Assembly: GCA_028703945.1 (NCBI GenBank)
Contig: JAQVLW010000010.1
Location: 1-63,850 of the forward strand
DNA: 63,850 bases
Source of the DNA: Aliarcobacter sp.
GTDB lineage: Bacteria; Campylobacterota; Campylobacteria; Campylobacterales; Arcobacteraceae
Reading direction: 5' to 3'
Shown here: positions 1 to 63,850 of the stretch, piece after piece
Position numbering within the stretch: position 1 is the first letter of the stretch
How the letters are laid out: each line of letters starts with the position of its first letter
Made by a program: the position numbers and the translations under genes
Notes under the pieces: generated by a model
Told to the model about the DNA's origin: nothing
Database searches by the model: none
Seen by the model: the letters and a program-made list of their open reading frames with translations, nothing else

Positions 1-127
1 CTACTGGAAAAAATCTTCTTAATATTTTCCCTTGAGTAATAAATACTGCAATTATTAAGAATGTAAATACTATTCCCATTCCTATTAATAGTAATTTTAC
101 AACTTCTGCTACTAAGTTTATTTCCAT
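1..127 (-). CDS. OadG-like decarboxylase gamma subunit, N-terminal part (cut by window edge)
   Basis: Only the first 42 codons lie in the window. The peptide begins MEINLVAEVVKLLLIGMG and continues as one hydrophobic helix (about residues 9-33), followed by a basic stretch (KILRRFF). This matches the short single-span gamma chains of sodium-pumping oxaloacetate/methylmalonyl-CoA decarboxylases (OadG family), which hold the alpha and beta subunits together at the inner membrane. The ATG at 127 has a strong ribosome site (GGAGAA) about six bases upstream. The alpha and beta subunit genes would lie beyond the left edge, which cannot be checked here. Other small one-span proteins could look similar, so the call rests on the start, helix and basic tail together. 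Confidence 0.65.
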   Translation of the reverse strand, partial: MEINLVAEVVKLLLIGMGIVFTFLIIAVFITQGKILRRFFPV

Positions 128-239
128 AATACTTTCTCCATGGTTACTATCTGTAATTGTCATTGTAATAATATATAAAAGTTGCTTTAGTAATATTTAT
201 ATTCCTATTTAATCTTTATTAAATTTCTAAATTTATCAT

Positions 240-335
240 TTATAATATTTTTTCTCCAAATTCATATATTAAATTATCAAGTTTATTTAGTATTTTAATA
301 ATATCTGCTTTTGTTTTAATCAATTTAATTGTCAT
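240..335 (-). CDS. Possible 31-residue peptide divergent from the S24 repressor
   Basis: A short frame starts MTIKLIKTKADIIKIL and ends EKIL before a TAA. It is lysine- and isoleucine-rich and would form one amphipathic helix. Support comes from a good ribosome site (AAAAGGAA, seven bases before the ATG) and a well-formed minus-strand promoter at 405-377 (TTGAAA, 17-base spacer, TATAAA). That promoter shares its operator with the repressor gene. The peptide sits where a cro-like gene would be in a phage immunity region, but it has no helix-turn-helix. I do not recognise the product. It could also be a leader or a chance frame in AT-rich DNA. Confidence 0.35.
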   Translation of the reverse strand: MTIKLIKTKADIIKILNKLDNLIYEFGEKIL

Positions 336-346
336 TTTGATTCCTT

Positions 347-418
347 TTGAATAAAATATTTCAAATAGTATAATATTTTATAAAAATACTTGAAAAATAT
401 TTCAATTTGTAATATAAT
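347..418. promoter_or_regulatory. Divergent promoter/operator region of the S24 repressor gene
   Basis: Two similar inverted repeats are present: TTGAA-N8-TTCAA at 347-364 and TTGAAA-AATA-TTTCAA at 390-405. The second provides a -35 box in each direction. On the plus strand TTGAAA (390-395) is followed after 17 bases by TATAAT (413-418), leading to the repressor. On the minus strand TTGAAA (405-400) is followed after 17 bases by TATAAA (382-377), leading to the 31-residue frame. The first repeat likewise precedes a TATAAT at 369-374 after 16 bases. The layout suggests an autoregulated, CI/LexA-like switch; operator function is inferred. Confidence 0.6.
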
Positions 419-445
419 TGTCTTTTTAGATAAAAAGGATGCTTT

Positions 446-1102
446 ATGTTAATAGTTGATGAAATTATTGAGAAATTAAAAGATATTTTGAGTGCTGATG
501 GTAAAAATGGTAAAGTATTTGATAAAGATGTTGCAAATTCTTTACAATTGAGTCAAGCAAATTTTGCAACAATGAAAAACCGAGGGAAAATTCCCTTTTC
601 GAATATTCTTAATTTTTGTGCAAAAAAGAAGATTTCAATTAACTGGCTTTTATATGATCAAAATCCTGGTTCTTTAGTTGACACAACAGATAAATATTGG
701 ATTAAATATTATCCTACTGTATCTGTGAGTGCAGGTGGTGGAGCTTATGAATCAGAAGATAATTATGAATCATTACAATTACCAACTTATTTTGTAACAA
801 TGTTAGGAGGAAAAGAAAACCTAAAAAACATTGATGCTATAAATGTAGTAGGGGATTCTATGGAACCAACATTAAATAGTGATAATATAATATTTATTGA
901 TAAAACAAAAAGTGATATTAGTAGAGATGGAATTTATGCATTTACAACAACCCATGGTCTATTTGTAAAAAGAATACAAAGAAGAGTTGATGGAAAGTTA
1001 GATATTATTTCTGATAATAAAGACTATCCATCTCAAATTTTAAATAAAAATGAATTAGAAATATTAGGAAAAGTTATAAGTTCTTTTGGAATGGTTTATT
1101 AA
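446..1102 (+). CDS. S24-family (LexA/CI-like) self-cleaving transcriptional repressor
   Basis: The protein has 218 residues. Residues about 5-70 form a helical DNA-binding domain (VANSLQLSQANFATMKNRG is the likely helix-turn-helix). Residues about 88-215 form the S24 peptidase fold. The Ser-Lys dyad is visible as S138 (VVGDSMEPT) and K175 (GLFVKRIQRR), and the likely self-cleavage site is A96-G97 in SVSAGGGAYE. In this family RecA filaments trigger cleavage, which releases the target genes. The ATG follows an AAGGAT ribosome site and a strong promoter with an inverted-repeat operator, so autoregulation is likely. Its targets are unknown apart from the divergent 31-residue frame. It ends one base from the convergent gene downstream. 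Length and domain order fit stand-alone phage-type repressors as well as chromosomal ones. Confidence 0.85.
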   Translation: MLIVDEIIEKLKDILSADGKNGKVFDKDVANSLQLSQANFATMKNRGKIPFSNILNFCAKKKISINWLLYDQNPGSLVDTTDKYWIKYYPTVSVSAGGGAYESEDNYESLQLPTYFVTMLGGKENLKNIDAINVVGDSMEPTLNSDNIIFIDKTKSDISRDGIYAFTTTHGLFVKRIQRRVDGKLDIISDNKDYPSQILNKNELEILGKVISSFGMVY

Positions 1103-1103
1103 T

Positions 1104-2102
1104 TTAAAATAGAGTTAAACTTTTTTCACTTTTCAGAATATATGTTTGGACTTGATTATAATTAAAACCCATTAAATATATAGCATTACATTTAAATTTT
1201 CTTAAAATAGGTTTTAATTCATCAAGAGTATTAATGATAATTTGTTCATCTTTTTTTAAATATTCTATATACTCAGATGTAATAAAAATAGTTTTTGCAT
1301 ATTTATATTTTATCTTCATATATAAAATTTCATTTGCATATAAACTTTGTGTATCTTGACAAATAATAAATCTATCACTTTTACCAAATTCAATTAAATT
1401 AAAATTTCTATCAATAAATAGTGGTTTTAGATTATTAAATGATTTTAATTTGCCAAAATCTATATTTCCTCCTAAAAAGTTGTAAACTCTTAAAAACTGT
1501 GCTAAATATAAACTAGGAATTTTTAATTTTGAAAAATATACATTATTATGTGAGAAAGAAGTTTCAAATAATGAATGTTCTATTAAATTTTCTATTTCTA
1601 ATTTAGTAGTAATTTTACTAAAATCTTTGTTTTCTGGATAAATTTTATTTAATATTTCAGCATTAGAAGAGATGATTACATCATTTTGTTCTATTTCATC
1701 GATGATTTTAAATAGATTTTCTAATTTATTTGGTATTAATTTAATACTTTTTAAAAAAGCCGAAGAGTAAATTCTTAATAATTGGTAAGTTACTTTATCA
1801 CAAGAGTAAGCTTCTAAATTTAAAATTGATAATTTATATCTTATTAACTTAATAATACAATCATCTATATTTTTTACTTTTATCCAAGCAATTTCATTAT
1901 CAAGAATAGGTGAGTTTATTTCAAGAATAATTGCAAAAGCCCCATTTTTTATGGCTAATTCAATCTCATTTATATCTTTTGAAATAAATAAATCACCTTC
2001 TTTTACTTTTTTAGCATTTGTTTTGATTGAGTATATAAAAGAGATAGATGGAGAGTTTAAAAGTTCTCCATCTACAATATCTAAAATAGAAGAAATTTGC
2101 AC
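1104..2102 (-). CDS. Unknown protein with a Mur-ligase N-terminal-like domain
   Basis: The product has 332 residues. Residues about 1-85 resemble the UDP-substrate-binding first domain of MurF/MurE: a SIKTNAKKVKEGDLFIS stretch, then an alternating AIKNGAFAIILE segment. However, no ATP-binding GTNGKT-type loop follows, so the catalytic centre and the C-terminal ligase domains are absent. The rest is rich in Leu, Ile, Lys and Asn with no motif I recognise. It starts one base into the metG stop codon, so the two are probably co-translated. From memory, Campylobacter also carries an uncharacterised gene directly after metG. A ligase function is not supported. Confidence 0.5.
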   Translation of the reverse strand: MQISSILDIVDGELLNSPSISFIYSIKTNAKKVKEGDLFISKDINEIELAIKNGAFAIILEINSPILDNEIAWIKVKNIDDCIIKLIRYKLSILNLEAYSCDKVTYQLLRIYSSAFLKSIKLIPNKLENLFKIIDEIEQNDVIISSNAEILNKIYPENKDFSKITTKLEIENLIEHSLFETSFSHNNVYFSKLKIPSLYLAQFLRVYNFLGGNIDFGKLKSFNNLKPLFIDRNFNLIEFGKSDRFIICQDTQSLYANEILYMKIKYKYAKTIFITSEYIEYLKKDEQIIINTLDELKPILRKFKCNAIYLMGFNYNQVQTYILKSEKSLTLF

Positions 2103-4054
2103 TAGCTTATTTTTGTTCCAGATTTTTTAGGCGCTTCTGGTCTTAATAATGATAAACCATTTTCATCACGGGCAGCCATTAACATTCCCTCACTTATCAT
2201 TCCCATAAGTTTTGCTGGTTTTAAGTTTGCAACAACACAAGCTTGAGTTCCTACAAGTTCTTCAGCAGAATAATACTCTTTGATTCCAGCTAGAATTTGC
2301 CTATTTCTTCCTTCACCTAAATCAACTTGAAGTTTTAACAGTTTTGCTGATTTTGGAACTTCTTCTGCTTCAACTATTGTTCCAATTTTTAAAGTTGTTT
2401 GGAAAAATTGATCAATAGTGATTAAATTATCATCTTCAACTACTTTTGTAGTTTTTTCATTTTTCATTTCACATTCTGATTTTGTAATATCTGAAGATGC
2501 AGGTTGTTCTAATAAAACTTCTTCAATTCTTGGAAATAGTTGATCAACTTTTGTGATAACTGTATCAGGAATTAAATTTTTATTTTTAATTAAAGAGTTA
2601 TAAGTTGCTGTATCAATTTTTATTCCTAAAGATTGTGCAATTAAAGATATTTTTTCAGGCATAACAGAGTCTAAAAGTAGGGCAACTTTAGCCATGATAT
2701 TTGTAATTAATGCAACTAAAGCCATTGCTTCATCAGCTTTTCCATCTTTCATTAGATTCCATGGTTCATAGTCATTTATTGCTTTATTCGCAATTGTTAA
2801 TACTTTCCATAAATCTTCTAAATATCTATTTATTTGCATATTAAAAATATAAGCTTCAACATTTTCTAAAATTGCATTTACTTCTGCTAATTCTTTTGCA
2901 TGGAATTTTTCAACATCAACTGAACTTACTTTATAATCAAAATATTTTCCACTCATTCCTGAAATTCTATTTAATAGATTTCCTAAATCATTTCCTAAAT
3001 CTGAATTAATTCTGTCAATTAAGGCTTTTTGTGAAAAATCTCCATCTTGTCCAAAAGGTACTTCTCTTAACATAAAGTATCTAAATGCATCAAGCCCATA
3101 AGCATCAGCTACAAGTTTTGGGTCAACAACATTTCCTTTTGATTTAGACATTTTTTCACCATCTCTTGTCCACCAACCATGAGCTGCTATGTGTTTTGGA
3201 AGAGGTAAATCCAAAGACATTAAAAATGCCGGCCAATAAATAGCATGGAATCTTAAAATATCTTTTCCAACTAAATGAATATTCGCTGGCCAAAAATTCA
3301 TGTTTTTATCATCTGTTCCATATCCAAGTGCTGTAATATAGTTCATTAAAGCATCTAACCAAACATACATAACATGTTTTGGTTCATTCATAGAATCAGG
3401 TAATTTAACACCCCAATCAAATGAAGTTCTTGAAATTGATAAATCTCTTAATCCACCTTTTACAAAGTTAGAAATTTCATTTTTTTTAGCTCTTGGTAAA
3501 ATACAATCTTCATTTTCTTCATACCATTTGATTAATTTATCTTCATATTTTGATAATTTGAAGAAATAACTCTCTTCTTTTACAATTGAAGTAGCTCTTC
3601 CACAATCAGGACAAAATTGTTCATCAACTAACTGTTTCTCAGTGAAAAATGTCTCACATGATACACAATAAAAACCTTCGTATTCGCCTTTATAAATATC
3701 ACCTTTGTCAAACATAGTTTGAAAAGCTTTTTGAACACCTAGTTTATGTTCTTCATCAGTTGTTCTTATAAATTTATCATAAGTAATATCAAAATTATCC
3801 CATAAAGTTTTAAATTTACCTGAAATTTCATCAGCATATTCTTTTGCAGTTTTTCCTCTTAATTCAGCACTTTGAGCAATTTTTTGTCCATGTTCATCAG
3901 TCCCTGTTAAAAGAAATGTATTTAAACCAATTAACCTTGAATATCTAGCTAACATATCAGCTATAATCGTAGTATATGCATGACCTATGTGAGCTACATC
4001 ATTTACATAATAAATTGGTGTTGTTATATAAACATTTTTACAAGATTCTTCCAT
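2102..4054 (-). CDS. metG: Methionyl-tRNA synthetase
   Basis: The enzyme charges tRNA-Met with methionine in the cytoplasm, for both initiation and elongation. It has 650 residues. The class I motifs are intact: HIGH at 22-25 and KMSKS at 301-305. A zinc knuckle of four cysteines is at C130, C133, C148 and C151. The C-terminal part (about 545-650) is the EMAP-II-like tRNA-binding domain that also dimerises the enzyme (KLQVDLGEGRNRQILAGI). Start and length are normal for the two-domain form. It lies 30 bases after a small Cys protein gene and overlaps the next gene by one base. Confidence 0.97.
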   Translation of the reverse strand: MEESCKNVYITTPIYYVNDVAHIGHAYTTIIADMLARYSRLIGLNTFLLTGTDEHGQKIAQSAELRGKTAKEYADEISGKFKTLWDNFDITYDKFIRTTDEEHKLGVQKAFQTMFDKGDIYKGEYEGFYCVSCETFFTEKQLVDEQFCPDCGRATSIVKEESYFFKLSKYEDKLIKWYEENEDCILPRAKKNEISNFVKGGLRDLSISRTSFDWGVKLPDSMNEPKHVMYVWLDALMNYITALGYGTDDKNMNFWPANIHLVGKDILRFHAIYWPAFLMSLDLPLPKHIAAHGWWTRDGEKMSKSKGNVVDPKLVADAYGLDAFRYFMLREVPFGQDGDFSQKALIDRINSDLGNDLGNLLNRISGMSGKYFDYKVSSVDVEKFHAKELAEVNAILENVEAYIFNMQINRYLEDLWKVLTIANKAINDYEPWNLMKDGKADEAMALVALITNIMAKVALLLDSVMPEKISLIAQSLGIKIDTATYNSLIKNKNLIPDTVITKVDQLFPRIEEVLLEQPASSDITKSECEMKNEKTTKVVEDDNLITIDQFFQTTLKIGTIVEAEEVPKSAKLLKLQVDLGEGRNRQILAGIKEYYSAEELVGTQACVVANLKPAKLMGMISEGMLMAARDENGLSLLRPEAPKKSGTKIS

Positions 4055-4084
4055 TATTTACCTTTTTTCTTTTTTATAATTATC

Positions 4085-4291
4085 TTAAAATTCAAATCCA
4101 CCGCCAGCACCTTTATTCATAGATTCATAAACGGATTTAACATATCTTTTTCTTAATTCACATTCAAAAAACTTACCACAATCTGAACAAGTTTTTAAAC
4201 TGTTTGATTGTTGACAACTTTTTAATTCAACTAACATATTCTCTAGTTTAATATCCCACTCATCAATAACTATATCTTCGTGATTAGACAT
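4085..4291 (-). CDS. Small conserved four-cysteine protein, function unknown
   Basis: The product has 68 residues with cysteines at 26, 35, 38 and 44 (spacing C-x8-C-x2-C-x5-C), followed by a basic helix and a glycine-rich tail (GAGGGFEF). The cysteines could bind zinc or an iron-sulfur cluster. The start overlaps the end of fbp by eight bases, so it is translated with fbp, and metG follows. From memory, Campylobacter has a protein of this size at the same place between metG and fbp, which argues that it is a real gene. Confidence 0.7.
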
Positions 4292-5126
4292 TTTTTTTAT
4301 AAACTTCTAAAACTCTTTTAATTTCATTATTTGAACCAAAAAAGCATGGAGTTGTATCATGAATATGAGTAGTTTGTACTTCTAAAACTCTTTTAAATCC
4401 ATCAATAGCTCCACCACCAGCTTTTTCATAAGCCAAAGCAAAAGGGAATACTTCAAATAATTGTCTTAATTTTCCTTTTGGTCTATCTGTAGTTCCTGGA
4501 TATGAAAATAATCCACCACCTTTTAATAAAATTTGATGTAAATCTGGAACCATTCCACCACTATATCTTAATCTATAACCATCATTAAAAATATCATCAA
4601 TTAGTTGCTTATGAAAAGGTGCCCAACAGTTTTGTGTTGAACCAGGTGCATTTAATTTACCTTTTTCATTTAGTTTTATATTTTGGATAAATTTAAACTC
4701 ATTATTTAACAGTCTATACATTTTAACATCATTTATTGTAACAACCATTTCAACTCTTGGACCAAACACAACATAAACAGAAGCAACTATATTAGCAGCA
4801 TTAAATTCATTTTCATAAATACCAAAAATAGAACCAACAGATAAATTTACATCAACTAATGATGAACCATCTAATGGGTCATAAGCTATTAAATATTTAC
4901 CATTTTCGTGTAAATTTACAATAGCTTCCTGTTCTTCACTTACAATTGCTTTAATTGATGGAATTTTTTTGAAAATTTCTTCAATAATTTTATCACTTGC
5001 AATATCAAGTTTTAGTTGTGTATCACCAGTTGAATTTTCATGTTCACTTTTTCCTGTATCACCAGTTTGGATTAAATCTCTAATCTTAATCGCTGATTCT
5101 TCGATTGCTTTAATAATTTCTTGCAT
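4284..5126 (-). CDS. fbp: Fructose-1,6-bisphosphatase, class I
   Basis: The enzyme removes the 1-phosphate from fructose 1,6-bisphosphate, the committed step of gluconeogenesis, using magnesium. The metal and phosphate site YDPLDGSS is present, with an upstream acidic SEEQE metal ligand segment. The later [19 protein letters not shown] region is typical of the sugar-phosphate pocket. I place the start at the ATG at 5126 ([11 protein letters not shown], 280 residues), because AAGAGAG lies six bases before it. An in-frame ATG at 5144 has no ribosome site and would overlap mobB. The end overlaps the following four-cysteine gene by eight bases. Confidence 0.95.
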
Positions 5127-5127
5127 T

Positions 5128-5625
5128 TTATACTCTCTTTGCATTTTTATTAATCCACAAAATTATCTCTTCTGGATTATTTAAATCTAATATATCAATA
5201 CTATCAGGAATTTCATTTTTATTTATTGTTTCATCACAAGCAATTGCATTTGAAACACTAAAATAACTTTCATCTAATCTTTCTCTAAAGATAGAAATCC
5301 TTGGTAATTCAAGAGTTTTTAAACCCTCAACTAACAAATAATCAAAATCTTGAAATAGTTCAACCATTTCATCGATGTTAGAAGTACTTTTTTTAAATAA
5401 AGTCGTTTTATTTGGACTTACTACTGCAACATCAGCACCTGTTTGAGAGAATTTAAAAGAATCTTTTCCTTCTCTATCAAAAACGGCTTTATCTTTTGGA
5501 TCATGTTTAATAATACAAACTTTAAAACCACCATCATTAAGAATACTCGAAACTTTTACAATAGCAGTTGTTTTACCACTATTTGAAGGACCTGAAAAGG
5601 CTACAATTAATCTTTTTTTATTCAT
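5128..5625 (-). CDS. mobB: Molybdopterin-guanine dinucleotide biosynthesis protein B
   Basis: This is a 165-residue P-loop protein. The Walker A motif GPSNSGKTT occupies residues 12-20, and the [20 protein letters not shown] and LLVEGLK segments are typical of MobB. MobB assists MobA when GMP is attached to molybdopterin, making the bis-MGD cofactor used by nitrate, formate and similar reductases. No mobA is in the window. It is the first gene of the run mobB-fbp-small protein-metG and starts divergently from a lipoprotein gene. Confidence 0.93.
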
Positions 5626-5701
5626 AGTTTGGATTTTATCTAAATGATTGTTAAAGTTATTTTAATGTACAATAATTGCTATTTAAAGCTTTGGAGAGTT
5701 T

Positions 5702-6181
5702 ATGTATAAAATATTGTTGCTTCTATTTATTTCACTTTTTTTTGTTTCTTGCGGTTTAAAAAATAATGCATTTAGATATTTTGAAAAAGATGAAATTGAA
5801 ACAAAAGGTGTTCAATACACTAAAAAAACAGATATAGTAAAAAATAATGAAGTTGATGTTATATTTTGGGCAACTTATTTAAATAAAATTGATAAGAAAA
5901 TTTCTGATACAAATGAAGAATTATTTTTAGTTTCAGTATATTTTACAAATAAAGACTCACAAGATATTTTTGAAAACAATTACTCATTTTTATTAAATGG
6001 AATAGAGCCAATTTCTCTTGAAAAAATAGAAAAAGATAATGAAAACTTTAAAAGTTTAATGTTAAAAAATAATTGGGGAAAATATTATTTAGTAAAATTT
6101 ACTAGCCAAGATGTTTATAATTTAACAATTCAATTAAAAGATCAAGGTGCTAATTCGGCTCAATTAAATTTTGAAAAATAG
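5702..6181 (+). CDS. Predicted lipoprotein, function unknown
   Basis: The 159-residue product begins with a lipoprotein signal peptide: a hydrophobic run ending in the lipobox FVSCG, with acylation expected at C17. The mature part is mainly beta with many Lys and Asn residues (about 40-75 and 95-155). A GGAGAG ribosome site precedes the ATG, and the promoter lies in the 76-base divergent gap with mobB. The last 32 bases overlap the end of the convergent slt gene, so neither gene can have a terminator outside the other's coding region. A lipoprotein at this place is also known in Campylobacter, by memory. Confidence 0.8.
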   Translation: MYKILLLLFISLFFVSCGLKNNAFRYFEKDEIETKGVQYTKKTDIVKNNEVDVIFWATYLNKIDKKISDTNEELFLVSVYFTNKDSQDIFENNYSFLLNGIEPISLEKIEKDNENFKSLMLKNNWGKYYLVKFTSQDVYNLTIQLKDQGANSAQLNFEK

Positions 6182-7808
6182 TCGATAAATCAATTCTATT
6201 TTCACTGTTTAAGTAATTATTATAAATATAATAATTAGCTAATACTTTTTTTCCATATTCTCTTGTTTCAGCAAAAGAGATTAATTCCATACTTAAAAAA
6301 GGTTCAAATCTGTTTTTTTTAGCAAATAGACCTTTTTTTAGTTGAGTTTTCGTATATCCAGCTCCACCATTATACGCATAAGCCATAAATAAGGGATTAT
6401 TGTTAAACTGTTTTATTAAATCATCTAAATGATAACTTCCGTATCTTATATTGATATTTGGAATAAATTGTTCATAAACATTGTAGTTTTCATTTAGTTT
6501 TTTTGCAATATCTGATGATAAAAATGGCATGATTTGCATTACACCTTGAGCAGATGAAAATGAAATAGATGAAGGTATAAAATGACTTTCTTGTCTTGCT
6601 ATTGAATAAATCAATACTTGTTTTTCTACATCATAATTTTTTATTATATTTCTATAAGGTGTAATAAAATATTGTTTTTTGTATTTAGTGAATCTTTCTA
6701 AAATAAAAGCATGATGAACTAAAGTATTTTCATCTGAGAATAAATTTTCATATTTTTGTAGTTTTTGTTCATCAAAATTCTTTTTAGTATCATCTAAAAC
6801 TTTCATCCATTCAAAAGGGTCATAAATATTAAATGATGATTTTGTATTTTTTAATGGAATAGAATACTCAATGTTATCAATTTGTAAATTAAGTAACTCT
6901 TTTGCATATAATGAATAAATATTATTATCCCAACTTAAAGCTAATTCTTCAAGATAAAGTTGATTCTGAGTTAATAAATAAATCCAAAATAAGGATTTAT
7001 CTTTATATGTTCTTAAATATGATTTTTGATTTGCTTCATTGAAAAATTTTAATGCAATATTTAAATTATTATTATTTACAGCATTAATTCCTAATGAAAA
7101 TAAGTTTTCAGAATTCATTTGAGGATTATTTTCTATTGTTAAGAGAGATTTTTGTAAATTAACTAAGCTTTTATCATAAATAACATATCGAAGAAATCTT
7201 TCAAAATTTTTACTTTGTGCAATCTTATTTACCAATTCTTGATTTAAAAATTTGTTAAAAAAATTGCTTCTATATTCTTTATTTAAATCAAAAAATAATC
7301 TAAAGAATCTATCCATATCTGAATTAATCAAAGAATTAAAAGGGTTATTCGATGCAATTACTTGTAAATCTTTTTTTAGAGTAGGGTAAGAATCAAGTTT
7401 ACTAATAAAAAGGTTTAAATCATTTTTTGAAATTTCTGTAGCTTCAATTAAAGATAATCCTAAAGCAATACATTTTGAATCTTCTTTTTTTAACTGTTCA
7501 ATTGAAGCTCGATAACATCTTAATTCTTCAGGTGGTAAAGTTTTAAATTTTTTATTATAAGCTTTTTTAACAGTAGCATTTGATTCATTAGCCATATTAT
7601 AAGCTATTTTTGCCTCTTCTATGGATATATCATCCTGTTCCAAATATTGAAGAATAAAAAAATCTTTAGCTACAGATTTTGGTTTTTGTTCAAGCCATTC
7701 TATAGTAACTTTAAAATCTTCTTTAAACATATCTGTAGTGTTTATCGAGGCACTTACCGATATATTAAATACTAAAATTATACAAATACTAAATAAAAGT
7801 TTTTTCAT
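6150..7808 (-). CDS. slt: Soluble lytic murein transglycosylase (Slt70-like)
   Basis: The 552-residue periplasmic enzyme has a signal peptide (residues 1-20) and a long helical superhelix domain (about 30-370). The C-terminal lysozyme-like domain carries the catalytic glutamate E407 in IARQESHF, with the SSAQGVMQIMP and AYNGGAG motifs after it. It cleaves the MurNAc-GlcNAc bond of peptidoglycan with 1,6-anhydro ring formation, for wall turnover. The next gene, yggT, lies just upstream in the same direction (15-base gap). The 3' end overlaps the convergent lipoprotein gene by 32 bases. Confidence 0.92.
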   Translation of the reverse strand: MKKLLFSICIILVFNISVSASINTTDMFKEDFKVTIEWLEQKPKSVAKDFFILQYLEQDDISIEEAKIAYNMANESNATVKKAYNKKFKTLPPEELRCYRASIEQLKKEDSKCIALGLSLIEATEISKNDLNLFISKLDSYPTLKKDLQVIASNNPFNSLINSDMDRFFRLFFDLNKEYRSNFFNKFLNQELVNKIAQSKNFERFLRYVIYDKSLVNLQKSLLTIENNPQMNSENLFSLGINAVNNNNLNIALKFFNEANQKSYLRTYKDKSLFWIYLLTQNQLYLEELALSWDNNIYSLYAKELLNLQIDNIEYSIPLKNTKSSFNIYDPFEWMKVLDDTKKNFDEQKLQKYENLFSDENTLVHHAFILERFTKYKKQYFITPYRNIIKNYDVEKQVLIYSIARQESHFIPSSISFSSAQGVMQIMPFLSSDIAKKLNENYNVYEQFIPNINIRYGSYHLDDLIKQFNNNPLFMAYAYNGGAGYTKTQLKKGLFAKKNRFEPFLSMELISFAETREYGKKVLANYYIYNNYLNSENRIDLSTIFQNLIEPN

Positions 7809-7823
7809 ATACTAAGAATGATA

Positions 7824-8096
7824 TTAGAATAATATATTTTTTAAGAAAGTTTCTAAAAATATTAAAGCAAAAATTAAAATAATAGGCGCTAAATCCATTC
7901 CACCAAAAACTGTTGGAATATATCTTCTAATTAAAGCATAAGCAGGTTCTGTTAATCTATAAAGCATTTGAACTATTGGATTATATGGATCTGGTCTAAC
8001 CCATGACAAAATAGCCGAAATTATAATAACCCATTTATATAAAAATATAATACTTAAAACAATCGTAAATACTGAACTTAATAACGCATCTATCAT
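7824..8096 (-). CDS. YggT-family inner-membrane protein
   Basis: The protein has 90 residues with two hydrophobic spans (about 5-28 and 68-88). Between them lies the family signature: [21 protein letters not shown], then a [14 protein letters not shown] turn. YggT proteins are linked to osmotic shock tolerance and, in some bacteria, to division-site or photosystem assembly. The exact role is not known. The start overlaps the end of gltX by four bases, and slt follows, as in the remembered Campylobacter order. Confidence 0.88.
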
Positions 8097-9349
8097 TTTA
8101 CTATTTCTCCCAAATAATTTTTAATCAAAGGATAAATATCTAAAATATTAGGACCATTATCATCACCTGTTAAAATATATCTTAATGGTTTAAATAAATT
8201 TTTATCTTTTAAATTTGTTTTTTCTGAAACATATTTTTTTAATTCTTCAAAATCATCAAAAAATGGTGCTTCTTTTAGACACTCTTTTAGTTTTAAAGAC
8301 TCTTCTTCAAAACCTGGAAGCAAAGTTTTTGGTGTAAAAATTGGAGCAACTTTTTCTTTTATCTCTTTTATGGTACTAGCTTCTTCTAAAAATATTTTTC
8401 CAAGCTTTCCAATATCTGTATCAGCAAATCCTAAGATTTTAGAAAGTCTTAAATTATCAATAGTTTCAAGATGTTTTCTATTTATAAATCTTAATTTATC
8501 AATATCAAATTTAGCAGAATCTTTCGAAATATTTTCAATTTTAAACCAAGAAATAGCTTCTTCAAGGCTAAATATTTCAGTTGGAGTTTCATTTCCAATT
8601 AAAACTAAATAATTTGCAATGGCACTTGGTAAAAAACCTTCTTCTATTAAATATTTTACAGAAATTACATTATCTTTTTCACTTATTGCATTTACAATAA
8701 CTGGTAGATGAATATATTTTATTTCTTTTGTATAACCTAAAGAGTTTCTAATATGGATTTGTTTTGGAGTATCGAAAAGATGATTTTCACATCTTATTAC
8801 TGTAGAAATATCCATAATCATATCATCAATAGCACAAGCATAGTTGTAAGTTGGTGTTTTATCTTGTTTTAAAATAATAAATGAATCAACATCAAAATCT
8901 GTAAATTTGATATTTTTTTCTGGTTCTTTAATTCTAACTGTAAAAGGTGCATTTGTATTTAAAACCGTATCATCAGATAAAGTTTCGCAAAAACCATCAT
9001 ATCTAAATGGTTTTCCATCTTTAATAGATTCTTCTCTTAATTCATCTAATTTTGAATCTGAACAAAAACATGCATATGCTTTTTTTTGTGTCATTAATTG
9101 TAGAGCCATTTTTTGATGATATTTTAAAGAATCACTTTGATAAGCAACACTTTTATATTCAATTGAAAAAAGATTTAAAATTTCTATAATCTCTTTGTCT
9201 TTTCCTTCAATATTTTGTTCAACATCTATATCTTCAATTCTTATTATTAAATCTTCATTTAATTGTTTTGATACAATATAATTAAATATAGCAACTCTTA
9301 AGTTACTAATATTCATATCTTCTGTTGGACTTGGTGCAAACCTTAGCAA
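8093..9349 (-). CDS. gltX: GluRS2-type glutamyl-tRNA synthetase homologue with lost catalytic motifs
   Basis: The 418-residue protein aligns end to end with the second glutamyl-tRNA synthetase of Campylobacter/Helicobacter (MLRFAPSPT start, RIEDx[30 protein letters not shown], anticodon-binding tail). Both class I signatures are changed. HIGH (usually MHIGN) reads MNISN at residues 12-16, so H13 and G15 are Asn and Ser. The KMSKR loop is missing: [11 protein letters not shown] (220-230) replaces it and is about four residues shorter. The frame is intact with a TTG start and a good AAGGA ribosome site, so it is not a simple pseudogene. It may have lost aminoacylation and kept tRNA binding, or be decaying. 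A second, canonical gltX would be expected elsewhere in the genome. Confidence 0.85.
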
Positions 9350-9351
9350 AA

Positions 9352-10644
9352 TTATTTCCTTACTATTGAGAATGTTAAATTATTAATCTCATTATGAGAT
9401 TTAATATAATTATTTAAATCAGTTAATTCTAGATTTTGAATTTTTTCTAATTCTTTTTGTGAATAATTAGGCTCTAAACCTCTATAATATAAAGTAAAAG
9501 CTCTATTTAATCGTTGAGATAAAGTTTCACTTCTTAAAGGTTCACTTCCCGTTAAAAAGTTTTTTGCAGCGCTTAATTCATCATTTGTTACACCATTTTT
9601 AACAAAATCTTCAATTATTTCACCAACTAGTTTTTTAGCTTCATCTGCCGTTTCATTTTTTGTTTGTAAATATCCATTAAAATAAGAGTGAGATTTATTT
9701 ATAGAAATAGAACCGTAAGCACTATAAGCCAATCCTCTTTTAACTCGTATTTCTTCCATTAATCTTGAACCAAAACCAGAACCGCCTAAAATAAATGAAG
9801 CAACTTTTGCTTTATAGTTTTCTTCGTCTTTAGAATTGATATTAAATGAACTCCCAAAATAAATATATGCCTGTTGAGTATCTTTTATTAATACTTTTTC
9901 TTCTTTTTTAGAAATAAAATTCACTTCTTCTAATTGAGCTTTTTTACCAACATTTAATGTTTCTAAAAGAGGTTTTACTAATTTTTCAAACTCTTTTAAT
10001 TCAAAATCACCACCGGCTACAATTATTAAATTTTCCAAACAAACAGTTTGAGATATAAAGTTTTCTATATCTTTTAATTCTATTTTAGAAATAGATTCAA
10101 TTGTTCCTGCAGCTGAATTTTCAAGGGTTGTTCCTTTAAAAAGTACCGATTTTAGTTGATTATTTGCAACATAATCAAAATCATTCTCTTTTCTTTTTAA
10201 TGAACCTGTTTGCATAGTTTTTAATTTATTTAAAGTATCTTGTGTGTAATTTGGTGATTTTAAAAGTGCTGTTAAAAGCTCAATCCCTTTTTTTGATTGC
10301 TCTTTTAAATTTGATAATTCAATAACAAAAGTCTCAAAACCATTTGAAGTAGCCAAAGAAATGGCATTTTCTTCTAACTTTTGAGCAAATTTAGTAGCTC
10401 CTAATTCCTTTGTTCCTTCATTTAAAAGCTTTGAAGAAAGACTTACTAATCCACTTTTATTTTTATCTTGAATATATCCTGAGTTTTGAAAAACTAATTG
10501 GAGATTTAAAATCGGTAAAGCTTTTTGTTCTTCAAAAATTACAGGTATTTGAACACCTTTTATATCAATATGCTTTATTGTAGCACTCATTAAGTTTCCT
10601 TGTAATATTAAGAGGATGATTAAAAAATAATATTTTATTTTCAT
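9352..10644 (-). CDS. M16-family peptidase homologue without the zinc motif
   Basis: The 430-residue protein has a signal peptide (about 1-20) and the M16 fold of two alpha/beta halves. The zinc motif HxxEH, expected after SGL, reads S68-L-S-S-K72, so all metal ligands are lost. The second-half signature [12 protein letters not shown] (the R/Y motif for substrate binding) is kept. In M16B enzymes this pattern marks the non-catalytic partner of a heterodimer; the active subunit would be encoded elsewhere. Export to the periplasm is predicted. It sits between mqnC and gltX in one transcription run (5-base and 2-base gaps). Confidence 0.85.
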
Positions 10645-10649
10645 TAGAT

Positions 10650-11723
10650 TTAGAACCTTTCTAAAATCTCATAAGCTGTATTTCTTTTTGCAGGGTTTTC
10701 ACCTATGTCTTTTATAAGTCTAATCATTTCTTCTTGATTCATTCTATTTGATGCACCTGCTGCTTTTACAACATTTTCTTCCATCATCGTACTTCCTAAA
10801 TCATTTGCTCCAAATTTTAAAGCTAATTGTCCAACATAAGAACCTTGCGTTACCCATGAACTTTGCATATTTTTAAAGTTATCTAAATAGAGTCTAGCAA
10901 CCGCTAATAATCTTAAATATCTATTTGAAGATTGTGGTTTAATATCTGGAATTTCTGCTTTTAATAGAGTATTATCTCCTTGAAAAGACCACATAATAAA
11001 AGCTCTAAATCCACCTGTTTTATCTTGAAGATTTCTAAGCAATTCCCAATGTTCAATTATTTCTTCATCAGTTTCAACTGTTCCAAACATCATTGTGGCA
11101 GTTGTTTTCATACCAATTGAATGGGCAAGTTCGTGAACTTCAATCCATTCAGCACTATCCATTTTATTTGGGGCAATAATATCTCTTACCCTATCGCTTA
11201 AAATTTCTGCACCAGCTCCGGGAACTGAACTTAAACCTTTTTCTTGAAGTCTTTTTAAAGTTTCTAAAATAGAAATTTTTGAAATTTTTGAAATATATTT
11301 TACTTCAATTGCAGAAAATCCATGAATAGTAATTTGAGGGTATTTATTATGAATATGCTCAACCAACTCTTCATAATATTCAATTTTTAACTTTGGATGA
11401 ACTCCACCTTGAAAAAGAATTTGTGTTCCACCAATTTCTAAAAGTTCATCTATTTTTTGATCAATTTCATCAAATTTTAAAACATAAGAATCTTCATCTT
11501 TCCCATGTCTAAAAAAGGCACAAAACTTGCAATCAACCCAACAAACATTTGTATAATTGATATTTCTATCAACAATAAATGATGTTGTTTTATCAGGATG
11601 AAGTTCAGATTTTTTTTCACTTGCTAGTATTCCTAGTTCCAATAATGAAGCATTTTTTATTAAATTAAGTGCATCATTATTTGTTAATCTCTTACTTTTA
11701 TCAATAATCATTTTTTCAACCAT
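10650..11723 (-). CDS. mqnC: Cyclic dehypoxanthine futalosine synthase, radical SAM (menaquinone via futalosine)
   Basis: The 357-residue radical SAM enzyme carries the cluster motif C61-x3-C65-x2-C68 (NVCWVDCKFCAF), preceded by VDRNINYTN, the hallmark of MqnC. It turns dehypoxanthine futalosine into its cyclic form in the alternative menaquinone pathway used by Campylobacterota. The segments GGVHPKLKIEYYEEL and SVPGAGAEILSDRVR are also typical. MqnE and CofH are relatives, but this start region favours MqnC. It overlaps the bamA stop codon by one base (TAATG), indicating coupled translation. Confidence 0.92.
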   Translation of the reverse strand: MVEKMIIDKSKRLTNNDALNLIKNASLLELGILASEKKSELHPDKTTSFIVDRNINYTNVCWVDCKFCAFFRHGKDEDSYVLKFDEIDQKIDELLEIGGTQILFQGGVHPKLKIEYYEELVEHIHNKYPQITIHGFSAIEVKYISKISKISILETLKRLQEKGLSSVPGAGAEILSDRVRDIIAPNKMDSAEWIEVHELAHSIGMKTTATMMFGTVETDEEIIEHWELLRNLQDKTGGFRAFIMWSFQGDNTLLKAEIPDIKPQSSNRYLRLLAVARLYLDNFKNMQSSWVTQGSYVGQLALKFGANDLGSTMMEENVVKAAGASNRMNQEEMIRLIKDIGENPAKRNTAYEILERF

Positions 11724-13999
11724 TAAAAGCTAGAACCCAAAGAAAATTCAAATGAAGAAGTAGAATCACCTGGTTCATTATCAAGTGCTTTTGCAAATAT
11801 TAACTGTAAAGGTCCCATTGGAGAAATCCATTCAAGTAATGCTCCAGTTCCTGATCTTTTTACATCTGTAAATGTATCTTGTCCAATCATCCCATAATCA
11901 TAGAATACTCCCCATCTCATTTTAGCACTTGGTACTAATGGGAAACTCATTTCAACAGAATTTGCCCAAAGATTTTTATAAGGGTCTGTTTTATAACCAG
12001 ACTCATTAGAAGGGAATGCGTAAGATTTATATCCTCTTAGTGTTTTAGCACCTCCAAGATATAAAGAGTCTCCTTGATTTATTTGACCATTATCAACTAA
12101 AATTTTCATTTGTGTTTTTAATCTTAAAACCCAATCAAGTTCAGCTAAATCTTCAAGTGAATAGAAATATTTACCATAAGTTGTTGATTTTAAATATTTA
12201 GAATCTCCACCAACACCAGCATATTCAAGTGATGTTCCAAGTTTTACACCTTCTCTTGGAAAATAGAAATCATCTGTGTTGTCAAAATTTAAATATGGAG
12301 TAACTGAACTTGAAAGATAGTCTTTATCTTGATAAAGTGATTTTCCTGCAGGAATAGGTTGTTGTAAAAAAGTTGAATTATAATTATAATTCTCACTAAC
12401 TGAATCTAATCTATATCTTGTACCTGCATATAAATCTCTAACTAATTGTTTCCCAATAGCAACTGAAAAACCTTTTGTATCAATGTTTGAATCATATTTA
12501 TCTCTATTAATTTCAGCTTTAGTACTATGAACTTCAACTTCACCATTATAATTACTATCATTAATCGCCGGATTTTTCAAACTAAGTTCAAATCGACTAG
12601 TTCTTGCTGATAAATCAGCACTTAAACCTAATCCTAAACCTGAACCAAACATATTAACTTCAGTAATAGATCCATTTACCATCATTTTGTCGTAAGAACC
12701 ATATCCTCCACCTAACATCAATGAACCAGTTGCTGCTTCTGTAACTTTTACAATAATGTCAAGTTTCTCATCACTAACTCTTTTTTCTTCTATATTAACA
12801 CTTTCAAAGAATCTTGATCTTTTTAATTTATTAGTAGAGCTTTTAAAATCTGTTAGATTATATAAATCTCCAGGTGCTAGATAAACATCTCTTCTTACAA
12901 CTCTATCAAGAGTTTTTGTATTACCAGATATTTTTACATCATTTATATAAACTTTTTTACCTGGAATTACATTATAAACAACATCAACTTTTTGATTTTT
13001 CTCATCTTTTACTAAATCAAATTTAACATCAACAAAAGCATAACCTTTATCGGCTACTTTTGTTCTAATATACTCTTGATCTTGTCTTAGTTTTTTTATG
13101 TTAAATGTATTTCCAACAATTAATTTTAATTCAGGATAAATAGTTTTTGGATCAACAATAGAAGAATCTAAATATATTTTTATACCATTAGTAGTATATT
13201 TTTGACCTTCAGCTATAAAAAAATCTAATTTTGCTTGATTTGATGCAAAATCTATATCTAGAAATGGTTCTTTAACTTGTGCATCTAAATAACCTTTTTC
13301 ATAATATAGTTCATTAATTCTTTTTGAATCATACTTTAATTGGTCGATTTTTACTTCACCATCATTTTGCCCAAACCACCAAGAAGCAAATTCAATCTCT
13401 TTATTAGCGGTTACATGATCAAAATCATCTTGTTCTAATTTATTTGCACCATGATAATTTGCTTTTTTGATGATAATTTCATCACCTTTATTTACATTAA
13501 AGGTTACTTTTAAAGATTGGTCATTAATTCTTTCAATTTCAGTTTCAACGACTGAATTTATATGACCTTCACTTGTTAGCATACTAAGAAGCTTTTCTTT
13601 TGCTTCTTTTACTCTTTTTTCAGTATACATAGCACCTTTCTTTAAATTCATGGCACTTCTAACAGCATCTAAATCTTCAGGTCTTGATTTATAACCTTTT
13701 ATATCAACACTTGAAATAGAAGGTTTTTCTTTAAATATAAATTTCAAAATACCATTTTCACTTGAAACTGTAATATCATCGAAATAACCATACTTATAAA
13801 ACTTAAGTACAGCATCATTTAACTTATCTTTATTTAGTTCTTCACCAACTTTCATTGACAAAGTTTCATTTAAAATTTCCGGAGATAACTTATTTACATC
13901 TTTATATTCTATTGATTTTATTGTATCTGCGCTTAGTGCTACTGCACAAGCTAAAGAAAATAGTACGACTTTATTTTTCACAACTGTCCTTAATTTCAT
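11723..13999 (-). CDS. bamA: Outer-membrane protein assembly factor BamA
   Basis: The 758-residue outer-membrane protein has a signal peptide (about 1-24), then five POTRA repeats (about 25-420), then a 16-strand Omp85 barrel ending in the terminal phenylalanine (SSFEFSLGSSF). The barrel contains the conserved loop-6 neighbourhood (GGAKTLRGYKSYAFP). BamA inserts beta-barrel proteins into the outer membrane and is essential. It is transcribed divergently from tyrA across an 82-base promoter gap; mqnC follows with a one-base overlap. Confidence 0.96.
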   Translation of the reverse strand: MKLRTVVKNKVVLFSLACAVALSADTIKSIEYKDVNKLSPEILNETLSMKVGEELNKDKLNDAVLKFYKYGYFDDITVSSENGILKFIFKEKPSISSVDIKGYKSRPEDLDAVRSAMNLKKGAMYTEKRVKEAKEKLLSMLTSEGHINSVVETEIERINDQSLKVTFNVNKGDEIIIKKANYHGANKLEQDDFDHVTANKEIEFASWWFGQNDGEVKIDQLKYDSKRINELYYEKGYLDAQVKEPFLDIDFASNQAKLDFFIAEGQKYTTNGIKIYLDSSIVDPKTIYPELKLIVGNTFNIKKLRQDQEYIRTKVADKGYAFVDVKFDLVKDEKNQKVDVVYNVIPGKKVYINDVKISGNTKTLDRVVRRDVYLAPGDLYNLTDFKSSTNKLKRSRFFESVNIEEKRVSDEKLDIIVKVTEAATGSLMLGGGYGSYDKMMVNGSITEVNMFGSGLGLGLSADLSARTSRFELSLKNPAINDSNYNGEVEVHSTKAEINRDKYDSNIDTKGFSVAIGKQLVRDLYAGTRYRLDSVSENYNYNSTFLQQPIPAGKSLYQDKDYLSSSVTPYLNFDNTDDFYFPREGVKLGTSLEYAGVGGDSKYLKSTTYGKYFYSLEDLAELDWVLRLKTQMKILVDNGQINQGDSLYLGGAKTLRGYKSYAFPSNESGYKTDPYKNLWANSVEMSFPLVPSAKMRWGVFYDYGMIGQDTFTDVKRSGTGALLEWISPMGPLQLIFAKALDNEPGDSTSSFEFSLGSSF

Positions 14000-14081
14000 T
14001 ATAGGTCAATAATATAGCTAAATATAGTTTATATAAATATTAAGATATAATTTTATTTCAAATTATTAGAAGGGTTATATT

Positions 14082-14912
14082 TTGAATATAGGAATTATTG
14101 GTTTAGGACTAATGGGTGGTTCTTTAGCAAAAGCTGTAAAAAGATATGGTATTGCAAACAAAGTTTATGGTTTTACAAATAGTGAAAAAAATAAAAAAGA
14201 TATTTTAGATTTGAATTTAGTTGATGAATTAGTCGATTTAGAAACTCTGAAAAAAGTTTCAGATGTTATTATCTTAGCTATTCCAGTTGATGCAATAATT
14301 GGGATGTTTCCAGACTTTTTAGATATAGATGAAAATACAACGATTATTGATATGGGTTCTACAAAAGAGTATATTGTAAAAAGTATCCCAACAAAAATCA
14401 GAAAAAACTTCATCGCTGCTCATCCAATGACTGGAACTGAAAAATCAGGACCAAAAGCCGCAATTGATGATTTATATGAAGGAAAAACTGTTGTTTTTTG
14501 TGATTTAGAAGATAATGGTAATTTACATGTTAATAAAGCTTTTAAAATTTTTCAAGCAATTGGAATGAGAATAGTTGTGATGGATAGTAATCAACATGAT
14601 ATTCATGCTTGTTACATGTCTCATTTACCACATATTTTATCTTTTTCTTTAGCTAATACTGTTATGAGCCATGAAGATCCAAAATCAATAATTGCTCTTG
14701 CTGCGGGTGGATTTAAAGATATGAGTAGAATTGCAAAATCAAGTCCTAGAATGTGGGGAGATATTTTTAAACAAAACAAAACAAATCTTTTAGCTTCAAT
14801 TGATTTATTTGAAAGCCAACTTCAAAATGCTAGAAAAATGGTTGAAGAAGATAATTATGAAGATTTAGAAAAATGGATGAAAAAAGCAAATACTCTGCAT
14901 GAGATACTATAA
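14082..14912 (+). CDS. tyrA: Prephenate dehydrogenase
   Basis: The 276-residue enzyme oxidises prephenate to 4-hydroxyphenylpyruvate in tyrosine synthesis. The NAD-binding GLGLMGGS motif occupies residues 6-13. AAHPMTGTEKSGP carries the catalytic histidine region, and HDIHACYMSHLPHILSF is typical of TyrA. No ACT or chorismate mutase domain is fused. The start is TTG, with AGAAGG about eight bases upstream. A hairpin terminator follows directly and covers the stop codon. Confidence 0.94.
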   Translation: MNIGIIGLGLMGGSLAKAVKRYGIANKVYGFTNSEKNKKDILDLNLVDELVDLETLKKVSDVIILAIPVDAIIGMFPDFLDIDENTTIIDMGSTKEYIVKSIPTKIRKNFIAAHPMTGTEKSGPKAAIDDLYEGKTVVFCDLEDNGNLHVNKAFKIFQAIGMRIVVMDSNQHDIHACYMSHLPHILSFSLANTVMSHEDPKSIIALAAGGFKDMSRIAKSSPRMWGDIFKQNKTNLLASIDLFESQLQNARKMVEEDNYEDLEKWMKKANTLHEIL

Positions 14913-14930
14913 ATATAGTATCTCTTTTTA
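14901..14930 (+). terminator. Rho-independent terminator of tyrA
   Basis: Perfect 11-base arms (GAGATACTATA at 14901-14911 and its complement at 14914-14924) enclose a two-base loop and are followed on the plus strand by TTTTTAATTT. The tyrA stop codon is in the hairpin. The convergent folP gene ends at 14928, so the element separates the two units. Confidence 0.85.
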
Positions 14931-16067
14931 ATTTATATTATTTATCGCTTCAAAAACTTTAATCGCCTGGAAATGTTCTTTTACATCATGGCATCTGATG
15001 ATTGAAGCTCCATTTCTTATTGATTCTAAATGAATAGCAAGAGTTCCAGAAAGTCTATCTTCAATAGCTGTTGGAGTAATTTTATCTATCATTGATTTTC
15101 TACTTGCGCCAATTAAAAGTTCATGTCCAAAATGTTTAAAATGTTCTAAATTTTTAAGTAATAAAAGATTGTGTTCGAGAGTTTTTCCAAAACCAATTCC
15201 TACATCTAAAACAATATTTTTTATTCCAAAACCTTGGGCTTTTTCAATCTGATTTTTTAAATATTCATCTATTTCTAAAATCACATTTTCATAAAAAGGT
15301 TCTTTTTGCATTGAAGTAGGGTCATTTTGCATATGCATGATTACTACTTGTGCATCATACTTTGCAGAAATTTTGCAAACTTCATCATTTTCTAAACCTG
15401 TAATATCATTTACTATTTTAAATCCATGATTTAAAACATAATCTATCACTTTTGGAGCATAAGAGTCTATTGAAAAGTCTACTTTCTCATAATATTTGTT
15501 TTTATAAATAGTATCAACTATATCTTTTATTCTTTGAAGTTCTACATCTTCTTCAACTGCAATACTTCCAGGTCTTGAAGAAACTGCACCAATATCTATA
15601 ATATTTGCACCATCTTCAATCATTTTTTCAATTCTCAAATTTGCTTGTGAATTATCAAATCTACTATTTTTAAAAAATGAGTCTTCATTCGCATTTAAAA
15701 CACCCATTATTTTAGTAGGATAATTTTGCTTTTTTACATAATTTTTTAAAGTTTTTGCTAACTCTTTTAAACCAAAAGGTTGAGCTAACTCTTTTCTTGC
15801 TAGCGTTTCAAAATGTTTTGTAGTTCCTATTAAAACAGCATCTACGTATTTATCTTTAGCGATTATAACTCCACTTGGAACTGCTAAATCAGCACCAATT
15901 GATAAAGCATCTTGTTTTAAAATATTTGCTGCTCCAACATGCATATTTTTTATATACAAAGTATGAAGTTTTGATTTTTTTGAAAGAATTGAAACACCAG
16001 TAATATCGCAACCTAAATTTTCGTAAAACTTTTTTGTATCATTTAATGATATTTTATATGTTTGCAT
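14928..16067 (-). CDS. folP: Dihydropteroate synthase, long campylobacterial form
   Basis: The 379-residue enzyme joins 4-aminobenzoate to the pterin diphosphate in folate synthesis and is the sulfonamide target. The core starts at about residue 120 with IMGVLNANEDSF, followed by DGANIIDIGAVSSRPGS, the VNDITGL segment and GASRKS. The roughly 110-residue N-terminal extension is longer than in most bacteria but common in Campylobacterota; its function is unknown. It closes the run rppH-lysC-hobA-holB-folP, 11 bases after holB. Confidence 0.93.
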   Translation of the reverse strand: MQTYKISLNDTKKFYENLGCDITGVSILSKKSKLHTLYIKNMHVGAANILKQDALSIGADLAVPSGVIIAKDKYVDAVLIGTTKHFETLARKELAQPFGLKELAKTLKNYVKKQNYPTKIMGVLNANEDSFFKNSRFDNSQANLRIEKMIEDGANIIDIGAVSSRPGSIAVEEDVELQRIKDIVDTIYKNKYYEKVDFSIDSYAPKVIDYVLNHGFKIVNDITGLENDEVCKISAKYDAQVVIMHMQNDPTSMQKEPFYENVILEIDEYLKNQIEKAQGFGIKNIVLDVGIGFGKTLEHNLLLLKNLEHFKHFGHELLIGASRKSMIDKITPTAIEDRLSGTLAIHLESIRNGASIIRCHDVKEHFQAIKVFEAINNIN

Positions 16068-16078
16068 ATAAAACCTTT

Positions 16079-16708
16079 TTAATGTTTATTTTTTTGATTC
16101 GCCATTGATAAAAGTAGGGTAGTTAATACATTTATTGGTCTTGAATTTAATTCTAATAATTTTATAGATTTTGAGAAGAAATCAAGTTCTTTATGAGATA
16201 ATTTAATTTTTTGATTATTTACTTTCATTAAAATAGATTCAACAATCTCTTTTGCTTCTTGTTTAGATATTTTTTGATTCTCTTTTAAAAAATTGTAAAT
16301 ATCTTTTAAATCTAATTTATTTATATCTAAAATAGACTCATTTTTTAAAATAGATTTTTTAAGATATTTGTATGATAGTCTTGAATAAATTGTTGGAAGT
16401 AGTGATGATTTTGAATTTGTAATAATTATAAATACAACATTTCTAGGGGGTTCTTCTAATATTTTCAATAAAGAGTTCTGCGCCTCTTTTCTAAATGTTG
16501 TTCCACATAAAAAAATATATTTTTTTTCGCTTGTTGCTATATAAGCTTCTTTTATTGCTAAAGTTGCTTGAATTAATAAAAATTCTTCTTTTTCTTCATT
16601 TTTAATGATTCTTGTTGAGTGAATAGGGTAATTTGGTAATAACTCACTTAAAGCTGTTTCAATATCATTAACTATTAAAATAGTTGAATAATCTATAAAA
16701 TTCATCAA
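16079..16708 (-). CDS. holB: DNA polymerase III delta-prime subunit (clamp loader)
   Basis: The 209-residue protein is a short clamp-loader subunit. The stretch IFLCGTTFRKEAQNSLLKILEEPP is the usual sensor and Walker-like region (SLLKxLEEPP is diagnostic), followed by IIITNSKSSLLPTIYSRL. It helps load the sliding clamp at replication forks. It lacks the usual N-terminal P-loop and long C-terminal collar, as is typical in this group. It starts one base after hobA, fitting a replication-related pair. Confidence 0.85.
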   Translation of the reverse strand: MMNFIDYSTILIVNDIETALSELLPNYPIHSTRIIKNEEKEEFLLIQATLAIKEAYIATSEKKYIFLCGTTFRKEAQNSLLKILEEPPRNVVFIIITNSKSSLLPTIYSRLSYKYLKKSILKNESILDINKLDLKDIYNFLKENQKISKQEAKEIVESILMKVNNQKIKLSHKELDFFSKSIKLLELNSRPINVLTTLLLSMANQKNKH

Positions 16709-16709
16709 A

Positions 16710-17261
16710 TTAGTTTTCTACATTTATTTCAGCAAATAACGAAGCACTTACTGATTTATTATATAATCTAAACATTTGTAAAAGTTTCATATCTAAAGCT
16801 TCATCATTTGATTTTAAATTAAAAGCATCTTGTTTTTCTTCATCAAATAGCCATAAAAAAGAGTGTTTAGATACTTTTGGAATAACAGCTCTTACATCTT
16901 GACTTCTTCCAATATACCAAAAACAATATCCATTTGGAAAAGAAATACTTAACATATCTTTTATGTATGAAATATCTTCATCAGACTTAACTGTATCAAT
17001 ATATCTATAAAAAGATTTAAAATCATAGTATGGTAAAAAAGGTCTATTTAATTTTGTAGAGTTGATATTTCCTAAAACATACTCTAAAAACCATTCTCTT
17101 TCTTTATCTGTTACAACAATTATAGAAAAACCTCTTTCTAATAAATTGTGAATATTTTTTGATACTAATGGTGTCCATTCATATTTTTTCTCTTCCAACC
17201 AAGGAGATATTAACCTATCTTCCCTAATTGTATCGACTGTCCAATTTAAAAATTCTTGCAC
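16710..17261 (-). CDS. hobA: DnaA-binding replication initiation regulator HobA
   Basis: The 183-residue protein resembles Helicobacter HobA along its length: an N-terminal WTVDTIRED helix, an SIIVVTDKEREWFLEYVLGNIN segment and a C-terminal SFLWLFDEEKQDAF...DMKLLQMF region. HobA is a tetrameric SIS-fold protein that binds domain I of DnaA and promotes oriC assembly. It is restricted to Campylobacterota and works like DiaA of enterobacteria. It lies between lysC and holB with 1-2 base gaps, the same order as I remember in Campylobacter. Confidence 0.92.
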   Translation of the reverse strand: MQEFLNWTVDTIREDRLISPWLEEKKYEWTPLVSKNIHNLLERGFSIIVVTDKEREWFLEYVLGNINSTKLNRPFLPYYDFKSFYRYIDTVKSDEDISYIKDMLSISFPNGYCFWYIGRSQDVRAVIPKVSKHSFLWLFDEEKQDAFNLKSNDEALDMKLLQMFRLYNKSVSASLFAEINVEN

Positions 17262-17263
17262 TA

Positions 17264-18475
17264 CTATTTATCCAAGTCGTAAGCATCATGTAAAGCTCGA
17301 ACAGCAAGTTCTGCATATTTTAAATCAATAATCATAGAAATTTTAATTTCACTTGTTGAAATAATTCTAATATTAATATTTTCATTTGCAAGTGCAGTGA
17401 AAGCTTTTGATGCAACTCCTGTATGAGATTTCATACCAACACCAACAATTGATACTTTACAAATAGCTTCATTATAATCAATATTCTCAGCTTGAGTTTT
17501 AAACTTTTCCATAACATTTTTACAAATTAATAAATCTGTTGTAGGAATAGTAAAATCTAAATCTGTTTTACCATCAACACCAACTGTTTGAACAATCATA
17601 TCAACATTTATATTTTCATCTGCAAGTGAAGTAAAAATAGAAGCAGCAATTCCTGGTTTGTCAGTAACTCCATACATTCCAACTCTAATTTGATTTTTAT
17701 CTAAAGCGATTCCACTTACAATTGGTTTTTCCATAATATTTTCTTCCTTTGTTATTAATGTACCTTCAACTTCTGGCGTGAAGCTACTTCTTGATACTAA
17801 ATTTACATTTAATTTTTTCGCCATTTCTACTGATCTATTTTGTAAAACTTTTGCTCCTAAAGATGCTAATTCTAACATTTCATCATAAGAGATTTTGTCT
17901 AATTTTTTTGCTTTTGGTTCAATTCTAGGGTCTGTTGTATAAATACCATCAACGTCCGTATAAATTTCACAAACATCAGCTTCAATAGCTCCTGCAATTG
18001 CAACAGCAGTTAAATCTGAACCACCACGACCAAGAGTTGAAACTCTTAATGTATCTTGTGCAACACCTTGAAAACCTGCAACAATGATAATATTTCCATC
18101 TTTAATTGCTTTTTTCATCTCAGTTGTATCAATTGATTCAATTCTAGCTTTTGTGTGAGCATTATCTGTCATAATTCCAGCTTGTCTTCCACTCATAGAA
18201 GTAGCTTTATATCCCATTTCATTTAATGCAATTGATAAAAGTGCAGAAGTAACTCTTTCACCTGAGCTTAAAAGCATATCAATTTCATCTGCTTTTGGAG
18301 TTTTTGAATAATATTCAGCATATTCTATTAATTTATTAGTTTCTCCACTCATCGCAGATACAACAGCAATAACATCATGACCTTCGTCTTTTATTTTTTT
18401 AATGATATTTGCAACATTTTGAATTCTATCAAGTGTACCAACACTTGTTCCACCAAACTTAAGTACTTTTAACAT
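17264..18475 (-). CDS. lysC: Aspartate kinase
   Basis: The 403-residue enzyme phosphorylates aspartate, the first step towards lysine (diaminopimelate), threonine and methionine. The N-terminal kinase motif KFGGTSVG is at residues 6-13, and TLGRGGSDLTAVAIAGAI and DVDGIYTTDPR are intact. Two ACT domains fill the C-terminus (about 265-400) and normally bind the feedback inhibitor. It is the second gene of a tight operon behind rppH (16-base gap). Confidence 0.96.
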   Translation of the reverse strand: MLKVLKFGGTSVGTLDRIQNVANIIKKIKDEGHDVIAVVSAMSGETNKLIEYAEYYSKTPKADEIDMLLSSGERVTSALLSIALNEMGYKATSMSGRQAGIMTDNAHTKARIESIDTTEMKKAIKDGNIIIVAGFQGVAQDTLRVSTLGRGGSDLTAVAIAGAIEADVCEIYTDVDGIYTTDPRIEPKAKKLDKISYDEMLELASLGAKVLQNRSVEMAKKLNVNLVSRSSFTPEVEGTLITKEENIMEKPIVSGIALDKNQIRVGMYGVTDKPGIAASIFTSLADENINVDMIVQTVGVDGKTDLDFTIPTTDLLICKNVMEKFKTQAENIDYNEAICKVSIVGVGMKSHTGVASKAFTALANENINIRIISTSEIKISMIIDLKYAELAVRALHDAYDLDK

Positions 18476-18491
18476 CTAATTTTTATCCTTT

Positions 18492-18989
18492 TTAAATATA
18501 ACCTTCAGTTTTAAAATATTGTAGAACTTGTTTATAAACAGTTCTTTTAAAAAAAGTTATATAATCGTAAATATTTTTAGTAGGCACAAATTTATATTCG
18601 CTAAATTCAGGAATCTCTGTGTTAATATTTATTCTAGCGCCTTTTTTGAGTTTAACTAAATAATATTTTTGTCTTTGTCCATCGTAAGGATACATCCTTT
18701 TTGCAATAGCTGCTGGAAATTCATAAGATACCCAACTTGGGTATTCTGCTATAATTTCAACATCTCTTGTTCCGATTTCTTCTTCTAATTCTCTAAATAA
18801 TGCCTGTTTTGATGATTCTCCCTCATCAATACCACCTTGTGGAAATTGCCAAGCATTCTCCACATCAGTTCTTGAGGCTATAAATATTTCACATTTATGA
18901 GGATATTTTGCTGATAGTACAATTGCTGCTACATTAGGTCTGAATTTTTTTTTCTCGTTGTTAATTGTGATTTCATTTTTATCAGTCAT
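18492..18989 (-). CDS. rppH: RNA 5'-pyrophosphohydrolase (Nudix)
   Basis: The 165-residue Nudix protein has a complete box, G-x5-E-x7-REL-x-EE-x-G, at residues 52-73 (GGIDEGESSKQALFRELEEE). The flanking AWQFPQGG and FPAAIAKRMYPYDGQRQKYYLV segments are typical of RppH. It removes pyrophosphate from mRNA 5' ends and starts their decay; it was earlier named as a diadenosine polyphosphate hydrolase. It is the first gene of the lysC-hobA-holB-folP run and is divergent from hemW. Confidence 0.92.
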   Translation of the reverse strand: MTDKNEITINNEKKKFRPNVAAIVLSAKYPHKCEIFIASRTDVENAWQFPQGGIDEGESSKQALFRELEEEIGTRDVEIIAEYPSWVSYEFPAAIAKRMYPYDGQRQKYYLVKLKKGARININTEIPEFSEYKFVPTKNIYDYITFFKRTVYKQVLQYFKTEGYI

Positions 18990-19044
18990 AAATATATTTT
19001 CCCTTATAATTAGCCAGATATTTTACAAAAACTAGGATTAAAAA

Positions 19045-20112
19045 TTGCTTTTATATATACACATTCCCTTTTGCGACAGTAAATGTTTTTACTGCGCTTT
19101 TAATTCATACACAGATAGATTTCACTTAAAACACGAATATATGAATGCATTAAAAAAACAACTAAAAAATGACATTGAGAATTATGTAATTAAACATAAT
19201 AGAAAAATAGAAACAGTGTTCATAGGTGGTGGAACTCCATCGACAATTAAACCTTCTGAATATGAAGAAATATTTCAAATGATAAAACCACATTTAGAAG
19301 AATTTTCAGAAATTACAACAGAAGCAAATCCTAATTCAGCCTCGTATGAATGGCTTGAAAATATGAATAAATTAGGAGTAAATAGAGTTAGCTTTGGAGT
19401 ACAAAGTTTTGATAATGACAAGCTAAAATTTCTTGGTCGATCGCATAATGCTAATAGTGCTATAAAAGCTATACAAAATGCAAAAAGTATAGGTTTTAAA
19501 GGTATTAATTGCGATATAATATATGGTGTACAAAATGATACAATGGAAAGTTTAAAGAAGGATTTCGATACAGCTTTTTCTCTTCCAATTACTCATCTTA
19601 GTGCTTATTCCTTAACTATCGAAGAAGGTACAAAATTCTTTGATAGAAGTAGCGTAAAAATTGATGATGAAGAGTTATCTTATGAGATTTTTGATTATAT
19701 AAATAAACAAGGTTTTCATCAATATGAGATTTCAAATTTTGCAAAAAATAAAGAATCTGAGTCAAAACACAATTATGGATATTGGCAACATAAGGAGTAT
19801 TTAGGAGTTGGAGCAGGAGCTGTTGGATATGTAAATCAAGAAAGACATTATCCTTCTAAAAGTATAGAAGAGTATATACAAAATCCTTTATTTTTTGATG
19901 TAGAAAAAATCAATTTAGATGATGTAAAAACAGAAAAAATTCTACTTGGATTTAGGTCTTTAAATGGGGTTGAAATGTCGCTTTTTAATGAAGAAGAAAT
20001 GAAAAAAATTGATGATTTGATTCAATATGATAAAGTATATATTGAAAATAATAGAGTTTTTAACAAAAACTTTTTACTTTCTGATGAATTAGCCTTATAT
20101 ATTTTGGATTAA
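19045..20112 (+). CDS. hemW: HemW-like radical SAM protein (heme chaperone family)
   Basis: The 355-residue protein has the radical SAM cluster C10-x3-C14-x2-C17 (IPFCDSKCFYCAF), the FIGGGTPS motif and NRVSFGVQSFDNDKLKFLGR. It resembles HemN but is shorter at both ends, and the extra HemN cysteine after the cluster is absent (C-x2-C-A-F). That fits HemW, which binds and delivers heme, and not oxygen-independent coproporphyrinogen oxidase. The start is TTG with AGGATT upstream. A promoter with a TATAAT-like box precedes prmC downstream, so prmC may be transcribed independently. Confidence 0.88.
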   Translation: MLLYIHIPFCDSKCFYCAFNSYTDRFHLKHEYMNALKKQLKNDIENYVIKHNRKIETVFIGGGTPSTIKPSEYEEIFQMIKPHLEEFSEITTEANPNSASYEWLENMNKLGVNRVSFGVQSFDNDKLKFLGRSHNANSAIKAIQNAKSIGFKGINCDIIYGVQNDTMESLKKDFDTAFSLPITHLSAYSLTIEEGTKFFDRSSVKIDDEELSYEIFDYINKQGFHQYEISNFAKNKESESKHNYGYWQHKEYLGVGAGAVGYVNQERHYPSKSIEEYIQNPLFFDVEKINLDDVKTEKILLGFRSLNGVEMSLFNEEEMKKIDDLIQYDKVYIENNRVFNKNFLLSDELALYILD

Positions 20113-20164
20113 TCTATTAATCAAACTTATAATATAATCCAAACTTTTAAAAGGTAAAAACTAA

Positions 20165-20992
20165 ATGACAATAAAAGATACAATAAGAAAATATACAAAT
20201 GAGTTAAAACTTGTAACCCATATTCCAGCAAAAGAAGTTGAAATATTGATGTTACATCTTTTAGAAAAAAACACAATCTGGCTACACCTAAACTATAATG
20301 TTGAGTTTGAAAAAGAGAAAGAACTCGCTATTTTGGTAAAAAAAAGAGCTACAAATTATCCTTTGGAATACATTATAAATAAAGCTTCATTTTATGGAGA
20401 GATGTTTATTGTAAAAGAGGGTGTTTTAATTCCAAGACCTGAAACAGAAATTTTAGTTGAAAATGCCCTTGAAATTCTAAAAGATAAAAAAGAGCCAATA
20501 AAAGTTTTAGAAATTGGAACTGGTAGTGGAATAATATCTGTAATGCTTGCAATGTTGATTGAAAATATAAAAATTATTGCTGTTGACATAAATGAAAAAG
20601 CTTTAGAGTTAGCAAAACAAAATGCTATAAAACATGGTGTTGAAAATAAAATAGAGTTTAGATTGAGTAATTTATATGAAAATATTAATGAAAATGATAT
20701 TTTTATGACCATTTCAAATCCCCCATATATTGCAAATAATTATAAACTTCCAACTAATGTAAAATATGAACCATCAAATGCTTTATTTGGTGGAGATATT
20801 GGGGATGAACTTTTAAAAGATATTATAAAACAAACAAGTGAGAAAAAAATCCCTTATTTACTTTGTGAAATGGGTTATGACCAAAAAGCTCCTTTGGAAA
20901 ACTATTTCAAAGAGTTTAAGGTGGATTCATTTAGTTTTTATAAAGATTATGAAAGTTTTGATAGAGGATTTACTCTAAAATTTAAAATATAA
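20165..20992 (+). CDS. prmC: Release factor glutamine methyltransferase
   Basis: The 275-residue enzyme methylates the glutamine of the GGQ motif in release factors RF1 and RF2. The SAM-binding motif VLEIGTGSGIISVMLA and the catalytic NPPY motif (ISNPPYIANN) are present, with the helical N-terminal domain (about 1-75) that grips the release factor. The ATG follows AAAAGG, and a TATAAT-rich promoter lies about 30 bases upstream. It is 16 bases from the M3 peptidase gene. Confidence 0.94.
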   Translation: MTIKDTIRKYTNELKLVTHIPAKEVEILMLHLLEKNTIWLHLNYNVEFEKEKELAILVKKRATNYPLEYIINKASFYGEMFIVKEGVLIPRPETEILVENALEILKDKKEPIKVLEIGTGSGIISVMLAMLIENIKIIAVDINEKALELAKQNAIKHGVENKIEFRLSNLYENINENDIFMTISNPPYIANNYKLPTNVKYEPSNALFGGDIGDELLKDIIKQTSEKKIPYLLCEMGYDQKAPLENYFKEFKVDSFSFYKDYESFDRGFTLKFKI

Positions 20993-21008
20993 AAAAGAAG
21001 GAAATAAA

Positions 21009-22976
21009 ATGTTCAAAGAATTTAATTTAGAAAATTTAGAAAACTCAAAAGAGTTGTTAGAAAACATATTAGATGAAAATAAAAAAAAAGTTGATGATTT
21101 ATTAAAAATAGAAAATAAAACTTATAAAAATTTTGTTTTACCATTTCAAGAAATAGGGGAGTGTATTAATGATTTTTTAACTCCAATCTTTCATATTGAT
21201 TCGGTAAAAAATTCTGAAATTACAACAAAAGTTTATGAAGAGTGTATTCCTGTAATCTCTAAATATGAAACTGAGATTTCTCAAAATGAAAGTATTTATA
21301 TATCATTAAAAGATATACAGTCTAAAGAACAAAGTACTTTAAATAATATACAAAATAAAGTTTTAGAAAATGAAATTAGAGACTTTAAACTATCAGGTTG
21401 TCACTTAGAAAATAACAAAAAGAAAAGACTTGAAGAGATAAGTTTAAGACTTAGTGAACTATCTCACAAGTTTTCACAAAACCTTTTAAATGCTACAAAT
21501 GCTTTTGAAATGATTATTGATAATTTTGAAGATGTAAAAGAGATTCCAACTTCAGATTTAGAATTAGCAAAATTTGAAGAAGAGGGAGTTACAAAATATA
21601 AGTTTACTCTTCAAATGCCATCATATTTAGCATATATTACATATGGTACAAATAGAGAAAAAAGAGAAGAGATTTATAAAGCTTATTGTACAAAAGCTCC
21701 TGAGAATGGAAAAATTATTGAAGAATTATTAGCTCTAAAAAATGAAAAAGTAAAAATTTTAGGATTTGACTCTTATGCACAATATTCACTTGCTACAAAA
21801 ATGGCTTCAAAAGAAGAGGAGGTTGTTTCATTTTTAGAAGAATTAGGAAGTAAAGCTAAAAATAGGGCAAAAGAAGAACTTGAAGAGATTAAAGAAATTG
21901 CAGCAAAAGATGGAATAACTGATTTTAAATCTTTTGATATGTCATATTATTCTGAAAAACTTAAAATGGCTCAATATGATTTTGATGAAGAGTATTTTAG
22001 ACCATATTTTGAACAACAATCGGTTTTAAATGGTTTCTTTGACTTTTTACACCAAATGTTTAATGTTAAATTTACAAAAGCAAATACTCCTGCCTGGGAT
22101 GAAAAAGTAAAAGTTTATGATTTAAGTGAAGATGGTAAAACAATTGCTAGAATTTATATAGATTTAGAAGCTAGAAAAGATAAAAGAGGTGGTGCATGGA
22201 TGAATAACTGGCATTCACACTACAGAACTTCAGATGGTGAAATAAAGCTTCCAACAGCATATATTGTAGGAAATTTCCCACAATCAACAACTGAAACACC
22301 ATCACTTTTAAGACACTCTGATGTTGTAACTTTATTTCATGAAATGGGTCATGCACTACATCATTTATTAAGTAAAATAGAAGAACCATTTGTAAGTGGA
22401 ATTTCTGGAGTTGCTTGGGATACAGTTGAGTTTCCATCACAATTTTTAGAGTATTTTTCTTATGATAAAGAAGTTTTAAAGCTATTTGCAAAACATCATA
22501 TTACAAAAGAAGTTTTAGATGATGCTTCAATTGATAAAATTATAAAAGCTAAAAATTTCCAATCTTCTTTGGCAACTCTTAGACAAGTTGAATTTGCTTT
22601 GTTTGACTTTAAAATATATCAAAAGTTATACAAAACTGAAGATGAAATACAAGATTTATTAGATTCTATTAGAAATGAATTTGCAGTAATGATTCCACCA
22701 AGATATAATAAATTTCAAAATGGATTTTCTCATATATTTAGTGGTGGTTATGCCGCTGGATATTATTCATATAAATGGGCAGAAGTTTTAAGTGCAGATG
22801 CTTTTTATATGTTCATAGATTCAGGAAATATTTTTAATAAAGAACTTGGAATAAAATATAGAGATACTATTTTAAGCCAAGGTGGTTCATATGATATGGA
22901 CAAGTTATTTTTCAATTTTACACAAAGAGAACCAAATATAGATTCTTTACTAAAAATTGATGGAATTATTAGCTAA
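21009..22976 (+). CDS. M3-family oligopeptidase (oligopeptidase A type)
   Basis: The 655-residue cytoplasmic zinc metallopeptidase has the motif H444-E445-x-x-H448 (FHEMGHALHHLL), with the conserved DTVEFPSQFLEYF glutamate helix about 25 residues later. The final third includes RYNKFQNGFSHIFSGGYAAGYYSYKW, the substrate-facing tyrosine region of this family. It degrades peptides of roughly 5-20 residues, such as cleaved signal peptides. Length and motif order match PrlC/OpdA better than PepF, but I give no symbol because the two overlap in this group. Confidence 0.93.
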   Translation: MFKEFNLENLENSKELLENILDENKKKVDDLLKIENKTYKNFVLPFQEIGECINDFLTPIFHIDSVKNSEITTKVYEECIPVISKYETEISQNESIYISLKDIQSKEQSTLNNIQNKVLENEIRDFKLSGCHLENNKKKRLEEISLRLSELSHKFSQNLLNATNAFEMIIDNFEDVKEIPTSDLELAKFEEEGVTKYKFTLQMPSYLAYITYGTNREKREEIYKAYCTKAPENGKIIEELLALKNEKVKILGFDSYAQYSLATKMASKEEEVVSFLEELGSKAKNRAKEELEEIKEIAAKDGITDFKSFDMSYYSEKLKMAQYDFDEEYFRPYFEQQSVLNGFFDFLHQMFNVKFTKANTPAWDEKVKVYDLSEDGKTIARIYIDLEARKDKRGGAWMNNWHSHYRTSDGEIKLPTAYIVGNFPQSTTETPSLLRHSDVVTLFHEMGHALHHLLSKIEEPFVSGISGVAWDTVEFPSQFLEYFSYDKEVLKLFAKHHITKEVLDDASIDKIIKAKNFQSSLATLRQVEFALFDFKIYQKLYKTEDEIQDLLDSIRNEFAVMIPPRYNKFQNGFSHIFSGGYAAGYYSYKWAEVLSADAFYMFIDSGNIFNKELGIKYRDTILSQGGSYDMDKLFFNFTQREPNIDSLLKIDGIIS

Positions 22977-23027
22977 CTTTTGTAATAATACCGCTCTTAA
23001 TAATTATATCAACAAGGATTTAATAAC

Positions 23028-23501
23028 ATGACAAACGCAGAAACAATTTTAAAACTAAATGAAGCTTTAAGTACATTAATTAAAGCATATGAAGAACTTC
23101 AAGGTGATAATACAAGTTTAAAAAATAGAATTAATGAATTAGAAGATGAAGTGCTTGAATTAGAATCAACAAAAGAAGATTTAGAAAAAAATGTTGACGA
23201 GTTAAAAGATCATACTCAAAAAGATAAATCAAATATAAGTACTATGTTAGGTAAAATTGAAAGTATTTTAAATAAAAAATCTGCAAGTACTCCAAGTGTA
23301 ACTTCTTCAAATACAGTTATGCCTGAAGCTTCAAAAGTTGAAGAAAAAAAAGATGATATTTTTAGTAATACTACAAATAATACAACAAGTCCAAATAGTT
23401 TATTAGACAACTTGAAAAAAGATGAACCTAAAGAAGAGAGCAATAGTAACAAAATTGATTTAAATAGAATGGCTTCTTTATTAAATGGGTTTAATCATTA
23501 A
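23028..23501 (+). CDS. Coiled-coil protein, function unknown
   Basis: The 157-residue product has a coiled coil at about residues 15-90 with leucine heptads (LKNRINELEDEVLELESTKE). A polar Ser/Thr/Asn/Lys linker follows, then a short conserved-looking end (NKIDLNRMASLLNGFNH). No signal peptide or membrane span is present. An AAGGAT ribosome site lies eight bases before the ATG. It precedes an 89-residue unknown by 16 bases. Shape and size resemble small division or tethering coiled coils, but nothing identifies it. Confidence 0.75.
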   Translation: MTNAETILKLNEALSTLIKAYEELQGDNTSLKNRINELEDEVLELESTKEDLEKNVDELKDHTQKDKSNISTMLGKIESILNKKSASTPSVTSSNTVMPEASKVEEKKDDIFSNTTNNTTSPNSLLDNLKKDEPKEESNSNKIDLNRMASLLNGFNH

Positions 23502-23517
23502 AAGATAAATAGTATTT

Positions 23518-23787
23518 ATGATAACACAAGTAGATAAAGACTCTTTATTTAATACATTTGGAGTTAAAAACTTTGAATTATTACATAGTGCCATCGATAA
23601 TATGGCACCTTCTTTAGTTGAGTATTATTTATCAAGTTTTACTAATGATGACGAATTATATTTTAATAAAAGAGATATTGAAGAGTCTATTTCTATAGGG
23701 GATTATAACTTATACATAGATTATACAAAAAATATATATTTAGAATTAAATTCTACTACCGAAGAGATTACACAATCTTTTTGGTAG
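23518..23787 (+). CDS. Hypothetical acidic protein
   Basis: The product has 89 residues, acidic, with many Asp, Glu, Asn and Tyr residues and no cysteine, signal peptide or membrane segment. The middle reads LHSAIDNMAPSLVEYYLSS and the end is NSTTEEITQSFW. It follows the coiled-coil gene by 16 bases, so they are probably one transcript. I do not recognise a family. Confidence 0.6.
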   Translation: MITQVDKDSLFNTFGVKNFELLHSAIDNMAPSLVEYYLSSFTNDDELYFNKRDIEESISIGDYNLYIDYTKNIYLELNSTTEEITQSFW

Positions 23788-23801
23788 CTGATATATAAAT
23801 T

Positions 23802-24158
23802 TTATAAATTTGAAATTATCATATTTTCTATGCCATTACATTTTCCAATGTGTGGTAAAAGAATAAATTCTATTTTAGGATAAGAATCTTTGAATTCTTG
23901 AATTACAGAAGGAATATCTTCTTGAACATGTTTCCCAGCAGCTAAAAAGTATGGAAATATTTTTATTTTTTTACAATTTTCAGCAATGGCTTTATTTATT
24001 GAAACAGAAATTGATGGTTCAGAAAGCTCTAAAAAAGCATGTAAAACTAATAATTCTGTAGTTGTTACATTATTCTTAATTTTTGAAATAATATCAACAA
24101 TTTCATCATTTGAACTTTTAACTTTGCTCCCATGAGCTATAATTATTAAGGCTTCCAC
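23802..24158 (-). CDS. CbiX/SirB-like short chelatase
   Basis: The 118-residue protein matches the single-domain CbiX family: the metal-binding histidine H9 in LIIIAHGSKV, and a second histidine in the FPYFLAAGKHVQEDIP segment. Such short forms dimerise to make one active site and insert iron or cobalt into sirohydrochlorin, for siroheme or cobalamin. No other tetrapyrrole gene lies next to it, so the metal cannot be inferred. It converges with the plus-strand unknown 14 bases away. Confidence 0.85.
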   Translation of the reverse strand: MEALIIIAHGSKVKSSNDEIVDIISKIKNNVTTTELLVLHAFLELSEPSISVSINKAIAENCKKIKIFPYFLAAGKHVQEDIPSVIQEFKDSYPKIEFILLPHIGKCNGIENMIISNL

Positions 24159-24226
24159 TTGTTAAAATCCTTTTTATTTTATTTTACAATTTTTCTTTAT
24201 TATTTAACATTTACTTTTAATAAGAA

Positions 24227-25279
24227 TTAAAAAATTTCAGTTGTTTTATACAATCTATCTTTATCAAAGTGCGTATATATTCTTGAAGTATTAATATCTG
24301 CATGACCAAGAGCTTCTTGAACTAAAATCAAATCATGATGTTTTGCATAAAGTAAAGTTGCAAATGTATGTCTTAACATATGAGCACCATTTTTCTCTTT
24401 TCTTATACCAGCACTGATTAAAATATTTTCAACAATTCTACTTACATAAGCCTGAGTTAATCTCTCACCTTTTTGATTACAAACTAATAAATCACTGTTA
24501 CAAACTCGTATATCTAACCAATGTTTCAAATCATTTTCAATAATTGAGCTTTTTATCATAACAACTCTTGGTTTATTTCCTTTTCCTTTTATTTGTAATA
24601 AATAAACATTTTCTTCTTTAAATATATCTTTCATTTTAAGATTTAGTATCTCACTAACCCTAACACCTGTATAAATAATAATTTTTAGAATAAGTCTATT
24701 TCTATAAGCAATATTTTCAGTAAATTCAAAAGTATCAATAGCATTTAAAAACTTATCAATTTCAACTTTATTCATAAAAGAGGGTAGTTTTGTACCACTT
24801 TTACCACTTAATCCACCCCAATTTTTTAGCTCAATTTTAAATAAATAAGAAGTTCCATCTTCATTTTCATTTTGTTTATCGATATAAGAAAATAGGGCTA
24901 ATAATGCAATTCTATGATTTTTCTTTGAAGCATCAGATAAGGCACTTGTTTCACTAGCTAAAAAGTCACTCAATAACTCTTCATCTATTTCTTTCATAGA
25001 AGCTAATCCTAGGTTTAAAATAAAATTGTATAATTTAAATAGAGGATTAAAATATGTATTAATTCCTGCTAAACCAATATTTCTTGCCTCTTTTACAATA
25101 ATACTTAATTCATCTATAGATTTTGTTCCTTTTACTAATGATTGAATTATTGCAGCTAATTTTTGTTTATCATTAACTTGCCGATTTGAAAGAGTTGTTA
25201 ATTTATTTCTTATAAATCTTTCAATCCAAAAAAGAAGAGTTTTTTCAAAGGTAGTATTAAAATCCAATTCGTATCTCAT
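24227..25279 (-). CDS. xerH: Tyrosine recombinase XerH (chromosome dimer resolution)
   Basis: The 350-residue recombinase has the catalytic residues in order: Arg in TGVRVSEIL, Lys in the QIKGKGNKPRVV hairpin, HxxR in HMLRHTFATLL, His in LGHADINTS and Tyr in RIYTHF. Residues about 1-160 form the DNA-clamping core-binding domain. In Campylobacterota one recombinase, XerH, resolves chromosome dimers at a dif site near its own gene instead of the XerC/XerD pair. A matching inverted repeat lies 57-87 bases upstream (25336-25366). The start ATG is close to the che operon end, 114 bases away. Confidence 0.9.
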   Translation of the reverse strand: MRYELDFNTTFEKTLLFWIERFIRNKLTTLSNRQVNDKQKLAAIIQSLVKGTKSIDELSIIVKEARNIGLAGINTYFNPLFKLYNFILNLGLASMKEIDEELLSDFLASETSALSDASKKNHRIALLALFSYIDKQNENEDGTSYLFKIELKNWGGLSGKSGTKLPSFMNKVEIDKFLNAIDTFEFTENIAYRNRLILKIIIYTGVRVSEILNLKMKDIFKEENVYLLQIKGKGNKPRVVMIKSSIIENDLKHWLDIRVCNSDLLVCNQKGERLTQAYVSRIVENILISAGIRKEKNGAHMLRHTFATLLYAKHHDLILVQEALGHADINTSRIYTHFDKDRLYKTTEIF

Positions 25280-25335
25280 ATTTATTCCTATTCGGTATAG
25301 ATTTAAAAGTAGATTATATCAAAGATATATTAATA

Positions 25336-25366
25336 TTAGTTTGAAAATTATAGTTTTCAATACTAA
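25336..25366. other. Candidate dif recombination site for XerH
   Basis: The element reads TTAGT-TTGAAAA, a six-base centre TTATAG, then TTTTCAA-TACTAA. The arms are near-perfect inverted repeats and the central spacer is six bases, the layout of Xer sites. In Helicobacter and Campylobacter the dif site is also found close to xerH. A terminator of the preceding che operon is the main alternative, but no T-run follows on the minus strand. Confidence 0.5.
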
Positions 25367-25393
25367 ATAATATAAAAGAAAGAAATTATAATA

Positions 25394-26467
25394 TTATCTC
25401 TTTCTTCCTTTTGAAAATTCAATAATATAATCAGCTATTTCATCTAAATGAATTATATCTTTAACGGCTCCTGCTTGTATAGCTTTCATTGGCATTCCAA
25501 AAACAACGCAACTTTCTTCATTTTGTGCAACAGTATATGCACCATTATCAAAAAGTTCTTTCATAGCAATTGTCCCATCATCTCCCATACCTGTCATCAT
25601 AACAGCCATTGCAGCACTTCCAACTGTATTGTTAACAGACCTGAATAAAACATCAACACTTGGTTTATGTTGACTTACTTTTTTTGTATCCAAAAGCTTT
25701 GTTTTATATTCATTTCCAATTTTTTCAATAGTTAAATGCATATTACCAGGAGCTAAATATCCATGACCTTTTTCTAAAATCATTCCATCTTTTGCTTCAC
25801 AAACTATAACTTCTGAATGATCATTTAATCTTTGAGCAAAAGAACTAGAAAATCCATAAGGAATATGTTGTGTAATCAAAATCGGAGGTAAATCTCCTGG
25901 TAATCTTTTAAAAACTCTTAAAAGTGACTCCACTCCACCAGTTGATGAACCAATTGCAATTAATTTCATTCCTGGGAAATTAGCTGCTTTTAATGGAATA
26001 ACTTCGTCTGGATGTATTTTGTACTCAATATTTAAAGATTGAGTTGAAGTTTTTCTTGATGCTTGAGGTTTTTTTAAAGTATATCTTTTTAATAAAAATG
26101 TTAGATTAAGTAATGTATCTTTTATTCTTTCTTGAAAAGATTGCATACTTTCGCCATTGTCAGGCTTTGGAATAAATCCAACTGCACCATCATCAAAAAT
26201 ATCATTTCCTCTAACACCCTCACCTGAAATTACAACAGCTGGCATTGGATGAAGTCTCATTAAATTTCTTAAAAAAGTAACCCCATCCATTTTAGGCATA
26301 TTTATATCGATTGTAACTAAATCAGGTTCATATTCTTTGATTTTTTCTCTTGCATCATAAGCATCAGTCGCTACGCAAACAACTTCAAACTCGTCAATAG
26401 AATTTATCATATCTTTAATTATTCTTCGCATTGATGGCGAATCATCTATTACTAAAACAGTATACAC
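25394..26467 (-). CDS. cheB: Chemotaxis receptor methylesterase CheB
   Basis: The 357-residue protein joins a receiver domain (1-120, phospho-acceptor D54 in VTIDINMPKMDG) to a methylesterase domain (about 165-355). The catalytic triad is visible: S175 in IGSSTGG, H201 in TQHIPYGF and an Asp in MTGMGDDG. It removes methyl groups from chemoreceptors (and deamidates Gln) for adaptation. Many Campylobacterota CheB proteins lack the receiver domain, so the full form is notable. It is the last gene of cheY-cheA-cheR-cheD-cheB. Confidence 0.95.
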   Translation of the reverse strand: MYTVLVIDDSPSMRRIIKDMINSIDEFEVVCVATDAYDAREKIKEYEPDLVTIDINMPKMDGVTFLRNLMRLHPMPAVVISGEGVRGNDIFDDGAVGFIPKPDNGESMQSFQERIKDTLLNLTFLLKRYTLKKPQASRKTSTQSLNIEYKIHPDEVIPLKAANFPGMKLIAIGSSTGGVESLLRVFKRLPGDLPPILITQHIPYGFSSSFAQRLNDHSEVIVCEAKDGMILEKGHGYLAPGNMHLTIEKIGNEYKTKLLDTKKVSQHKPSVDVLFRSVNNTVGSAAMAVMMTGMGDDGTIAMKELFDNGAYTVAQNEESCVVFGMPMKAIQAGAVKDIIHLDEIADYIIEFSKGRKR

Positions 26468-26492
26468 TTATCTTACCACCCTACTTTATTTT

Positions 26493-27170
26493 TTAAAAAA
26501 GTTCAATTTCCATTTGAGGCTCTGCCTCTTTATTATCAATACCAAATAATTCCACAGCTCCTGAGTATTCTTTGATAACAGGTGCTTTTGTAATTTCTTG
26601 TTGTAAAAATTTCTCATCAGTTAAAATTTTGCTATCAGTTTCAGATTTTTGTGTAACTTTAATAAAAGTTTCAAATTCATTAGCCAATAAAATCAATCTT
26701 CCATGCTCACCGCGAGTATGTTCACTAATTAATTTAAATCCTTCTGATTTACAAAAATCTTTTGCAAATTCAACATTTCTAAACCCAATAGATTGAGAAG
26801 ATAAATTTATTTGCATAATATCAGCACCACCTGATATTTTAGCCACCATATTTCCTTTACTACAACCTAATTTATACATTTCATTCAGCATAGCTTCAAC
26901 AGAATACAATCCATATTTCATATCATCGTTTGTATTATTTGTTTTGGGTAACAAAAAGTGATTCATACCTTTTATTTTTGTAACTTTATCATAAAACATA
27001 ATAGCTACGCATGAGCCTAACAATGTTTTAAAAGCAATTTGTTCAACATCATTACCAACTGCAAATTCTCCACCTATTATTGTATGGGTTGGAAAACCTT
27101 TCGTTTTTTGAGTAAATCTTACAGCTGAAGTTTTTTCTATGCTTCCATCTTTATGACCTATGATAATCAT
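26493..27170 (-). CDS. cheD: Chemoreceptor glutamine deamidase CheD
   Basis: The 225-residue protein carries the CheD signature: catalytic C54 in LGSCVAIMFYD and H71 in GMNHFLLP, then the SGGADIM segment. It deamidates glutamines in chemoreceptors and in some species binds CheC or CheY-P. The core ends at about residue 165. The extra 60-residue tail (ending AEPQMEIELF) is unusually long and acidic, with unknown role. It overlaps cheR by four bases (ATGA). Confidence 0.92.
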   Translation of the reverse strand: MIIIGHKDGSIEKTSAVRFTQKTKGFPTHTIIGGEFAVGNDVEQIAFKTLLGSCVAIMFYDKVTKIKGMNHFLLPKTNNTNDDMKYGLYSVEAMLNEMYKLGCSKGNMVAKISGGADIMQINLSSQSIGFRNVEFAKDFCKSEGFKLISEHTRGEHGRLILLANEFETFIKVTQKSETDSKILTDEKFLQQEITKAPVIKEYSGAVELFGIDNKEAEPQMEIELF

Positions 27171-28012
27171 ATGATTTCCTTTTCTTTTAGGAAAATATTT
27201 TGACCTACTCTTTTAACATAGTTAACTAAATCTTGGGGATTCTCTGAATGTCCAAGATAAAGTGTTCCTCCAATTTTAAGATACTTAAATAGCTTTTTTA
27301 AAATTTCATTTTGGTCTTCAACTGAAAAATATATTAATACATTTCTACAAAAAATTACATCAAATTGATTCTTTGAAAAGGGATATGAACTATCATTTAA
27401 ATTCATTACTTGAAAATTAATCATTTTTTTTAAATCATCATTAACTTTTATTAATACTTCTTCTCCAGCAAGATTTTTTTGAACCCTTCGTTTAAAGAAA
27501 TTTTGAGGTCTAATCCAATCAGGAAATTCCTTTGAAGATTTAGAATATCTATAAATACCATTTGCTGCATACTGCAAAACATTTGTATCAATATCTGTTG
27601 CTATTATAGAAGCATTAATATTTTTATTTAAATCTTCTTTTGCTTTTAGTACAGTCATAGCCATAGAATAAGGCTCTTCCCCCGTTGAAGAAGCAGAACA
27701 ATACATATTTATCTTCTCTCCACTTGCAGCAAACATAGGCAAAACTCTATCTTTTAAATCAATAAAATGAAAATCTTCTCTAAAAAAGTGTGTTTTATTT
27801 GTTGTAAAAGAATTTATAAATTCAGTTACATTATTTCCTTGTTCTATAGAGTTTAAAAGTTCCATAATATCACCAGAAAAACCACAGTTTCTCTTTAACT
27901 TATCAATTCTATTGGAAATCATAATATCTTTATTCTCAGAAAGAGTAATTCCCGTTAGAGAATAAAGAAGTTTTTTTACTTTATTATGTACATCTTGAGT
28001 TGTATATTTCAT
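27167..28012 (-). CDS. cheR: Chemotaxis receptor methyltransferase CheR
   Basis: The 281-residue enzyme methylates receptor glutamates using SAM. The N-terminal helical domain (about 1-75) includes TTNKTHFFRE, the conserved CheR motif. The catalytic domain has YCSASSTGEEPYSMAM for SAM binding and the FDVIFCRNVLIYF motif. It lies three bases after cheA and overlaps cheD by four bases. No pentapeptide-tethering feature can be judged without the receptors. Confidence 0.95.
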   Translation of the reverse strand: MKYTTQDVHNKVKKLLYSLTGITLSENKDIMISNRIDKLKRNCGFSGDIMELLNSIEQGNNVTEFINSFTTNKTHFFREDFHFIDLKDRVLPMFAASGEKINMYCSASSTGEEPYSMAMTVLKAKEDLNKNINASIIATDIDTNVLQYAANGIYRYSKSSKEFPDWIRPQNFFKRRVQKNLAGEEVLIKVNDDLKKMINFQVMNLNDSSYPFSKNQFDVIFCRNVLIYFSVEDQNEILKKLFKYLKIGGTLYLGHSENPQDLVNYVKRVGQNIFLKEKEII

Positions 28013-28015
28013 ATG

Positions 28016-30106
28016 TTAAGACGCTTTTTTAGCTACACTCAAATCTCTCTCAACTTTTAATTGTGCATTAATAATTCCAACTACATCTAAAATTAGACCT
28101 ATACTTCCATCACCTCTTACAGTTGCAGCTCCAATTCCTTGAACACTTCTGAAATTTTTATCTAGAGGTTTAACAACAACTTGATGTTGATTTAAAAATT
28201 CATCAATAGAAATTGCAACTTTTGTATTACCTGATTTTACGACTATTAACATACCTTCTTCAAGTTTTCCAAAGCTTTTTTCAAGACCAAATAATTGATG
28301 TAATTTAACAACAGGAATAAATTCTTCTCTTAACATTAATAAATCTTGAGTTCCATCTCCAATTTTTTTAATCATTTCAGAAGTTGGTTGTAATGATTCA
28401 ACGATTGAACTTAGTGGTAAAATATATTTTTGATTTCCAACTTTAATATCTAATCCATCTAAAATAGCAAGAGTAAGTGGTAACATAATTGTAATTGTTG
28501 TTCCAATACCTGCATGAGTATCTAATTTAATAGCCCCACCTAATTTATGAATATTTGTTTTAACAACATCCATACCAACACCTCGTCCTGAAATATCAGT
28601 AATTTGGTCTGCTGTTGAAACTCCTGCTCCAAAAATTAATAAAGCTTTTTCATTATCAGTCATTGTATTGTATTGATTTTCATCAATTTGACCTTGTTCA
28701 AGAGATTTTTGTGCTACTTTTTCAAAGTTAATACCTTTTCCATCATCTTCAATTGTAATAATCATTTGACCATTTGCTTGTTCCGCTGAGATACTAATAG
28801 AACCAACTTCTGGTTTTTTTGTAAGCTCTCTTTCTGCTGCTGTTTCAATTCCATGATCTAAAGAGTTTCTAATAATATGCATTAATGGATCTGTTAATCC
28901 TTCAATCATTGCTTTATCAATTTCAACATTATCTCCATAATGTTTGAATTCAACTTTTTTACCAAGTTTTTTAGAAATATCTCTTACAACTTTTGGAAAT
29001 TTAGAATAAATAGAATCCATAGGAACCATTCTAATACTCATAATTGAATCTTGCATATCTCTAATATGTCTTTCTAGTAATTCTAATCTTTCAAGTACTG
29101 AATTTCTAGTTTTTGTTTCTTCAATAGTAGATGAAAATTGAGTTAACATCGCATTAGTAATTACTAAATCACCAACATTATTCATTAATAAATCAATTTT
29201 ATCAAGATTTACTCTAATACTATTATTATTATTTGGAATAGATTTTTTAGAAGGATCACCTACTTCATCTTCTTCTTTTTGTCTAGGTTTTCTTACTAAT
29301 ACTTTTTCTTCACTAACAACAGTTTCTATTTCTGCTTTAGATATAATTTTTTCTTCTTTAATATCATTACTTTCCATTACTGAATTAGCAGTAATCTCTG
29401 GCATTTCATCAAAAAAACCAAAATTTTCTTTTTCTTCAATTTTAAAATCACTATCTTTTGTATTGTTAGAAATGGTTTCCAAGTCATCGTCATAAAAACC
29501 ATAGTTTTTATGAACTTCATCTATTTCATCGTCAGAAAATATTCCATAAGCTTTATTTTTACTATCTCTTTGTTCATTTAAATCATCATCAAAAAAACCG
29601 AAATTATCACTATCTAAAACTACTGGTACTTCTTTTTTAACTTCAACTTTTGGAGTTTTAATTGGTTTTACAACTTCAACTTTCGTTTCAGCATTTTTAA
29701 CTGCAGTTCCATTTGAATAAGCTCTAAGTTCTTCTAATAATGAAGTAGTCATTTTTGTAAAAGTTTCTCTATCTAACTTATTTGCTACTTCAAGATCCAA
29801 AAGTTCTTTCATAACATCAAGTCCATCAATAAGTGTTTCAGCCATTTCAGGGATAAACTCAATTTTATGATTTCTTAATTTATCCATTAGATTTTCAACA
29901 TCATGGGTAAACTCAGCAAATAGTGCCAACTCAACAGACGCTCCACTCCCTTTTAAAGTATGAACATCTCTAAAAAGTTGTCCCATTTCTTCATCTGTTA
30001 ATGAACCGTTATTTTCAGCCACTAATAAAACATTATCTGCTGATTCAAAGAGCTCTTCAGCCTCTTCAAGAAACATTTCTCTATATTTTGAAATATCAAA
30101 CGACAT
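28016..30106 (-). CDS. cheA: Chemotaxis histidine kinase CheA with a repeated FGFFDD linker
   Basis: The 696-residue kinase has a P1 phosphotransfer domain (1-130, H49 in RDVHTLKGSG), then a long acidic linker (130-290). The P3 dimer helices start at NSIRVNLDKIDLLMN, followed by a P4 ATPase domain (HIIRNSLDHGIE, DDGKGI, GRGVGMDVV) and a C-terminal P5/CheW-like domain. No P2 domain is recognisable. The linker holds four copies of a short motif, N/A-F/Y-G-F/I-F/Y-D/S-D/E, at residues 168-175, 186-193, 201-208 and 228-235. There is no fused receiver at the C-terminus, unlike the CheAY of Helicobacter and Campylobacter; a separate cheY lies directly upstream. Confidence 0.95.
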   Translation of the reverse strand: MSFDISKYREMFLEEAEELFESADNVLLVAENNGSLTDEEMGQLFRDVHTLKGSGASVELALFAEFTHDVENLMDKLRNHKIEFIPEMAETLIDGLDVMKELLDLEVANKLDRETFTKMTTSLLEELRAYSNGTAVKNAETKVEVVKPIKTPKVEVKKEVPVVLDSDNFGFFDDDLNEQRDSKNKAYGIFSDDEIDEVHKNYGFYDDDLETISNNTKDSDFKIEEKENFGFFDEMPEITANSVMESNDIKEEKIISKAEIETVVSEEKVLVRKPRQKEEDEVGDPSKKSIPNNNNSIRVNLDKIDLLMNNVGDLVITNAMLTQFSSTIEETKTRNSVLERLELLERHIRDMQDSIMSIRMVPMDSIYSKFPKVVRDISKKLGKKVEFKHYGDNVEIDKAMIEGLTDPLMHIIRNSLDHGIETAAERELTKKPEVGSISISAEQANGQMIITIEDDGKGINFEKVAQKSLEQGQIDENQYNTMTDNEKALLIFGAGVSTADQITDISGRGVGMDVVKTNIHKLGGAIKLDTHAGIGTTITIMLPLTLAILDGLDIKVGNQKYILPLSSIVESLQPTSEMIKKIGDGTQDLLMLREEFIPVVKLHQLFGLEKSFGKLEEGMLIVVKSGNTKVAISIDEFLNQHQVVVKPLDKNFRSVQGIGAATVRGDGSIGLILDVVGIINAQLKVERDLSVAKKAS

Positions 30107-30120
30107 GAAAACTCCTTAAT

Positions 30121-30489
30121 TTATCTACTTAAAACTATATTTACTGCTTTTAACAATTGATCTGGTACAAATGGTTTTACAATCCATCCCGTAGCACCTG
30201 CAGCCTTACCTCTTGCTTTCATTTCATCACTTCTTTCAGTAGTTAATACTAAAATTGGTTTTTTTGAATATTGTGGTATTTTTCTCAATTCGCCTATTAA
30301 CGTTAATCCATCCATGTTTGGCATATTAACATCAGTAATTATTAAATCGAAATCTGCAGCCTTAGCTTTTGCTAAACCATCTACTCCATCAACGGCTTCA
30401 GTTACATCTGTGTAACCACCCTCGTTTAGTGCATAGTTTAGCATATCTCTTAGCATTGTAGAATCATCTACTATTAAAAGCTTAGCCAT
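30121..30489 (-). CDS. cheY: Chemotaxis response regulator CheY
   Basis: The 122-residue stand-alone receiver has acidic residues D8-D9, phospho-acceptor D53 (ITDVNMPNMDG), the Thr switch in LTTERS and the conserved Lys in VKPFVP. It could bind FliM to change flagellar rotation, or serve as a phosphate sink, since it is the first gene of the che operon. It precedes cheA by 14 bases. About 140 bases of untranslated sequence lie between it and the pnp terminator. Confidence 0.93.
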   Translation of the reverse strand: MAKLLIVDDSTMLRDMLNYALNEGGYTDVTEAVDGVDGLAKAKAADFDLIITDVNMPNMDGLTLIGELRKIPQYSKKPILVLTTERSDEMKARGKAAGATGWIVKPFVPDQLLKAVNIVLSR

Positions 30490-30632
30490 ATTAAAACCCC
30501 TTAGTTTTCTTAAAAAATTATTTTTACTATACTAACTAAAAAAATATTAATTTAGGATTAGAGTAGATAAAAAGTTCGTAAGTTTATAGATTATATAGGG
30601 AATTAGTAGTTAATTTGTTATTTAAAAGAAAG

Positions 30633-30666
30633 TTCTAATGTAAAGAAAAATTTCTTTACATTAGAA
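30633..30666 (-). terminator. Terminator hairpin after pnp
   Basis: A perfect inverted repeat has 16-base arms (30633-30648 and 30651-30666) and a two-base centre, 11 bases after the pnp stop codon. On the minus strand it is followed by CTTTCTTTTAAA, which is only partly T-rich. It separates pnp from the che operon. Confidence 0.75.
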
Positions 30667-30677
30667 AAATTGTAGTA

Positions 30678-32852
30678 TTAATTTGAAGATAGTTCTATTC
30701 TATCTTTTGTAACTTTTAAAACTTTTACTTCAATTTCTTGACCAACTGATAGAATATCAGATACATTAGTTACTCTTTCTTTTGAAATCTTAGAAATATG
30801 TAAAAGACCTTCTCCACCTTTTGGTAATAAAATAAATGCACCAAAATCAACAACTCGTTCAACTTTTCCTAAAACTACTTCATCTATAGCATATAATTTT
30901 TCAAAATCTATATTTTTAACAAACTCTTTTCTTGCTGGTGCATTATTTGAAATTGTTTTAATATGTTCACAAGCATCTATAACATTTTGTTTATTTCCAC
31001 CGCTTACTTTTACGGTTCCACTATCTCTATCTAAATCAATTGAAACTGTGAATTTCTCAATAATCTCTTTTATAGTTGCACCTGCTTTTCCAATAATTAC
31101 CATTATTTTACTAGGATCAATTGCAAATTGCTCAACTAAAGGTAATGCACTACTTGGAACAATATTTTGTGCTGCTTCTTCCATTAAAGTTAAGATATGC
31201 TCTCTTCCTTCTTTTGCTTGAAGTAATGCTTCTTTTAAAACATTCAATTCAATACCACCAAGTTTTATATCCATTTGAAGAGCAGTAATTCCTTTTGTTG
31301 TTCCAGCAACTTTAAAGTCCATATCACCATCATGGTCTTCTAATCCCATAATATCAGTAAGAACTGAATAATTATTACCCTCTACAACCATTCCCATAGC
31401 AACACCTGCAACTAAATCAGAAATTGGAACACCTGCAGCTTTTAAGGCTAATGAACCACCACAAACAGTTGCCATTGATGAAGAACCATTTGATTCAAGT
31501 ATTTCAGAAACTAATCTCACTGTTTCATTATAATCATTATCAATTGTAGGCTCTAATGCTTTTTTACCTAAATTTCCATGACCTAATTCACGTCTTCCCA
31601 CACCAAACATTGGTTTTGCCTCACCAACTGAGAAACCTGGGAAATTATAATGAACCATAAATCTGTCCACTGAAGTTGATTTATCTGTTAAAACCTCATA
31701 CATTTGTCCATCTTTAGGACCAGCAATTGTTCCAACTACTAAAGCTTGTGTTTCACCTCTTGTAAATAAACAAGAAGAATGAGCTGATGGTAAAATATTA
31801 ATTTCAATATCAATTGGTCTTACATCTTTAAGACCTCTTCCATCGGCTCTTATTTTGTCATTTACAATCATATTTCTTACAATTTCTCTTTTTACAACAG
31901 AAACTGCTTCATAAATTGTTGAAAGTGATAATTCATTTGTAATACAATAGTCATTTTTAGAAATCATTTTTGCAACATCTTTTAATTGAGTTGCTCTTTC
32001 ACTTTTTGCTAATTTTTTAATAGCTTCTTTAATCTCATTTGAGAAAGTATCTCTTACATAATTTATAACTGATTCTTCAATTGTAAATTGAACTAATTCA
32101 ACTTCAACTTTTTCTTTACAAGAAGTTTCAAAACCTTTTTCATAAGTTAAATTTGCTTCTTTTAATGCCTCTTGAGCAAAAGCGATAGCTTCAACTAAAG
32201 TATCTTCATTCATTTCATTTGCATTATGAATTTTAGTAAATGCTTCAATATCAACTTCAACCATTTCACTTGAAGAGATAGTTTTCATCTCTATCATTAA
32301 TAATTCATCTTTTGAACCAGCTACGTACAAATCTAAAGTAGAATTAGACATTTGCTCAGGTGTTGGATTAATTACATAATTATTTTCAATTCTTCCAACT
32401 CTTACACCACAAACAGATTTTTTAATAGGAAGATTTGAAGTATATAAAGCAGCATTTGCAGCATTTAACGCTAAAGCTTGTAAATCAACATTTTTATCAG
32501 CACTTAAAACCATAACTGTAATTGTTGTAGGATAAACATAACCTTTAGGAAAAAGTGGTCTTAAACTTCTATCAATAACTCTTGAAGTTAAAGTTTCAAA
32601 ATCACTTGGTTTTCCTTCTCTTTTAATAAAACCACCTGGTAATTTCGCTGCTGCATAAGTTTTTTCTATATATTGAACAGTTAATGGAGTAAAATCTTCA
32701 CTTACAGGATTATCAAATTCACTTACTACTGTAGCTAAAACAACTGCATTTCCTATTTTTGCTAACACTGAACCATTAGCCTGTTTAGCTACTTTTCCAA
32801 ATTCAAAAACCTCTTGTTTTCCATTTAATTCAAATTCACAAACTGTTGACAT
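30678..32852 (-). CDS. pnp: Polynucleotide phosphorylase
   Basis: The 724-residue enzyme degrades RNA from the 3' end with phosphate and is part of the mRNA decay machinery. It has two RNase PH domains, the second with the FSVGEAKPMFGVGRRELGHG region. A KH domain (KIMVIIGKAGATIKEI, about 585-640) and an S1 domain (GKVERVVDFGAFI...GLLHISKIS, about 650-720) complete it. Length and order are normal. It follows the phosphoribosyltransferase gene by five bases at the end of purD-rdd-lptD-prt-pnp. Confidence 0.96.
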   Translation of the reverse strand: MSTVCEFELNGKQEVFEFGKVAKQANGSVLAKIGNAVVLATVVSEFDNPVSEDFTPLTVQYIEKTYAAAKLPGGFIKREGKPSDFETLTSRVIDRSLRPLFPKGYVYPTTITVMVLSADKNVDLQALALNAANAALYTSNLPIKKSVCGVRVGRIENNYVINPTPEQMSNSTLDLYVAGSKDELLMIEMKTISSSEMVEVDIEAFTKIHNANEMNEDTLVEAIAFAQEALKEANLTYEKGFETSCKEKVEVELVQFTIEESVINYVRDTFSNEIKEAIKKLAKSERATQLKDVAKMISKNDYCITNELSLSTIYEAVSVVKREIVRNMIVNDKIRADGRGLKDVRPIDIEINILPSAHSSCLFTRGETQALVVGTIAGPKDGQMYEVLTDKSTSVDRFMVHYNFPGFSVGEAKPMFGVGRRELGHGNLGKKALEPTIDNDYNETVRLVSEILESNGSSSMATVCGGSLALKAAGVPISDLVAGVAMGMVVEGNNYSVLTDIMGLEDHDGDMDFKVAGTTKGITALQMDIKLGGIELNVLKEALLQAKEGREHILTLMEEAAQNIVPSSALPLVEQFAIDPSKIMVIIGKAGATIKEIIEKFTVSIDLDRDSGTVKVSGGNKQNVIDACEHIKTISNNAPARKEFVKNIDFEKLYAIDEVVLGKVERVVDFGAFILLPKGGEGLLHISKISKERVTNVSDILSVGQEIEVKVLKVTKDRIELSSN

Positions 32853-32857
32853 ACTTT

Positions 32858-33508
32858 TTATCCTTTAATTATTTTCTCTAAATCTTCAAAACTAACATCA
32901 TCTAAACTATCATAATAAAAATCTATTTCCACAAAATGATCTAATTTCTTAATATAATATAAATCATCTGCAATTGATTCTATGGTAGGAATACTAGCTG
33001 TTGGTAAAATTGGAGTTGCTACGGAAATAGACTTAGCTTTTAAATTAATAGCTGTTTTTATACAAGCCATCATTGTTAAACCCGTATTAATTCCTTCATC
33101 AACAATCAATACATTTTTATTCTCAAATTTTTGAATCTTTTCACCATGTCTAAACTTATTAACTGTTTTGACAATAGATTCATCATATACCTGTTTAGAT
33201 TTTGAATACACATAATCCAAACTAATATCAAAGGCTTTTATTAATTCTTCATGAATTAATACCTCTTCATGCTCTGTTACAACGGCTATTTCGCAATCTT
33301 CATTGTTTGGAGCATAAATTTTCCCTGAAAACATCATATCATATTTACTATTAAGTGCCTTTGCTATAATTTTTGCTATTTCAAACCCACCATATGAACT
33401 TGATATTACAGTCCAATCTTCCAATTTCATACTATCAATTGGTAAAACATCTAATAATCTATAAGCAGCAACTTCTCTATTTTTAAAATATATTTTGTCT
33501 GGATTCAT
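32858..33508 (-). CDS. Phosphoribosyltransferase-family protein
   Basis: The 216-residue protein has the type I phosphoribosyltransferase PRPP-binding loop VLIVDEGINTGLTMMA at about residues 133-148. The usual DDG/DDS is DEG here. It resembles the putative PRTase proteins of Campylobacterota, whose substrate is not known. It sits between lptD (one-base TAATG overlap) and pnp (five bases), so its role could be in nucleotide salvage linked to RNA turnover; that is a guess from position. Confidence 0.78.
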   Translation of the reverse strand: MNPDKIYFKNREVAAYRLLDVLPIDSMKLEDWTVISSSYGGFEIAKIIAKALNSKYDMMFSGKIYAPNNEDCEIAVVTEHEEVLIHEELIKAFDISLDYVYSKSKQVYDESIVKTVNKFRHGEKIQKFENKNVLIVDEGINTGLTMMACIKTAINLKAKSISVATPILPTASIPTIESIADDLYYIKKLDHFVEIDFYYDSLDDVSFEDLEKIIKG

Positions 33509-35628
33509 TAATTATTATCTTCCATTTTATATTTTTGTTTAATTCCACCTAATGGTTTTAACATAACATTTACAAATATAATTTTTTGATCTATTGCTTC
33601 ATAATTTAGCCTAGAAGAAGGCACAACTTCATTTTCATATCTTATATCCATATTCCAACAACTATCATTTATATTAAGACTAACACCTTGCTTACTTCTA
33701 ATATTGTCAAGTAAATTGTAGTTTTCATAATATGAAAGTTTATAATCTTTAGCAATTTTATATGAAGTTACAATTCTATATGATTCTAAATCTTCTCTAT
33801 CATTAAAAATATTTTTTGTTTTTTTTGTTTCATAATATCCAAGGGTCAAAGATACATCATTATAAATAAAATTTGTATCCGCGTTGTTTTCAACAAATTC
33901 TTGGTCTTCAACATTATAAATAACTTTTCCACTAATACTTCCATAATCATGATTAAGTCTAATATAATTTTCCAAATCTTCTAATTTTGGTTCATTTAAT
34001 GAATCATATAAAATTGATTGTGAAATCTTGTGATTAATCCATTGTTTTAAAGTATGATTATCATACAAAGATTGATTTGCTGACAATTTGATATTTTTTT
34101 CTTCTCGTGTAATAGGAAAAGCCTTAAGTTCTTGTTCTTTTATAGAACCTGTTTGCGTAGTTATTTTATATAAATCACCATCTTCTTCAAGATTTTTTGG
34201 AACAATATATTCTGCTTTTAAATTAAGTGTATGCAAATAATCTTCATAGGGTTTTATTAAATCACTTCCAATTCCTACAGAAGTTCTATTTTGAACTAAA
34301 GTTCCATCTTTGTATTTTGGATTAGTAAAATTATCATAATCATATTTATCTATAATCGTTTTATTTTCTGCAAAAGCATACATATAATCATCAATTAATT
34401 GTTCACTATAACTTAAAGGTAAACTTATTTCATATACATTTGCAGTTAGACCTTCTTTCCTTGTATAATTCATAACTTTTGTATCTAATGAATAAATTAA
34501 TTTATCAACAAATAATTCTTTGTTGTAAGAGTGAAATTGTAATTGAGGTAACTCTTGTAAAGTTTCATCGTTTGATTTTTTTGAACCATCAATATAATAT
34601 CTACCATAAATACCACTATAATATTCAGAATTATCATAAAAATAATTAATCTTAGATTCAACTTTCTTATCCGTAGAAGTTAACTTATCATTATCTTCTA
34701 TAGTAATATACTCTATATCATTAAAATAAGTAAGTGATGTATATAATCCATCTTGAGAATTGTTATCTGAGAAAATATCTCTTCTTTTATAATCTAAATC
34801 AAAACCATAATGCTGTTGATTTTCCAGATTATTTTTTACAAAATAATCTTCATTCTCCCTAAACATACCTACTTTTACCTCTAATAAAGAATTAGGTGAA
34901 TCTGCATATCTATAATATGCATACGCTCCTTCTCCTCTATTTGTTCTAATTTGAGGTATTAATTCTATATCATAATTATATGCAGGAGCAAAATAAATAG
35001 GTTGAGAATAAAATAATCCTTCTCTTCCTGAATATCCAATAGTAGGAAGTAATAGACCTGTTCTTCTTGTAGTATCTGTTGGAAATCCTAAATAAGGGCT
35101 ATAAAACACAGGAACATCTTTTACATAAATTCTTGTATTATAAGCATTTATCCATTTTGCTTCTGTATCATAATTTGCACTAGAGGCTCTAATACTCCAA
35201 AGAGGGTCCAAACAATCACACGATGAAATAATTGAACTATCAAGTTCTATCTCTTCTTTTTCTTTATTTGAAGTTTTTGAATTTATCCAAATTTTACTAC
35301 TTTGTTCTTGTAAAAACATTGGATTTTGAGTAGAAGAATCTTTTTTTAAATCGACAAAAGCGTAATCACTTTGTGTTTGAATATTATTATCTTTGATTAC
35401 TAAAACATTATCAAAAAGTTCAAAAGTTTCATTTTCTTTATTATAAATAACTTTATTTGCACTTAAATAATAAGTTGGTGAATAAATAACAACATCACCA
35501 CTTGCAGTAATTATATTTTCAATAGCATCAACAGTTTTTGCAACTAATTGAAATTTTTCATTTTTTAATTCTTGAGCATATATTAGGCTTGAAGTAATAA
35601 GTAATGAAGATATTATTTTCCTATGCAT
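33508..35628 (-). CDS. lptD: LPS-assembly outer-membrane protein LptD
   Basis: The 706-residue protein has a signal peptide (about 1-18) and an N-terminal OstA/LptA-like jellyroll (about 20-130). A 26-strand barrel follows, with SPYLGFPTDTTRRTGLLLPTIGYSGREG marking its start. With LptE it inserts lipopolysaccharide into the outer leaflet. A Cys pair lies near the plug (SSCDCLDP) and another cysteine near the C-terminus (NDSCWNMD), compatible with disulfide-controlled assembly. It overlaps the RDD gene by eight bases. Confidence 0.9.
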   Translation of the reverse strand: MHRKIISSLLITSSLIYAQELKNEKFQLVAKTVDAIENIITASGDVVIYSPTYYLSANKVIYNKENETFELFDNVLVIKDNNIQTQSDYAFVDLKKDSSTQNPMFLQEQSSKIWINSKTSNKEKEEIELDSSIISSCDCLDPLWSIRASSANYDTEAKWINAYNTRIYVKDVPVFYSPYLGFPTDTTRRTGLLLPTIGYSGREGLFYSQPIYFAPAYNYDIELIPQIRTNRGEGAYAYYRYADSPNSLLEVKVGMFRENEDYFVKNNLENQQHYGFDLDYKRRDIFSDNNSQDGLYTSLTYFNDIEYITIEDNDKLTSTDKKVESKINYFYDNSEYYSGIYGRYYIDGSKKSNDETLQELPQLQFHSYNKELFVDKLIYSLDTKVMNYTRKEGLTANVYEISLPLSYSEQLIDDYMYAFAENKTIIDKYDYDNFTNPKYKDGTLVQNRTSVGIGSDLIKPYEDYLHTLNLKAEYIVPKNLEEDGDLYKITTQTGSIKEQELKAFPITREEKNIKLSANQSLYDNHTLKQWINHKISQSILYDSLNEPKLEDLENYIRLNHDYGSISGKVIYNVEDQEFVENNADTNFIYNDVSLTLGYYETKKTKNIFNDREDLESYRIVTSYKIAKDYKLSYYENYNLLDNIRSKQGVSLNINDSCWNMDIRYENEVVPSSRLNYEAIDQKIIFVNVMLKPLGGIKQKYKMEDNN

Positions 35629-36058
35629 TTACAACCAACGTTCTACCTATAATATCATGAAAAGTTTTTCTTCCATTATTAAAAAATCCTATTAGAAAAC
35701 CAATATAGAAAAACATTTCAGAAAAGATTCTTCCAACTGCTCTTAAAAAAGATGAAATTATAGAAACTTTTCCCCATTTATTTGCATCTATAACTCTTAT
35801 TTTTACAACTATTTTTCCAATTGTTGCACCATAATACCAAACAAAAAAAGTTTGATATATAACTTTTAATACAATTAAAGGAAATGCTAATTCTGCTTTT
35901 AATAAATACATTAAAGCATCCATATCCTGACTTACAGAAATTATATCTTCCCAAAAAATCATCATAATAATTATAGTTATTAAAAAATCATCAATTACAT
36001 AACCCAATGCTCGAGAGCGCATTGAAGCTAACTGAAGATTATCGCTATTAATTTGCAT
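35621..36058 (-). CDS. RDD-family membrane protein
   Basis: The 145-residue protein starts with the RDD signature variant RSRALGYVIDDFLI (about 14-27; the first Arg and two Asp of the family are clear), has three hydrophobic spans and contains YGATIGKIVVKIRVID. Such proteins are found in many bacteria; some are linked to ion homeostasis, but the role is not settled. It lies between purD and lptD with a six-base gap and an eight-base overlap. Confidence 0.82.
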   Translation of the reverse strand: MQINSDNLQLASMRSRALGYVIDDFLITIIIMMIFWEDIISVSQDMDALMYLLKAELAFPLIVLKVIYQTFFVWYYGATIGKIVVKIRVIDANKWGKVSIISSFLRAVGRIFSEMFFYIGFLIGFFNNGRKTFHDIIGRTLVVNA

Positions 36059-36064
36059 AAATTT

Positions 36065-37330
36065 CTACTTTAAAGCTTGATATGCAATATCAGATCTACA
36101 TTTTTTACCAGCAAAATGTACTTGTCCACATAAGGCATAAGCTCTATCTCTAGCTTCTTTTATACTTTTCCCAAATCCAACACAAACTAATACTCTTCCA
36201 CCTGTTGCCATTAATTTATCATCAATCTTTTCAACACCAGCATATGAAATATGTGAGTTATTTAATAAATCTTCATCAACTATTTTATCAACAATAATTT
36301 CAGCGGGTGTACTCGAACTATAAGGATAATTTCCACTCGCCATTACAACTCCTACGCTAAACTCATTTTTAATTTTAATATCTAATTTATCAAGTTGTTT
36401 AGTTGCGCCTTTGTAAAAAAGTTCAGATACAGGAGTTTCTAATAATGGCATTAAAATTTCACACTCAGGATCACCAAATCGAACATTATATTCTAGAATA
36501 ATTGGCTCGCCCTTAACAACCATTACTCCAATAAATAAAACACCCTCAAAAGGAGCACCCTCTTTTTTCATTCCATCAAGTGTTGGAATAATTACTCTTT
36601 CTTCTAATTTCTTGTAAATATCATCATTTACAAGTGGTGTTGGAGCATATGCACCCATTCCACCAGTATTTGGTCCGGTATCCCCATCACCTATTCTTTT
36701 ATGGTCTTGTGCTGCTGGTAATATTTTATAATTTTCACCATCACAAATAGCAAAAACTGATAATTCATAACCATCTAAATATTCTTCAACTACTATTGAA
36801 GTTCCGGCATCACCGAAAGAAGTACCAGATAACATATCAGATGCTGCTTCTTTTGCTTCTTGTTTAGATTGGGCAATAATTACACCTTTTCCACCACATA
36901 AACCATCTGCTTTCACAACAATTGGAATATTCATTGTATCTATAAAATCATATGCTTCTTTTTCATTTGAAGTCTCAATAAACGCTGCTGTTGGTATGTT
37001 ATATTTTTTTAATATATTTTTCATATAAACTTTTGAACCCTCAAGTTGAGCAGCTGCCGCACTTGGTCCAAAAATTGTTAAACCATTTTGTTTAAATATA
37101 TCAACAACACCATCTACTAATGGAGCTTCTGGTCCTACAATTGTCAAATCAATAGAATTATCTTTTGCCCAAAGAGCTAATTGATTATAATCTTTAATAT
37201 TTATATTTGTTCCCAATCTGTCAGTTGCACCATTTCCTGGCATAAAAAATAGACTATGAGCATTTTCTTTGTATATTGCTAATCCAATAGAGTATTCTCT
37301 ACCACCATTACCAAGTATCAATATATTCAC
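36065..37330 (-). CDS. purD: Phosphoribosylamine-glycine ligase
   Basis: The 421-residue ATP-grasp enzyme makes glycinamide ribonucleotide, the second step of purine synthesis. Diagnostic stretches are [12 protein letters not shown] (4-15), [22 protein letters not shown] and [12 protein letters not shown]. The start codon is GTG, with AAGGAA about six bases upstream. It follows the 6S-like RNA gene by about 25 bases; from memory, 6S and purD are also adjacent in other Campylobacterota. Confidence 0.96.
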
Positions 37331-37353
37331 GATAATTCCTTGTTTAATAATTT

Positions 37354-37526
37354 AAAAAATCCGAGTAGCCGTTAACCATCAAAATGGCCCTAAAAGCCAC
37401 GAAACGCACATGAGCGTATATTTTAGGAGCAAAAACGCATGAATTGCTACACACCATACAACTGCTATCATGTACAAAAATAAATTATCGGACCCACAAC
37501 AATGGAAATCCCGAACTACTTAGATT
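37354..37526 (-). ncRNA. ssrS: Structured RNA, probable 6S RNA
   Basis: This gap is clearly richer in G and C than its surroundings and has no reading frame. On the minus strand its ends pair: AUCUAAGUAGUU near 37524-37513 with GGCUACUCGGAU at 37371-37360, directly before a run of six T. Inside is a second long stem (UCCUAAAA with UUUUAGGG) capped by an ACGC-loop-GCGU hairpin. A promoter box TAAAAT is at 37537-37532. Length (about 170), long rod shape and place before purD all fit 6S RNA, which binds sigma-70 polymerase. Only a covariance-model search would settle the family. Confidence 0.65.
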
Positions 37527-37531
37527 GTCTT

Positions 37532-37537
37532 ATTTTA
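37532..37537 (-). promoter_or_regulatory. -10 box of the 6S-like RNA promoter
   Basis: The minus-strand TAAAAT lies about six bases before the predicted RNA 5' end near 37526, with the T-rich -35 side expected in Campylobacterota. No canonical -35 is seen. Confidence 0.5.
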
Positions 37538-37560
37538 TCTAAAGATGTTTAAATTTGAGT

Positions 37561-38193
37561 TTAAAAAAAAGATTGCTTAGCAAGATTTACACACTCATCT
37601 ACTGATGTTGTAGAACTGATTGTGTATTCAACTTCTTTTGGTAAATATACAGCAGTAGTTTTTCCAATAACAATTGCTTTATAAGAATCTTTCCAAGAGT
37701 ATTGATTAAAAAAACATTCTACACTTGATGGTGAAGTAAAAATAAATATAGAATTATCTTCTAAAACTTTTGTAGATTTTTTACAAGATGTTTTATAAGC
37801 TACTAATTCATCTAAAATAATTCCATTTTCTTTTAATATTTCTACCAAATTTGATACAGTTTTTGAAGCTTTTATATAAAGAACTTTTTTATTATTTAAT
37901 ACAGATATTAATTCCTGAGCAAATTCATTTCCATGTGAAGTAATTCCTGTAAAAACAACTTTCCCTCCTAAATCCTCTATTATTTGAGATGTTTTAGGAG
38001 CTATTACATAACAATCTTTATTTTTCCATTCTTGATTAAATGAATCCAAAGAATAAACTGCATTTTTTGAAGTAAAAATTAAAGCATCATATTTTGATAA
38101 ATCAATATTTGATTTAATATATTCTATGTGAAAAACTTCTAAATTTTCCACATCTGAATATTTCTGATTATTCAAAAGATATATTTTTGCCAT
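37561..38193 (-). CDS. hemD: Uroporphyrinogen-III synthase
   Basis: The 210-residue protein has the two-lobe HemD fold with little sequence conservation; the recognisable parts are FTSKNAVYSLD (about 41-51), YKTSCK and IFTSPSSVECFF (near residue 150). It closes hydroxymethylbilane to uroporphyrinogen III with inversion of ring D, on the path to heme and siroheme. It follows der by 11 bases; a 6S-like RNA gene lies after it. Confidence 0.85.
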   Translation of the reverse strand: MAKIYLLNNQKYSDVENLEVFHIEYIKSNIDLSKYDALIFTSKNAVYSLDSFNQEWKNKDCYVIAPKTSQIIEDLGGKVVFTGITSHGNEFAQELISVLNNKKVLYIKASKTVSNLVEILKENGIILDELVAYKTSCKKSTKVLEDNSIFIFTSPSSVECFFNQYSWKDSYKAIVIGKTTAVYLPKEVEYTISSTTSVDECVNLAKQSFF

Positions 38194-38204
38194 ATTACAA
38201 CTTC

Positions 38205-39683
38205 TTATTTAGTATCTCTTTCTAGATATTCTTCATCACCCATTTTATCATGTTTTCCACGGGCTATTACGTGAATTGGTGTTCCCTCAAAATTAAAATT
38301 ATCTCTCAAATAATTTATTAAATATCTTTTATATGTAAAGTGTAAAAGATTTGGTTTATTCATTACAAGAGCAATTCTTGGTGGTTTTATATCAAATTGT
38401 GTTGTGTAATAAATTCTTAAATATGCACCATTTGGACTAGGAAGAGAATGTCTCATAACCGCTTCTTCAATTACTCTATGTAATTTTGAAGTTGGAATTC
38501 TTTGTGTATAATTATTGAAAATTTCTATAATTTTATCTTTTAATCTTTCAATACTTCTTCCTGTTTTTGCAGAAACAGCCATAATTGGAGCATAAGATAA
38601 AAATCTAAATCTTCTTCTAATTTCTTCTTGCATTTTTTCAAAAGTTTCCATATTATCATCCCATTTATTTAGAACAATAATAGTAGCAAGTCCGTATTCA
38701 TCAACAAGTCCTGCAATTTTTTCATCTAAATCAGAAAGTTCTTTTGAAGCATCTAATATAACTAAAGCCATATTCGCTTTTTCTAACATTTCTTTTGTTC
38801 TCATTAAAGCGAATTTTTCAATTCCCTCAATACTTCCTCTTCTTCTTAAACCTGCTGTATCAACAAATGTTACATTTTTCCCTTGATATTCGTAAGATTC
38901 ATCAACAGGGTCAATAGTTGTACCTGCAATTGGAGAAACTACTGATCTTTCAATTCCAACAATTGCATTTAGAATAGAAGATTTTCCTACATTTACTTTT
39001 CCAATAATTGCCACTCTAATATTATTATCTTCAATTTCATCTACGAGAATATCTTCTAAATTAGGTACAAAATTATCGTCATCTTCACTTGAATAATCTT
39101 CATCATCAAAATCAAAATTAGCTTCTTTTTCTTTCTTTAAAATTTCTGCTTCTTCAAGAGCTACTGTTTCAAGATTTACTGGAAGATGTTGATAAATCCA
39201 GTCAAATAGATTTTTTGTTCCACGATTGTGTGAAACAGAAACTCCAAAAAGATTTTCTTCACCTATTCCAAACTCAAAAAACTCCCAAAGTCTTTCTAAT
39301 TCTTTATCATTATCAATTTTATTTACAACTAAGGCTAACTCTTTCCCTAATCTTTGAAGCTCATAAAATAATTCTTTATCCTTATCATCAGGTATATTTT
39401 TACCATCAACCATAAAAAGTATTATATCAGCCTCTTTTGCCGTCTCAATAGCTTTTCTTTTTACATTTGAAAATATTGCATCATCTGTTTCATCGATACC
39501 CCCTGTATCTAACATTAATGCTTTTCTATCTAATATCTCAATTTCATGTTTTCTAATATCTCTTGTAGTTCCAGCAATATCAGATACAATCGCAATTCTT
39601 TTATTTGCAATTCTATTAAATAATGAAGATTTTCCTACATTTGGCTGCCCAATTAGAGCAATTTTTTTTAATGTTTTATCCAT
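38205..39683 (-). CDS. der: Ribosome biogenesis GTPase Der (EngA)
   Basis: The 492-residue protein has two GTPase domains in tandem: GQPNVGKSSLFN (about 12-23) with LDTGGI and NKID, then GKVNVGKSSILN (about 229-240) with VDTAGL and NKWD. A KH-like C-terminal domain (about 380-485) completes it. It matures the 50S subunit. An acidic insert lies between the two domains (FDFDDEDYSSEDDDN). It is followed by hemD and lies 86 bases after hpf. Confidence 0.96.
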   Translation of the reverse strand: MDKTLKKIALIGQPNVGKSSLFNRIANKRIAIVSDIAGTTRDIRKHEIEILDRKALMLDTGGIDETDDAIFSNVKRKAIETAKEADIILFMVDGKNIPDDKDKELFYELQRLGKELALVVNKIDNDKELERLWEFFEFGIGEENLFGVSVSHNRGTKNLFDWIYQHLPVNLETVALEEAEILKKEKEANFDFDDEDYSSEDDDNFVPNLEDILVDEIEDNNIRVAIIGKVNVGKSSILNAIVGIERSVVSPIAGTTIDPVDESYEYQGKNVTFVDTAGLRRRGSIEGIEKFALMRTKEMLEKANMALVILDASKELSDLDEKIAGLVDEYGLATIIVLNKWDDNMETFEKMQEEIRRRFRFLSYAPIMAVSAKTGRSIERLKDKIIEIFNNYTQRIPTSKLHRVIEEAVMRHSLPSPNGAYLRIYYTTQFDIKPPRIALVMNKPNLLHFTYKRYLINYLRDNFNFEGTPIHVIARGKHDKMGDEEYLERDTK

Positions 39684-39720
39684 AAATTTTTTTAATCCTA
39701 TTTTTTATCATAAACTAAAA

Positions 39721-39749
39721 AAGGTATTAGCCATTTATGCTAATACCTT
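39721..39749 (-). terminator. Terminator of hpf
   Basis: An 11-base hairpin (AAGGTATTAGC and its complement) with a seven-base loop is followed on the minus strand by a run of six T after the downstream arm. It lies about 20 bases after the hpf stop codon, before der. Confidence 0.85.
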
Positions 39750-39769
39750 TTCACTAACAAAAGCTTTTT

Positions 39770-40312
39770 TTAATATAATCCAAATTTACCTTGGATTGAA
39801 CTTTTATAAAGAACTCTCATAACATCATCTTTGTCATAGAAAACTTTAAATTGTGCATCAGATGCTTTTAATTCTTCTAATGCTTCTTCAATATCCATTG
39901 GTTTATATGATGTTAATCTTACTGGAGTGATTTCATCTTCAAATTTTTCTAATTCAAGAGCAATTTGGTCTTGAATTTCAGTTGCAACAACCTCAGTTAA
40001 TTTTGTAGCTTTGTGAGCTGCAATTTTATCATGGTGTCTTCTTAAAACTTTTGATACTCTATCAACAGATATATCAATAGCAGCATATAAATCTTTATCT
40101 TTTTGTTTTACAACAATTGTATCTAAGTGCGCAATGTTTAAAGTAAATTCAAAAGAAAAAGCTTTTTTCCCATGTTTTTCATCTTGAGCTATAATTGCAT
40201 TCACAGAAATAATGTCTAAGTTATATTTTTTAAATACTTCTACTGAGCTATTAATGTAATCTTTAATTGAATCTGTTAAATCTATGTGTCTTCCTACAAT
40301 ACCTGTATTCAT
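39770..40312 (-). CDS. hpf: Ribosome hibernation promoting factor, long form
   Basis: The 180-residue protein starts with the HPF/YfiA domain (VGRHIDLTDSIKDYINSSVE; about 1-100, including DLYAAIDISVDRVSKVLRRH). It ends in the long-form C-terminal dimerisation domain (KPMDIEEALEELKASDAQFKVF). Long HPF joins two 70S ribosomes into inactive 100S dimers in stationary phase. A strong AAGGAG site precedes the ATG. It is transcribed alone, with a clear terminator. Confidence 0.95.
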   Translation of the reverse strand: MNTGIVGRHIDLTDSIKDYINSSVEVFKKYNLDIISVNAIIAQDEKHGKKAFSFEFTLNIAHLDTIVVKQKDKDLYAAIDISVDRVSKVLRRHHDKIAAHKATKLTEVVATEIQDQIALELEKFEDEITPVRLTSYKPMDIEEALEELKASDAQFKVFYDKDDVMRVLYKSSIQGKFGLY

Positions 40313-40470
40313 AACATACTCCTTATATATAATTTATTTATTCTATCATAAAAATCGTTAAATACTATACTTATATAAAAAAATTACACTTATAAAATAT
40401 TGTAATTATCGAATATATAAAATTATAAATTGATTTTAGATTGATTTTATTAATATATTTAATTTTATGG

Positions 40471-40504
40471 AAATTTAGTTATGCAATTATGCATAACTAA
40501 ATTT
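40471..40504 (-). repeat. Perfect palindrome at the end of the EF-hand gene
   Basis: Fifteen-base arms (AAATTTAGTTATGCA at 40471-40485 and its complement at 40490-40504) surround a four-base loop. The stop codon (40487-40489) is in the loop and the last codons are in one arm. No T-run follows on the minus strand, so it is either a weak terminator or an mRNA 3'-end stabiliser. Confidence 0.7.
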
Positions 40505-41356
40505 AGAAGAGGTTGACGAAGATAAATTAGAGACATAAGTATTTAATTCATTATTATTACTTTGATTATTCATCATTTTCATTATATTTTTGAAACTACT
40601 TAAATTTAACTCTTCTGAACTATTTTGACTATTTTGTTTAATAGTATCAAGTAATAATTTTAAAGTATTTTTTGTTTCATCATTAGATGCTGTGGCAGTT
40701 GATGAAGTTTCACTATTCGTTGATATTCCAAGAGCTGCATTCTTTTCTTCTTGAGAAACAATACCATCTTTATTTGTATCTAACTCATCATATTCTTCTT
40801 CACTTGAAGAAGCAACACTACCTCCTCCTCCTGAAGGTGGTGTAGATTGTGTTGCTCCACTAGCACTTGCAACTTGTTGATAAGCACCACTTAATTCTTC
40901 AGCTGATATTGAACCATCCGTATTTGTATCTAAAGCTGAAAATTCCTCATCACTTAATAATGAAACTTCACTTGAACTAAGCAGTGAATCTCCATCTGAA
41001 TCATATTGTGACATTATTAGAGAACTAAAATCATCACCAGAAGCACTACTTTGTTTTGATGTAGGAGGTTCAGGCATTTCAAGTCCTAAATCTGAAAGTA
41101 AACTTGCAAACTCATCTTTTGATGGCATTTTTCCATCAAAAGATGATAATTTACTATCAATTGCACTTGCGATTTCATCTTGTGTAACCAAACTATCACT
41201 GTTTGTATCTAAAGTTGAAAACTGGTCTTCATTTAGTCCTAACTCGTCAATACTCAAACTTGAATCATTATTTGAATCATTTTGAGTAATTAAACTTTTT
41301 GATATATTACTTGTTGGAGACATTAGCCCAACATAACTACTTGAAGAAATTGTCAT
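40487..41356 (-). CDS. EF-hand calcium-binding protein beside the flagellar operon
   Basis: The 289-residue acidic, Ser-rich protein has at least five EF-hand loops: DSNNDSSLSIDE (about 27-38), DTNSDSLVTQDE, DSDGDSLLSSSE, DTNTDGSISAEE and DTNKDGIVSQEE. A poly-Gly/Ser linker follows the fourth. It has no signal peptide; its N-terminus (MTISSSSYVG) is Ser-rich and disordered, as in substrates of flagellar type III export. Its promoter carries the same TACC-N5-TTTAC element as flgD and flgE, so I expect it to be made with the flagellum. Export is inferred; no family function is known to me. Confidence 0.85.
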   Translation of the reverse strand: MTISSSSYVGLMSPTSNISKSLITQNDSNNDSSLSIDELGLNEDQFSTLDTNSDSLVTQDEIASAIDSKLSSFDGKMPSKDEFASLLSDLGLEMPEPPTSKQSSASGDDFSSLIMSQYDSDGDSLLSSSEVSLLSDEEFSALDTNTDGSISAEELSGAYQQVASASGATQSTPPSGGGGSVASSSEEEYDELDTNKDGIVSQEEKNAALGISTNSETSSTATASNDETKNTLKLLLDTIKQNSQNSSEELNLSSFKNIMKMMNNQSNNNELNTYVSNLSSSTSSKFSYA

Positions 41357-41398
41357 AATAACTCCTTTACTTATTTCTTAAAATTCTATTCTTCTAAA

Positions 41399-41412
41399 GT
41401 AAACAATAGGTA
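41399..41412 (-). promoter_or_regulatory. Shared flagellar promoter element, copy before the EF-hand gene
   Basis: The minus strand reads TACC-TATTG-TTTAC, 42 bases before the start codon at 41356. Two more copies with exactly the same spacing precede flgE and flgD. Sequence after it (ATAGAATTTT) resembles that after the flgD copy (TTAGAATTTT). Confidence 0.6.
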
Positions 41413-41418
41413 ACAATT

Positions 41419-42756
41419 TTAAGAACTGCTTGTATCATTAATTATTGATTTTAAAGAGGCAAAAGAATTTTCCATTTGTGTAATTAAAACTGTATATGCT
41501 GCAAATTGTGTTGACATTTGCTCATATTTTTCATCTAACTTATTTGATGCTGTTTGATATTCATCTTTTAAAGTCTCCAATCTTCCATTTAATTTATCAT
41601 CATAAGCTGTTAATAGTCCATCTATTCCATCAAGAGAATCTAAATAAGTTTTTAATCTTGTTCCTATTCCCTCTTTTTCAGCATATCCTGTAAATAACTC
41701 TTTAATGTCATCATAATTATCTGTTAAAGCTTCTGTTAATTCAGTCTCATCAACTTGCATATATCCATCACTATCAAAAAAAATTCCATATTTAAATAAA
41801 TTTTCTTCATTTTCTAGTCCATATGAGTCAAATAAAACTCCTTTTATTTCACTCATCATGGTTTTTAATGTACCTGAATCTGATATTACAGCGTTTTCAT
41901 CTTCATCACCTAAAATATATGAATTAACCAAATCAACTAAATTATTATATTTATCTGCAATACTAACTATTCCTTCTACCACTGAAGTATTATCCTTTTC
42001 AATTGTAATTGTAGATGTTCCTTTGCTAACTGCTTTAATTATTAAACCACTCTCTAAGGTTACTTTATTTGAAGATTTTTCATAATCTATTCCATCAATA
42101 GTTGCTAATAAATTTTGAGCAATTAAAACATGATTATCTGTATCTTCTAATCCTAAATCAATATCTGTTTGTGTAATTGTAAGTCCATTATCAGAACCGC
42201 TTTCTAGACTTTTTATAACCATTCTATAATTAGTATCCCCTACTTGTTCTAAAGATACTTCTAATCCAGAATTTTTATTCATTTCACTTACTAGCTCTTC
42301 ATAAGTTTTTCCATCTGTTGAGAAATCATAAGTTGTGTCATCAATTGTAATACTAATTGTCCCTAAATCCATTGTAGCTGTTATATCTGAAATAGTATTT
42401 GATTGATAAACATCTTTTTGAGCCAATTGAGTTACTTCAATACTAACCGTTCCTTCTTCCATATTGCTTGTATCTGTAGCATCAAAAGAAACAGAACTTC
42501 CCGTTGTTGTTGCACTTACTTCATCAAAAATATTTGTATCACTTGTAAATAAATCAAAATCATCCACTAAATCTAGTAACTCTAAAACCATCGTTTGAAT
42601 TTTACTTAAAGCATCTATTTCAGTTTGTGTATCTTCTTGTTCTGTTTTTATTGGATCCAATATTGATGTACTTTCTGCTGTTTTAAGTTTTGTTATTAAT
42701 TCTGAACTTAAGTCAACACTTCCTGAACTTCCAAGTCCTAATATCCCATCTGCCAT
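41419..42756 (-). CDS. fliD: Flagellar filament cap protein FliD
   Basis: The 445-residue protein has the FliD N-terminal domain (SELITKLKTAESTSILDPI; about 14-32) and the FliD C-terminal coiled-coil region (DDIKELFTGYAEKEGIGTRL to the KLDEKYEQMSTQFAAYTVLI end). As the pentameric cap it folds flagellin at the growing tip. It is the last gene of flgE-flgL-unknown-flgK-fliD, 10 bases after flgK. Confidence 0.93.
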   Translation of the reverse strand: MADGILGLGSSGSVDLSSELITKLKTAESTSILDPIKTEQEDTQTEIDALSKIQTMVLELLDLVDDFDLFTSDTNIFDEVSATTTGSSVSFDATDTSNMEEGTVSIEVTQLAQKDVYQSNTISDITATMDLGTISITIDDTTYDFSTDGKTYEELVSEMNKNSGLEVSLEQVGDTNYRMVIKSLESGSDNGLTITQTDIDLGLEDTDNHVLIAQNLLATIDGIDYEKSSNKVTLESGLIIKAVSKGTSTITIEKDNTSVVEGIVSIADKYNNLVDLVNSYILGDEDENAVISDSGTLKTMMSEIKGVLFDSYGLENEENLFKYGIFFDSDGYMQVDETELTEALTDNYDDIKELFTGYAEKEGIGTRLKTYLDSLDGIDGLLTAYDDKLNGRLETLKDEYQTASNKLDEKYEQMSTQFAAYTVLITQMENSFASLKSIINDTSSS

Positions 42757-42766
42757 TTTTTCTCCT

Positions 42767-44368
42767 TTACATAGCTAATAAAGTTTGCAACATTTCATCA
42801 ACTGCTGTTATTACTTTTGCATTTGCTTCGTATGCTGCTTGATATTGAAGAAGATTTATCATCTCTTCGTCAGGGTCTACTTTTGTTAAATTGTTATAAG
42901 TACTTTCCAGTGAATTTACTATTGTATTTTGAGATTCAAGTTTAAAATTATTATTTTCTACATTTGAAGATACAGTTACTAATAAATTTTGATAAAACTC
43001 ACTAAATGAAGTATTAGAAGTTACCCCAATAGTTAAACTTTTGTCCCATTGTATTTTTGCGAGATTTTCCAAATCTTCACTTGTAAGTGAAGTAATATTA
43101 TCTTTTTCAAAACTCAAAGTATCTACACTAGAACCTTTAAATAAGGGTGTTTGACTACTTGAATTAACTGTATCAACTAATGCTTTTGCAAATTCATCTA
43201 AACTATTTTTATATGAATATATATTCGAAGTTGAACTGGTAAGTTCTTGAGTAATTGCTTTTAATGAACCTCCACTTAGTGATAATTTATTATTATAAAC
43301 AGCCAAAGAAACATTATTTTGAGCTTCAACTGAATTGGCATTTTTTGATATTTCATTTGTGGCTACGGAAATAGAAATATCAAATTCACCCTCTTCTGCT
43401 TCTATATTTGATTTTATTACTAAATTTTTACTAGAATCTAAATAAGCTGTATAATCAGAGAATTTTGAGTTTGTATTTATCTTATTTATAATCTGATTTT
43501 TTAACTCATTTTCATCAGTTCCACTAACATTTGCACTTAAAGTTAATGTTGTTGTACCATTTAATACTATTGATATTTCATCTCCATCACTAAAATTACT
43601 ATCATCTAAATCACTTGAATTATAAATATTTTTTTGAGCTATATTATTTTCATTAATACTTACTTCATGAAGATTTGTATTATTAAAAATTACATTAACT
43701 CCTGCAATTTTTAGATTATAGGTATCACTATCCCTACTTACCTCAATATCAACATAACTAGACAACTCTTTTTCTAGGGAATCTCTTTTATCTAATAAAT
43801 CATTTGAATCGGTATTACTTTCAACTATTTGTTTATTCAAATAAACAATTTGTTCTAAAATATTATTTACAGTATCAACTTGATCTTCTAATTTTTGTGT
43901 TGTAGTATCAAGGGCATCATTTAATTCATCATTTAATGTTTGTAAACCATCAACTAAAGATTGAGATTGCGTTGCTAAATCATTTTGATAAATTAAATTA
44001 GTTGAATCTGCTCTTAAAGATTCTACAGAGTTAAAAAAAGTATTTAAAGTTGTTGATAATCCACTAGTTTCAGTTTCACTAAACATAATTTCAAGATTAC
44101 TTAAAATAGAATCTTCTTGTTCATAGTAAGAGGCTACATTAGTTTGAGAAACTAATTTATCATATAAATAAACACTTGTATTTCTAGTAACTCCATCAAA
44201 AGAGACACCGTTTCCTATATCATTTTCAAGTTCTGGTAATTCAGAAGTATTAACCGTTCTTTTTACATAACCTGCTGTATTTTCATTTGCAATATTATTT
44301 GATGTAACATCAACGGAATATTTTGAGGTACTAAGACCACTTTTTGCCGTATATAATGAGTTAATCAT
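42767..44368 (-). CDS. flgK: Flagellar hook-associated protein 1 FlgK
   Basis: The 533-residue hook-filament junction protein starts MINSLYTAKSGLSTSKYSVD, typical of rod/hook/HAP proteins, followed by VTSNNIANENTAGYVKR. It ends with the paired heptad helix DEEMINLLQYQAAYEANAKV. The variable middle (about 200-430) faces outward. It follows an unknown 122-residue gene by eight bases. Confidence 0.94.
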   Translation of the reverse strand: MINSLYTAKSGLSTSKYSVDVTSNNIANENTAGYVKRTVNTSELPELENDIGNGVSFDGVTRNTSVYLYDKLVSQTNVASYYEQEDSILSNLEIMFSETETSGLSTTLNTFFNSVESLRADSTNLIYQNDLATQSQSLVDGLQTLNDELNDALDTTTQKLEDQVDTVNNILEQIVYLNKQIVESNTDSNDLLDKRDSLEKELSSYVDIEVSRDSDTYNLKIAGVNVIFNNTNLHEVSINENNIAQKNIYNSSDLDDSNFSDGDEISIVLNGTTTLTLSANVSGTDENELKNQIINKINTNSKFSDYTAYLDSSKNLVIKSNIEAEEGEFDISISVATNEISKNANSVEAQNNVSLAVYNNKLSLSGGSLKAITQELTSSTSNIYSYKNSLDEFAKALVDTVNSSSQTPLFKGSSVDTLSFEKDNITSLTSEDLENLAKIQWDKSLTIGVTSNTSFSEFYQNLLVTVSSNVENNNFKLESQNTIVNSLESTYNNLTKVDPDEEMINLLQYQAAYEANAKVITAVDEMLQTLLAM

Positions 44369-44376
44369 AATTTACC

Positions 44377-44745
44377 CTAGTAAATTTTTTTAACATCAAC
44401 AAAATCTATATAAGATAAATTATCATCTAATATAAATCTATTTTCTATTACATCTATTCCCAAAACTTCATAACAAACTAGATATATTTTGTTATCTTTT
44501 GTTGTTTGAATTGAATTTACATTATATTGCCTAAAAAGTCTTGCGTCTTTTAATCGTCCATCTTCTACCACTCTATCAATGATATTTACTATATTTGTCA
44601 TCGTTAATAGATTCATAGATTTTTGTAATTGTAAAACCATTGATTCTAAAGCATCAAAATTTGTATTTTGATAGTTATTCATAAAATAACTATAACACTC
44701 AACTACCTGTGATTCTAAGTTTTTTATCTCTAAATTAGTTTTCAT
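44377..44745 (-). CDS. Unknown protein between flgL and flgK
   Basis: The 122-residue protein has two helices in its first half (about 1-65) and a beta-rich second half ending SYIDFVDVKKIY. It has no signal peptide. It lies 13 bases after flgL and eight before flgK, so it is translated with the hook-associated proteins. Location, size and a helical start suggest an export chaperone (FlgN/FliT-like) or a regulator, but the mixed fold does not match FlgN clearly. Confidence 0.7.
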   Translation of the reverse strand: MKTNLEIKNLESQVVECYSYFMNNYQNTNFDALESMVLQLQKSMNLLTMTNIVNIIDRVVEDGRLKDARLFRQYNVNSIQTTKDNKIYLVCYEVLGIDVIENRFILDDNLSYIDFVDVKKIY

Positions 44746-44758
44746 GTATAATCCTTTA

Positions 44759-45892
44759 TTAATTTAAGTACTTAACAAGTGATAAATTATTTATCTTGCT
44801 TATTGTTGAATATAAAGCAGTATAAGTGCTTTCTAAAGATTGAGATTCAATAGCTAGTGCCGTTAAATCAGCTGCTGAATAATTTTCTTGAAGAAGGTTG
44901 AAATTTGTAAGTTTTGATTGAACTATACTTTCATAGTTTTCAATAGAAGCTGTTCTTGTTCCTAGTTTGGCATGGGTTATATTCATTGTGTCATAGGCAT
45001 TAGTAACTTTAGATAAAGCATCAGATAAAAGAGTAGTTGCTTCATCTTCTGTTATAGTATTTCCACTTGAATCTTGTTGTTTTAAAGCATTTATAATTTT
45101 GTCTAAATCATCAAATATAGAGTGTTTTGATTGTAAAGCTGTTGAGCCAGTATTATTTACAGTATAACTTCCATCACCATTATCGGTAATAGATAAAGGA
45201 GTATTTGAGTTATCACCATTTAAATATAAACCATCATACGAACCATCATTATCGTTGTCTAATAATTTATATTGATTTCCATCTTTATCAAGGATAATTT
45301 CATTTTCATCAAAAGTTAAATTCTCACCTACTTGTGCTGTATTATTTGTATAATATAAAAGCTCTATTCCATTTACACCTTGTGTAGTATAAGAATCTGT
45401 TTCTACATTTACACTTTTGTTATCATTTGTTGCGATATAAGTTATTTTTCCAGTTGTTGCATCTTTTTGAAAAGCTTGAGTTGATGAGCTATTTCCTGAA
45501 AATAGATATTGACCACTTGTATTACTATTTGCTAAAGAATAAATAGTATTTTTTGCAGATTCTATTTCATCAGCTATTGTTGCTTTACCTTCACTACTTG
45601 TGGTTGCTGTTAGAGCTTTTTGTACTAAAGATTGTATAGATTTCATAGAATCTTTCATACTTGCAACAGCTGAGTCACTTGTTGTGTTATAAGCAGTTGA
45701 TAATTGTATTCTTTCTAAAATTGAGCTATATGAGTTAACATTGTTGTTAATAGAAAGAATTTGATTGTATTGTTGTGAATTATCACTTCCATATTGTAAA
45801 GCATCACCACTACTCATTTGATAAGTTACTTTTTCATTTCTTTGATTTAATAAACTTAAATTGTATTTAATTGTACTTATTGAACTAACCAT
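44759..45892 (-). CDS. flgL: Flagellar hook-associated protein 3 FlgL
   Basis: The protein has flagellin-like ends: MVSSISTIKYNLSLLNQRN at the start, and the closing helix ALAIESQSLESTYTALYSTISKI. FlgL joins hook and filament together with FlgK. I place the start at the ATG at 45892, because AGGAG lies six bases upstream; an in-frame TTG at 45898 abuts the ribosome site. It begins 13 bases after the flgE stop codon. Confidence 0.9.
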   Translation of the reverse strand: MVSSISTIKYNLSLLNQRNEKVTYQMSSGDALQYGSDNSQQYNQILSINNNVNSYSSILERIQLSTAYNTTSDSAVASMKDSMKSIQSLVQKALTATTSSEGKATIADEIESAKNTIYSLANSNTSGQYLFSGNSSSTQAFQKDATTGKITYIATNDNKSVNVETDSYTTQGVNGIELLYYTNNTAQVGENLTFDENEIILDKDGNQYKLLDNDNDGSYDGLYLNGDNSNTPLSITDNGDGSYTVNNTGSTALQSKHSIFDDLDKIINALKQQDSSGNTITEDEATTLLSDALSKVTNAYDTMNITHAKLGTRTASIENYESIVQSKLTNFNLLQENYSAADLTALAIESQSLESTYTALYSTISKINNLSLVKYLN

Positions 45893-45905
45893 AATCAACT
45901 CCTAA

Positions 45906-47876
45906 TTATCTTTTTAAACCTATTAAAGTTTGTAAAATTTCATCTGCTGTTGTAATTGATTTAGCATTTGCTTCAAAAGCTCTTTGAAATACCATCAAAT
46001 TAACTAAACTTTCACTTAAATCAGCAGTACTTAACTCCAAGGCTTCACTTGTTATTGAAGTTCCATTATCATTATTTATACTGTAAGTTGGATCTCCACT
46101 CTCTTTTGTTTTTGCAAGTAAATTATCTCCAATAGCTTCTAATCCAATATTATTATTAAATTGAGCGATAGCAATTTGTCCAATTGCATAATCAACCCCA
46201 TCTTGTTTTATTGTTATTATTCCGTTACTATCTACTGAAAACTCTCCCGAAGATGTATCTGTTAAGCCAAGAGAATCTAGTTTTAATTGTAGAGATGATT
46301 TTGATGAAGTTTGGTCAATAGTTGAAATAATTTGCATAAATTCTGCATTAGCTCCACTATTTCCACTTAAGTCAAGATTTTTTTCTTTTGTATATATTGT
46401 TCCACCATCATTGAATTTTAATATTCCAGAAAATTCTTCACCAGCTTTTTTTGATTCAATTACTAATTTTCCATTAATATTTTTTGCTTCAACCAAAAGT
46501 TGTAAATCTGGGTCTGAATTTATTTTTGTAATCAAATCGTTAACTGCTGCATCAGAACTTGTAGCTGTTGCAGCTGATGTAACTGTAACTCCACCAATTG
46601 TGTAAGAAATAGTATCTCCCACATTAAAAGTCAAAGCATTAGAGTTATCATCACTTAAAATATCGCTCGATTCATATACATCTTGTTGATTTCCAGCAAC
46701 TGCATTTCTTAAAGCTTCCATCGCACTTTTAACAGCAGCTTCACCTGTACCTTTTACAGATTGAGTTAAAGTTGTAGTTGTTCCTGATGTTTCAGTTGTT
46801 CCTGATACTTCATTTATATCTCCAAGAGTAAATGAAACTCCTGGTATTATTGAATCAATTTTTATAGTTCCATTTAAAACATCTACATTTGAAGTACTAG
46901 CTTCATTTGATGAATTAACTGTATAAGCATTTAAACCTGTAATATTAGATATTTGGTCTGATAAAGCTTTATATGTGGCAACTCTACTAGCTAGTGCATT
47001 ATACTCATCATCTGTTGTTACTCCTGAAGTTGTAATTCCAGCAGCATCCATTTCACCTTTAAAATCAGTTGTTGCTGTTTTACTCACATAATCTTGGGTA
47101 ATTTGATTTCCATTAATATAAACATATATTTGGTCAGTTTCAGTATCTAAAGTAGTACTTCCTGTATTTGGATAATCAATAATTGTACTTTGGGCAATTG
47201 ATGCACTTGAAATACTTTCTGGATTTAAAGCATATGCACTTAAAGCACTTGAATAGCTTGTTGTTAAAGCTTCAATATCTGAAATCTTAGTTGATTGAGT
47301 TTTTACTCCTGAACCTGTTAGTTCTGTTGAGTCACTATTTGCACTTGTTGAATAATCTGATACTTTAGAAGCATACGTTTCTATCTTATTTGAAAATTGA
47401 ATTATTTGATTTCCAGCAACTTGAGTAAAAATATCTGTAAATGAACTAAGATTAGAATTTGTAGAAGTTACATCTGCTGATGGGTCAATTGCACTTAATG
47501 CCCAACCTTGAACTTCATTTCCTGAAGCATCTTGTAAAGTTCCACTATCACCCATTCTAAAATTTCCAGCTCTTGTATAATAAGATTCTGAAGTTCCTTT
47601 TGAACTTGTATTTGATACAACAAAAAAACCATCCCCATCTAATGCAACATCATAAGAAGAACCTGTAAGATTTAAACTACCTTGTGTATATTGTTTTTCA
47701 GCACTTGTAATAGCCGCACCTTTTCCAATACTATCTTGATACATTAAATCGGCAAATGAAACCCTTGAAGCTTTATATCCAACTGTATTAACATTTGCAA
47801 TGTTATTTGATTCATTATCTAAAGCAGTTTGTTGAGCAGCTAATCCAGCTATTCCTGTCCATAATGCACTAATCAT
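45906..47876 (-). CDS. flgE: Flagellar hook protein FlgE
   Basis: The 656-residue hook protein starts MISALWTGIAGLAAQQTALD with NESNNIANVNTVGYKASRVS, then SLNLTGSSYDVALDGDGFFVV and YTRAGNFRMG. It ends in the paired helix (SLVNLMVFQRAFEANAKS). The long Ser/Thr-rich middle is the exposed hook domain. It leads the operon flgE-flgL-unknown-flgK-fliD. The leader carries a 36-base hairpin immediately before the ribosome site. Confidence 0.92.
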   Translation of the reverse strand: MISALWTGIAGLAAQQTALDNESNNIANVNTVGYKASRVSFADLMYQDSIGKGAAITSAEKQYTQGSLNLTGSSYDVALDGDGFFVVSNTSSKGTSESYYTRAGNFRMGDSGTLQDASGNEVQGWALSAIDPSADVTSTNSNLSSFTDIFTQVAGNQIIQFSNKIETYASKVSDYSTSANSDSTELTGSGVKTQSTKISDIEALTTSYSSALSAYALNPESISSASIAQSTIIDYPNTGSTTLDTETDQIYVYINGNQITQDYVSKTATTDFKGEMDAAGITTSGVTTDDEYNALASRVATYKALSDQISNITGLNAYTVNSSNEASTSNVDVLNGTIKIDSIIPGVSFTLGDINEVSGTTETSGTTTTLTQSVKGTGEAAVKSAMEALRNAVAGNQQDVYESSDILSDDNSNALTFNVGDTISYTIGGVTVTSAATATSSDAAVNDLITKINSDPDLQLLVEAKNINGKLVIESKKAGEEFSGILKFNDGGTIYTKEKNLDLSGNSGANAEFMQIISTIDQTSSKSSLQLKLDSLGLTDTSSGEFSVDSNGIITIKQDGVDYAIGQIAIAQFNNNIGLEAIGDNLLAKTKESGDPTYSINNDNGTSITSEALELSTADLSESLVNLMVFQRAFEANAKSITTADEILQTLIGLKR

Positions 47877-47887
47877 TTTAAATCCTT

Positions 47888-47923
47888 TATGATTAAATTG
47901 TGATTCTCACTGATTTAATCATA
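47888..47923 (-). promoter_or_regulatory. Long hairpin in the flgE leader
   Basis: Outer arms of 11 bases (TATGATTAAAT at 47888-47898 and its complement at 47913-47923) enclose an inner GTGA-TTC-TCAC stem. On the minus strand the hairpin ends directly against the flgE ribosome site (AAAGGA). It would be at the 5' end of the operon mRNA and could affect translation or stability. Confidence 0.6.
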
Positions 47924-47933
47924 AGGTTTTAGT

Positions 47934-47947
47934 GTAAATATGTGGTA
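47934..47947 (-). promoter_or_regulatory. Shared flagellar promoter element, copy before flgE
   Basis: The minus strand reads TACC-ACATA-TTTAC, 57 bases before the flgE start. It matches the copies before flgD and the EF-hand gene in sequence and spacing, and precedes the leader hairpin by 10 bases, where a transcript would start. Confidence 0.6.
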
Positions 47948-47972
47948 TCGCAAAAACAAACACTTTTAATGA

Positions 47973-48001
47973 TTTACTAACTGTTTGTAACAGTTAGTAA
48001 A
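47973..48001 (-). terminator. Hairpin at the end of flgD
   Basis: Eleven-base arms (TTTACTAACTG and its complement) with a seven-base loop overlap the flgD stop codon. There is no strong T-run after it on the minus strand, so termination may be partial. Confidence 0.55.
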
Positions 48002-48746
48002 TTTTTGTAATATTATTGTATGCAATTGTTTTTGCTTCACTTGAATACGCAGTTGCTGAATCTTGAGAATAAGTTAAAGCTAAATTATTTTGAGTTATTG
48101 AAGAGCTTCCATTACTAACAGAAAGTACCATTTGATAATTTCCAGTACTATTTTGTACCATAGAAGATGTAAGTCCTGAAGTTTTACTAATTTCTGCTGC
48201 TAATTCATCGTAAGTCTTATTATAAGTAGAATAATTATAAGTAGTTCCATCACTATTTGTTACTGTCATTGAGCTGTCTTCGTTTGTAGAATCAATAACA
48301 TCTGAACCACTTGATACTTCACTAAAGGAATAAACATCATAATAACCTGTTATTTCATAGGCTGATAAAGATATTGTTCCATCATTCATAGCAACTGATG
48401 ATACTTTGTATTGTTTAGTATTCCCCTCATCATCTATATCACCATTTTCAACGATATTTCCAATAATAGCAGCAGAACTTGACAGTGCTGATTGCTCAAA
48501 ACTTGATTGCAATGATTCCATTGCTTCAACTGTTGCAGTACTAGCTTCTAGAGTTGATAGTTGTAATTGAGTATCAAGCATAGTAGAAGAATCAACTGTA
48601 CTGGTAGGGTCTTGAAGTTTTAATTCTGTTAGCATTAAAGTTATAAAATCTTCACTTTTTAATTCATCATTGCTAACAGCTGTTGTATAAGTATTTCCAT
48701 ATGCATCAGTGGCTGAACTTGTGGTAACTGAACTTGTAGTTGACAT
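47994..48746 (-). CDS. flgD: Flagellar hook assembly scaffold FlgD
   Basis: The 250-residue protein has the FlgD N-terminal signature LKSEDFITLMLTELKLQDPTS (about 25-45) with LDTQLQLSTLEAS following, which caps the growing hook during assembly. The central part is Ser-rich and the C-terminal half is degenerate compared with enteric FlgD. It has its own promoter element (48792-48805) and lies upstream of the flgE operon. Confidence 0.9.
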   Translation of the reverse strand: MSTTSSVTTSSATDAYGNTYTTAVSNDELKSEDFITLMLTELKLQDPTSTVDSSTMLDTQLQLSTLEASTATVEAMESLQSSFEQSALSSSAAIIGNIVENGDIDDEGNTKQYKVSSVAMNDGTISLSAYEITGYYDVYSFSEVSSGSDVIDSTNEDSSMTVTNSDGTTYNYSTYNKTYDELAAEISKTSGLTSSMVQNSTGNYQMVLSVSNGSSSITQNNLALTYSQDSATAYSSEAKTIAYNNITKIY

Positions 48747-48791
48747 AAAATACTCCTTATAGTATAGAATGAAAAATTCTAACTATTTGGA

Positions 48792-48805
48792 GTAAATATA
48801 GGGTA
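48792..48805 (-). promoter_or_regulatory. Shared flagellar promoter element, copy before flgD
   Basis: The minus strand reads TACC-CTATA-TTTAC, 45 bases before the flgD start codon. A small stem (TAGAAT-TTTTC-ATTCTA, 48765-48781) lies in the leader between it and the ribosome site AAGGAG. Confidence 0.6.
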
Positions 48806-48830
48806 TAGATAAGTAAATAAATTGTAACTG

Positions 48831-50207
48831 TTAATTTAACTTTATTACAAAATTATGATAGTTATCAATATATTCATACTCTAATTTAAAATTATGAATT
48901 TTGATAATATTATTTGAGACATATAAACCAAGTCCCAAGCCTACGCTTGAATCTTCATATTCATGGTTAAATGGTTTGTAATATTCATTTATATCTTTTT
49001 TTAGTTTTTCTCCTTTATTTACTATTTTAATAAAATCTTCACCAATAAAAATTTCTGGATTTCCATTTGTATTGTATAAAATAGCATTATCTATTAAATT
49101 TTTTAAAGCTATTGAAAATAGTTCAAAATCCACATCTAGAAATAAATCTTTATCATAATCTATATCCACTTTATTACTATCTAACAATAAAATATCAAAA
49201 GCTTGTTCTATCAAATCTATTGCATGATAACTATCTTTATTTAAAGAAATTTTTCCTGAAGTTAACTCTTCAATTTTTGCAAACTCACTTAATAAATACT
49301 CTAATCTTTGAAAAACTCTAATTAAAATATGTTTTCTTTCACTATCTTCATACATATCACTAACTAATTTTCCTTTAGTAATAGGAGTTTTTAATTCATG
49401 CATAATATTTCGTAAAAATAAGTTTCTTGAATCTCTTAATTGTTTTAGTTGTTTTATTGCATTATCAAATTCATTTGCAACTTCTGAGATTTCATCTTTA
49501 CCATTTATTCTTGTTTTAATTGAAAGATCACCAGTTGAAAGTTTTATCATATTTTCTTTTAAAACAAAAAGAGGTTTCAGCTTCTTCCTTAAAAAATATA
49601 AAAACCAAATTAATAAAATATCAATTATAGATAAAACTAAAACCCAAAAATATTTAAATTCTGTTTCAGTTAAATCATCAATTAATACAATATTTTCAAG
49701 TCTTTGAGGAGGAGGAAAAAATTCATGCATAAAATCTTTTGGTGGAGGAGGTGGATTTAGAAAAATTGGTTTTCCTTCAAAAAAAGGAGGTCTAAAATGT
49801 AATGGTTTATCTATAAATTGTATGTATTTCTTTTCATTAGATGTATAGATTTCAATAGGACTTGCTCCTTCTTTTTTTTCTTTTTTAAAATCAATTAATT
49901 TATCCACATGAATATCAGATATTTTTAAGTTTAATGTTTGTAATAATAAACTTATTTCATCTTCACTTTTATTCATCATTTTAGAATCTAAAATCATTCT
50001 AAAAGCGTTAAAATATCTTTTTTCATCTAATATATTTTTAGTTTTATTATCAATTAAAAATTGAACTATTATTAAAATATTTATTATAAAAAATATAAAT
50101 ATAAAAAATATATTTATTTGGAAAAAAATAGAATGTTTTTTATTGATTAACCAATTTATAACCAACTCCTCGAATAGATAAAATATGTTTAGGTTTTTTA
50201 GTATCAA
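48831..50207 (-). CDS. Sensor histidine kinase with a Pro/Phe-rich periplasmic domain
   Basis: The kinase has two membrane spans (about 28-52 and 187-206) enclosing a periplasmic domain that ends in an unusual Pro/Phe/His-rich stretch (HFRPPFFEGKPIFLNPPPPP and FPPPQR, about 137-168). A HAMP segment follows, then the H-box LRNIMHELKTPITKG with H270. The ATPase domain shows LIDNAILYN and VGLGLGLYVSN; the N-box is LKNLIDNA. The start is uncertain: an ATG at 50207 gives a 68-base overlap with the regulator, while a TTG at 50165 gives 24 bases. The signal is unknown; it is most like ArsS-type kinases of Campylobacterota. Confidence 0.85.
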   Translation of the reverse strand: MILKNLNIFYLFEELVINWLINKKHSIFFQINIFFIFIFFIINILIIVQFLIDNKTKNILDEKRYFNAFRMILDSKMMNKSEDEISLLLQTLNLKISDIHVDKLIDFKKEKKEGASPIEIYTSNEKKYIQFIDKPLHFRPPFFEGKPIFLNPPPPPKDFMHEFFPPPQRLENIVLIDDLTETEFKYFWVLVLSIIDILLIWFLYFLRKKLKPLFVLKENMIKLSTGDLSIKTRINGKDEISEVANEFDNAIKQLKQLRDSRNLFLRNIMHELKTPITKGKLVSDMYEDSERKHILIRVFQRLEYLLSEFAKIEELTSGKISLNKDSYHAIDLIEQAFDILLLDSNKVDIDYDKDLFLDVDFELFSIALKNLIDNAILYNTNGNPEIFIGEDFIKIVNKGEKLKKDINEYYKPFNHEYEDSSVGLGLGLYVSNNIIKIHNFKLEYEYIDNYHNFVIKLN

Positions 50208-50826
50208 CTTCTATTTTACTTCTAACTCTACCTATTAACACATCAATACTTTTATATGAACTTTCATATTTTATAGATTCAACATTTGTGAGTAGTTCTT
50301 GTCTTGAAACTACAAAGCCATTTTTTTGTATTAAATATTGTAGAATATAATATTCTGCATTTGTTAAGTCTAATAATTCATCATATTTATATATTTCCAT
50401 TTTTGAATCATCAAATCTAAAAATATCTTTTTTATTTAATTCAATATTATTTTCAATTATTTGATGGTTACATCTTTTTAAAATAGATTTTATTCGTAAG
50501 ATTAATTCTTGAGTATCATAAGGTTTTGCCATAAAATCATCTGCTCCATAAGAAAAACAAGCAATTTTATCTCCTAAATAAGACCTTGCAGATGAAATAA
50601 TAATTGGGGTATCATGTCTATGTCTAATCATTTTACAAACTTCAATACCATCAATATTAGGTAAAGATAAATCCAAAATTATTAAATCATATCTTTTTAA
50701 GTTTAATGCAGAAATACCAAGTTCAGGGGTTTCATAGTTTGTTACCTTTATATTATACTGACTTAGGTAATTTGTTAGTATTGAAGCTAATTCATTATCA
50801 TCTTCTATCATTAATATATTTATCAA
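50140..50826 (-). CDS. OmpR-family response regulator
   Basis: The 228-residue regulator has a receiver domain (1-120, D52 in LIILDLSLPNIDG) and a winged-helix C-terminus (about 130-226, ending IRGVGYKLVNQ). The start is TTG, five bases after AAGGAG. The gene overlaps its partner kinase at the 3' end. A long inverted repeat covers the gap before it, and that repeat pairs with the ribosome site. Targets are unknown. Confidence 0.9.
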   Translation of the reverse strand: MINILMIEDDNELASILTNYLSQYNIKVTNYETPELGISALNLKRYDLIILDLSLPNIDGIEVCKMIRHRHDTPIIISSARSYLGDKIACFSYGADDFMAKPYDTQELILRIKSILKRCNHQIIENNIELNKKDIFRFDDSKMEIYKYDELLDLTNAEYYILQYLIQKNGFVVSRQELLTNVESIKYESSYKSIDVLIGRVRSKIEVDTKKPKHILSIRGVGYKLVNQ

Positions 50827-50827
50827 A

Positions 50828-50882
50828 GTTACTCCTTATTTACATTTCAAATTATATTATGTTAGTGTAAATAAAAAGTAAC
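50828..50882 (-). promoter_or_regulatory. Inverted repeat before the response regulator, hiding its ribosome site
   Basis: GTTACT-cc-TTATTTACA and its mirror TGTAAATAA-aa-AGTAAC are separated by 21 bases. As RNA the two-base mismatch becomes G-U pairs, so a 17-base stem is possible and includes the AAGGAG ribosome site. A TATAAT box at 50856-50851 lies in the loop, so transcripts from it would lack one arm and have a free ribosome site. Read-through transcripts from ftsK would have it paired. Confidence 0.55.
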
Positions 50883-50888
50883 ATTTAT

Positions 50889-53090
50889 TTAAATAAGAAT
50901 TTCCCTATTTCCTTTAGCATTAACTTCTGATAAAACACCTGATTGTTCTAGTTGTTCTACTATTGTTGCTGCACGGTTATATCCAATTCTAAGTCTTCTT
51001 TGAATATATGAAATAGAAGTTTTCTTTTCAGTTAATACAATTTCTTTTGCATCTTCGTACAACTCATCAAATTCAATATTTGTAGATGTATTTGAACTAC
51101 TTGAGTTTACACTTGAAGTTCTATCTTTGATAAAATTCATATCATAAACAACTTCTCTTTGATCTTTTAAGAAATCTACAACTTTTTCGATTTCTGTTTC
51201 TGTTGACCAAGGAGCATGAATCCTCACTAGTCCAGACATTCCAGGAGGTGTAAATAACATATCTCCTTTACCTAATAAAGATTCAGCACCCATAGAATCT
51301 AAAATGATTTTTGAATCTATTTTTTGCCCTACTTTATAAGATAATCTACTTGGTAAATTTGCTTTAATAAGTCCAGTTACAACATCAACCGATGGTCTTT
51401 GAGTTGCAACAATTAAGTGAATTCCTGAAGCTCTTGCCATTTGTGCAAGTCGGGCAATTGAGTATTCAACATCTTTTCCACTTGTCATCATCAAATCCGC
51501 TAACTCATCAATAACTACAACAATATAAGGCATAGTATCATAACCTTCAACTTTTGCTTTGTCGTTATAATTTTCAATATTTTTTGTTTTTGTTTTTGAC
51601 ATTAATGTATATCGTCGCTCCATCTCTGAAACCATATTTGCAAGAGCATTTATAGCATCACCTGCTTTTGTAATAACAGGAGTTAAAAGATGTGGAATAT
51701 CATTATACATTGAAAACTCAAGCATTTTTGGGTCAATCATAACTAAACGTAGATTATCTGGCGAATTTTTATAAAGCAATGATAAAATCATTGAATTTAA
51801 TCCAACAGATTTTCCACTTCCAGTTGTTCCTGCAATCAGCAAGTGAGGAAGTTTCTTTAAATCTGTTATAAATGGTTTACCAACGATATCTTTTCCTAAG
51901 ATCATTGTTAAAGGAGATTTTGAATTTTGAAAAATTTCACTATCAAGTAACTCTTTTAAATAAATTGTTTGAGTATCTTCATTTGGAACTTCAATTCCAA
52001 CAACATCTTTTCCCGGAATTGGAGCTTGAATCCTAATAGTTTGAGCTTTTAAAGCCATTGCTAAATCATCTTGAAGACCTAAAATTTTTGAAACTTTTAC
52101 ATTTGGAGCTGGTTTAAACTCAAATGTCGTTACAACAGGACCAGTATAAGTTCGTACAACATCACCATCAATTTTAAACATTGCTAATTTATCAAGTAAA
52201 TCTGCAATTTTTTGATCAATAAAAGCTTCTGAAACCTTTGATTTATTGTCCTTTGGAGGCTCTTGAAAAAATGAACTTGGAGGTAATTTGAAATTTTTTG
52301 GTTTTTCTGTCTTCCCTAATTCTATTTGATCTAATAATTTTTTATTCTCTTCTAATTCTTCAACTATTAAATTATGTGATTCACTATTTTTTGATTCTAC
52401 ATATTTTTCATCAAACAATGAATTATCAAAAGATTCTTCTTTAATTTCTTCTTTCTCAAAAACTAAAGGAACAATCTTTTTAGCATTAGATTCAATTGCT
52501 TTTATTCCTGAAATATTTTTATCTAATTTTTTTTCTATATTATTATAAACTGTTTGATTAATATCTTCTTTTCTTTTTTCTCTATTTTTATTTTCTATTT
52601 TTTTTATATCTAAATTATTTCTTAGTTTTATCTTATTTTTAAGCTTATGTAAATCTTTTAGCTCAAATTCTGAATTTTCAAATAAAACTATAACAGAAAT
52701 TATAAATCCAACTAAAACAAAAAAATAAAGTCCAGCTCGTCCTATTATTGGACTTAAACTATCAACTAAAATATTACCAATTTCTCCTCTTTGATAAGGA
52801 TTTTCAATAAGTAATGCCTGTAAAATCAAAGATACAAAAAGTAATAAAAATACAACTAATATATTTAAAACTAAATCCCTTTGTTTTATATTTTTAAAAT
52901 TTATAATATACAAAATGTAGATAAATAAAAATAAACTAACATATGATAAATATCCAAAATATTTATGCGAATAATCTGAAAAAACATATCCGACATTTCC
53001 AACTACATCTTGACCACTTTCAAAAGTGGAAAATTGGAAATAAATAATAATAAATAAAAAGATTAATGATATGATTCTTTTTGCTATAAT
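50889..53090 (-). CDS. ftsK: DNA translocase FtsK, apparently with a non-standard start codon
   Basis: The C-terminal motor has Walker A (AGTTGSGKSVGLNS), Walker B (MPYIVVVIDELADLM) and a gamma DNA-reading domain (IQRRLRIGYNRAATIVEQLE). It pumps DNA to align dif sites at division. The first ATG/GTG/TTG in frame is a TTG at 52913, without a proper start of the membrane domain. The frame is open up to 53106 and encodes another membrane segment (KRIISLIFLFIIIYF) typical of FtsK. Between a stop and 52913 there is no ATG, GTG or TTG. With AAAGG at 53099-53095, the start must be ATT (53090) or ATA (53087), giving about 733 residues. Confidence 0.85.
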   Translation of the reverse strand: MIAKRIISLIFLFIIIYFQFSTFESGQDVVGNVGYVFSDYSHKYFGYLSYVSLFLFIYILYIINFKNIKQRDLVLNILVVFLLLFVSLILQALLIENPYQRGEIGNILVDSLSPIIGRAGLYFFVLVGFIISVIVLFENSEFELKDLHKLKNKIKLRNNLDIKKIENKNREKRKEDINQTVYNNIEKKLDKNISGIKAIESNAKKIVPLVFEKEEIKEESFDNSLFDEKYVESKNSESHNLIVEELEENKKLLDQIELGKTEKPKNFKLPPSSFFQEPPKDNKSKVSEAFIDQKIADLLDKLAMFKIDGDVVRTYTGPVVTTFEFKPAPNVKVSKILGLQDDLAMALKAQTIRIQAPIPGKDVVGIEVPNEDTQTIYLKELLDSEIFQNSKSPLTMILGKDIVGKPFITDLKKLPHLLIAGTTGSGKSVGLNSMILSLLYKNSPDNLRLVMIDPKMLEFSMYNDIPHLLTPVITKAGDAINALANMVSEMERRYTLMSKTKTKNIENYNDKAKVEGYDTMPYIVVVIDELADLMMTSGKDVEYSIARLAQMARASGIHLIVATQRPSVDVVTGLIKANLPSRLSYKVGQKIDSKIILDSMGAESLLGKGDMLFTPPGMSGLVRIHAPWSTETEIEKVVDFLKDQREVVYDMNFIKDRTSSVNSSSSNTSTNIEFDELYEDAKEIVLTEKKTSISYIQRRLRIGYNRAATIVEQLEQSGVLSEVNAKGNREILI

Positions 53091-53097
53091 AAAGCCT

Positions 53098-54051
53098 TTA
53101 CTTTTTTAATAAATTTGATATTTTTCCTTGTAATTTAAGCCATTCTCTATGCTCAAACAAAGGAAATCCTGCCCATGATTTTTTAGGTTCTGTTATACTT
53201 TTTGTAACTCCACCACGAGCTGCGATTGTAGTAAATGCTGCAATTTCTAAATGTCCAGCAGCTGCACTTTGTCCGCCCATTACTACATATGGATTTAAAA
53301 TTGTTGAGCCTGAAAGTCCAACTTGTCCAACTAAAATAGAACCTCGACCAATTTTACAATTATGTCCAATATGTACTAGATTATCAAGTCTTACACCATC
53401 TTCAATTATTGTTGAATTAAATACAGCTCTATCTATTGCTGTATTTGCACCAATTTCTACATCATTTCCAATAGTTACATTACCATTTTGATATATTTTG
53501 ATATATTTCCCATCTTTAGTATTTGCAAACCCAAAACCATCACTTCCAATTACAGTTCCTGCGTGAATAATGCAATCATTTCCAATTGTACAATCTCTAT
53601 AAACTGTAACATTTGGATAAATAATAGTGTTATTTCCTACTTTTACATTATCACCAATAAAAGCTCCGGGCATAATAGTGCAATTACTTCCAATAACTGA
53701 ATTTTTCCCCACATAAACATTTGACATTATAGTTGTTTCACTACCAATCAAAGGTTCATCTCCATTTATATCAACAATATTTGGAGCAAAAAGTTTACTT
53801 ATTTTTGCTAAATTCAAATATGGTTCATCACAAACTAATGCAACTACACCATCTGGAACTTCACTAGCATTTTCACGCGTTACTAAAACTGCTGCTGCTT
53901 TTGTATTTTTTAAATCATTGATATATTTTTTATTTTCTAAAAAAGTAAGTTGATTTTCATTTGAATCTAGTAAAGTATTTAAACCTGTAATCTCTTTTTT
54001 TTCTTCTTGGCAATTTATACCAATAAAATCTGTAATCTCTTTAAGAGTCAT
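53098..54051 (-). CDS. lpxD: UDP-3-O-acylglucosamine N-acyltransferase
   Basis: The 317-residue protein adds the second acyl chain in lipid A synthesis. Its left-handed beta helix is visible as hexapeptide repeats from about residue 100 to 260 (VIGSNCTIMPGAFIGDNVKVG). The catalytic-histidine segment HIGHNCKIG is near residue 232. It starts 32 bases after ilvH and is followed by ftsK seven bases later, so the two may share translation. Confidence 0.95.
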   Translation of the reverse strand: MTLKEITDFIGINCQEEKKEITGLNTLLDSNENQLTFLENKKYINDLKNTKAAAVLVTRENASEVPDGVVALVCDEPYLNLAKISKLFAPNIVDINGDEPLIGSETTIMSNVYVGKNSVIGSNCTIMPGAFIGDNVKVGNNTIIYPNVTVYRDCTIGNDCIIHAGTVIGSDGFGFANTKDGKYIKIYQNGNVTIGNDVEIGANTAIDRAVFNSTIIEDGVRLDNLVHIGHNCKIGRGSILVGQVGLSGSTILNPYVVMGGQSAAAGHLEIAAFTTIAARGGVTKSITEPKKSWAGFPLFEHREWLKLQGKISNLLKK

Positions 54052-54083
54052 TTTTTATCCTTATGTTTAAAGAGTTTAAACTC

Positions 54084-54581
54084 TTATCTTTCCATAGCAA
54101 CAATTCCACTTCTTACAACTTCAAGTGGATTGAATTTTTGCATAACTTTTATAAAATTCATAATTCTTGCACTTGAATCAGTTGCTGAAACGATAATTGC
54201 TTCATCTGTAACATTTTGAATCGAACCATGATAAGCTCGTGCAATAACATCAATATCTGATAAATTATTATCAATTGAGAATTTCATTAATACTGTATCT
54301 TTTTCAATAACATTTTTATGTTCATTTACTCTTAATACTGGAATTAATTTATTTAATTGTTTAACTATTTGGTCAATCACTCTTTTATCACCTGTTGTAA
54401 CAATTGTCATTCTTGAATATTGACTATCTGTAATTGGTGCTACTGTTAAAGAGTCAATATTATAACCTCGTGCTGAAAATAATCCAACGATTCTTGATAA
54501 AACATTATGTTCATTTAAAACAATAACTGAAATTACTTGTCTTGTTGTTTCTGAATCGTAATAATGATTAAAATTGTTCAT
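54084..54581 (-). CDS. ilvH: Acetolactate synthase small (regulatory) subunit
   Basis: The 165-residue subunit has an N-terminal ACT domain (VISVIVLNEHNVLSRIVGLFSARGYNIDSL) and the ilvH C-terminal domain. It binds valine for feedback control of the large subunit. It overlaps the ilvB stop codon by one base. Confidence 0.95.
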   Translation of the reverse strand: MNNFNHYYDSETTRQVISVIVLNEHNVLSRIVGLFSARGYNIDSLTVAPITDSQYSRMTIVTTGDKRVIDQIVKQLNKLIPVLRVNEHKNVIEKDTVLMKFSIDNNLSDIDVIARAYHGSIQNVTDEAIIVSATDSSARIMNFIKVMQKFNPLEVVRSGIVAMER

Positions 54582-56284
54582 TATTTTCCTCCTTCAATTA
54601 ATGTCATTTCATTTAATGCATGACCATTTGGAACCATTGGTAATACCTCTTCATTTCTAGCAACAACAACTTCAATCATTGCTGGTCTTTTTTTCTCAAC
54701 TGCATCTTTTAAAGCCACATCAAACTCTTCTTTTGTTGTAACTCTATATCCTAAACCACCAAAAGCTTCTACAAGCATTTTGAAATTTGGTTGAGCAGAT
54801 AAATCCGTTTGTGATAATCTATTTTCATAGAACATCGTTTGCCATTGTCTAACCATTCCTAAATAGTTGTTATTTAAAACAATATTTATAACTGGTAATT
54901 CATATTCAACACAAGTCATAAGTTCTTGAATATTCATCAAAATCGAACCATCACCTGTAAAGTTAATAGAAACTTTATCAGTTCCTTTTAAAGCACGTGC
55001 TACTCCTAAAGCAGCTGGTAATCCAAACCCCATAGTTCCTAAACCACCAGATGTAATCCATTGTCTTGGATATGAAAATGGATAGAATTGAGCTGTCCAC
55101 ATTTGATGTTGTCCAACATCTGTTGAAATAATAGCTTTAGAACCTAATAAATGCCCTACTCTTTGAATTGGCCATTGAGGTTTGATAACTTCATTTGAAT
55201 CAATATATCTTAAAGGCTCTTTTTCTCTATAATCTCTTAATAATTCAACCCAATTTGAATAATCATTAAACTCATTTTCACCACTTTCAATAGCTTCAAT
55301 CATAGCTTTAACTGTGATTTTTAAATCCCCAACTATTGGATAATCTGGAACTACAAGTTTTGCAATTGATGTTGGGTCAATATCAACATGAATAATTTTA
55401 GCTTTTGAAGCAAACTCATCAAGTCTTCCTGTTACTCTATCATCAAATCTTGCACCCAATGAGATTAATAAATCTGTTTCATGAGCTGCCATATTTGCTG
55501 CAAACTCTCCATGCATTCCTAACATTCCAAAGAATAATGGGTTTTCATCACCCATTACACCCCTTGCCATTAATGTCTCCACAGCTGGGATATTTAATTT
55601 TTTAGCTAATTCTCTAATCTCAAATGCACAATTTGATAAAATTGCTCCACCACCAACATATAAAAGTGGTTTTTTAGCATTTGAAATAGCTTCCATTGCT
55701 CTTTTTAACTGTTTTTTATTGTAATTAACAGTTGGTTTATATGTTGGTAAATTTATCTCTTTTGGATAAATAAATTCTGCAACTTGGGCTGTAATATCTT
55801 TTGGAATATCAACATGTACAGGTCCCGGTCTTCCAGTACTTGCTATATGAAACGCCTCTTTTATAATTCTTGGTAAATCTTCAATTTTATTTACTAAATA
55901 ATTATGCTTTGTACAAGGTCTTGAAATTCCAACGGCATCAATTTCTTGAAAACCATCAGAACCAATAATTGTAGTTGGAACTTGTCCTGATATTACAACT
56001 AAGGGAATTGAATCCATATAAGCATCTGCAAGTCCAGTTACGGCATTTGTAAATCCAGGTCCTGAAGTTACTATTGAAACCCCAACTTTCCCAGTTGCTC
56101 TTGCATATCCCTCAGCTGCAATTATCGAAGCTTGTTCATGTCTATTTAGAATGTGTTGAAAATAATTTTGTTTATATATTTCATCGTAGACGTTCATAAT
56201 AGCGCCTCCAGGGTATCCAAATACTACTTCAACCCCTTCTTGATGTAATGATTCTACAACCATTTTTGCGCCAGTCATCTTCAT
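54581..56284 (-). CDS. ilvB: Acetolactate synthase large subunit
   Basis: The 567-residue thiamine-diphosphate enzyme makes acetolactate and acetohydroxybutyrate for valine, leucine and isoleucine. Markers are VFGYPGGAIMNVYD (19-32), the catalytic glutamate in LNRHEQ, and the TPP motif GDGSILMNIQELMTCVEY to NNYLGMVRQWQ. The name ilvI is equally used. It is coupled to ilvH. Confidence 0.95.
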   Translation of the reverse strand: MKMTGAKMVVESLHQEGVEVVFGYPGGAIMNVYDEIYKQNYFQHILNRHEQASIIAAEGYARATGKVGVSIVTSGPGFTNAVTGLADAYMDSIPLVVISGQVPTTIIGSDGFQEIDAVGISRPCTKHNYLVNKIEDLPRIIKEAFHIASTGRPGPVHVDIPKDITAQVAEFIYPKEINLPTYKPTVNYNKKQLKRAMEAISNAKKPLLYVGGGAILSNCAFEIRELAKKLNIPAVETLMARGVMGDENPLFFGMLGMHGEFAANMAAHETDLLISLGARFDDRVTGRLDEFASKAKIIHVDIDPTSIAKLVVPDYPIVGDLKITVKAMIEAIESGENEFNDYSNWVELLRDYREKEPLRYIDSNEVIKPQWPIQRVGHLLGSKAIISTDVGQHQMWTAQFYPFSYPRQWITSGGLGTMGFGLPAALGVARALKGTDKVSINFTGDGSILMNIQELMTCVEYELPVINIVLNNNYLGMVRQWQTMFYENRLSQTDLSAQPNFKMLVEAFGGLGYRVTTKEEFDVALKDAVEKKRPAMIEVVVARNEEVLPMVPNGHALNEMTLIEGGK

Positions 56285-56335
56285 AATAATTCTCCGTTTT
56301 TCTAAAAATAAGTCTTTATTTTACTAAAACTATAA

Positions 56336-58273
56336 TTAAACTTCGGTTTGTTGATGTAATAAATTTTCTATTTTTACCTCTTGTAGAGTTGAAAAATAGT
56401 AACCTTGGGCATAATCAACACCTAATAATTTAATTAATTCAAAAATTTCTTTTGTGTTTACACATAAAACAATAACTTTAATATCAGCTTCTTTTGCAAA
56501 ATCTATAATACTTTTTACTAAAAGAAAAGATATTTTATCTTCTAAAATTTTTATTATAATATTTCCATCAATTTTTATATAATCTGATTTTATTTCCGTT
56601 AAATAAATAAAATTTGAATATCCACTTCCAAAATCATCAATAAAAATTTTATAACCTAAACTTTTTAACATTAATAAATTATCTTTTGCTTCTTTAGAAT
56701 TTATCAAGTCTTCATTTTCAACTATTTCTAATCCTAACCTACTTGAAATATTGTCTTCTAAAGTAAAATTCTTTAAAAGTTGAAGAATTGAGTTATCAAG
56801 AATATCTTTTGGATTTAAATTTATATTTATTTTTATATTTTTTTGTTCTTGCAATTTTTTATAACAAATTTTCAAAATAGTTTTTGTAATATTTCTTAAA
56901 ATAAAAGTACCTTTTATGATTGGAAGAATTTGGTCGGATAAAACTATATTTCCATTTTTATCTATAATTTGAAAAAGTGCTTCATAATGAGAAATTTCTA
57001 AAGTTTTTGTATCTACAATTTCTTGATAAAAACAAACAACTTGTTTTTTTTCTATTGCATCTTTTATTTCGTTTATTGAAAGAATTGATTCTGCATTTTT
57101 ATTTTTTATTTCATCATAAATTTCTATATTATTTCTACCTTTGCTTTTTGCATCATATAAAGCCAAATCGGCTAATTTAAAGGCATCAGAAAAACTTCTT
57201 GATTTGTATGGAACAAGATTTACTCCAATAGAAACGGTTACATTTATAAACTCATTATTATTTATATAAAACTGTGTATTTTGAATATTTTTAAAAATTC
57301 TTTCTATCACATTTAAGGCACTTAAATTGTCATTTCGGTTAATTTTTGCCAAAATTACAAACTCTTCTCCTCCATATCTAATGATAATATCTTCATTTAT
57401 TCTAACAGTTGAAGTAATTATCTGAGCAGTTTGACTCAATATTTTATCTCCAATATCATGTCCATAAGTATCATTTACAGCTTTGAAATAATCTATATCT
57501 AAAGTGGCTAATACATATTCATTTAGATTTATAAAACTTTCTGATTCTTGTAAATAATTTCTATTAAAAACACCAGTTAATTTATCAGTATAAGCACTTT
57601 TCTTAATAGCTCTATATTTAAAAGTTTGGATTAATAAAATAATCAAAAAAATAATAACAATAAAAATAATTGTAATAATTGTATATTGAATCCAATTAAT
57701 TATTTTATTTATTTCTTCAATTTTTTTGATTGAAAAATCAATTGCCAAAATAAGTTCAACTTCATTGTTTTTTAAAATAGGAACTAAATACGTAATAGAT
57801 AATTCTTGAGAATAACTATGTTCTAAAATAAGAGGTTTTTTTGTTTTAAAAACTTCTAGCCATCTTAAATCATCTATATCAAATTTTTGATTTAAAAAAA
57901 CCTTTTCATTTTCTTTTGCACCATCTGCTAGAAATCTAAAAATTCCTCTTGCATCTTTATAAATCAAATAAGCATATTTTATATTTGAAGTTAATAATAA
58001 ACTTAAATTTTCTTCAATTTGAACCCTTGATTTAGGATTAACTTCCAACTCCTTTGAGTATGCTCTTGTACTTGTTTGTAAAGATTTTTCAATTGATGAA
58101 GCATTATTATTTGCTATTGAAATAACATCAAAAGTTGATATTTCTATCATTTTTTTTGTTATATTTTTTTCTAATTTTATTGTTCCATAAAGTAATAATG
58201 AAAAAACTGAAGATATAAAAATAGCAAAGAAAATTAGATAAATTGGATTTTTAATATATAAAAACTTTCTCAT
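56336..58273 (-). CDS. Membrane GGDEF-EAL protein, EAL domain degenerate
   Basis: The 645-residue protein has two membrane spans (about 10-30 and 195-217) around a periplasmic sensor domain. A GGDEF domain with an intact active site (GGEEF, 301-305) and an EAL domain follow. The EAL domain keeps EAL (431-433), DDFGSG (546-551), K567 and QGYYF. The catalytic glutamates in the usual AEGVE segment are gone: residues 602-606 read VLCVN, so L603 and N606 replace both Glu. It should make c-di-GMP, and the EAL part may only bind it. It is joined by TAATG to the periplasmic gene before it. Confidence 0.92.
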   Translation of the reverse strand: MRKFLYIKNPIYLIFFAIFISSVFSLLLYGTIKLEKNITKKMIEISTFDVISIANNNASSIEKSLQTSTRAYSKELEVNPKSRVQIEENLSLLLTSNIKYAYLIYKDARGIFRFLADGAKENEKVFLNQKFDIDDLRWLEVFKTKKPLILEHSYSQELSITYLVPILKNNEVELILAIDFSIKKIEEINKIINWIQYTIITIIFIVIIFLIILLIQTFKYRAIKKSAYTDKLTGVFNRNYLQESESFINLNEYVLATLDIDYFKAVNDTYGHDIGDKILSQTAQIITSTVRINEDIIIRYGGEEFVILAKINRNDNLSALNVIERIFKNIQNTQFYINNNEFINVTVSIGVNLVPYKSRSFSDAFKLADLALYDAKSKGRNNIEIYDEIKNKNAESILSINEIKDAIEKKQVVCFYQEIVDTKTLEISHYEALFQIIDKNGNIVLSDQILPIIKGTFILRNITKTILKICYKKLQEQKNIKININLNPKDILDNSILQLLKNFTLEDNISSRLGLEIVENEDLINSKEAKDNLLMLKSLGYKIFIDDFGSGYSNFIYLTEIKSDYIKIDGNIIIKILEDKISFLLVKSIIDFAKEADIKVIVLCVNTKEIFELIKLLGVDYAQGYYFSTLQEVKIENLLHQQTEV

Positions 58274-58731
58274 TAAAAATCTTCCACGAATTTATCATAA
58301 TCTTTTGATAACTCAATTTTTTGTTTTTCTAATCGGGCTTTTATAAATGTAATATTTGGTCTACTTTTATTCCAAAAAAATGCACCTAAATATCGATTAT
58401 CTTTTAAAAGTTTTTCATAATTATTAGTAAAAAAGATTTGGTCATTATCACTTTTACATAAAAAATTTATATTTATACTCTTTTTTATAAAAATAAAATT
58501 TGCATCCTCGCAACTATTTGTTAAGATGAAAAATTTAGAATAAACTTCATTTTCAATACTTGATATTTCAGGAATAAAAAGTTTAATTTCACCTTTTATT
58601 GAAGCTGTTGCAATATTTGATATTATTTTTGCTTCAAGTTCTAGTTCTTTGTCATATTTATTAAGTAAAAAAGTATATTGATCAGCATTTAAAAAAGAAA
58701 TAAGTGTTATTAAAAATATTATAACTTTCAT
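58273..58731 (-). CDS. Small periplasmic protein between TonB receptor and GGDEF-EAL protein
   Basis: I use the ATG at 58731 (MKVIIFLITLISFLNADQ). It gives a clean signal peptide and a TAATG junction with the receptor; an ATG 12 bases earlier (58743) lies inside the receptor gene. The mature part (about 135 residues) has two cysteines and a conserved-looking stretch GAFFWNKSRPNITFIKARLE. It is not clearly YfiR, but its size, exported state and place before a membrane diguanylate cyclase are like the YfiR/TpbB systems. A role in relaying the receptor state to the cyclase is inferred. Confidence 0.75.
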   Translation of the reverse strand: MKVIIFLITLISFLNADQYTFLLNKYDKELELEAKIISNIATASIKGEIKLFIPEISSIENEVYSKFFILTNSCEDANFIFIKKSININFLCKSDNDQIFFTNNYEKLLKDNRYLGAFFWNKSRPNITFIKARLEKQKIELSKDYDKFVEDF

Positions 58732-60572
58732 TAAAATTTCCATTTCAATGAAAGTATGGCGTTTCTTTCATAATCATTAAAGGCAAAATCATTTCCTGAA
58801 TCAGAATATAAAGATTCAGTAGAATCATTAAAAAGATTTTCACCTTTTAAACTAACTTTTAAATTTTTATTTATATTGTATGCAATTCCCAATGACAAAT
58901 CATAAGAAGCATCTATATCTAAGTTTTTATAAGTATAAGAATTTCTATATATAACAGAAGTAAAATATTCAAATTTATCATACTCTCCCATATATTTTAT
59001 ATATCCACCCTTATTTGAGTTATTTAAAGTCTCACTTAAAGTTGTTGTAAAGTAATTTACTTGAATTTTATTTGCATCTTCTAAAAGGTATTCATAACTA
59101 AATATATATCCTGATGTTTTAATTGTATGGTCAATATTCATAAAACCAATAGTTGGCTCTAAATAAATAAAATCATCTATTTCAACATTATGATAAGTTA
59201 CCCCTGTTTTTGATTTTTGAGTTGTATAAACTCCCTCAATAGTAAAAATTCTATATTTTTGAACATCTAAATTTTTATCTAAAAAAGCATAATCTATATC
59301 AAAAAATGAAGGTGGCAAATAAGTTTTAGTATAAAAAGTTTTTAATCCGAAATTTTCAAAAGGAGTATAAATAGCTCCAATTCTATAAAGCTCTTCTGAA
59401 ATATCTTCTAAAAATCCACTTCTTTTATATTTGTCAAATTTTGCATTTCCTATTAAAACTATATTGTCAGTTAGATTATAATCATCTTGAAATACTACTG
59501 AAGTTATATCTTCTTTATCAAAATCATTATTTACATTATTCCCTTGTGTATATTTCTTCTCAGAAGCACTTAATCCTGTTAAGAAGTTATTGTTTTTATA
59601 TTCAAAAGATTTACTTACACTAGCTTTTACTTTAGTAAATTTTAAATCCTTATCAAAAACTTTAATTCTTCGAATTGGTAAAAATGACATTCCTTCTTTA
59701 TTTATTTCTGAATTATCTAGGTTATTAACATCAACTGAAATATTTGTTTTTAGTGATTTATCATTTAAAAAATACTTAGTAACATCAACAAAAAAATCTT
59801 TTGATGCTATTTCACCATCTTCAGGAACAGCATCATAAGACAATCCCATATAACTATCTTTTTTTAAATCCGTATAAGCCATATTTATATCTGTATTATC
59901 ATTGCTAATATCTAAATATAAATATCTTCTATTTCCATCATTTAATATCTTGTCATTTTTATATTTTCTTGTCTCTTTTTCTTTTTGGTTGTTTCCATAA
60001 AATAAATAAGTCCAACCATTTTCAAAAGTTCCTGAATTTGTAAAACTTTCAGCTGATGAGCCTTTTGATGAACCTTTTAGGTTTATTTCACTTCCATTTT
60101 CTTTTACACCTTTTTTAGTATAAAGCCTAATAAAATAAATTCCTGTTTCATTTCCAAGAGAAAAAGAGCTTTCTCCATAATAAATTTCTACATAATCAAT
60201 AAAATCCAAAGGTAAATCACCCCAAGAGACAGCAATACTTTGATTGTAAAGAGAACTTATTTCATGGTCATTAATAAAAACCCTAAAAAATCCACTAACA
60301 GTAGTTTTTGTTCCAGCCAAAGAAAGAGACGATAAACCATATCTATCTTTATTCAAATTCAAAAGAGGAAGTTCTTTTAAAATATCATTTAGCTTATTAT
60401 ATTGCATTAATTTTATATCTTTTTGAGAGTAAAGAAAAACATGCCCAAGTTTTTCATCTACTGTTTGTAATGATTTTTGATTAACCGTGTCATATTCTTG
60501 TAACAAATGTTCTAGATTACTTGAAAAGAGTGAAGTATAAAAAATAATACATACTAAAAAGAGTAGTTTCAT
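58731..60572 (-). CDS. TonB-dependent-receptor-type outer-membrane protein
   Basis: The 613-residue protein has a signal peptide (about 1-18), a plug domain (about 45-155, with LNKDRYGLSSLSLAGTKT and DYVEIYYGESSFSLGNETGIYFIRL) and a beta-barrel ending ILSLKWKF. The terminal Phe is typical of outer-membrane proteins. It resembles plug-barrel receptors for iron chelates or vitamins, but the ligand cannot be read from sequence and no clear TonB box was found. It is the first gene of a coupled set of three that ends in a GGDEF-EAL protein, so it may be a sensor and not an importer. Confidence 0.85.
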   Translation of the reverse strand: MKLLFLVCIIFYTSLFSSNLEHLLQEYDTVNQKSLQTVDEKLGHVFLYSQKDIKLMQYNKLNDILKELPLLNLNKDRYGLSSLSLAGTKTTVSGFFRVFINDHEISSLYNQSIAVSWGDLPLDFIDYVEIYYGESSFSLGNETGIYFIRLYTKKGVKENGSEINLKGSSKGSSAESFTNSGTFENGWTYLFYGNNQKEKETRKYKNDKILNDGNRRYLYLDISNDNTDINMAYTDLKKDSYMGLSYDAVPEDGEIASKDFFVDVTKYFLNDKSLKTNISVDVNNLDNSEINKEGMSFLPIRRIKVFDKDLKFTKVKASVSKSFEYKNNNFLTGLSASEKKYTQGNNVNNDFDKEDITSVVFQDDYNLTDNIVLIGNAKFDKYKRSGFLEDISEELYRIGAIYTPFENFGLKTFYTKTYLPPSFFDIDYAFLDKNLDVQKYRIFTIEGVYTTQKSKTGVTYHNVEIDDFIYLEPTIGFMNIDHTIKTSGYIFSYEYLLEDANKIQVNYFTTTLSETLNNSNKGGYIKYMGEYDKFEYFTSVIYRNSYTYKNLDIDASYDLSLGIAYNINKNLKVSLKGENLFNDSTESLYSDSGNDFAFNDYERNAILSLKWKF

Positions 60573-60623
60573 AACTGCCTATAAAAGAAATATTTTACGC
60601 ATTGTAACCAAATAATTAATAAA

Positions 60624-60887
60624 TTAATTATTTAATTCGTCTTGATGTTTTCGCATACCTGCATTAACTTCAGAATATTGTTCTTGAGTTATATTATCAT
60701 CTTGAAACCATTTTACTTCATCAATTTGTCCATTATATGAAGATCCAAGTTCTTCTATTTTTTTTGCAAAATCTTCTACATCATCACATACTTCTTTTTT
60801 ATTCTTAACAGTATCTGTTAATTCTATATACCAATCGTGAGGAGCTTCACCTCTATTTTTTATTCTTGCTTCGAAAACTACGCTCAT
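60624..60887 (-). CDS. Small conserved hypothetical protein
   Basis: The 87-residue acidic protein has alternating strands and helices: VFEARIKNRGEAPHDWYIELT, an amphipathic helix (VEDFAKKIEELGSS) and a C-terminal helix. No signal peptide or cysteine pair is present (one Cys at 34). I recall similar small proteins in Campylobacterota, all without known function. It is probably a single-gene unit, with gaps of 51 and 159 bases to its neighbours. Confidence 0.7.
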   Translation of the reverse strand: MSVVFEARIKNRGEAPHDWYIELTDTVKNKKEVCDDVEDFAKKIEELGSSYNGQIDEVKWFQDDNITQEQYSEVNAGMRKHQDELNN

Positions 60888-61013
60888 TAAATACCTTTAT
60901 TTTTTGGAAAGCATTATAACAAATTAAGATTAAATTGTATTTTTTTGGTAAGTTAAATATACTTGATTTTTTCATACTCTCAAATAAAATTAAAATATTC
61001 TTTAATAATTTAG

Positions 61014-61019
61014 TATAAT
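61014..61019 (+). promoter_or_regulatory. -10 box before the RraA-like gene
   Basis: A plus-strand TATAAT lies 27 bases before the GTG start codon, with T-rich sequence in place of a -35 box, as is usual in Campylobacterota. Confidence 0.6.
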
Positions 61020-61046
61020 ATTTCTTATCAATAGTAAGGAAAATAT

Positions 61047-61649
61047 GTGGATTATCAAAAATTTAGTGAAATTTCACCTTGTGATTATGCGGGGACTTTA
61101 AAAAGAGAAAATTTTATGGATGCAGGAATGAAAGAGCTGTGGTCAAATATTCCTAGAATTTCAGGACCAGCATTTACAGTTAATATGGTTGCTGGTGAAA
61201 ATTTAGCACTACATAAAGCGATTTATGAAGCACCTGCTGGTTCTATAATTGTTGCACAATCAAATACAATGGATTATGCAGTAATTGGTGGAAATGTAGC
61301 TATGATAGCTTATAAAAGAGGCATTGTAGGTTTTGTAATCGATGGAGTTGTTCGTGATATTGCAGAAATTAGAGAAAATAAAATTCCAATGTTTGGACGT
61401 GGTGTTTTAGCAATGCCTGGATCTAAAAAACAAGCAGTTCCAGTAAATACACCAATAACAGCAGGCGGAATAAGTGTAAATCCTGGTGATATAATAGTAG
61501 CCGATGAAGAAGGAATCGCTGTTATTCCAAAAGATAGAGCCGAAGAAATATATCAAGAGTGCAAAGAAAAAGTGAAAAAAGAAGCTGCTTTGAGTTTTGA
61601 AGAATGGGTAGAAAGACACAAAAAAAATATAGATTCTTTTTATGAGTGA
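61047..61649 (+). CDS. RraA-family protein (HMG/CHA aldolase or RNase E-inhibitor like)
   Basis: The 200-residue protein has the RraA fold: ISGPAFTVNMVAGENLALHKAIYEAPAGSIIV, AVIGGNVAMIAYKRGIVGFVIDGVVRD (the metal/keto-acid site region is DGVVRD) and VNPGDIIVADEEGI. The family includes 4-hydroxy-4-methyl-2-oxoglutarate aldolases and regulators of RNase E; the sequence alone does not decide. The GTG start has AAGGA seven bases upstream. It ends at a bidirectional terminator. Confidence 0.82.
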   Translation: MDYQKFSEISPCDYAGTLKRENFMDAGMKELWSNIPRISGPAFTVNMVAGENLALHKAIYEAPAGSIIVAQSNTMDYAVIGGNVAMIAYKRGIVGFVIDGVVRDIAEIRENKIPMFGRGVLAMPGSKKQAVPVNTPITAGGISVNPGDIIVADEEGIAVIPKDRAEEIYQECKEKVKKEAALSFEEWVERHKKNIDSFYE

Positions 61650-61676
61650 TTTTTATAAAATAAACTATTTTAAATA

Positions 61677-61711
61677 TTAAGAAAAGATTAGATTTTACTA
61701 TCTTTTCTTAA
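61677..61711. terminator. Bidirectional terminator between rraA-like and DCC genes
   Basis: Twelve-base perfect arms (TTAAGAAAAGAT at 61677-61688 and its complement at 61700-61711) enclose an 11-base loop between convergent genes. The last DCC codons lie inside it. Confidence 0.75.
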
Positions 61712-62056
61712 AATGAATAGTATAACTTTTCTCAAAATAAAAAGAACGTTATATAAGATTTTAGAAAAAATATTATCATATCTAAAAATAAAATGCAGTT
61801 TTCCCAAAAAAGTATCTTTATCAACAGCACTATTTAAAAACCCTAAAGCCTTTGCTCCTTGAAAACAGTTGTTTTCATAAATAACTATAAAACCATCGTT
61901 TATGTTTAGATTTGGACAAATAAGAGATATTTCAGACTGATTTTCTCTTGCATCTTTTAGGCTAATTTCAAAGTTCTCTTTTAGTTTTAAAAGGTTTGCA
62001 TATTTTGAGCAAAATGGACACTTTTTGTCGTAGTAGAGGGTTATTTTTTGTTTCAA
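61688..62056 (-). CDS. DCC-family (DUF393) thiol oxidoreductase-like protein
   Basis: The 122-residue protein begins ITLYYDKKCPFCSKYANLLK, with C14 and C17 of a CPFC motif, the DUF393 (DCC) hallmark although the family's usual DxxC reads KKC here. A hydrophobic helix follows near 95-115. The start is TTG; it overlaps the preceding stop by four bases (TTGA). Function is unknown; redox activity is possible from the CxxC. Confidence 0.75.
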   Translation of the reverse strand: MKQKITLYYDKKCPFCSKYANLLKLKENFEISLKDARENQSEISLICPNLNINDGFIVIYENNCFQGAKALGFLNSAVDKDTFLGKLHFIFRYDNIFSKILYNVLFILRKVILFILRKDSKI

Positions 62057-63090
62057 GATTTAGATTTCTCAATATTTGCAAGGGCTTCTGATAATTCATC
62101 TTTATCACCATCTTTTAATACTTGGGCTAAATATTCATCTTTTATTTCTTTGCTATCTAAGTATTCAGAAATATCAAAATCTTTTAACTCTTTGTTTTTA
62201 AATTCTTCATAACCTTTGTCGAAATTTTCTGCAAAATCTTTATCTTTTGAAATACTAAGTTTATCTTTACTTTTTAGAGTCTTATTCATTTCACTATTAA
62301 GCTTTCTTTCTACTTTTTTTATATCTTCTTGTGGAAGAATATTTTCTGGAATAATATCTCTTGATAATAAAGTTTCTCTAACTGCTTTATTATTTGTAAT
62401 ATGCTCATTTGATATTTCGATTTCTATTTTCATTTGCTTTTCTTTTGCATTGTAAATAGTTATTTCAGTAGCAAAATCTTTTGCTTTTAAAAGTATTGTT
62501 GGCATATAATCAGCCAATGGTTTTATTTTAGTTATTCCCCATTTATCTTTCATTTCTTGTGTAGTATGATTAAAAAGTGCTTTATCTCCTTTACTTCTAA
62601 TAAAAGCAAAGTTTTCATCTTTTCCTGTTTGTTCAAAAATTACTTTTGATAACTCTTTTTCTGTTTCAGATAATTTTCTTCTAGCTTGAATTCTTTCAAG
62701 TTCTAGTATTCTTTGTTCAATTAATTCTGCTTTTCTTGTTTGTATCGCAAAATATGTTTGTGCAAAAGCAATAGATTGTTTTTTACTATCTCCATTTTGT
62801 GCAATAAGATAACAAGCATATCGAGTAAGCATTATGTCATCTATTTCTTTAGTCGCACCAGAGCCAATTTGAACCATTTTCCCGACGTCGGTAAAATGGT
62901 CTAAAATATTTTGATTAGAGAGTTCACAAGCTATTTTTGCTTTTAGAATTACATTCTTAAAGTTATCCCATTTTGTATATCCCAAAAGTTGTTGTAAATC
63001 TCTTGCAAACCAAAAATGAATACTGTCTTCTGTTTGATTAGAAACTGATTCAAAGTTATATGTTAGGCTATTTATAATTTCTGATTCCAT
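62053..63090 (-). CDS. dinD: DinD-like protein with an antidote-like C-terminal segment
   Basis: The protein resembles DNA damage-inducible DinD: FWFARDLQQLLGYTKWDNFKNV (about 28-49), FTDVGKMVQIGSGATKEIDDIMLTRYACYLIAQNGD, then ERIQARRKLSETEKELSKVIFEQTGKDENF. Its last 43 residues (KDFDISEYLDSKEI to the end) instead resemble the start of addiction-module antidotes (HigA-like), whose helix-turn-helix half is missing here. I chose the ATG at 63090, six bases after AAGGA; the ATG at 63096 abuts that site. Which pathway it serves is unknown; DinD inhibits RecA strand exchange in E. coli. Confidence 0.8.
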   Translation of the reverse strand: MESEIINSLTYNFESVSNQTEDSIHFWFARDLQQLLGYTKWDNFKNVILKAKIACELSNQNILDHFTDVGKMVQIGSGATKEIDDIMLTRYACYLIAQNGDSKKQSIAFAQTYFAIQTRKAELIEQRILELERIQARRKLSETEKELSKVIFEQTGKDENFAFIRSKGDKALFNHTTQEMKDKWGITKIKPLADYMPTILLKAKDFATEITIYNAKEKQMKIEIEISNEHITNNKAVRETLLSRDIIPENILPQEDIKKVERKLNSEMNKTLKSKDKLSISKDKDFAENFDKGYEEFKNKELKDFDISEYLDSKEIKDEYLAQVLKDGDKDELSEALANIEKSKS

Positions 63091-63175
63091 AAACATTCCT
63101 TTTTTGATTTTATAGTAACATTAAAAATGATTTTTATTTCAAAATATGTCAATTTGTAATAATATTTTATTTATT

Positions 63176-63688
63176 CTATTTCATATAAGTTTTCAATAAA
63201 TTATTCGTTTGTAACAAATAAATATCATTAGATATAACCTCTATAACTTCATCTAATTCTTTTATAAACCTCTTATCTGTTACGAATAAATATATTGCAA
63301 CCTCTTTTTTTGCATCATTAAGAATATCAATATTTTTATATTTTAAAACAAGACGTAATTCTCTATTATAAGTAAAATTTACCAAATTAAAAACTCTTTT
63401 TAATTCAGCTGAGGAATAAAGCATATTTTCTAAATAACAATTTCTTAATTTTTCAAAAAAGTTTAAATAATCTGATGCATATTTCTTCAATATTTCATCT
63501 TTATCTTCATCATCTGGTGTATTCATCTGTAAAAATTTATAATCTGTTTCTATAATATAGTTTAATTTTAAATATAAATTTTCTAACTGTGCCTTTATTC
63601 TTTCTAATTTTTTATTATGAAAATGAATGTTTATTGCGACAACTGATGCAAGAGTTATCCCACTAATTTGAATTATTTCTGCTGTCAT
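63176..63688 (-). CDS. Unknown membrane-anchored protein
   Basis: The 170-residue protein starts with a hydrophobic helix (about 5-22: IIQISGITLASVVAINIH). A long cytoplasmic region follows with helices and mild coiled-coil character (KLERIKAQLENLYLKLNYII). No conserved catalytic motif is visible. Its neighbours are dinD-like and an incomplete gene, both in the same direction with gaps of 79 and 58 bases, so an operon is not certain. I do not recognise the family. Confidence 0.65.
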   Translation of the reverse strand: MTAEIIQISGITLASVVAINIHFHNKKLERIKAQLENLYLKLNYIIETDYKFLQMNTPDDEDKDEILKKYASDYLNFFEKLRNCYLENMLYSSAELKRVFNLVNFTYNRELRLVLKYKNIDILNDAKKEVAIYLFVTDKRFIKELDEVIEVISNDIYLLQTNNLLKTYMK

Positions 63689-63746
63689 CGAAATCCTTTT
63701 TTGATTCTTCTATATAATATTTTTTCTAAAAATTAATAAATTAATT

Positions 63747-63850
63747 TTAGTTATCTACACTCTGAACTAAAGCATTAAATTGTTCTTCCTCTTTTTCTTT
63801 AATTTTTTCAATAACTATCTTTACACATTCTTCAATCTCTGAGACATCCA
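63747..63850 (-). CDS. C-terminal end of an unknown gene (cut by window edge)
   Basis: The last 34 codons before a TAA read DVSEIEECVKIVIEKIKEKE and on to ALVQSVDN. The segment is a charged helix rich in Glu and Lys. No family can be named. The frame is open to the window edge. Confidence 0.5.
   Translation of the reverse strand, partial: DVSEIEECVKIVIEKIKEKEEEQFNALVQSVDN

Follow-up and report, generated by a model that had tools for sequence, protein, structure and literature searches.

In Escherichia coli, pho boxes have a documented geometry in which 11-bp repeats overlap the −35 region and PhoB recruits sigma70 RNA polymerase (PMC4415409, PMC3348028). Hook-stage flagellar genes of Campylobacter and Helicobacter are under the control of the two-component system FlgS/FlgR, whose regulator is an NtrC-type sigma54 activator, together with RpoN. 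ArsRS-type systems with OmpR-family regulators are a further type of two-component system in Campylobacterota, and bacteria with dual (polar and lateral) flagella carry two hook, junction and cap sets per genome under separate control. For Arcobacter, published surveys describe the loss of RpoN, FlgRS and FliA, unknown flagellar regulators, and no DNA-binding regulator in or near the flagellar loci (PMC2147049, PMC9321776). A literature search covering open-licence papers revealed no report of the regulator, the element or the second hook set described here.

In this study, we analyzed a stretch of 63,850 nucleotides from an Aliarcobacter sp., hereafter the window, in which a genuine shared DNA element precedes the flagellar transcription units and the gene of a calcium-binding EF-hand protein. 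The locus resembles the PhoB/pho box system in its OmpR/PhoB-family regulator, the 11-bp direct repeat over the −35 position, the sigma70-type −10 hexamer, tandem boxes and putative autoregulation, but differs in its half-site ((G/T)WTAC/TTTAC instead of CTGTCAT), its proposed targets (hook genes and an EF-hand protein) and its ArsS-family kinase. As with FlgS/FlgR, a two-component system would stand over hook-stage genes; however, the regulator is of the OmpR family and not NtrC-type, the promoter is sigma70-like, and only an accessory gene set is concerned. With ArsRS-type systems it shares the OmpR-family regulator and a kinase above the NCBIfam ArsS-family cut-off (NF038389, 250 bits), whereas the regulator's clade and recognition helix are distinct from those of the family paralogues with ~50% identity, and the gene neighbourhood is another one. 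Two hook/junction/cap sets with separate control are also a feature of dual flagella, but here a single FlhA and no second export gate are present and thus no second complete flagellum. Against the published picture, this puts a name to a candidate regulator and assigns to it an exact operator sequence and a regulon of defined genes, next to a hook gene set.

Genomes and search pattern

The family sample comprised 104 genomes. Besides the genome of the window, regulator orthologues with 57–96% identity were found in 22 others, the locus in G093 being cut by a contig end. The search pattern was derived from the four promoter sites in the window and then tested out of sample on the loci of the relatives. 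Features of the window are listed in Table 1.

Table 1. Genes and promoter elements of the module, with positions in the window.
Feature	Position	Strand	Basis or remark
Element before response regulator gene, TAC-N6-TTTAC-N10-TATAAT	50851..50880	−	TACT variant, missed in the sequence-only reading
OmpR/PhoB-family response regulator (RR), proposed reader of the element	50140..50826	−	Pfam Response_reg + Trans_reg_C
ArsS-family sensor histidine kinase (HK), proposed partner	48831..50207	−	NCBIfam ArsS_fam_HK, 348 bits
Second upstream box before flgD2, TACAATTTATTTAC	48813..48826	−	exactly 21 bp upstream of the first box
Element before flgD2, TAC-N6-TTTAC-N10-TAGAAT	48776..48805	−	contains the copy of the sequence-only reading
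flgD2, second hook-cap protein	47994..48746	−	Pfam FlgD; 35% identical to primary FlgD
Element before flgE2 operon, TAC-N6-TTTAC-N10-TATGAT	47918..47947	−	
flgE2, second hook protein	45906..47876	−	~50–59% identical to primary hook-type protein in two segments
flgL2-like hook-filament junction protein	44759..45898	−	TIGR02550, 105 bits (below cut-off of 127)
122-aa protein with FlgD-like segment	44377..44745	−	weak blastp match to primary FlgD, E 8e-6
flgK2, second hook-filament junction protein	42767..44368	−	TIGR02492, 260 bits (cut-off 171)
fliD2, filament cap	41419..42756	−	Pfam FliD_N + FliD_C
Element before EF-hand gene, TAC-N6-TTTAC-N10-TAGAAT	41383..41412	−	
EF-hand protein, constant companion of the two-component system	40487..41356	−	Pfam EF-hand_7, alignment, synteny

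The element in the window and in the genome

An initial sequence-only reading had placed TACC-N5-TTTAC at 48792-48805, 47934-47947 and 41399-41412, at 42–57 bases before the start codons. A sequence search found the three copies at exactly these positions on the minus strand, ending 45 (flgD2), 57 (flgE2) and 42 (EF-hand gene) bases before the start codon. In total, the window holds four copies, compared to a mean of 0.46 in dinucleotide shuffles, and none of 100 shuffles reached four. The fourth exact copy (31098-31111, plus strand), overlooked in the sequence-only reading, is antisense within the coding sequence of pnp. It was rejected as a chance match because no −10 hexamer is present at the right distance.

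The full unit is longer than first noted: it consists of the 11-bp direct repeat TAC-N6-TTTAC and a −10 hexamer (TAtaAT) at a fixed distance of 10 bp. Both halves of the element represent a single half-site repeated at a period of 11 bp (G-W-TAC and R-TTTAC), and at all four promoters the −10-like hexamer follows exactly 10 bases after TTTAC. The response regulator gene, which together with the kinase gene lies directly upstream of flgD2, has its own element, suggesting autoregulation.

A genome-wide scan with the short motif, as the sequence-only reading had proposed, gave 12 matches and 45 for the reversed control; the short motif alone is therefore uninformative and was rejected as a genome-wide marker. 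The extended pattern TAC-N6-TTTAC-N10-TANNAT, in contrast, gave five exact matches in the 2.33-Mb genome and one for the control. Four of the five are the promoters of the regulator gene, flgD2, flgE2 and the EF-hand gene in one 10-kb cluster. The fifth (C35:17889) is probably due to chance, since only the 3′ end of an opposite-strand gene follows at short distance. Matches with one mismatch (72 genome-wide, 106 for the control) are noise with the exception of C57:1426.

Conservation across the family

In the 23 genomes carrying the regulator, the exact element with all 12 fixed bases was found in 55 of 75 target upstream regions and in none of 145 upstream regions of ten neighbouring genes, counts that are not independent between related genomes, so that a Fisher p is only indicative. 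The element thus recurs before the same genes in regulator-bearing relatives. By target, it precedes the EF-hand gene in 16 of 19 cases, flgD2 in 11 of 16, flgE2 in 9 of 16, and the regulator gene in 19 of 24 upstream regions of RR homologues, a set including one broken and one non-orthologous RR. Weak copies are present upstream of the regulator gene in G056 (two mismatches) and G068 (one mismatch), while in G100 the flgE2 and EF-hand upstream regions are without an element. When flgD2 lacks the element, flgE2 usually has one, and vice versa: in G054, G065, G058 and G060 flgD2 has none, and the flgE2 copy is exact in three of them and has one mismatch in G054. The two units behave as if they shared one promoter.

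The consensus over 59 sites is ttGwTACynwwTRTTTACtyTaAA-N4-TAtaATT. Positions beyond the search pattern are also conserved, namely TTG before the first half-site and T after the −10 hexamer. The spacing between box and −10 hexamer is 10 bp in all 59 sites, although the collection pattern itself fixes this distance and other spacings would be missed. For the second box of flgD2, both half-sites are conserved in all seven same-genus flgD2 promoters.

Genome-wide, element density showed a modest excess in module-bearing genomes (1.88/Mb, compared to 1.17/Mb in the others), as expected for a tiny regulon. Exact matches outside the module in G003, G045, G072 and G019 are followed by no ORF >60 aa starting within ~200 bp. 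A contig search for the regulator returned mostly unrelated response regulators; the carriers named are Aliarcobacter sp. STC_124 and one MAG.

Proposed regulator and mode of action

The adjacent pair of sensor kinase and response regulator most likely has its binding site in this element. Judged from the sequences, we assign a probability of roughly 0.8 to a PhoB/OmpR-type operator-promoter read by this regulator, which would activate, via sigma70, its own gene, flgD2, the operon flgE2-flgL2-122aa-flgK2-fliD2 and the EF-hand gene. Both a receiver and a winged-helix (Trans_reg_C) domain are present in the regulator. Two direct half-sites with a distance of 11 bp, i.e. one helical turn, would be occupied by a head-to-tail dimer, and the box would replace the −35 element upstream of the sigma70 −10 hexamer. 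Presumably after phosphorylation by the adjacent kinase upon a signal, the regulator would recruit housekeeping RNA polymerase, with transcription predicted to start downstream of the hexamer. The dedicated activator considered in the sequence-only reading is strongly supported in this form, with binding and activation as predicted steps. The true start of the kinase is probably downstream of the listed TTG.

The same regulator might instead act as a repressor, its binding over the −35 region keeping a weak sigma70 promoter blocked up to its release by a signal, which we consider unlikely. The box overlaps the −35 position, and an overlapping repressor would leave the same footprint. A good −35 at 17 bp is absent; yet in this phylum (Campylobacterota), −35 elements show little conservation. 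Against repression, there is no recognisable −35 to block, and the rigid 10-bp spacing, even if pattern-selected, is as expected for an activator contacting sigma70.

A different DNA-binding protein as reader, with the neighbouring two-component system merely as a member of the regulon, is quite improbable. Candidates would be numerous, as Arcobacteraceae genomes contain many OmpR-family regulators, with as many as 28 scored matches in one genome. However, the element tracks the clade of the module regulators, which is a single one (support 100/100), and precedes the regulator's own gene, whereas the loci of the ~50%-identical paralogues are without the element. The recognition helix is near-invariant in module regulators (S[ST]xKS[IV]DVLIGR) and reads GS[LI]AVIINR in the paralogues. 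Where the module is gone (G022, G023), only a relic regulator-type promoter has been kept after ftsK.

An ECF-type sigma factor, the other reader considered in the sequence-only reading, with TACC as −35-like and TTTAC as −10-like part, is slightly less probable still. The fixed spacing between the two parts would fit, and A. butzleri has seven ECF pairs while lacking RpoN and FliA (PMC2147049). Nevertheless, the structure of the element, a direct repeat followed by a standard sigma70 −10 hexamer, lends it no support: a TATAAT-type hexamer is conserved 10 bp downstream of TTTAC, both parts are one half-site repeated at 11 bp, and the extra box upstream of flgD2 would be needless for a sigma factor. 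The distances of 42–57 bp to the start codons fit a transcription start after TATAAT. Also, ECF mutants of A. butzleri show normal motility (PMC3445524), although that strain may lack the module, and no ECF factor was recognised among the annotated module ORFs, the unnamed flanking ORFs being partly unannotated. The PhoB-like arrangement of regulator family, 11-bp repeats over −35 and fixed sigma70 −10 hexamer thereby favours the activator on housekeeping polymerase.

For the classical flagellar sigma factors, the sequence-only reading was correct in seeing no sigma-54 consensus, as GG-N10-GC is absent from the conserved promoter sequences and no RpoN was found in this genome. For sigma-28, FliA above the family cut-off was found in none of the 104 genomes, including the one studied here, while positive controls worked. 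The reported lack of both factors in Arcobacter, to which that reading referred, holds for this genome but, as regards RpoN, not for the family, since RpoN is present in 33 of 104 genomes. This contradicts the reported loss in all Arcobacter (PMC9321776), at least for the wider family sample. RpoN was detected more often with the module (18 of 23 genomes) than without it (15 of 81), as raw counts across related genomes. The picture is corrected twice: the regulon is accessory, and RpoN is present in part of the family.

A second set of hook, junction and cap genes

A general Arcobacter flagellar promoter is refuted by sequence. Of the four sites in the window, three do stand before a flagellar unit or before the gene that follows such a unit; yet the main loci on contigs C36, C65 and C43 are without the element even with one mismatch allowed, the regulator is missing from most of the family's flagellated genomes, and its core of RR and EF-hand gene occurs without adjacent flagellar genes. 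The claim that the element precedes all three flagellar transcription units is true within the window but not for these main loci; the element therefore does not explain general flagellar regulation in Arcobacter. C36 is the main flagellar locus with fliF, fliG, flgD1 and two hook-type genes, C65 carries flhA, and C43 a flgK-type gene. The flagellin loci examined also lack the element, except for a weak repeated match in one genome.

By similarity and gene content, the hook genes of the window are classed as a second hook/junction/cap set, accessory and with a patchy distribution. Two flgD genes are present in the genome, and the primary hook-type protein compared with flgE2 has 601 aa. No Pfam family was found for the 122-aa protein. 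Every flagellated genome tested has one FlhA (G022 with one extra sub-cut-off fragment), and a second export gate gene flhA, the mark of a second complete flagellar system, was not found in them. Therefore, both hook sets must share one export apparatus, and the alternative set would depend on the only export apparatus and rod that the genome has.

In the complete genomes G056, G067, G068 and G053, the sole flgD, together with the FlgK and FlgL detected, is part of the module. One further hook-like gene lies outside the module in G053, while G056 lacks flgD1 and both hook genes between the neighbouring gene and fliH. These four genomes with only the module hook/junction set argue that the second set can very probably build a cell's only hook, and such species make it possible to study directly how motility is controlled in the absence of flagellar sigma factors. 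More tentatively, and with somewhat less than even odds, the two sets may be interchangeable on one rod and export apparatus, with the OmpR-family two-component system and its EF-hand partner switching the hook according to a signal, and with replacement of one set by the other in some species. If so, the cell would change the universal joint of its flagellum on a signal, and the switched set would have replaced the original one in some species.

The EF-hand gene and the core of the regulon

The EF-hand protein has a conserved, Ser-rich N-terminus in the alignment and no apparent signal peptide. Its score against the XopAW-type family NF041410 is 55 bits, below the cut-off of 120. In G003, G013, G072, G045 and G048, the module consists of RR, HK and EF-hand gene only, without hook genes, and the element is present before the regulator and EF-hand genes. 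In G049, the gene order is EF-hand gene, RR, HK, and the copy of the element at the leading EF-hand gene contains one mismatch. Because the regulator and EF-hand genes are also found at loci with no flagellar genes nearby, they form the regulon's core, and the hook genes look as if they had been recruited into, or lost from, the circuit of these two. One might guess that the EF-hand protein is exported via the flagellar apparatus; G048 (97% complete) has no FlhA or FlgD match, which argues against this as its only route.

Separately, the one-mismatch match C57:1426 precedes a small Ser-rich ORF. The homologue of this ORF in G022, a genome without the regulator, has no element, and the N-terminus of the ORF resembles that of the EF-hand protein.

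RpoN and the module

RpoN, reported to have been lost in all Arcobacter (PMC9321776), was found in 33 of the 104 genomes of the family sample, which contradicts a loss across the whole group, at least for a sample of this breadth. It was present in 18 of the 23 genomes carrying the module of response regulator (RR), sensor kinase and EF-hand gene and in 15 of the 81 lacking it, an association uncorrected for kinship of the genomes. In G072, whose module is devoid of hook genes, rpoN directly adjoins the EF-hand gene, and a series of small, co-oriented genes comes after this pair.

Hook genes and their surroundings

Together with flgE2, the two hook-type genes of the main flagellar locus bring the source genome (G000) to three hook-type proteins. 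G056 cleanly lacks flgD1 and the two primary hook genes between their usual neighbors, so that its sole hook is that of the module. An inverted repeat located 3′ of flgD2 may be a terminator setting this gene apart from the flgE2 promoter. The 122-aa protein resembles a segment of FlgD (blastp against primary FlgD, E 8e-6) and was assigned to no Pfam family.

Decay and a possible regulon gene

Judged from its genes, G001 (L128, L106) has a decaying flagellar system, with other ORFs breaking up RR, flgE2 and flgK2 and with no FlhA. A second EF-hand gene bearing the element (proposed RR box) lies ~108 kb away. Two further genomes retain only a relic promoter. The Ser-rich ORF on contig C57, with an N-terminus similar to that of the EF-hand protein and followed by a gene that looks ApbE-like by eye, is a possible additional regulon member.

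Coordinates of features in the window and in fetched stretches (L)
Feature	Location	Context
Inverted repeat ACTAACTGTTACAAACAGTTAGT	window 47975-48000	3′ of flgD2
122-aa protein	window 44377-44745	between flgL2 and flgK2
Pair of adjacent hook-type genes (601 aa, 486 aa)	G000 C36, L104 11479-14825	main flagellar locus
Ser-rich ORF (108 aa) and its element	G000 C57, L110 1057-1455	one-mismatch element
rpoN beside the EF-hand gene	G072, L129 7343-8614	core-only module
Missing flgD1 and primary hook genes	G056, L249 between 3132 and 3923	
Relic regulator-type promoter	G022, L107 8273	after ftsK; module gone
Relic regulator-type promoter	G023, L108 8644	after ftsK; module gone
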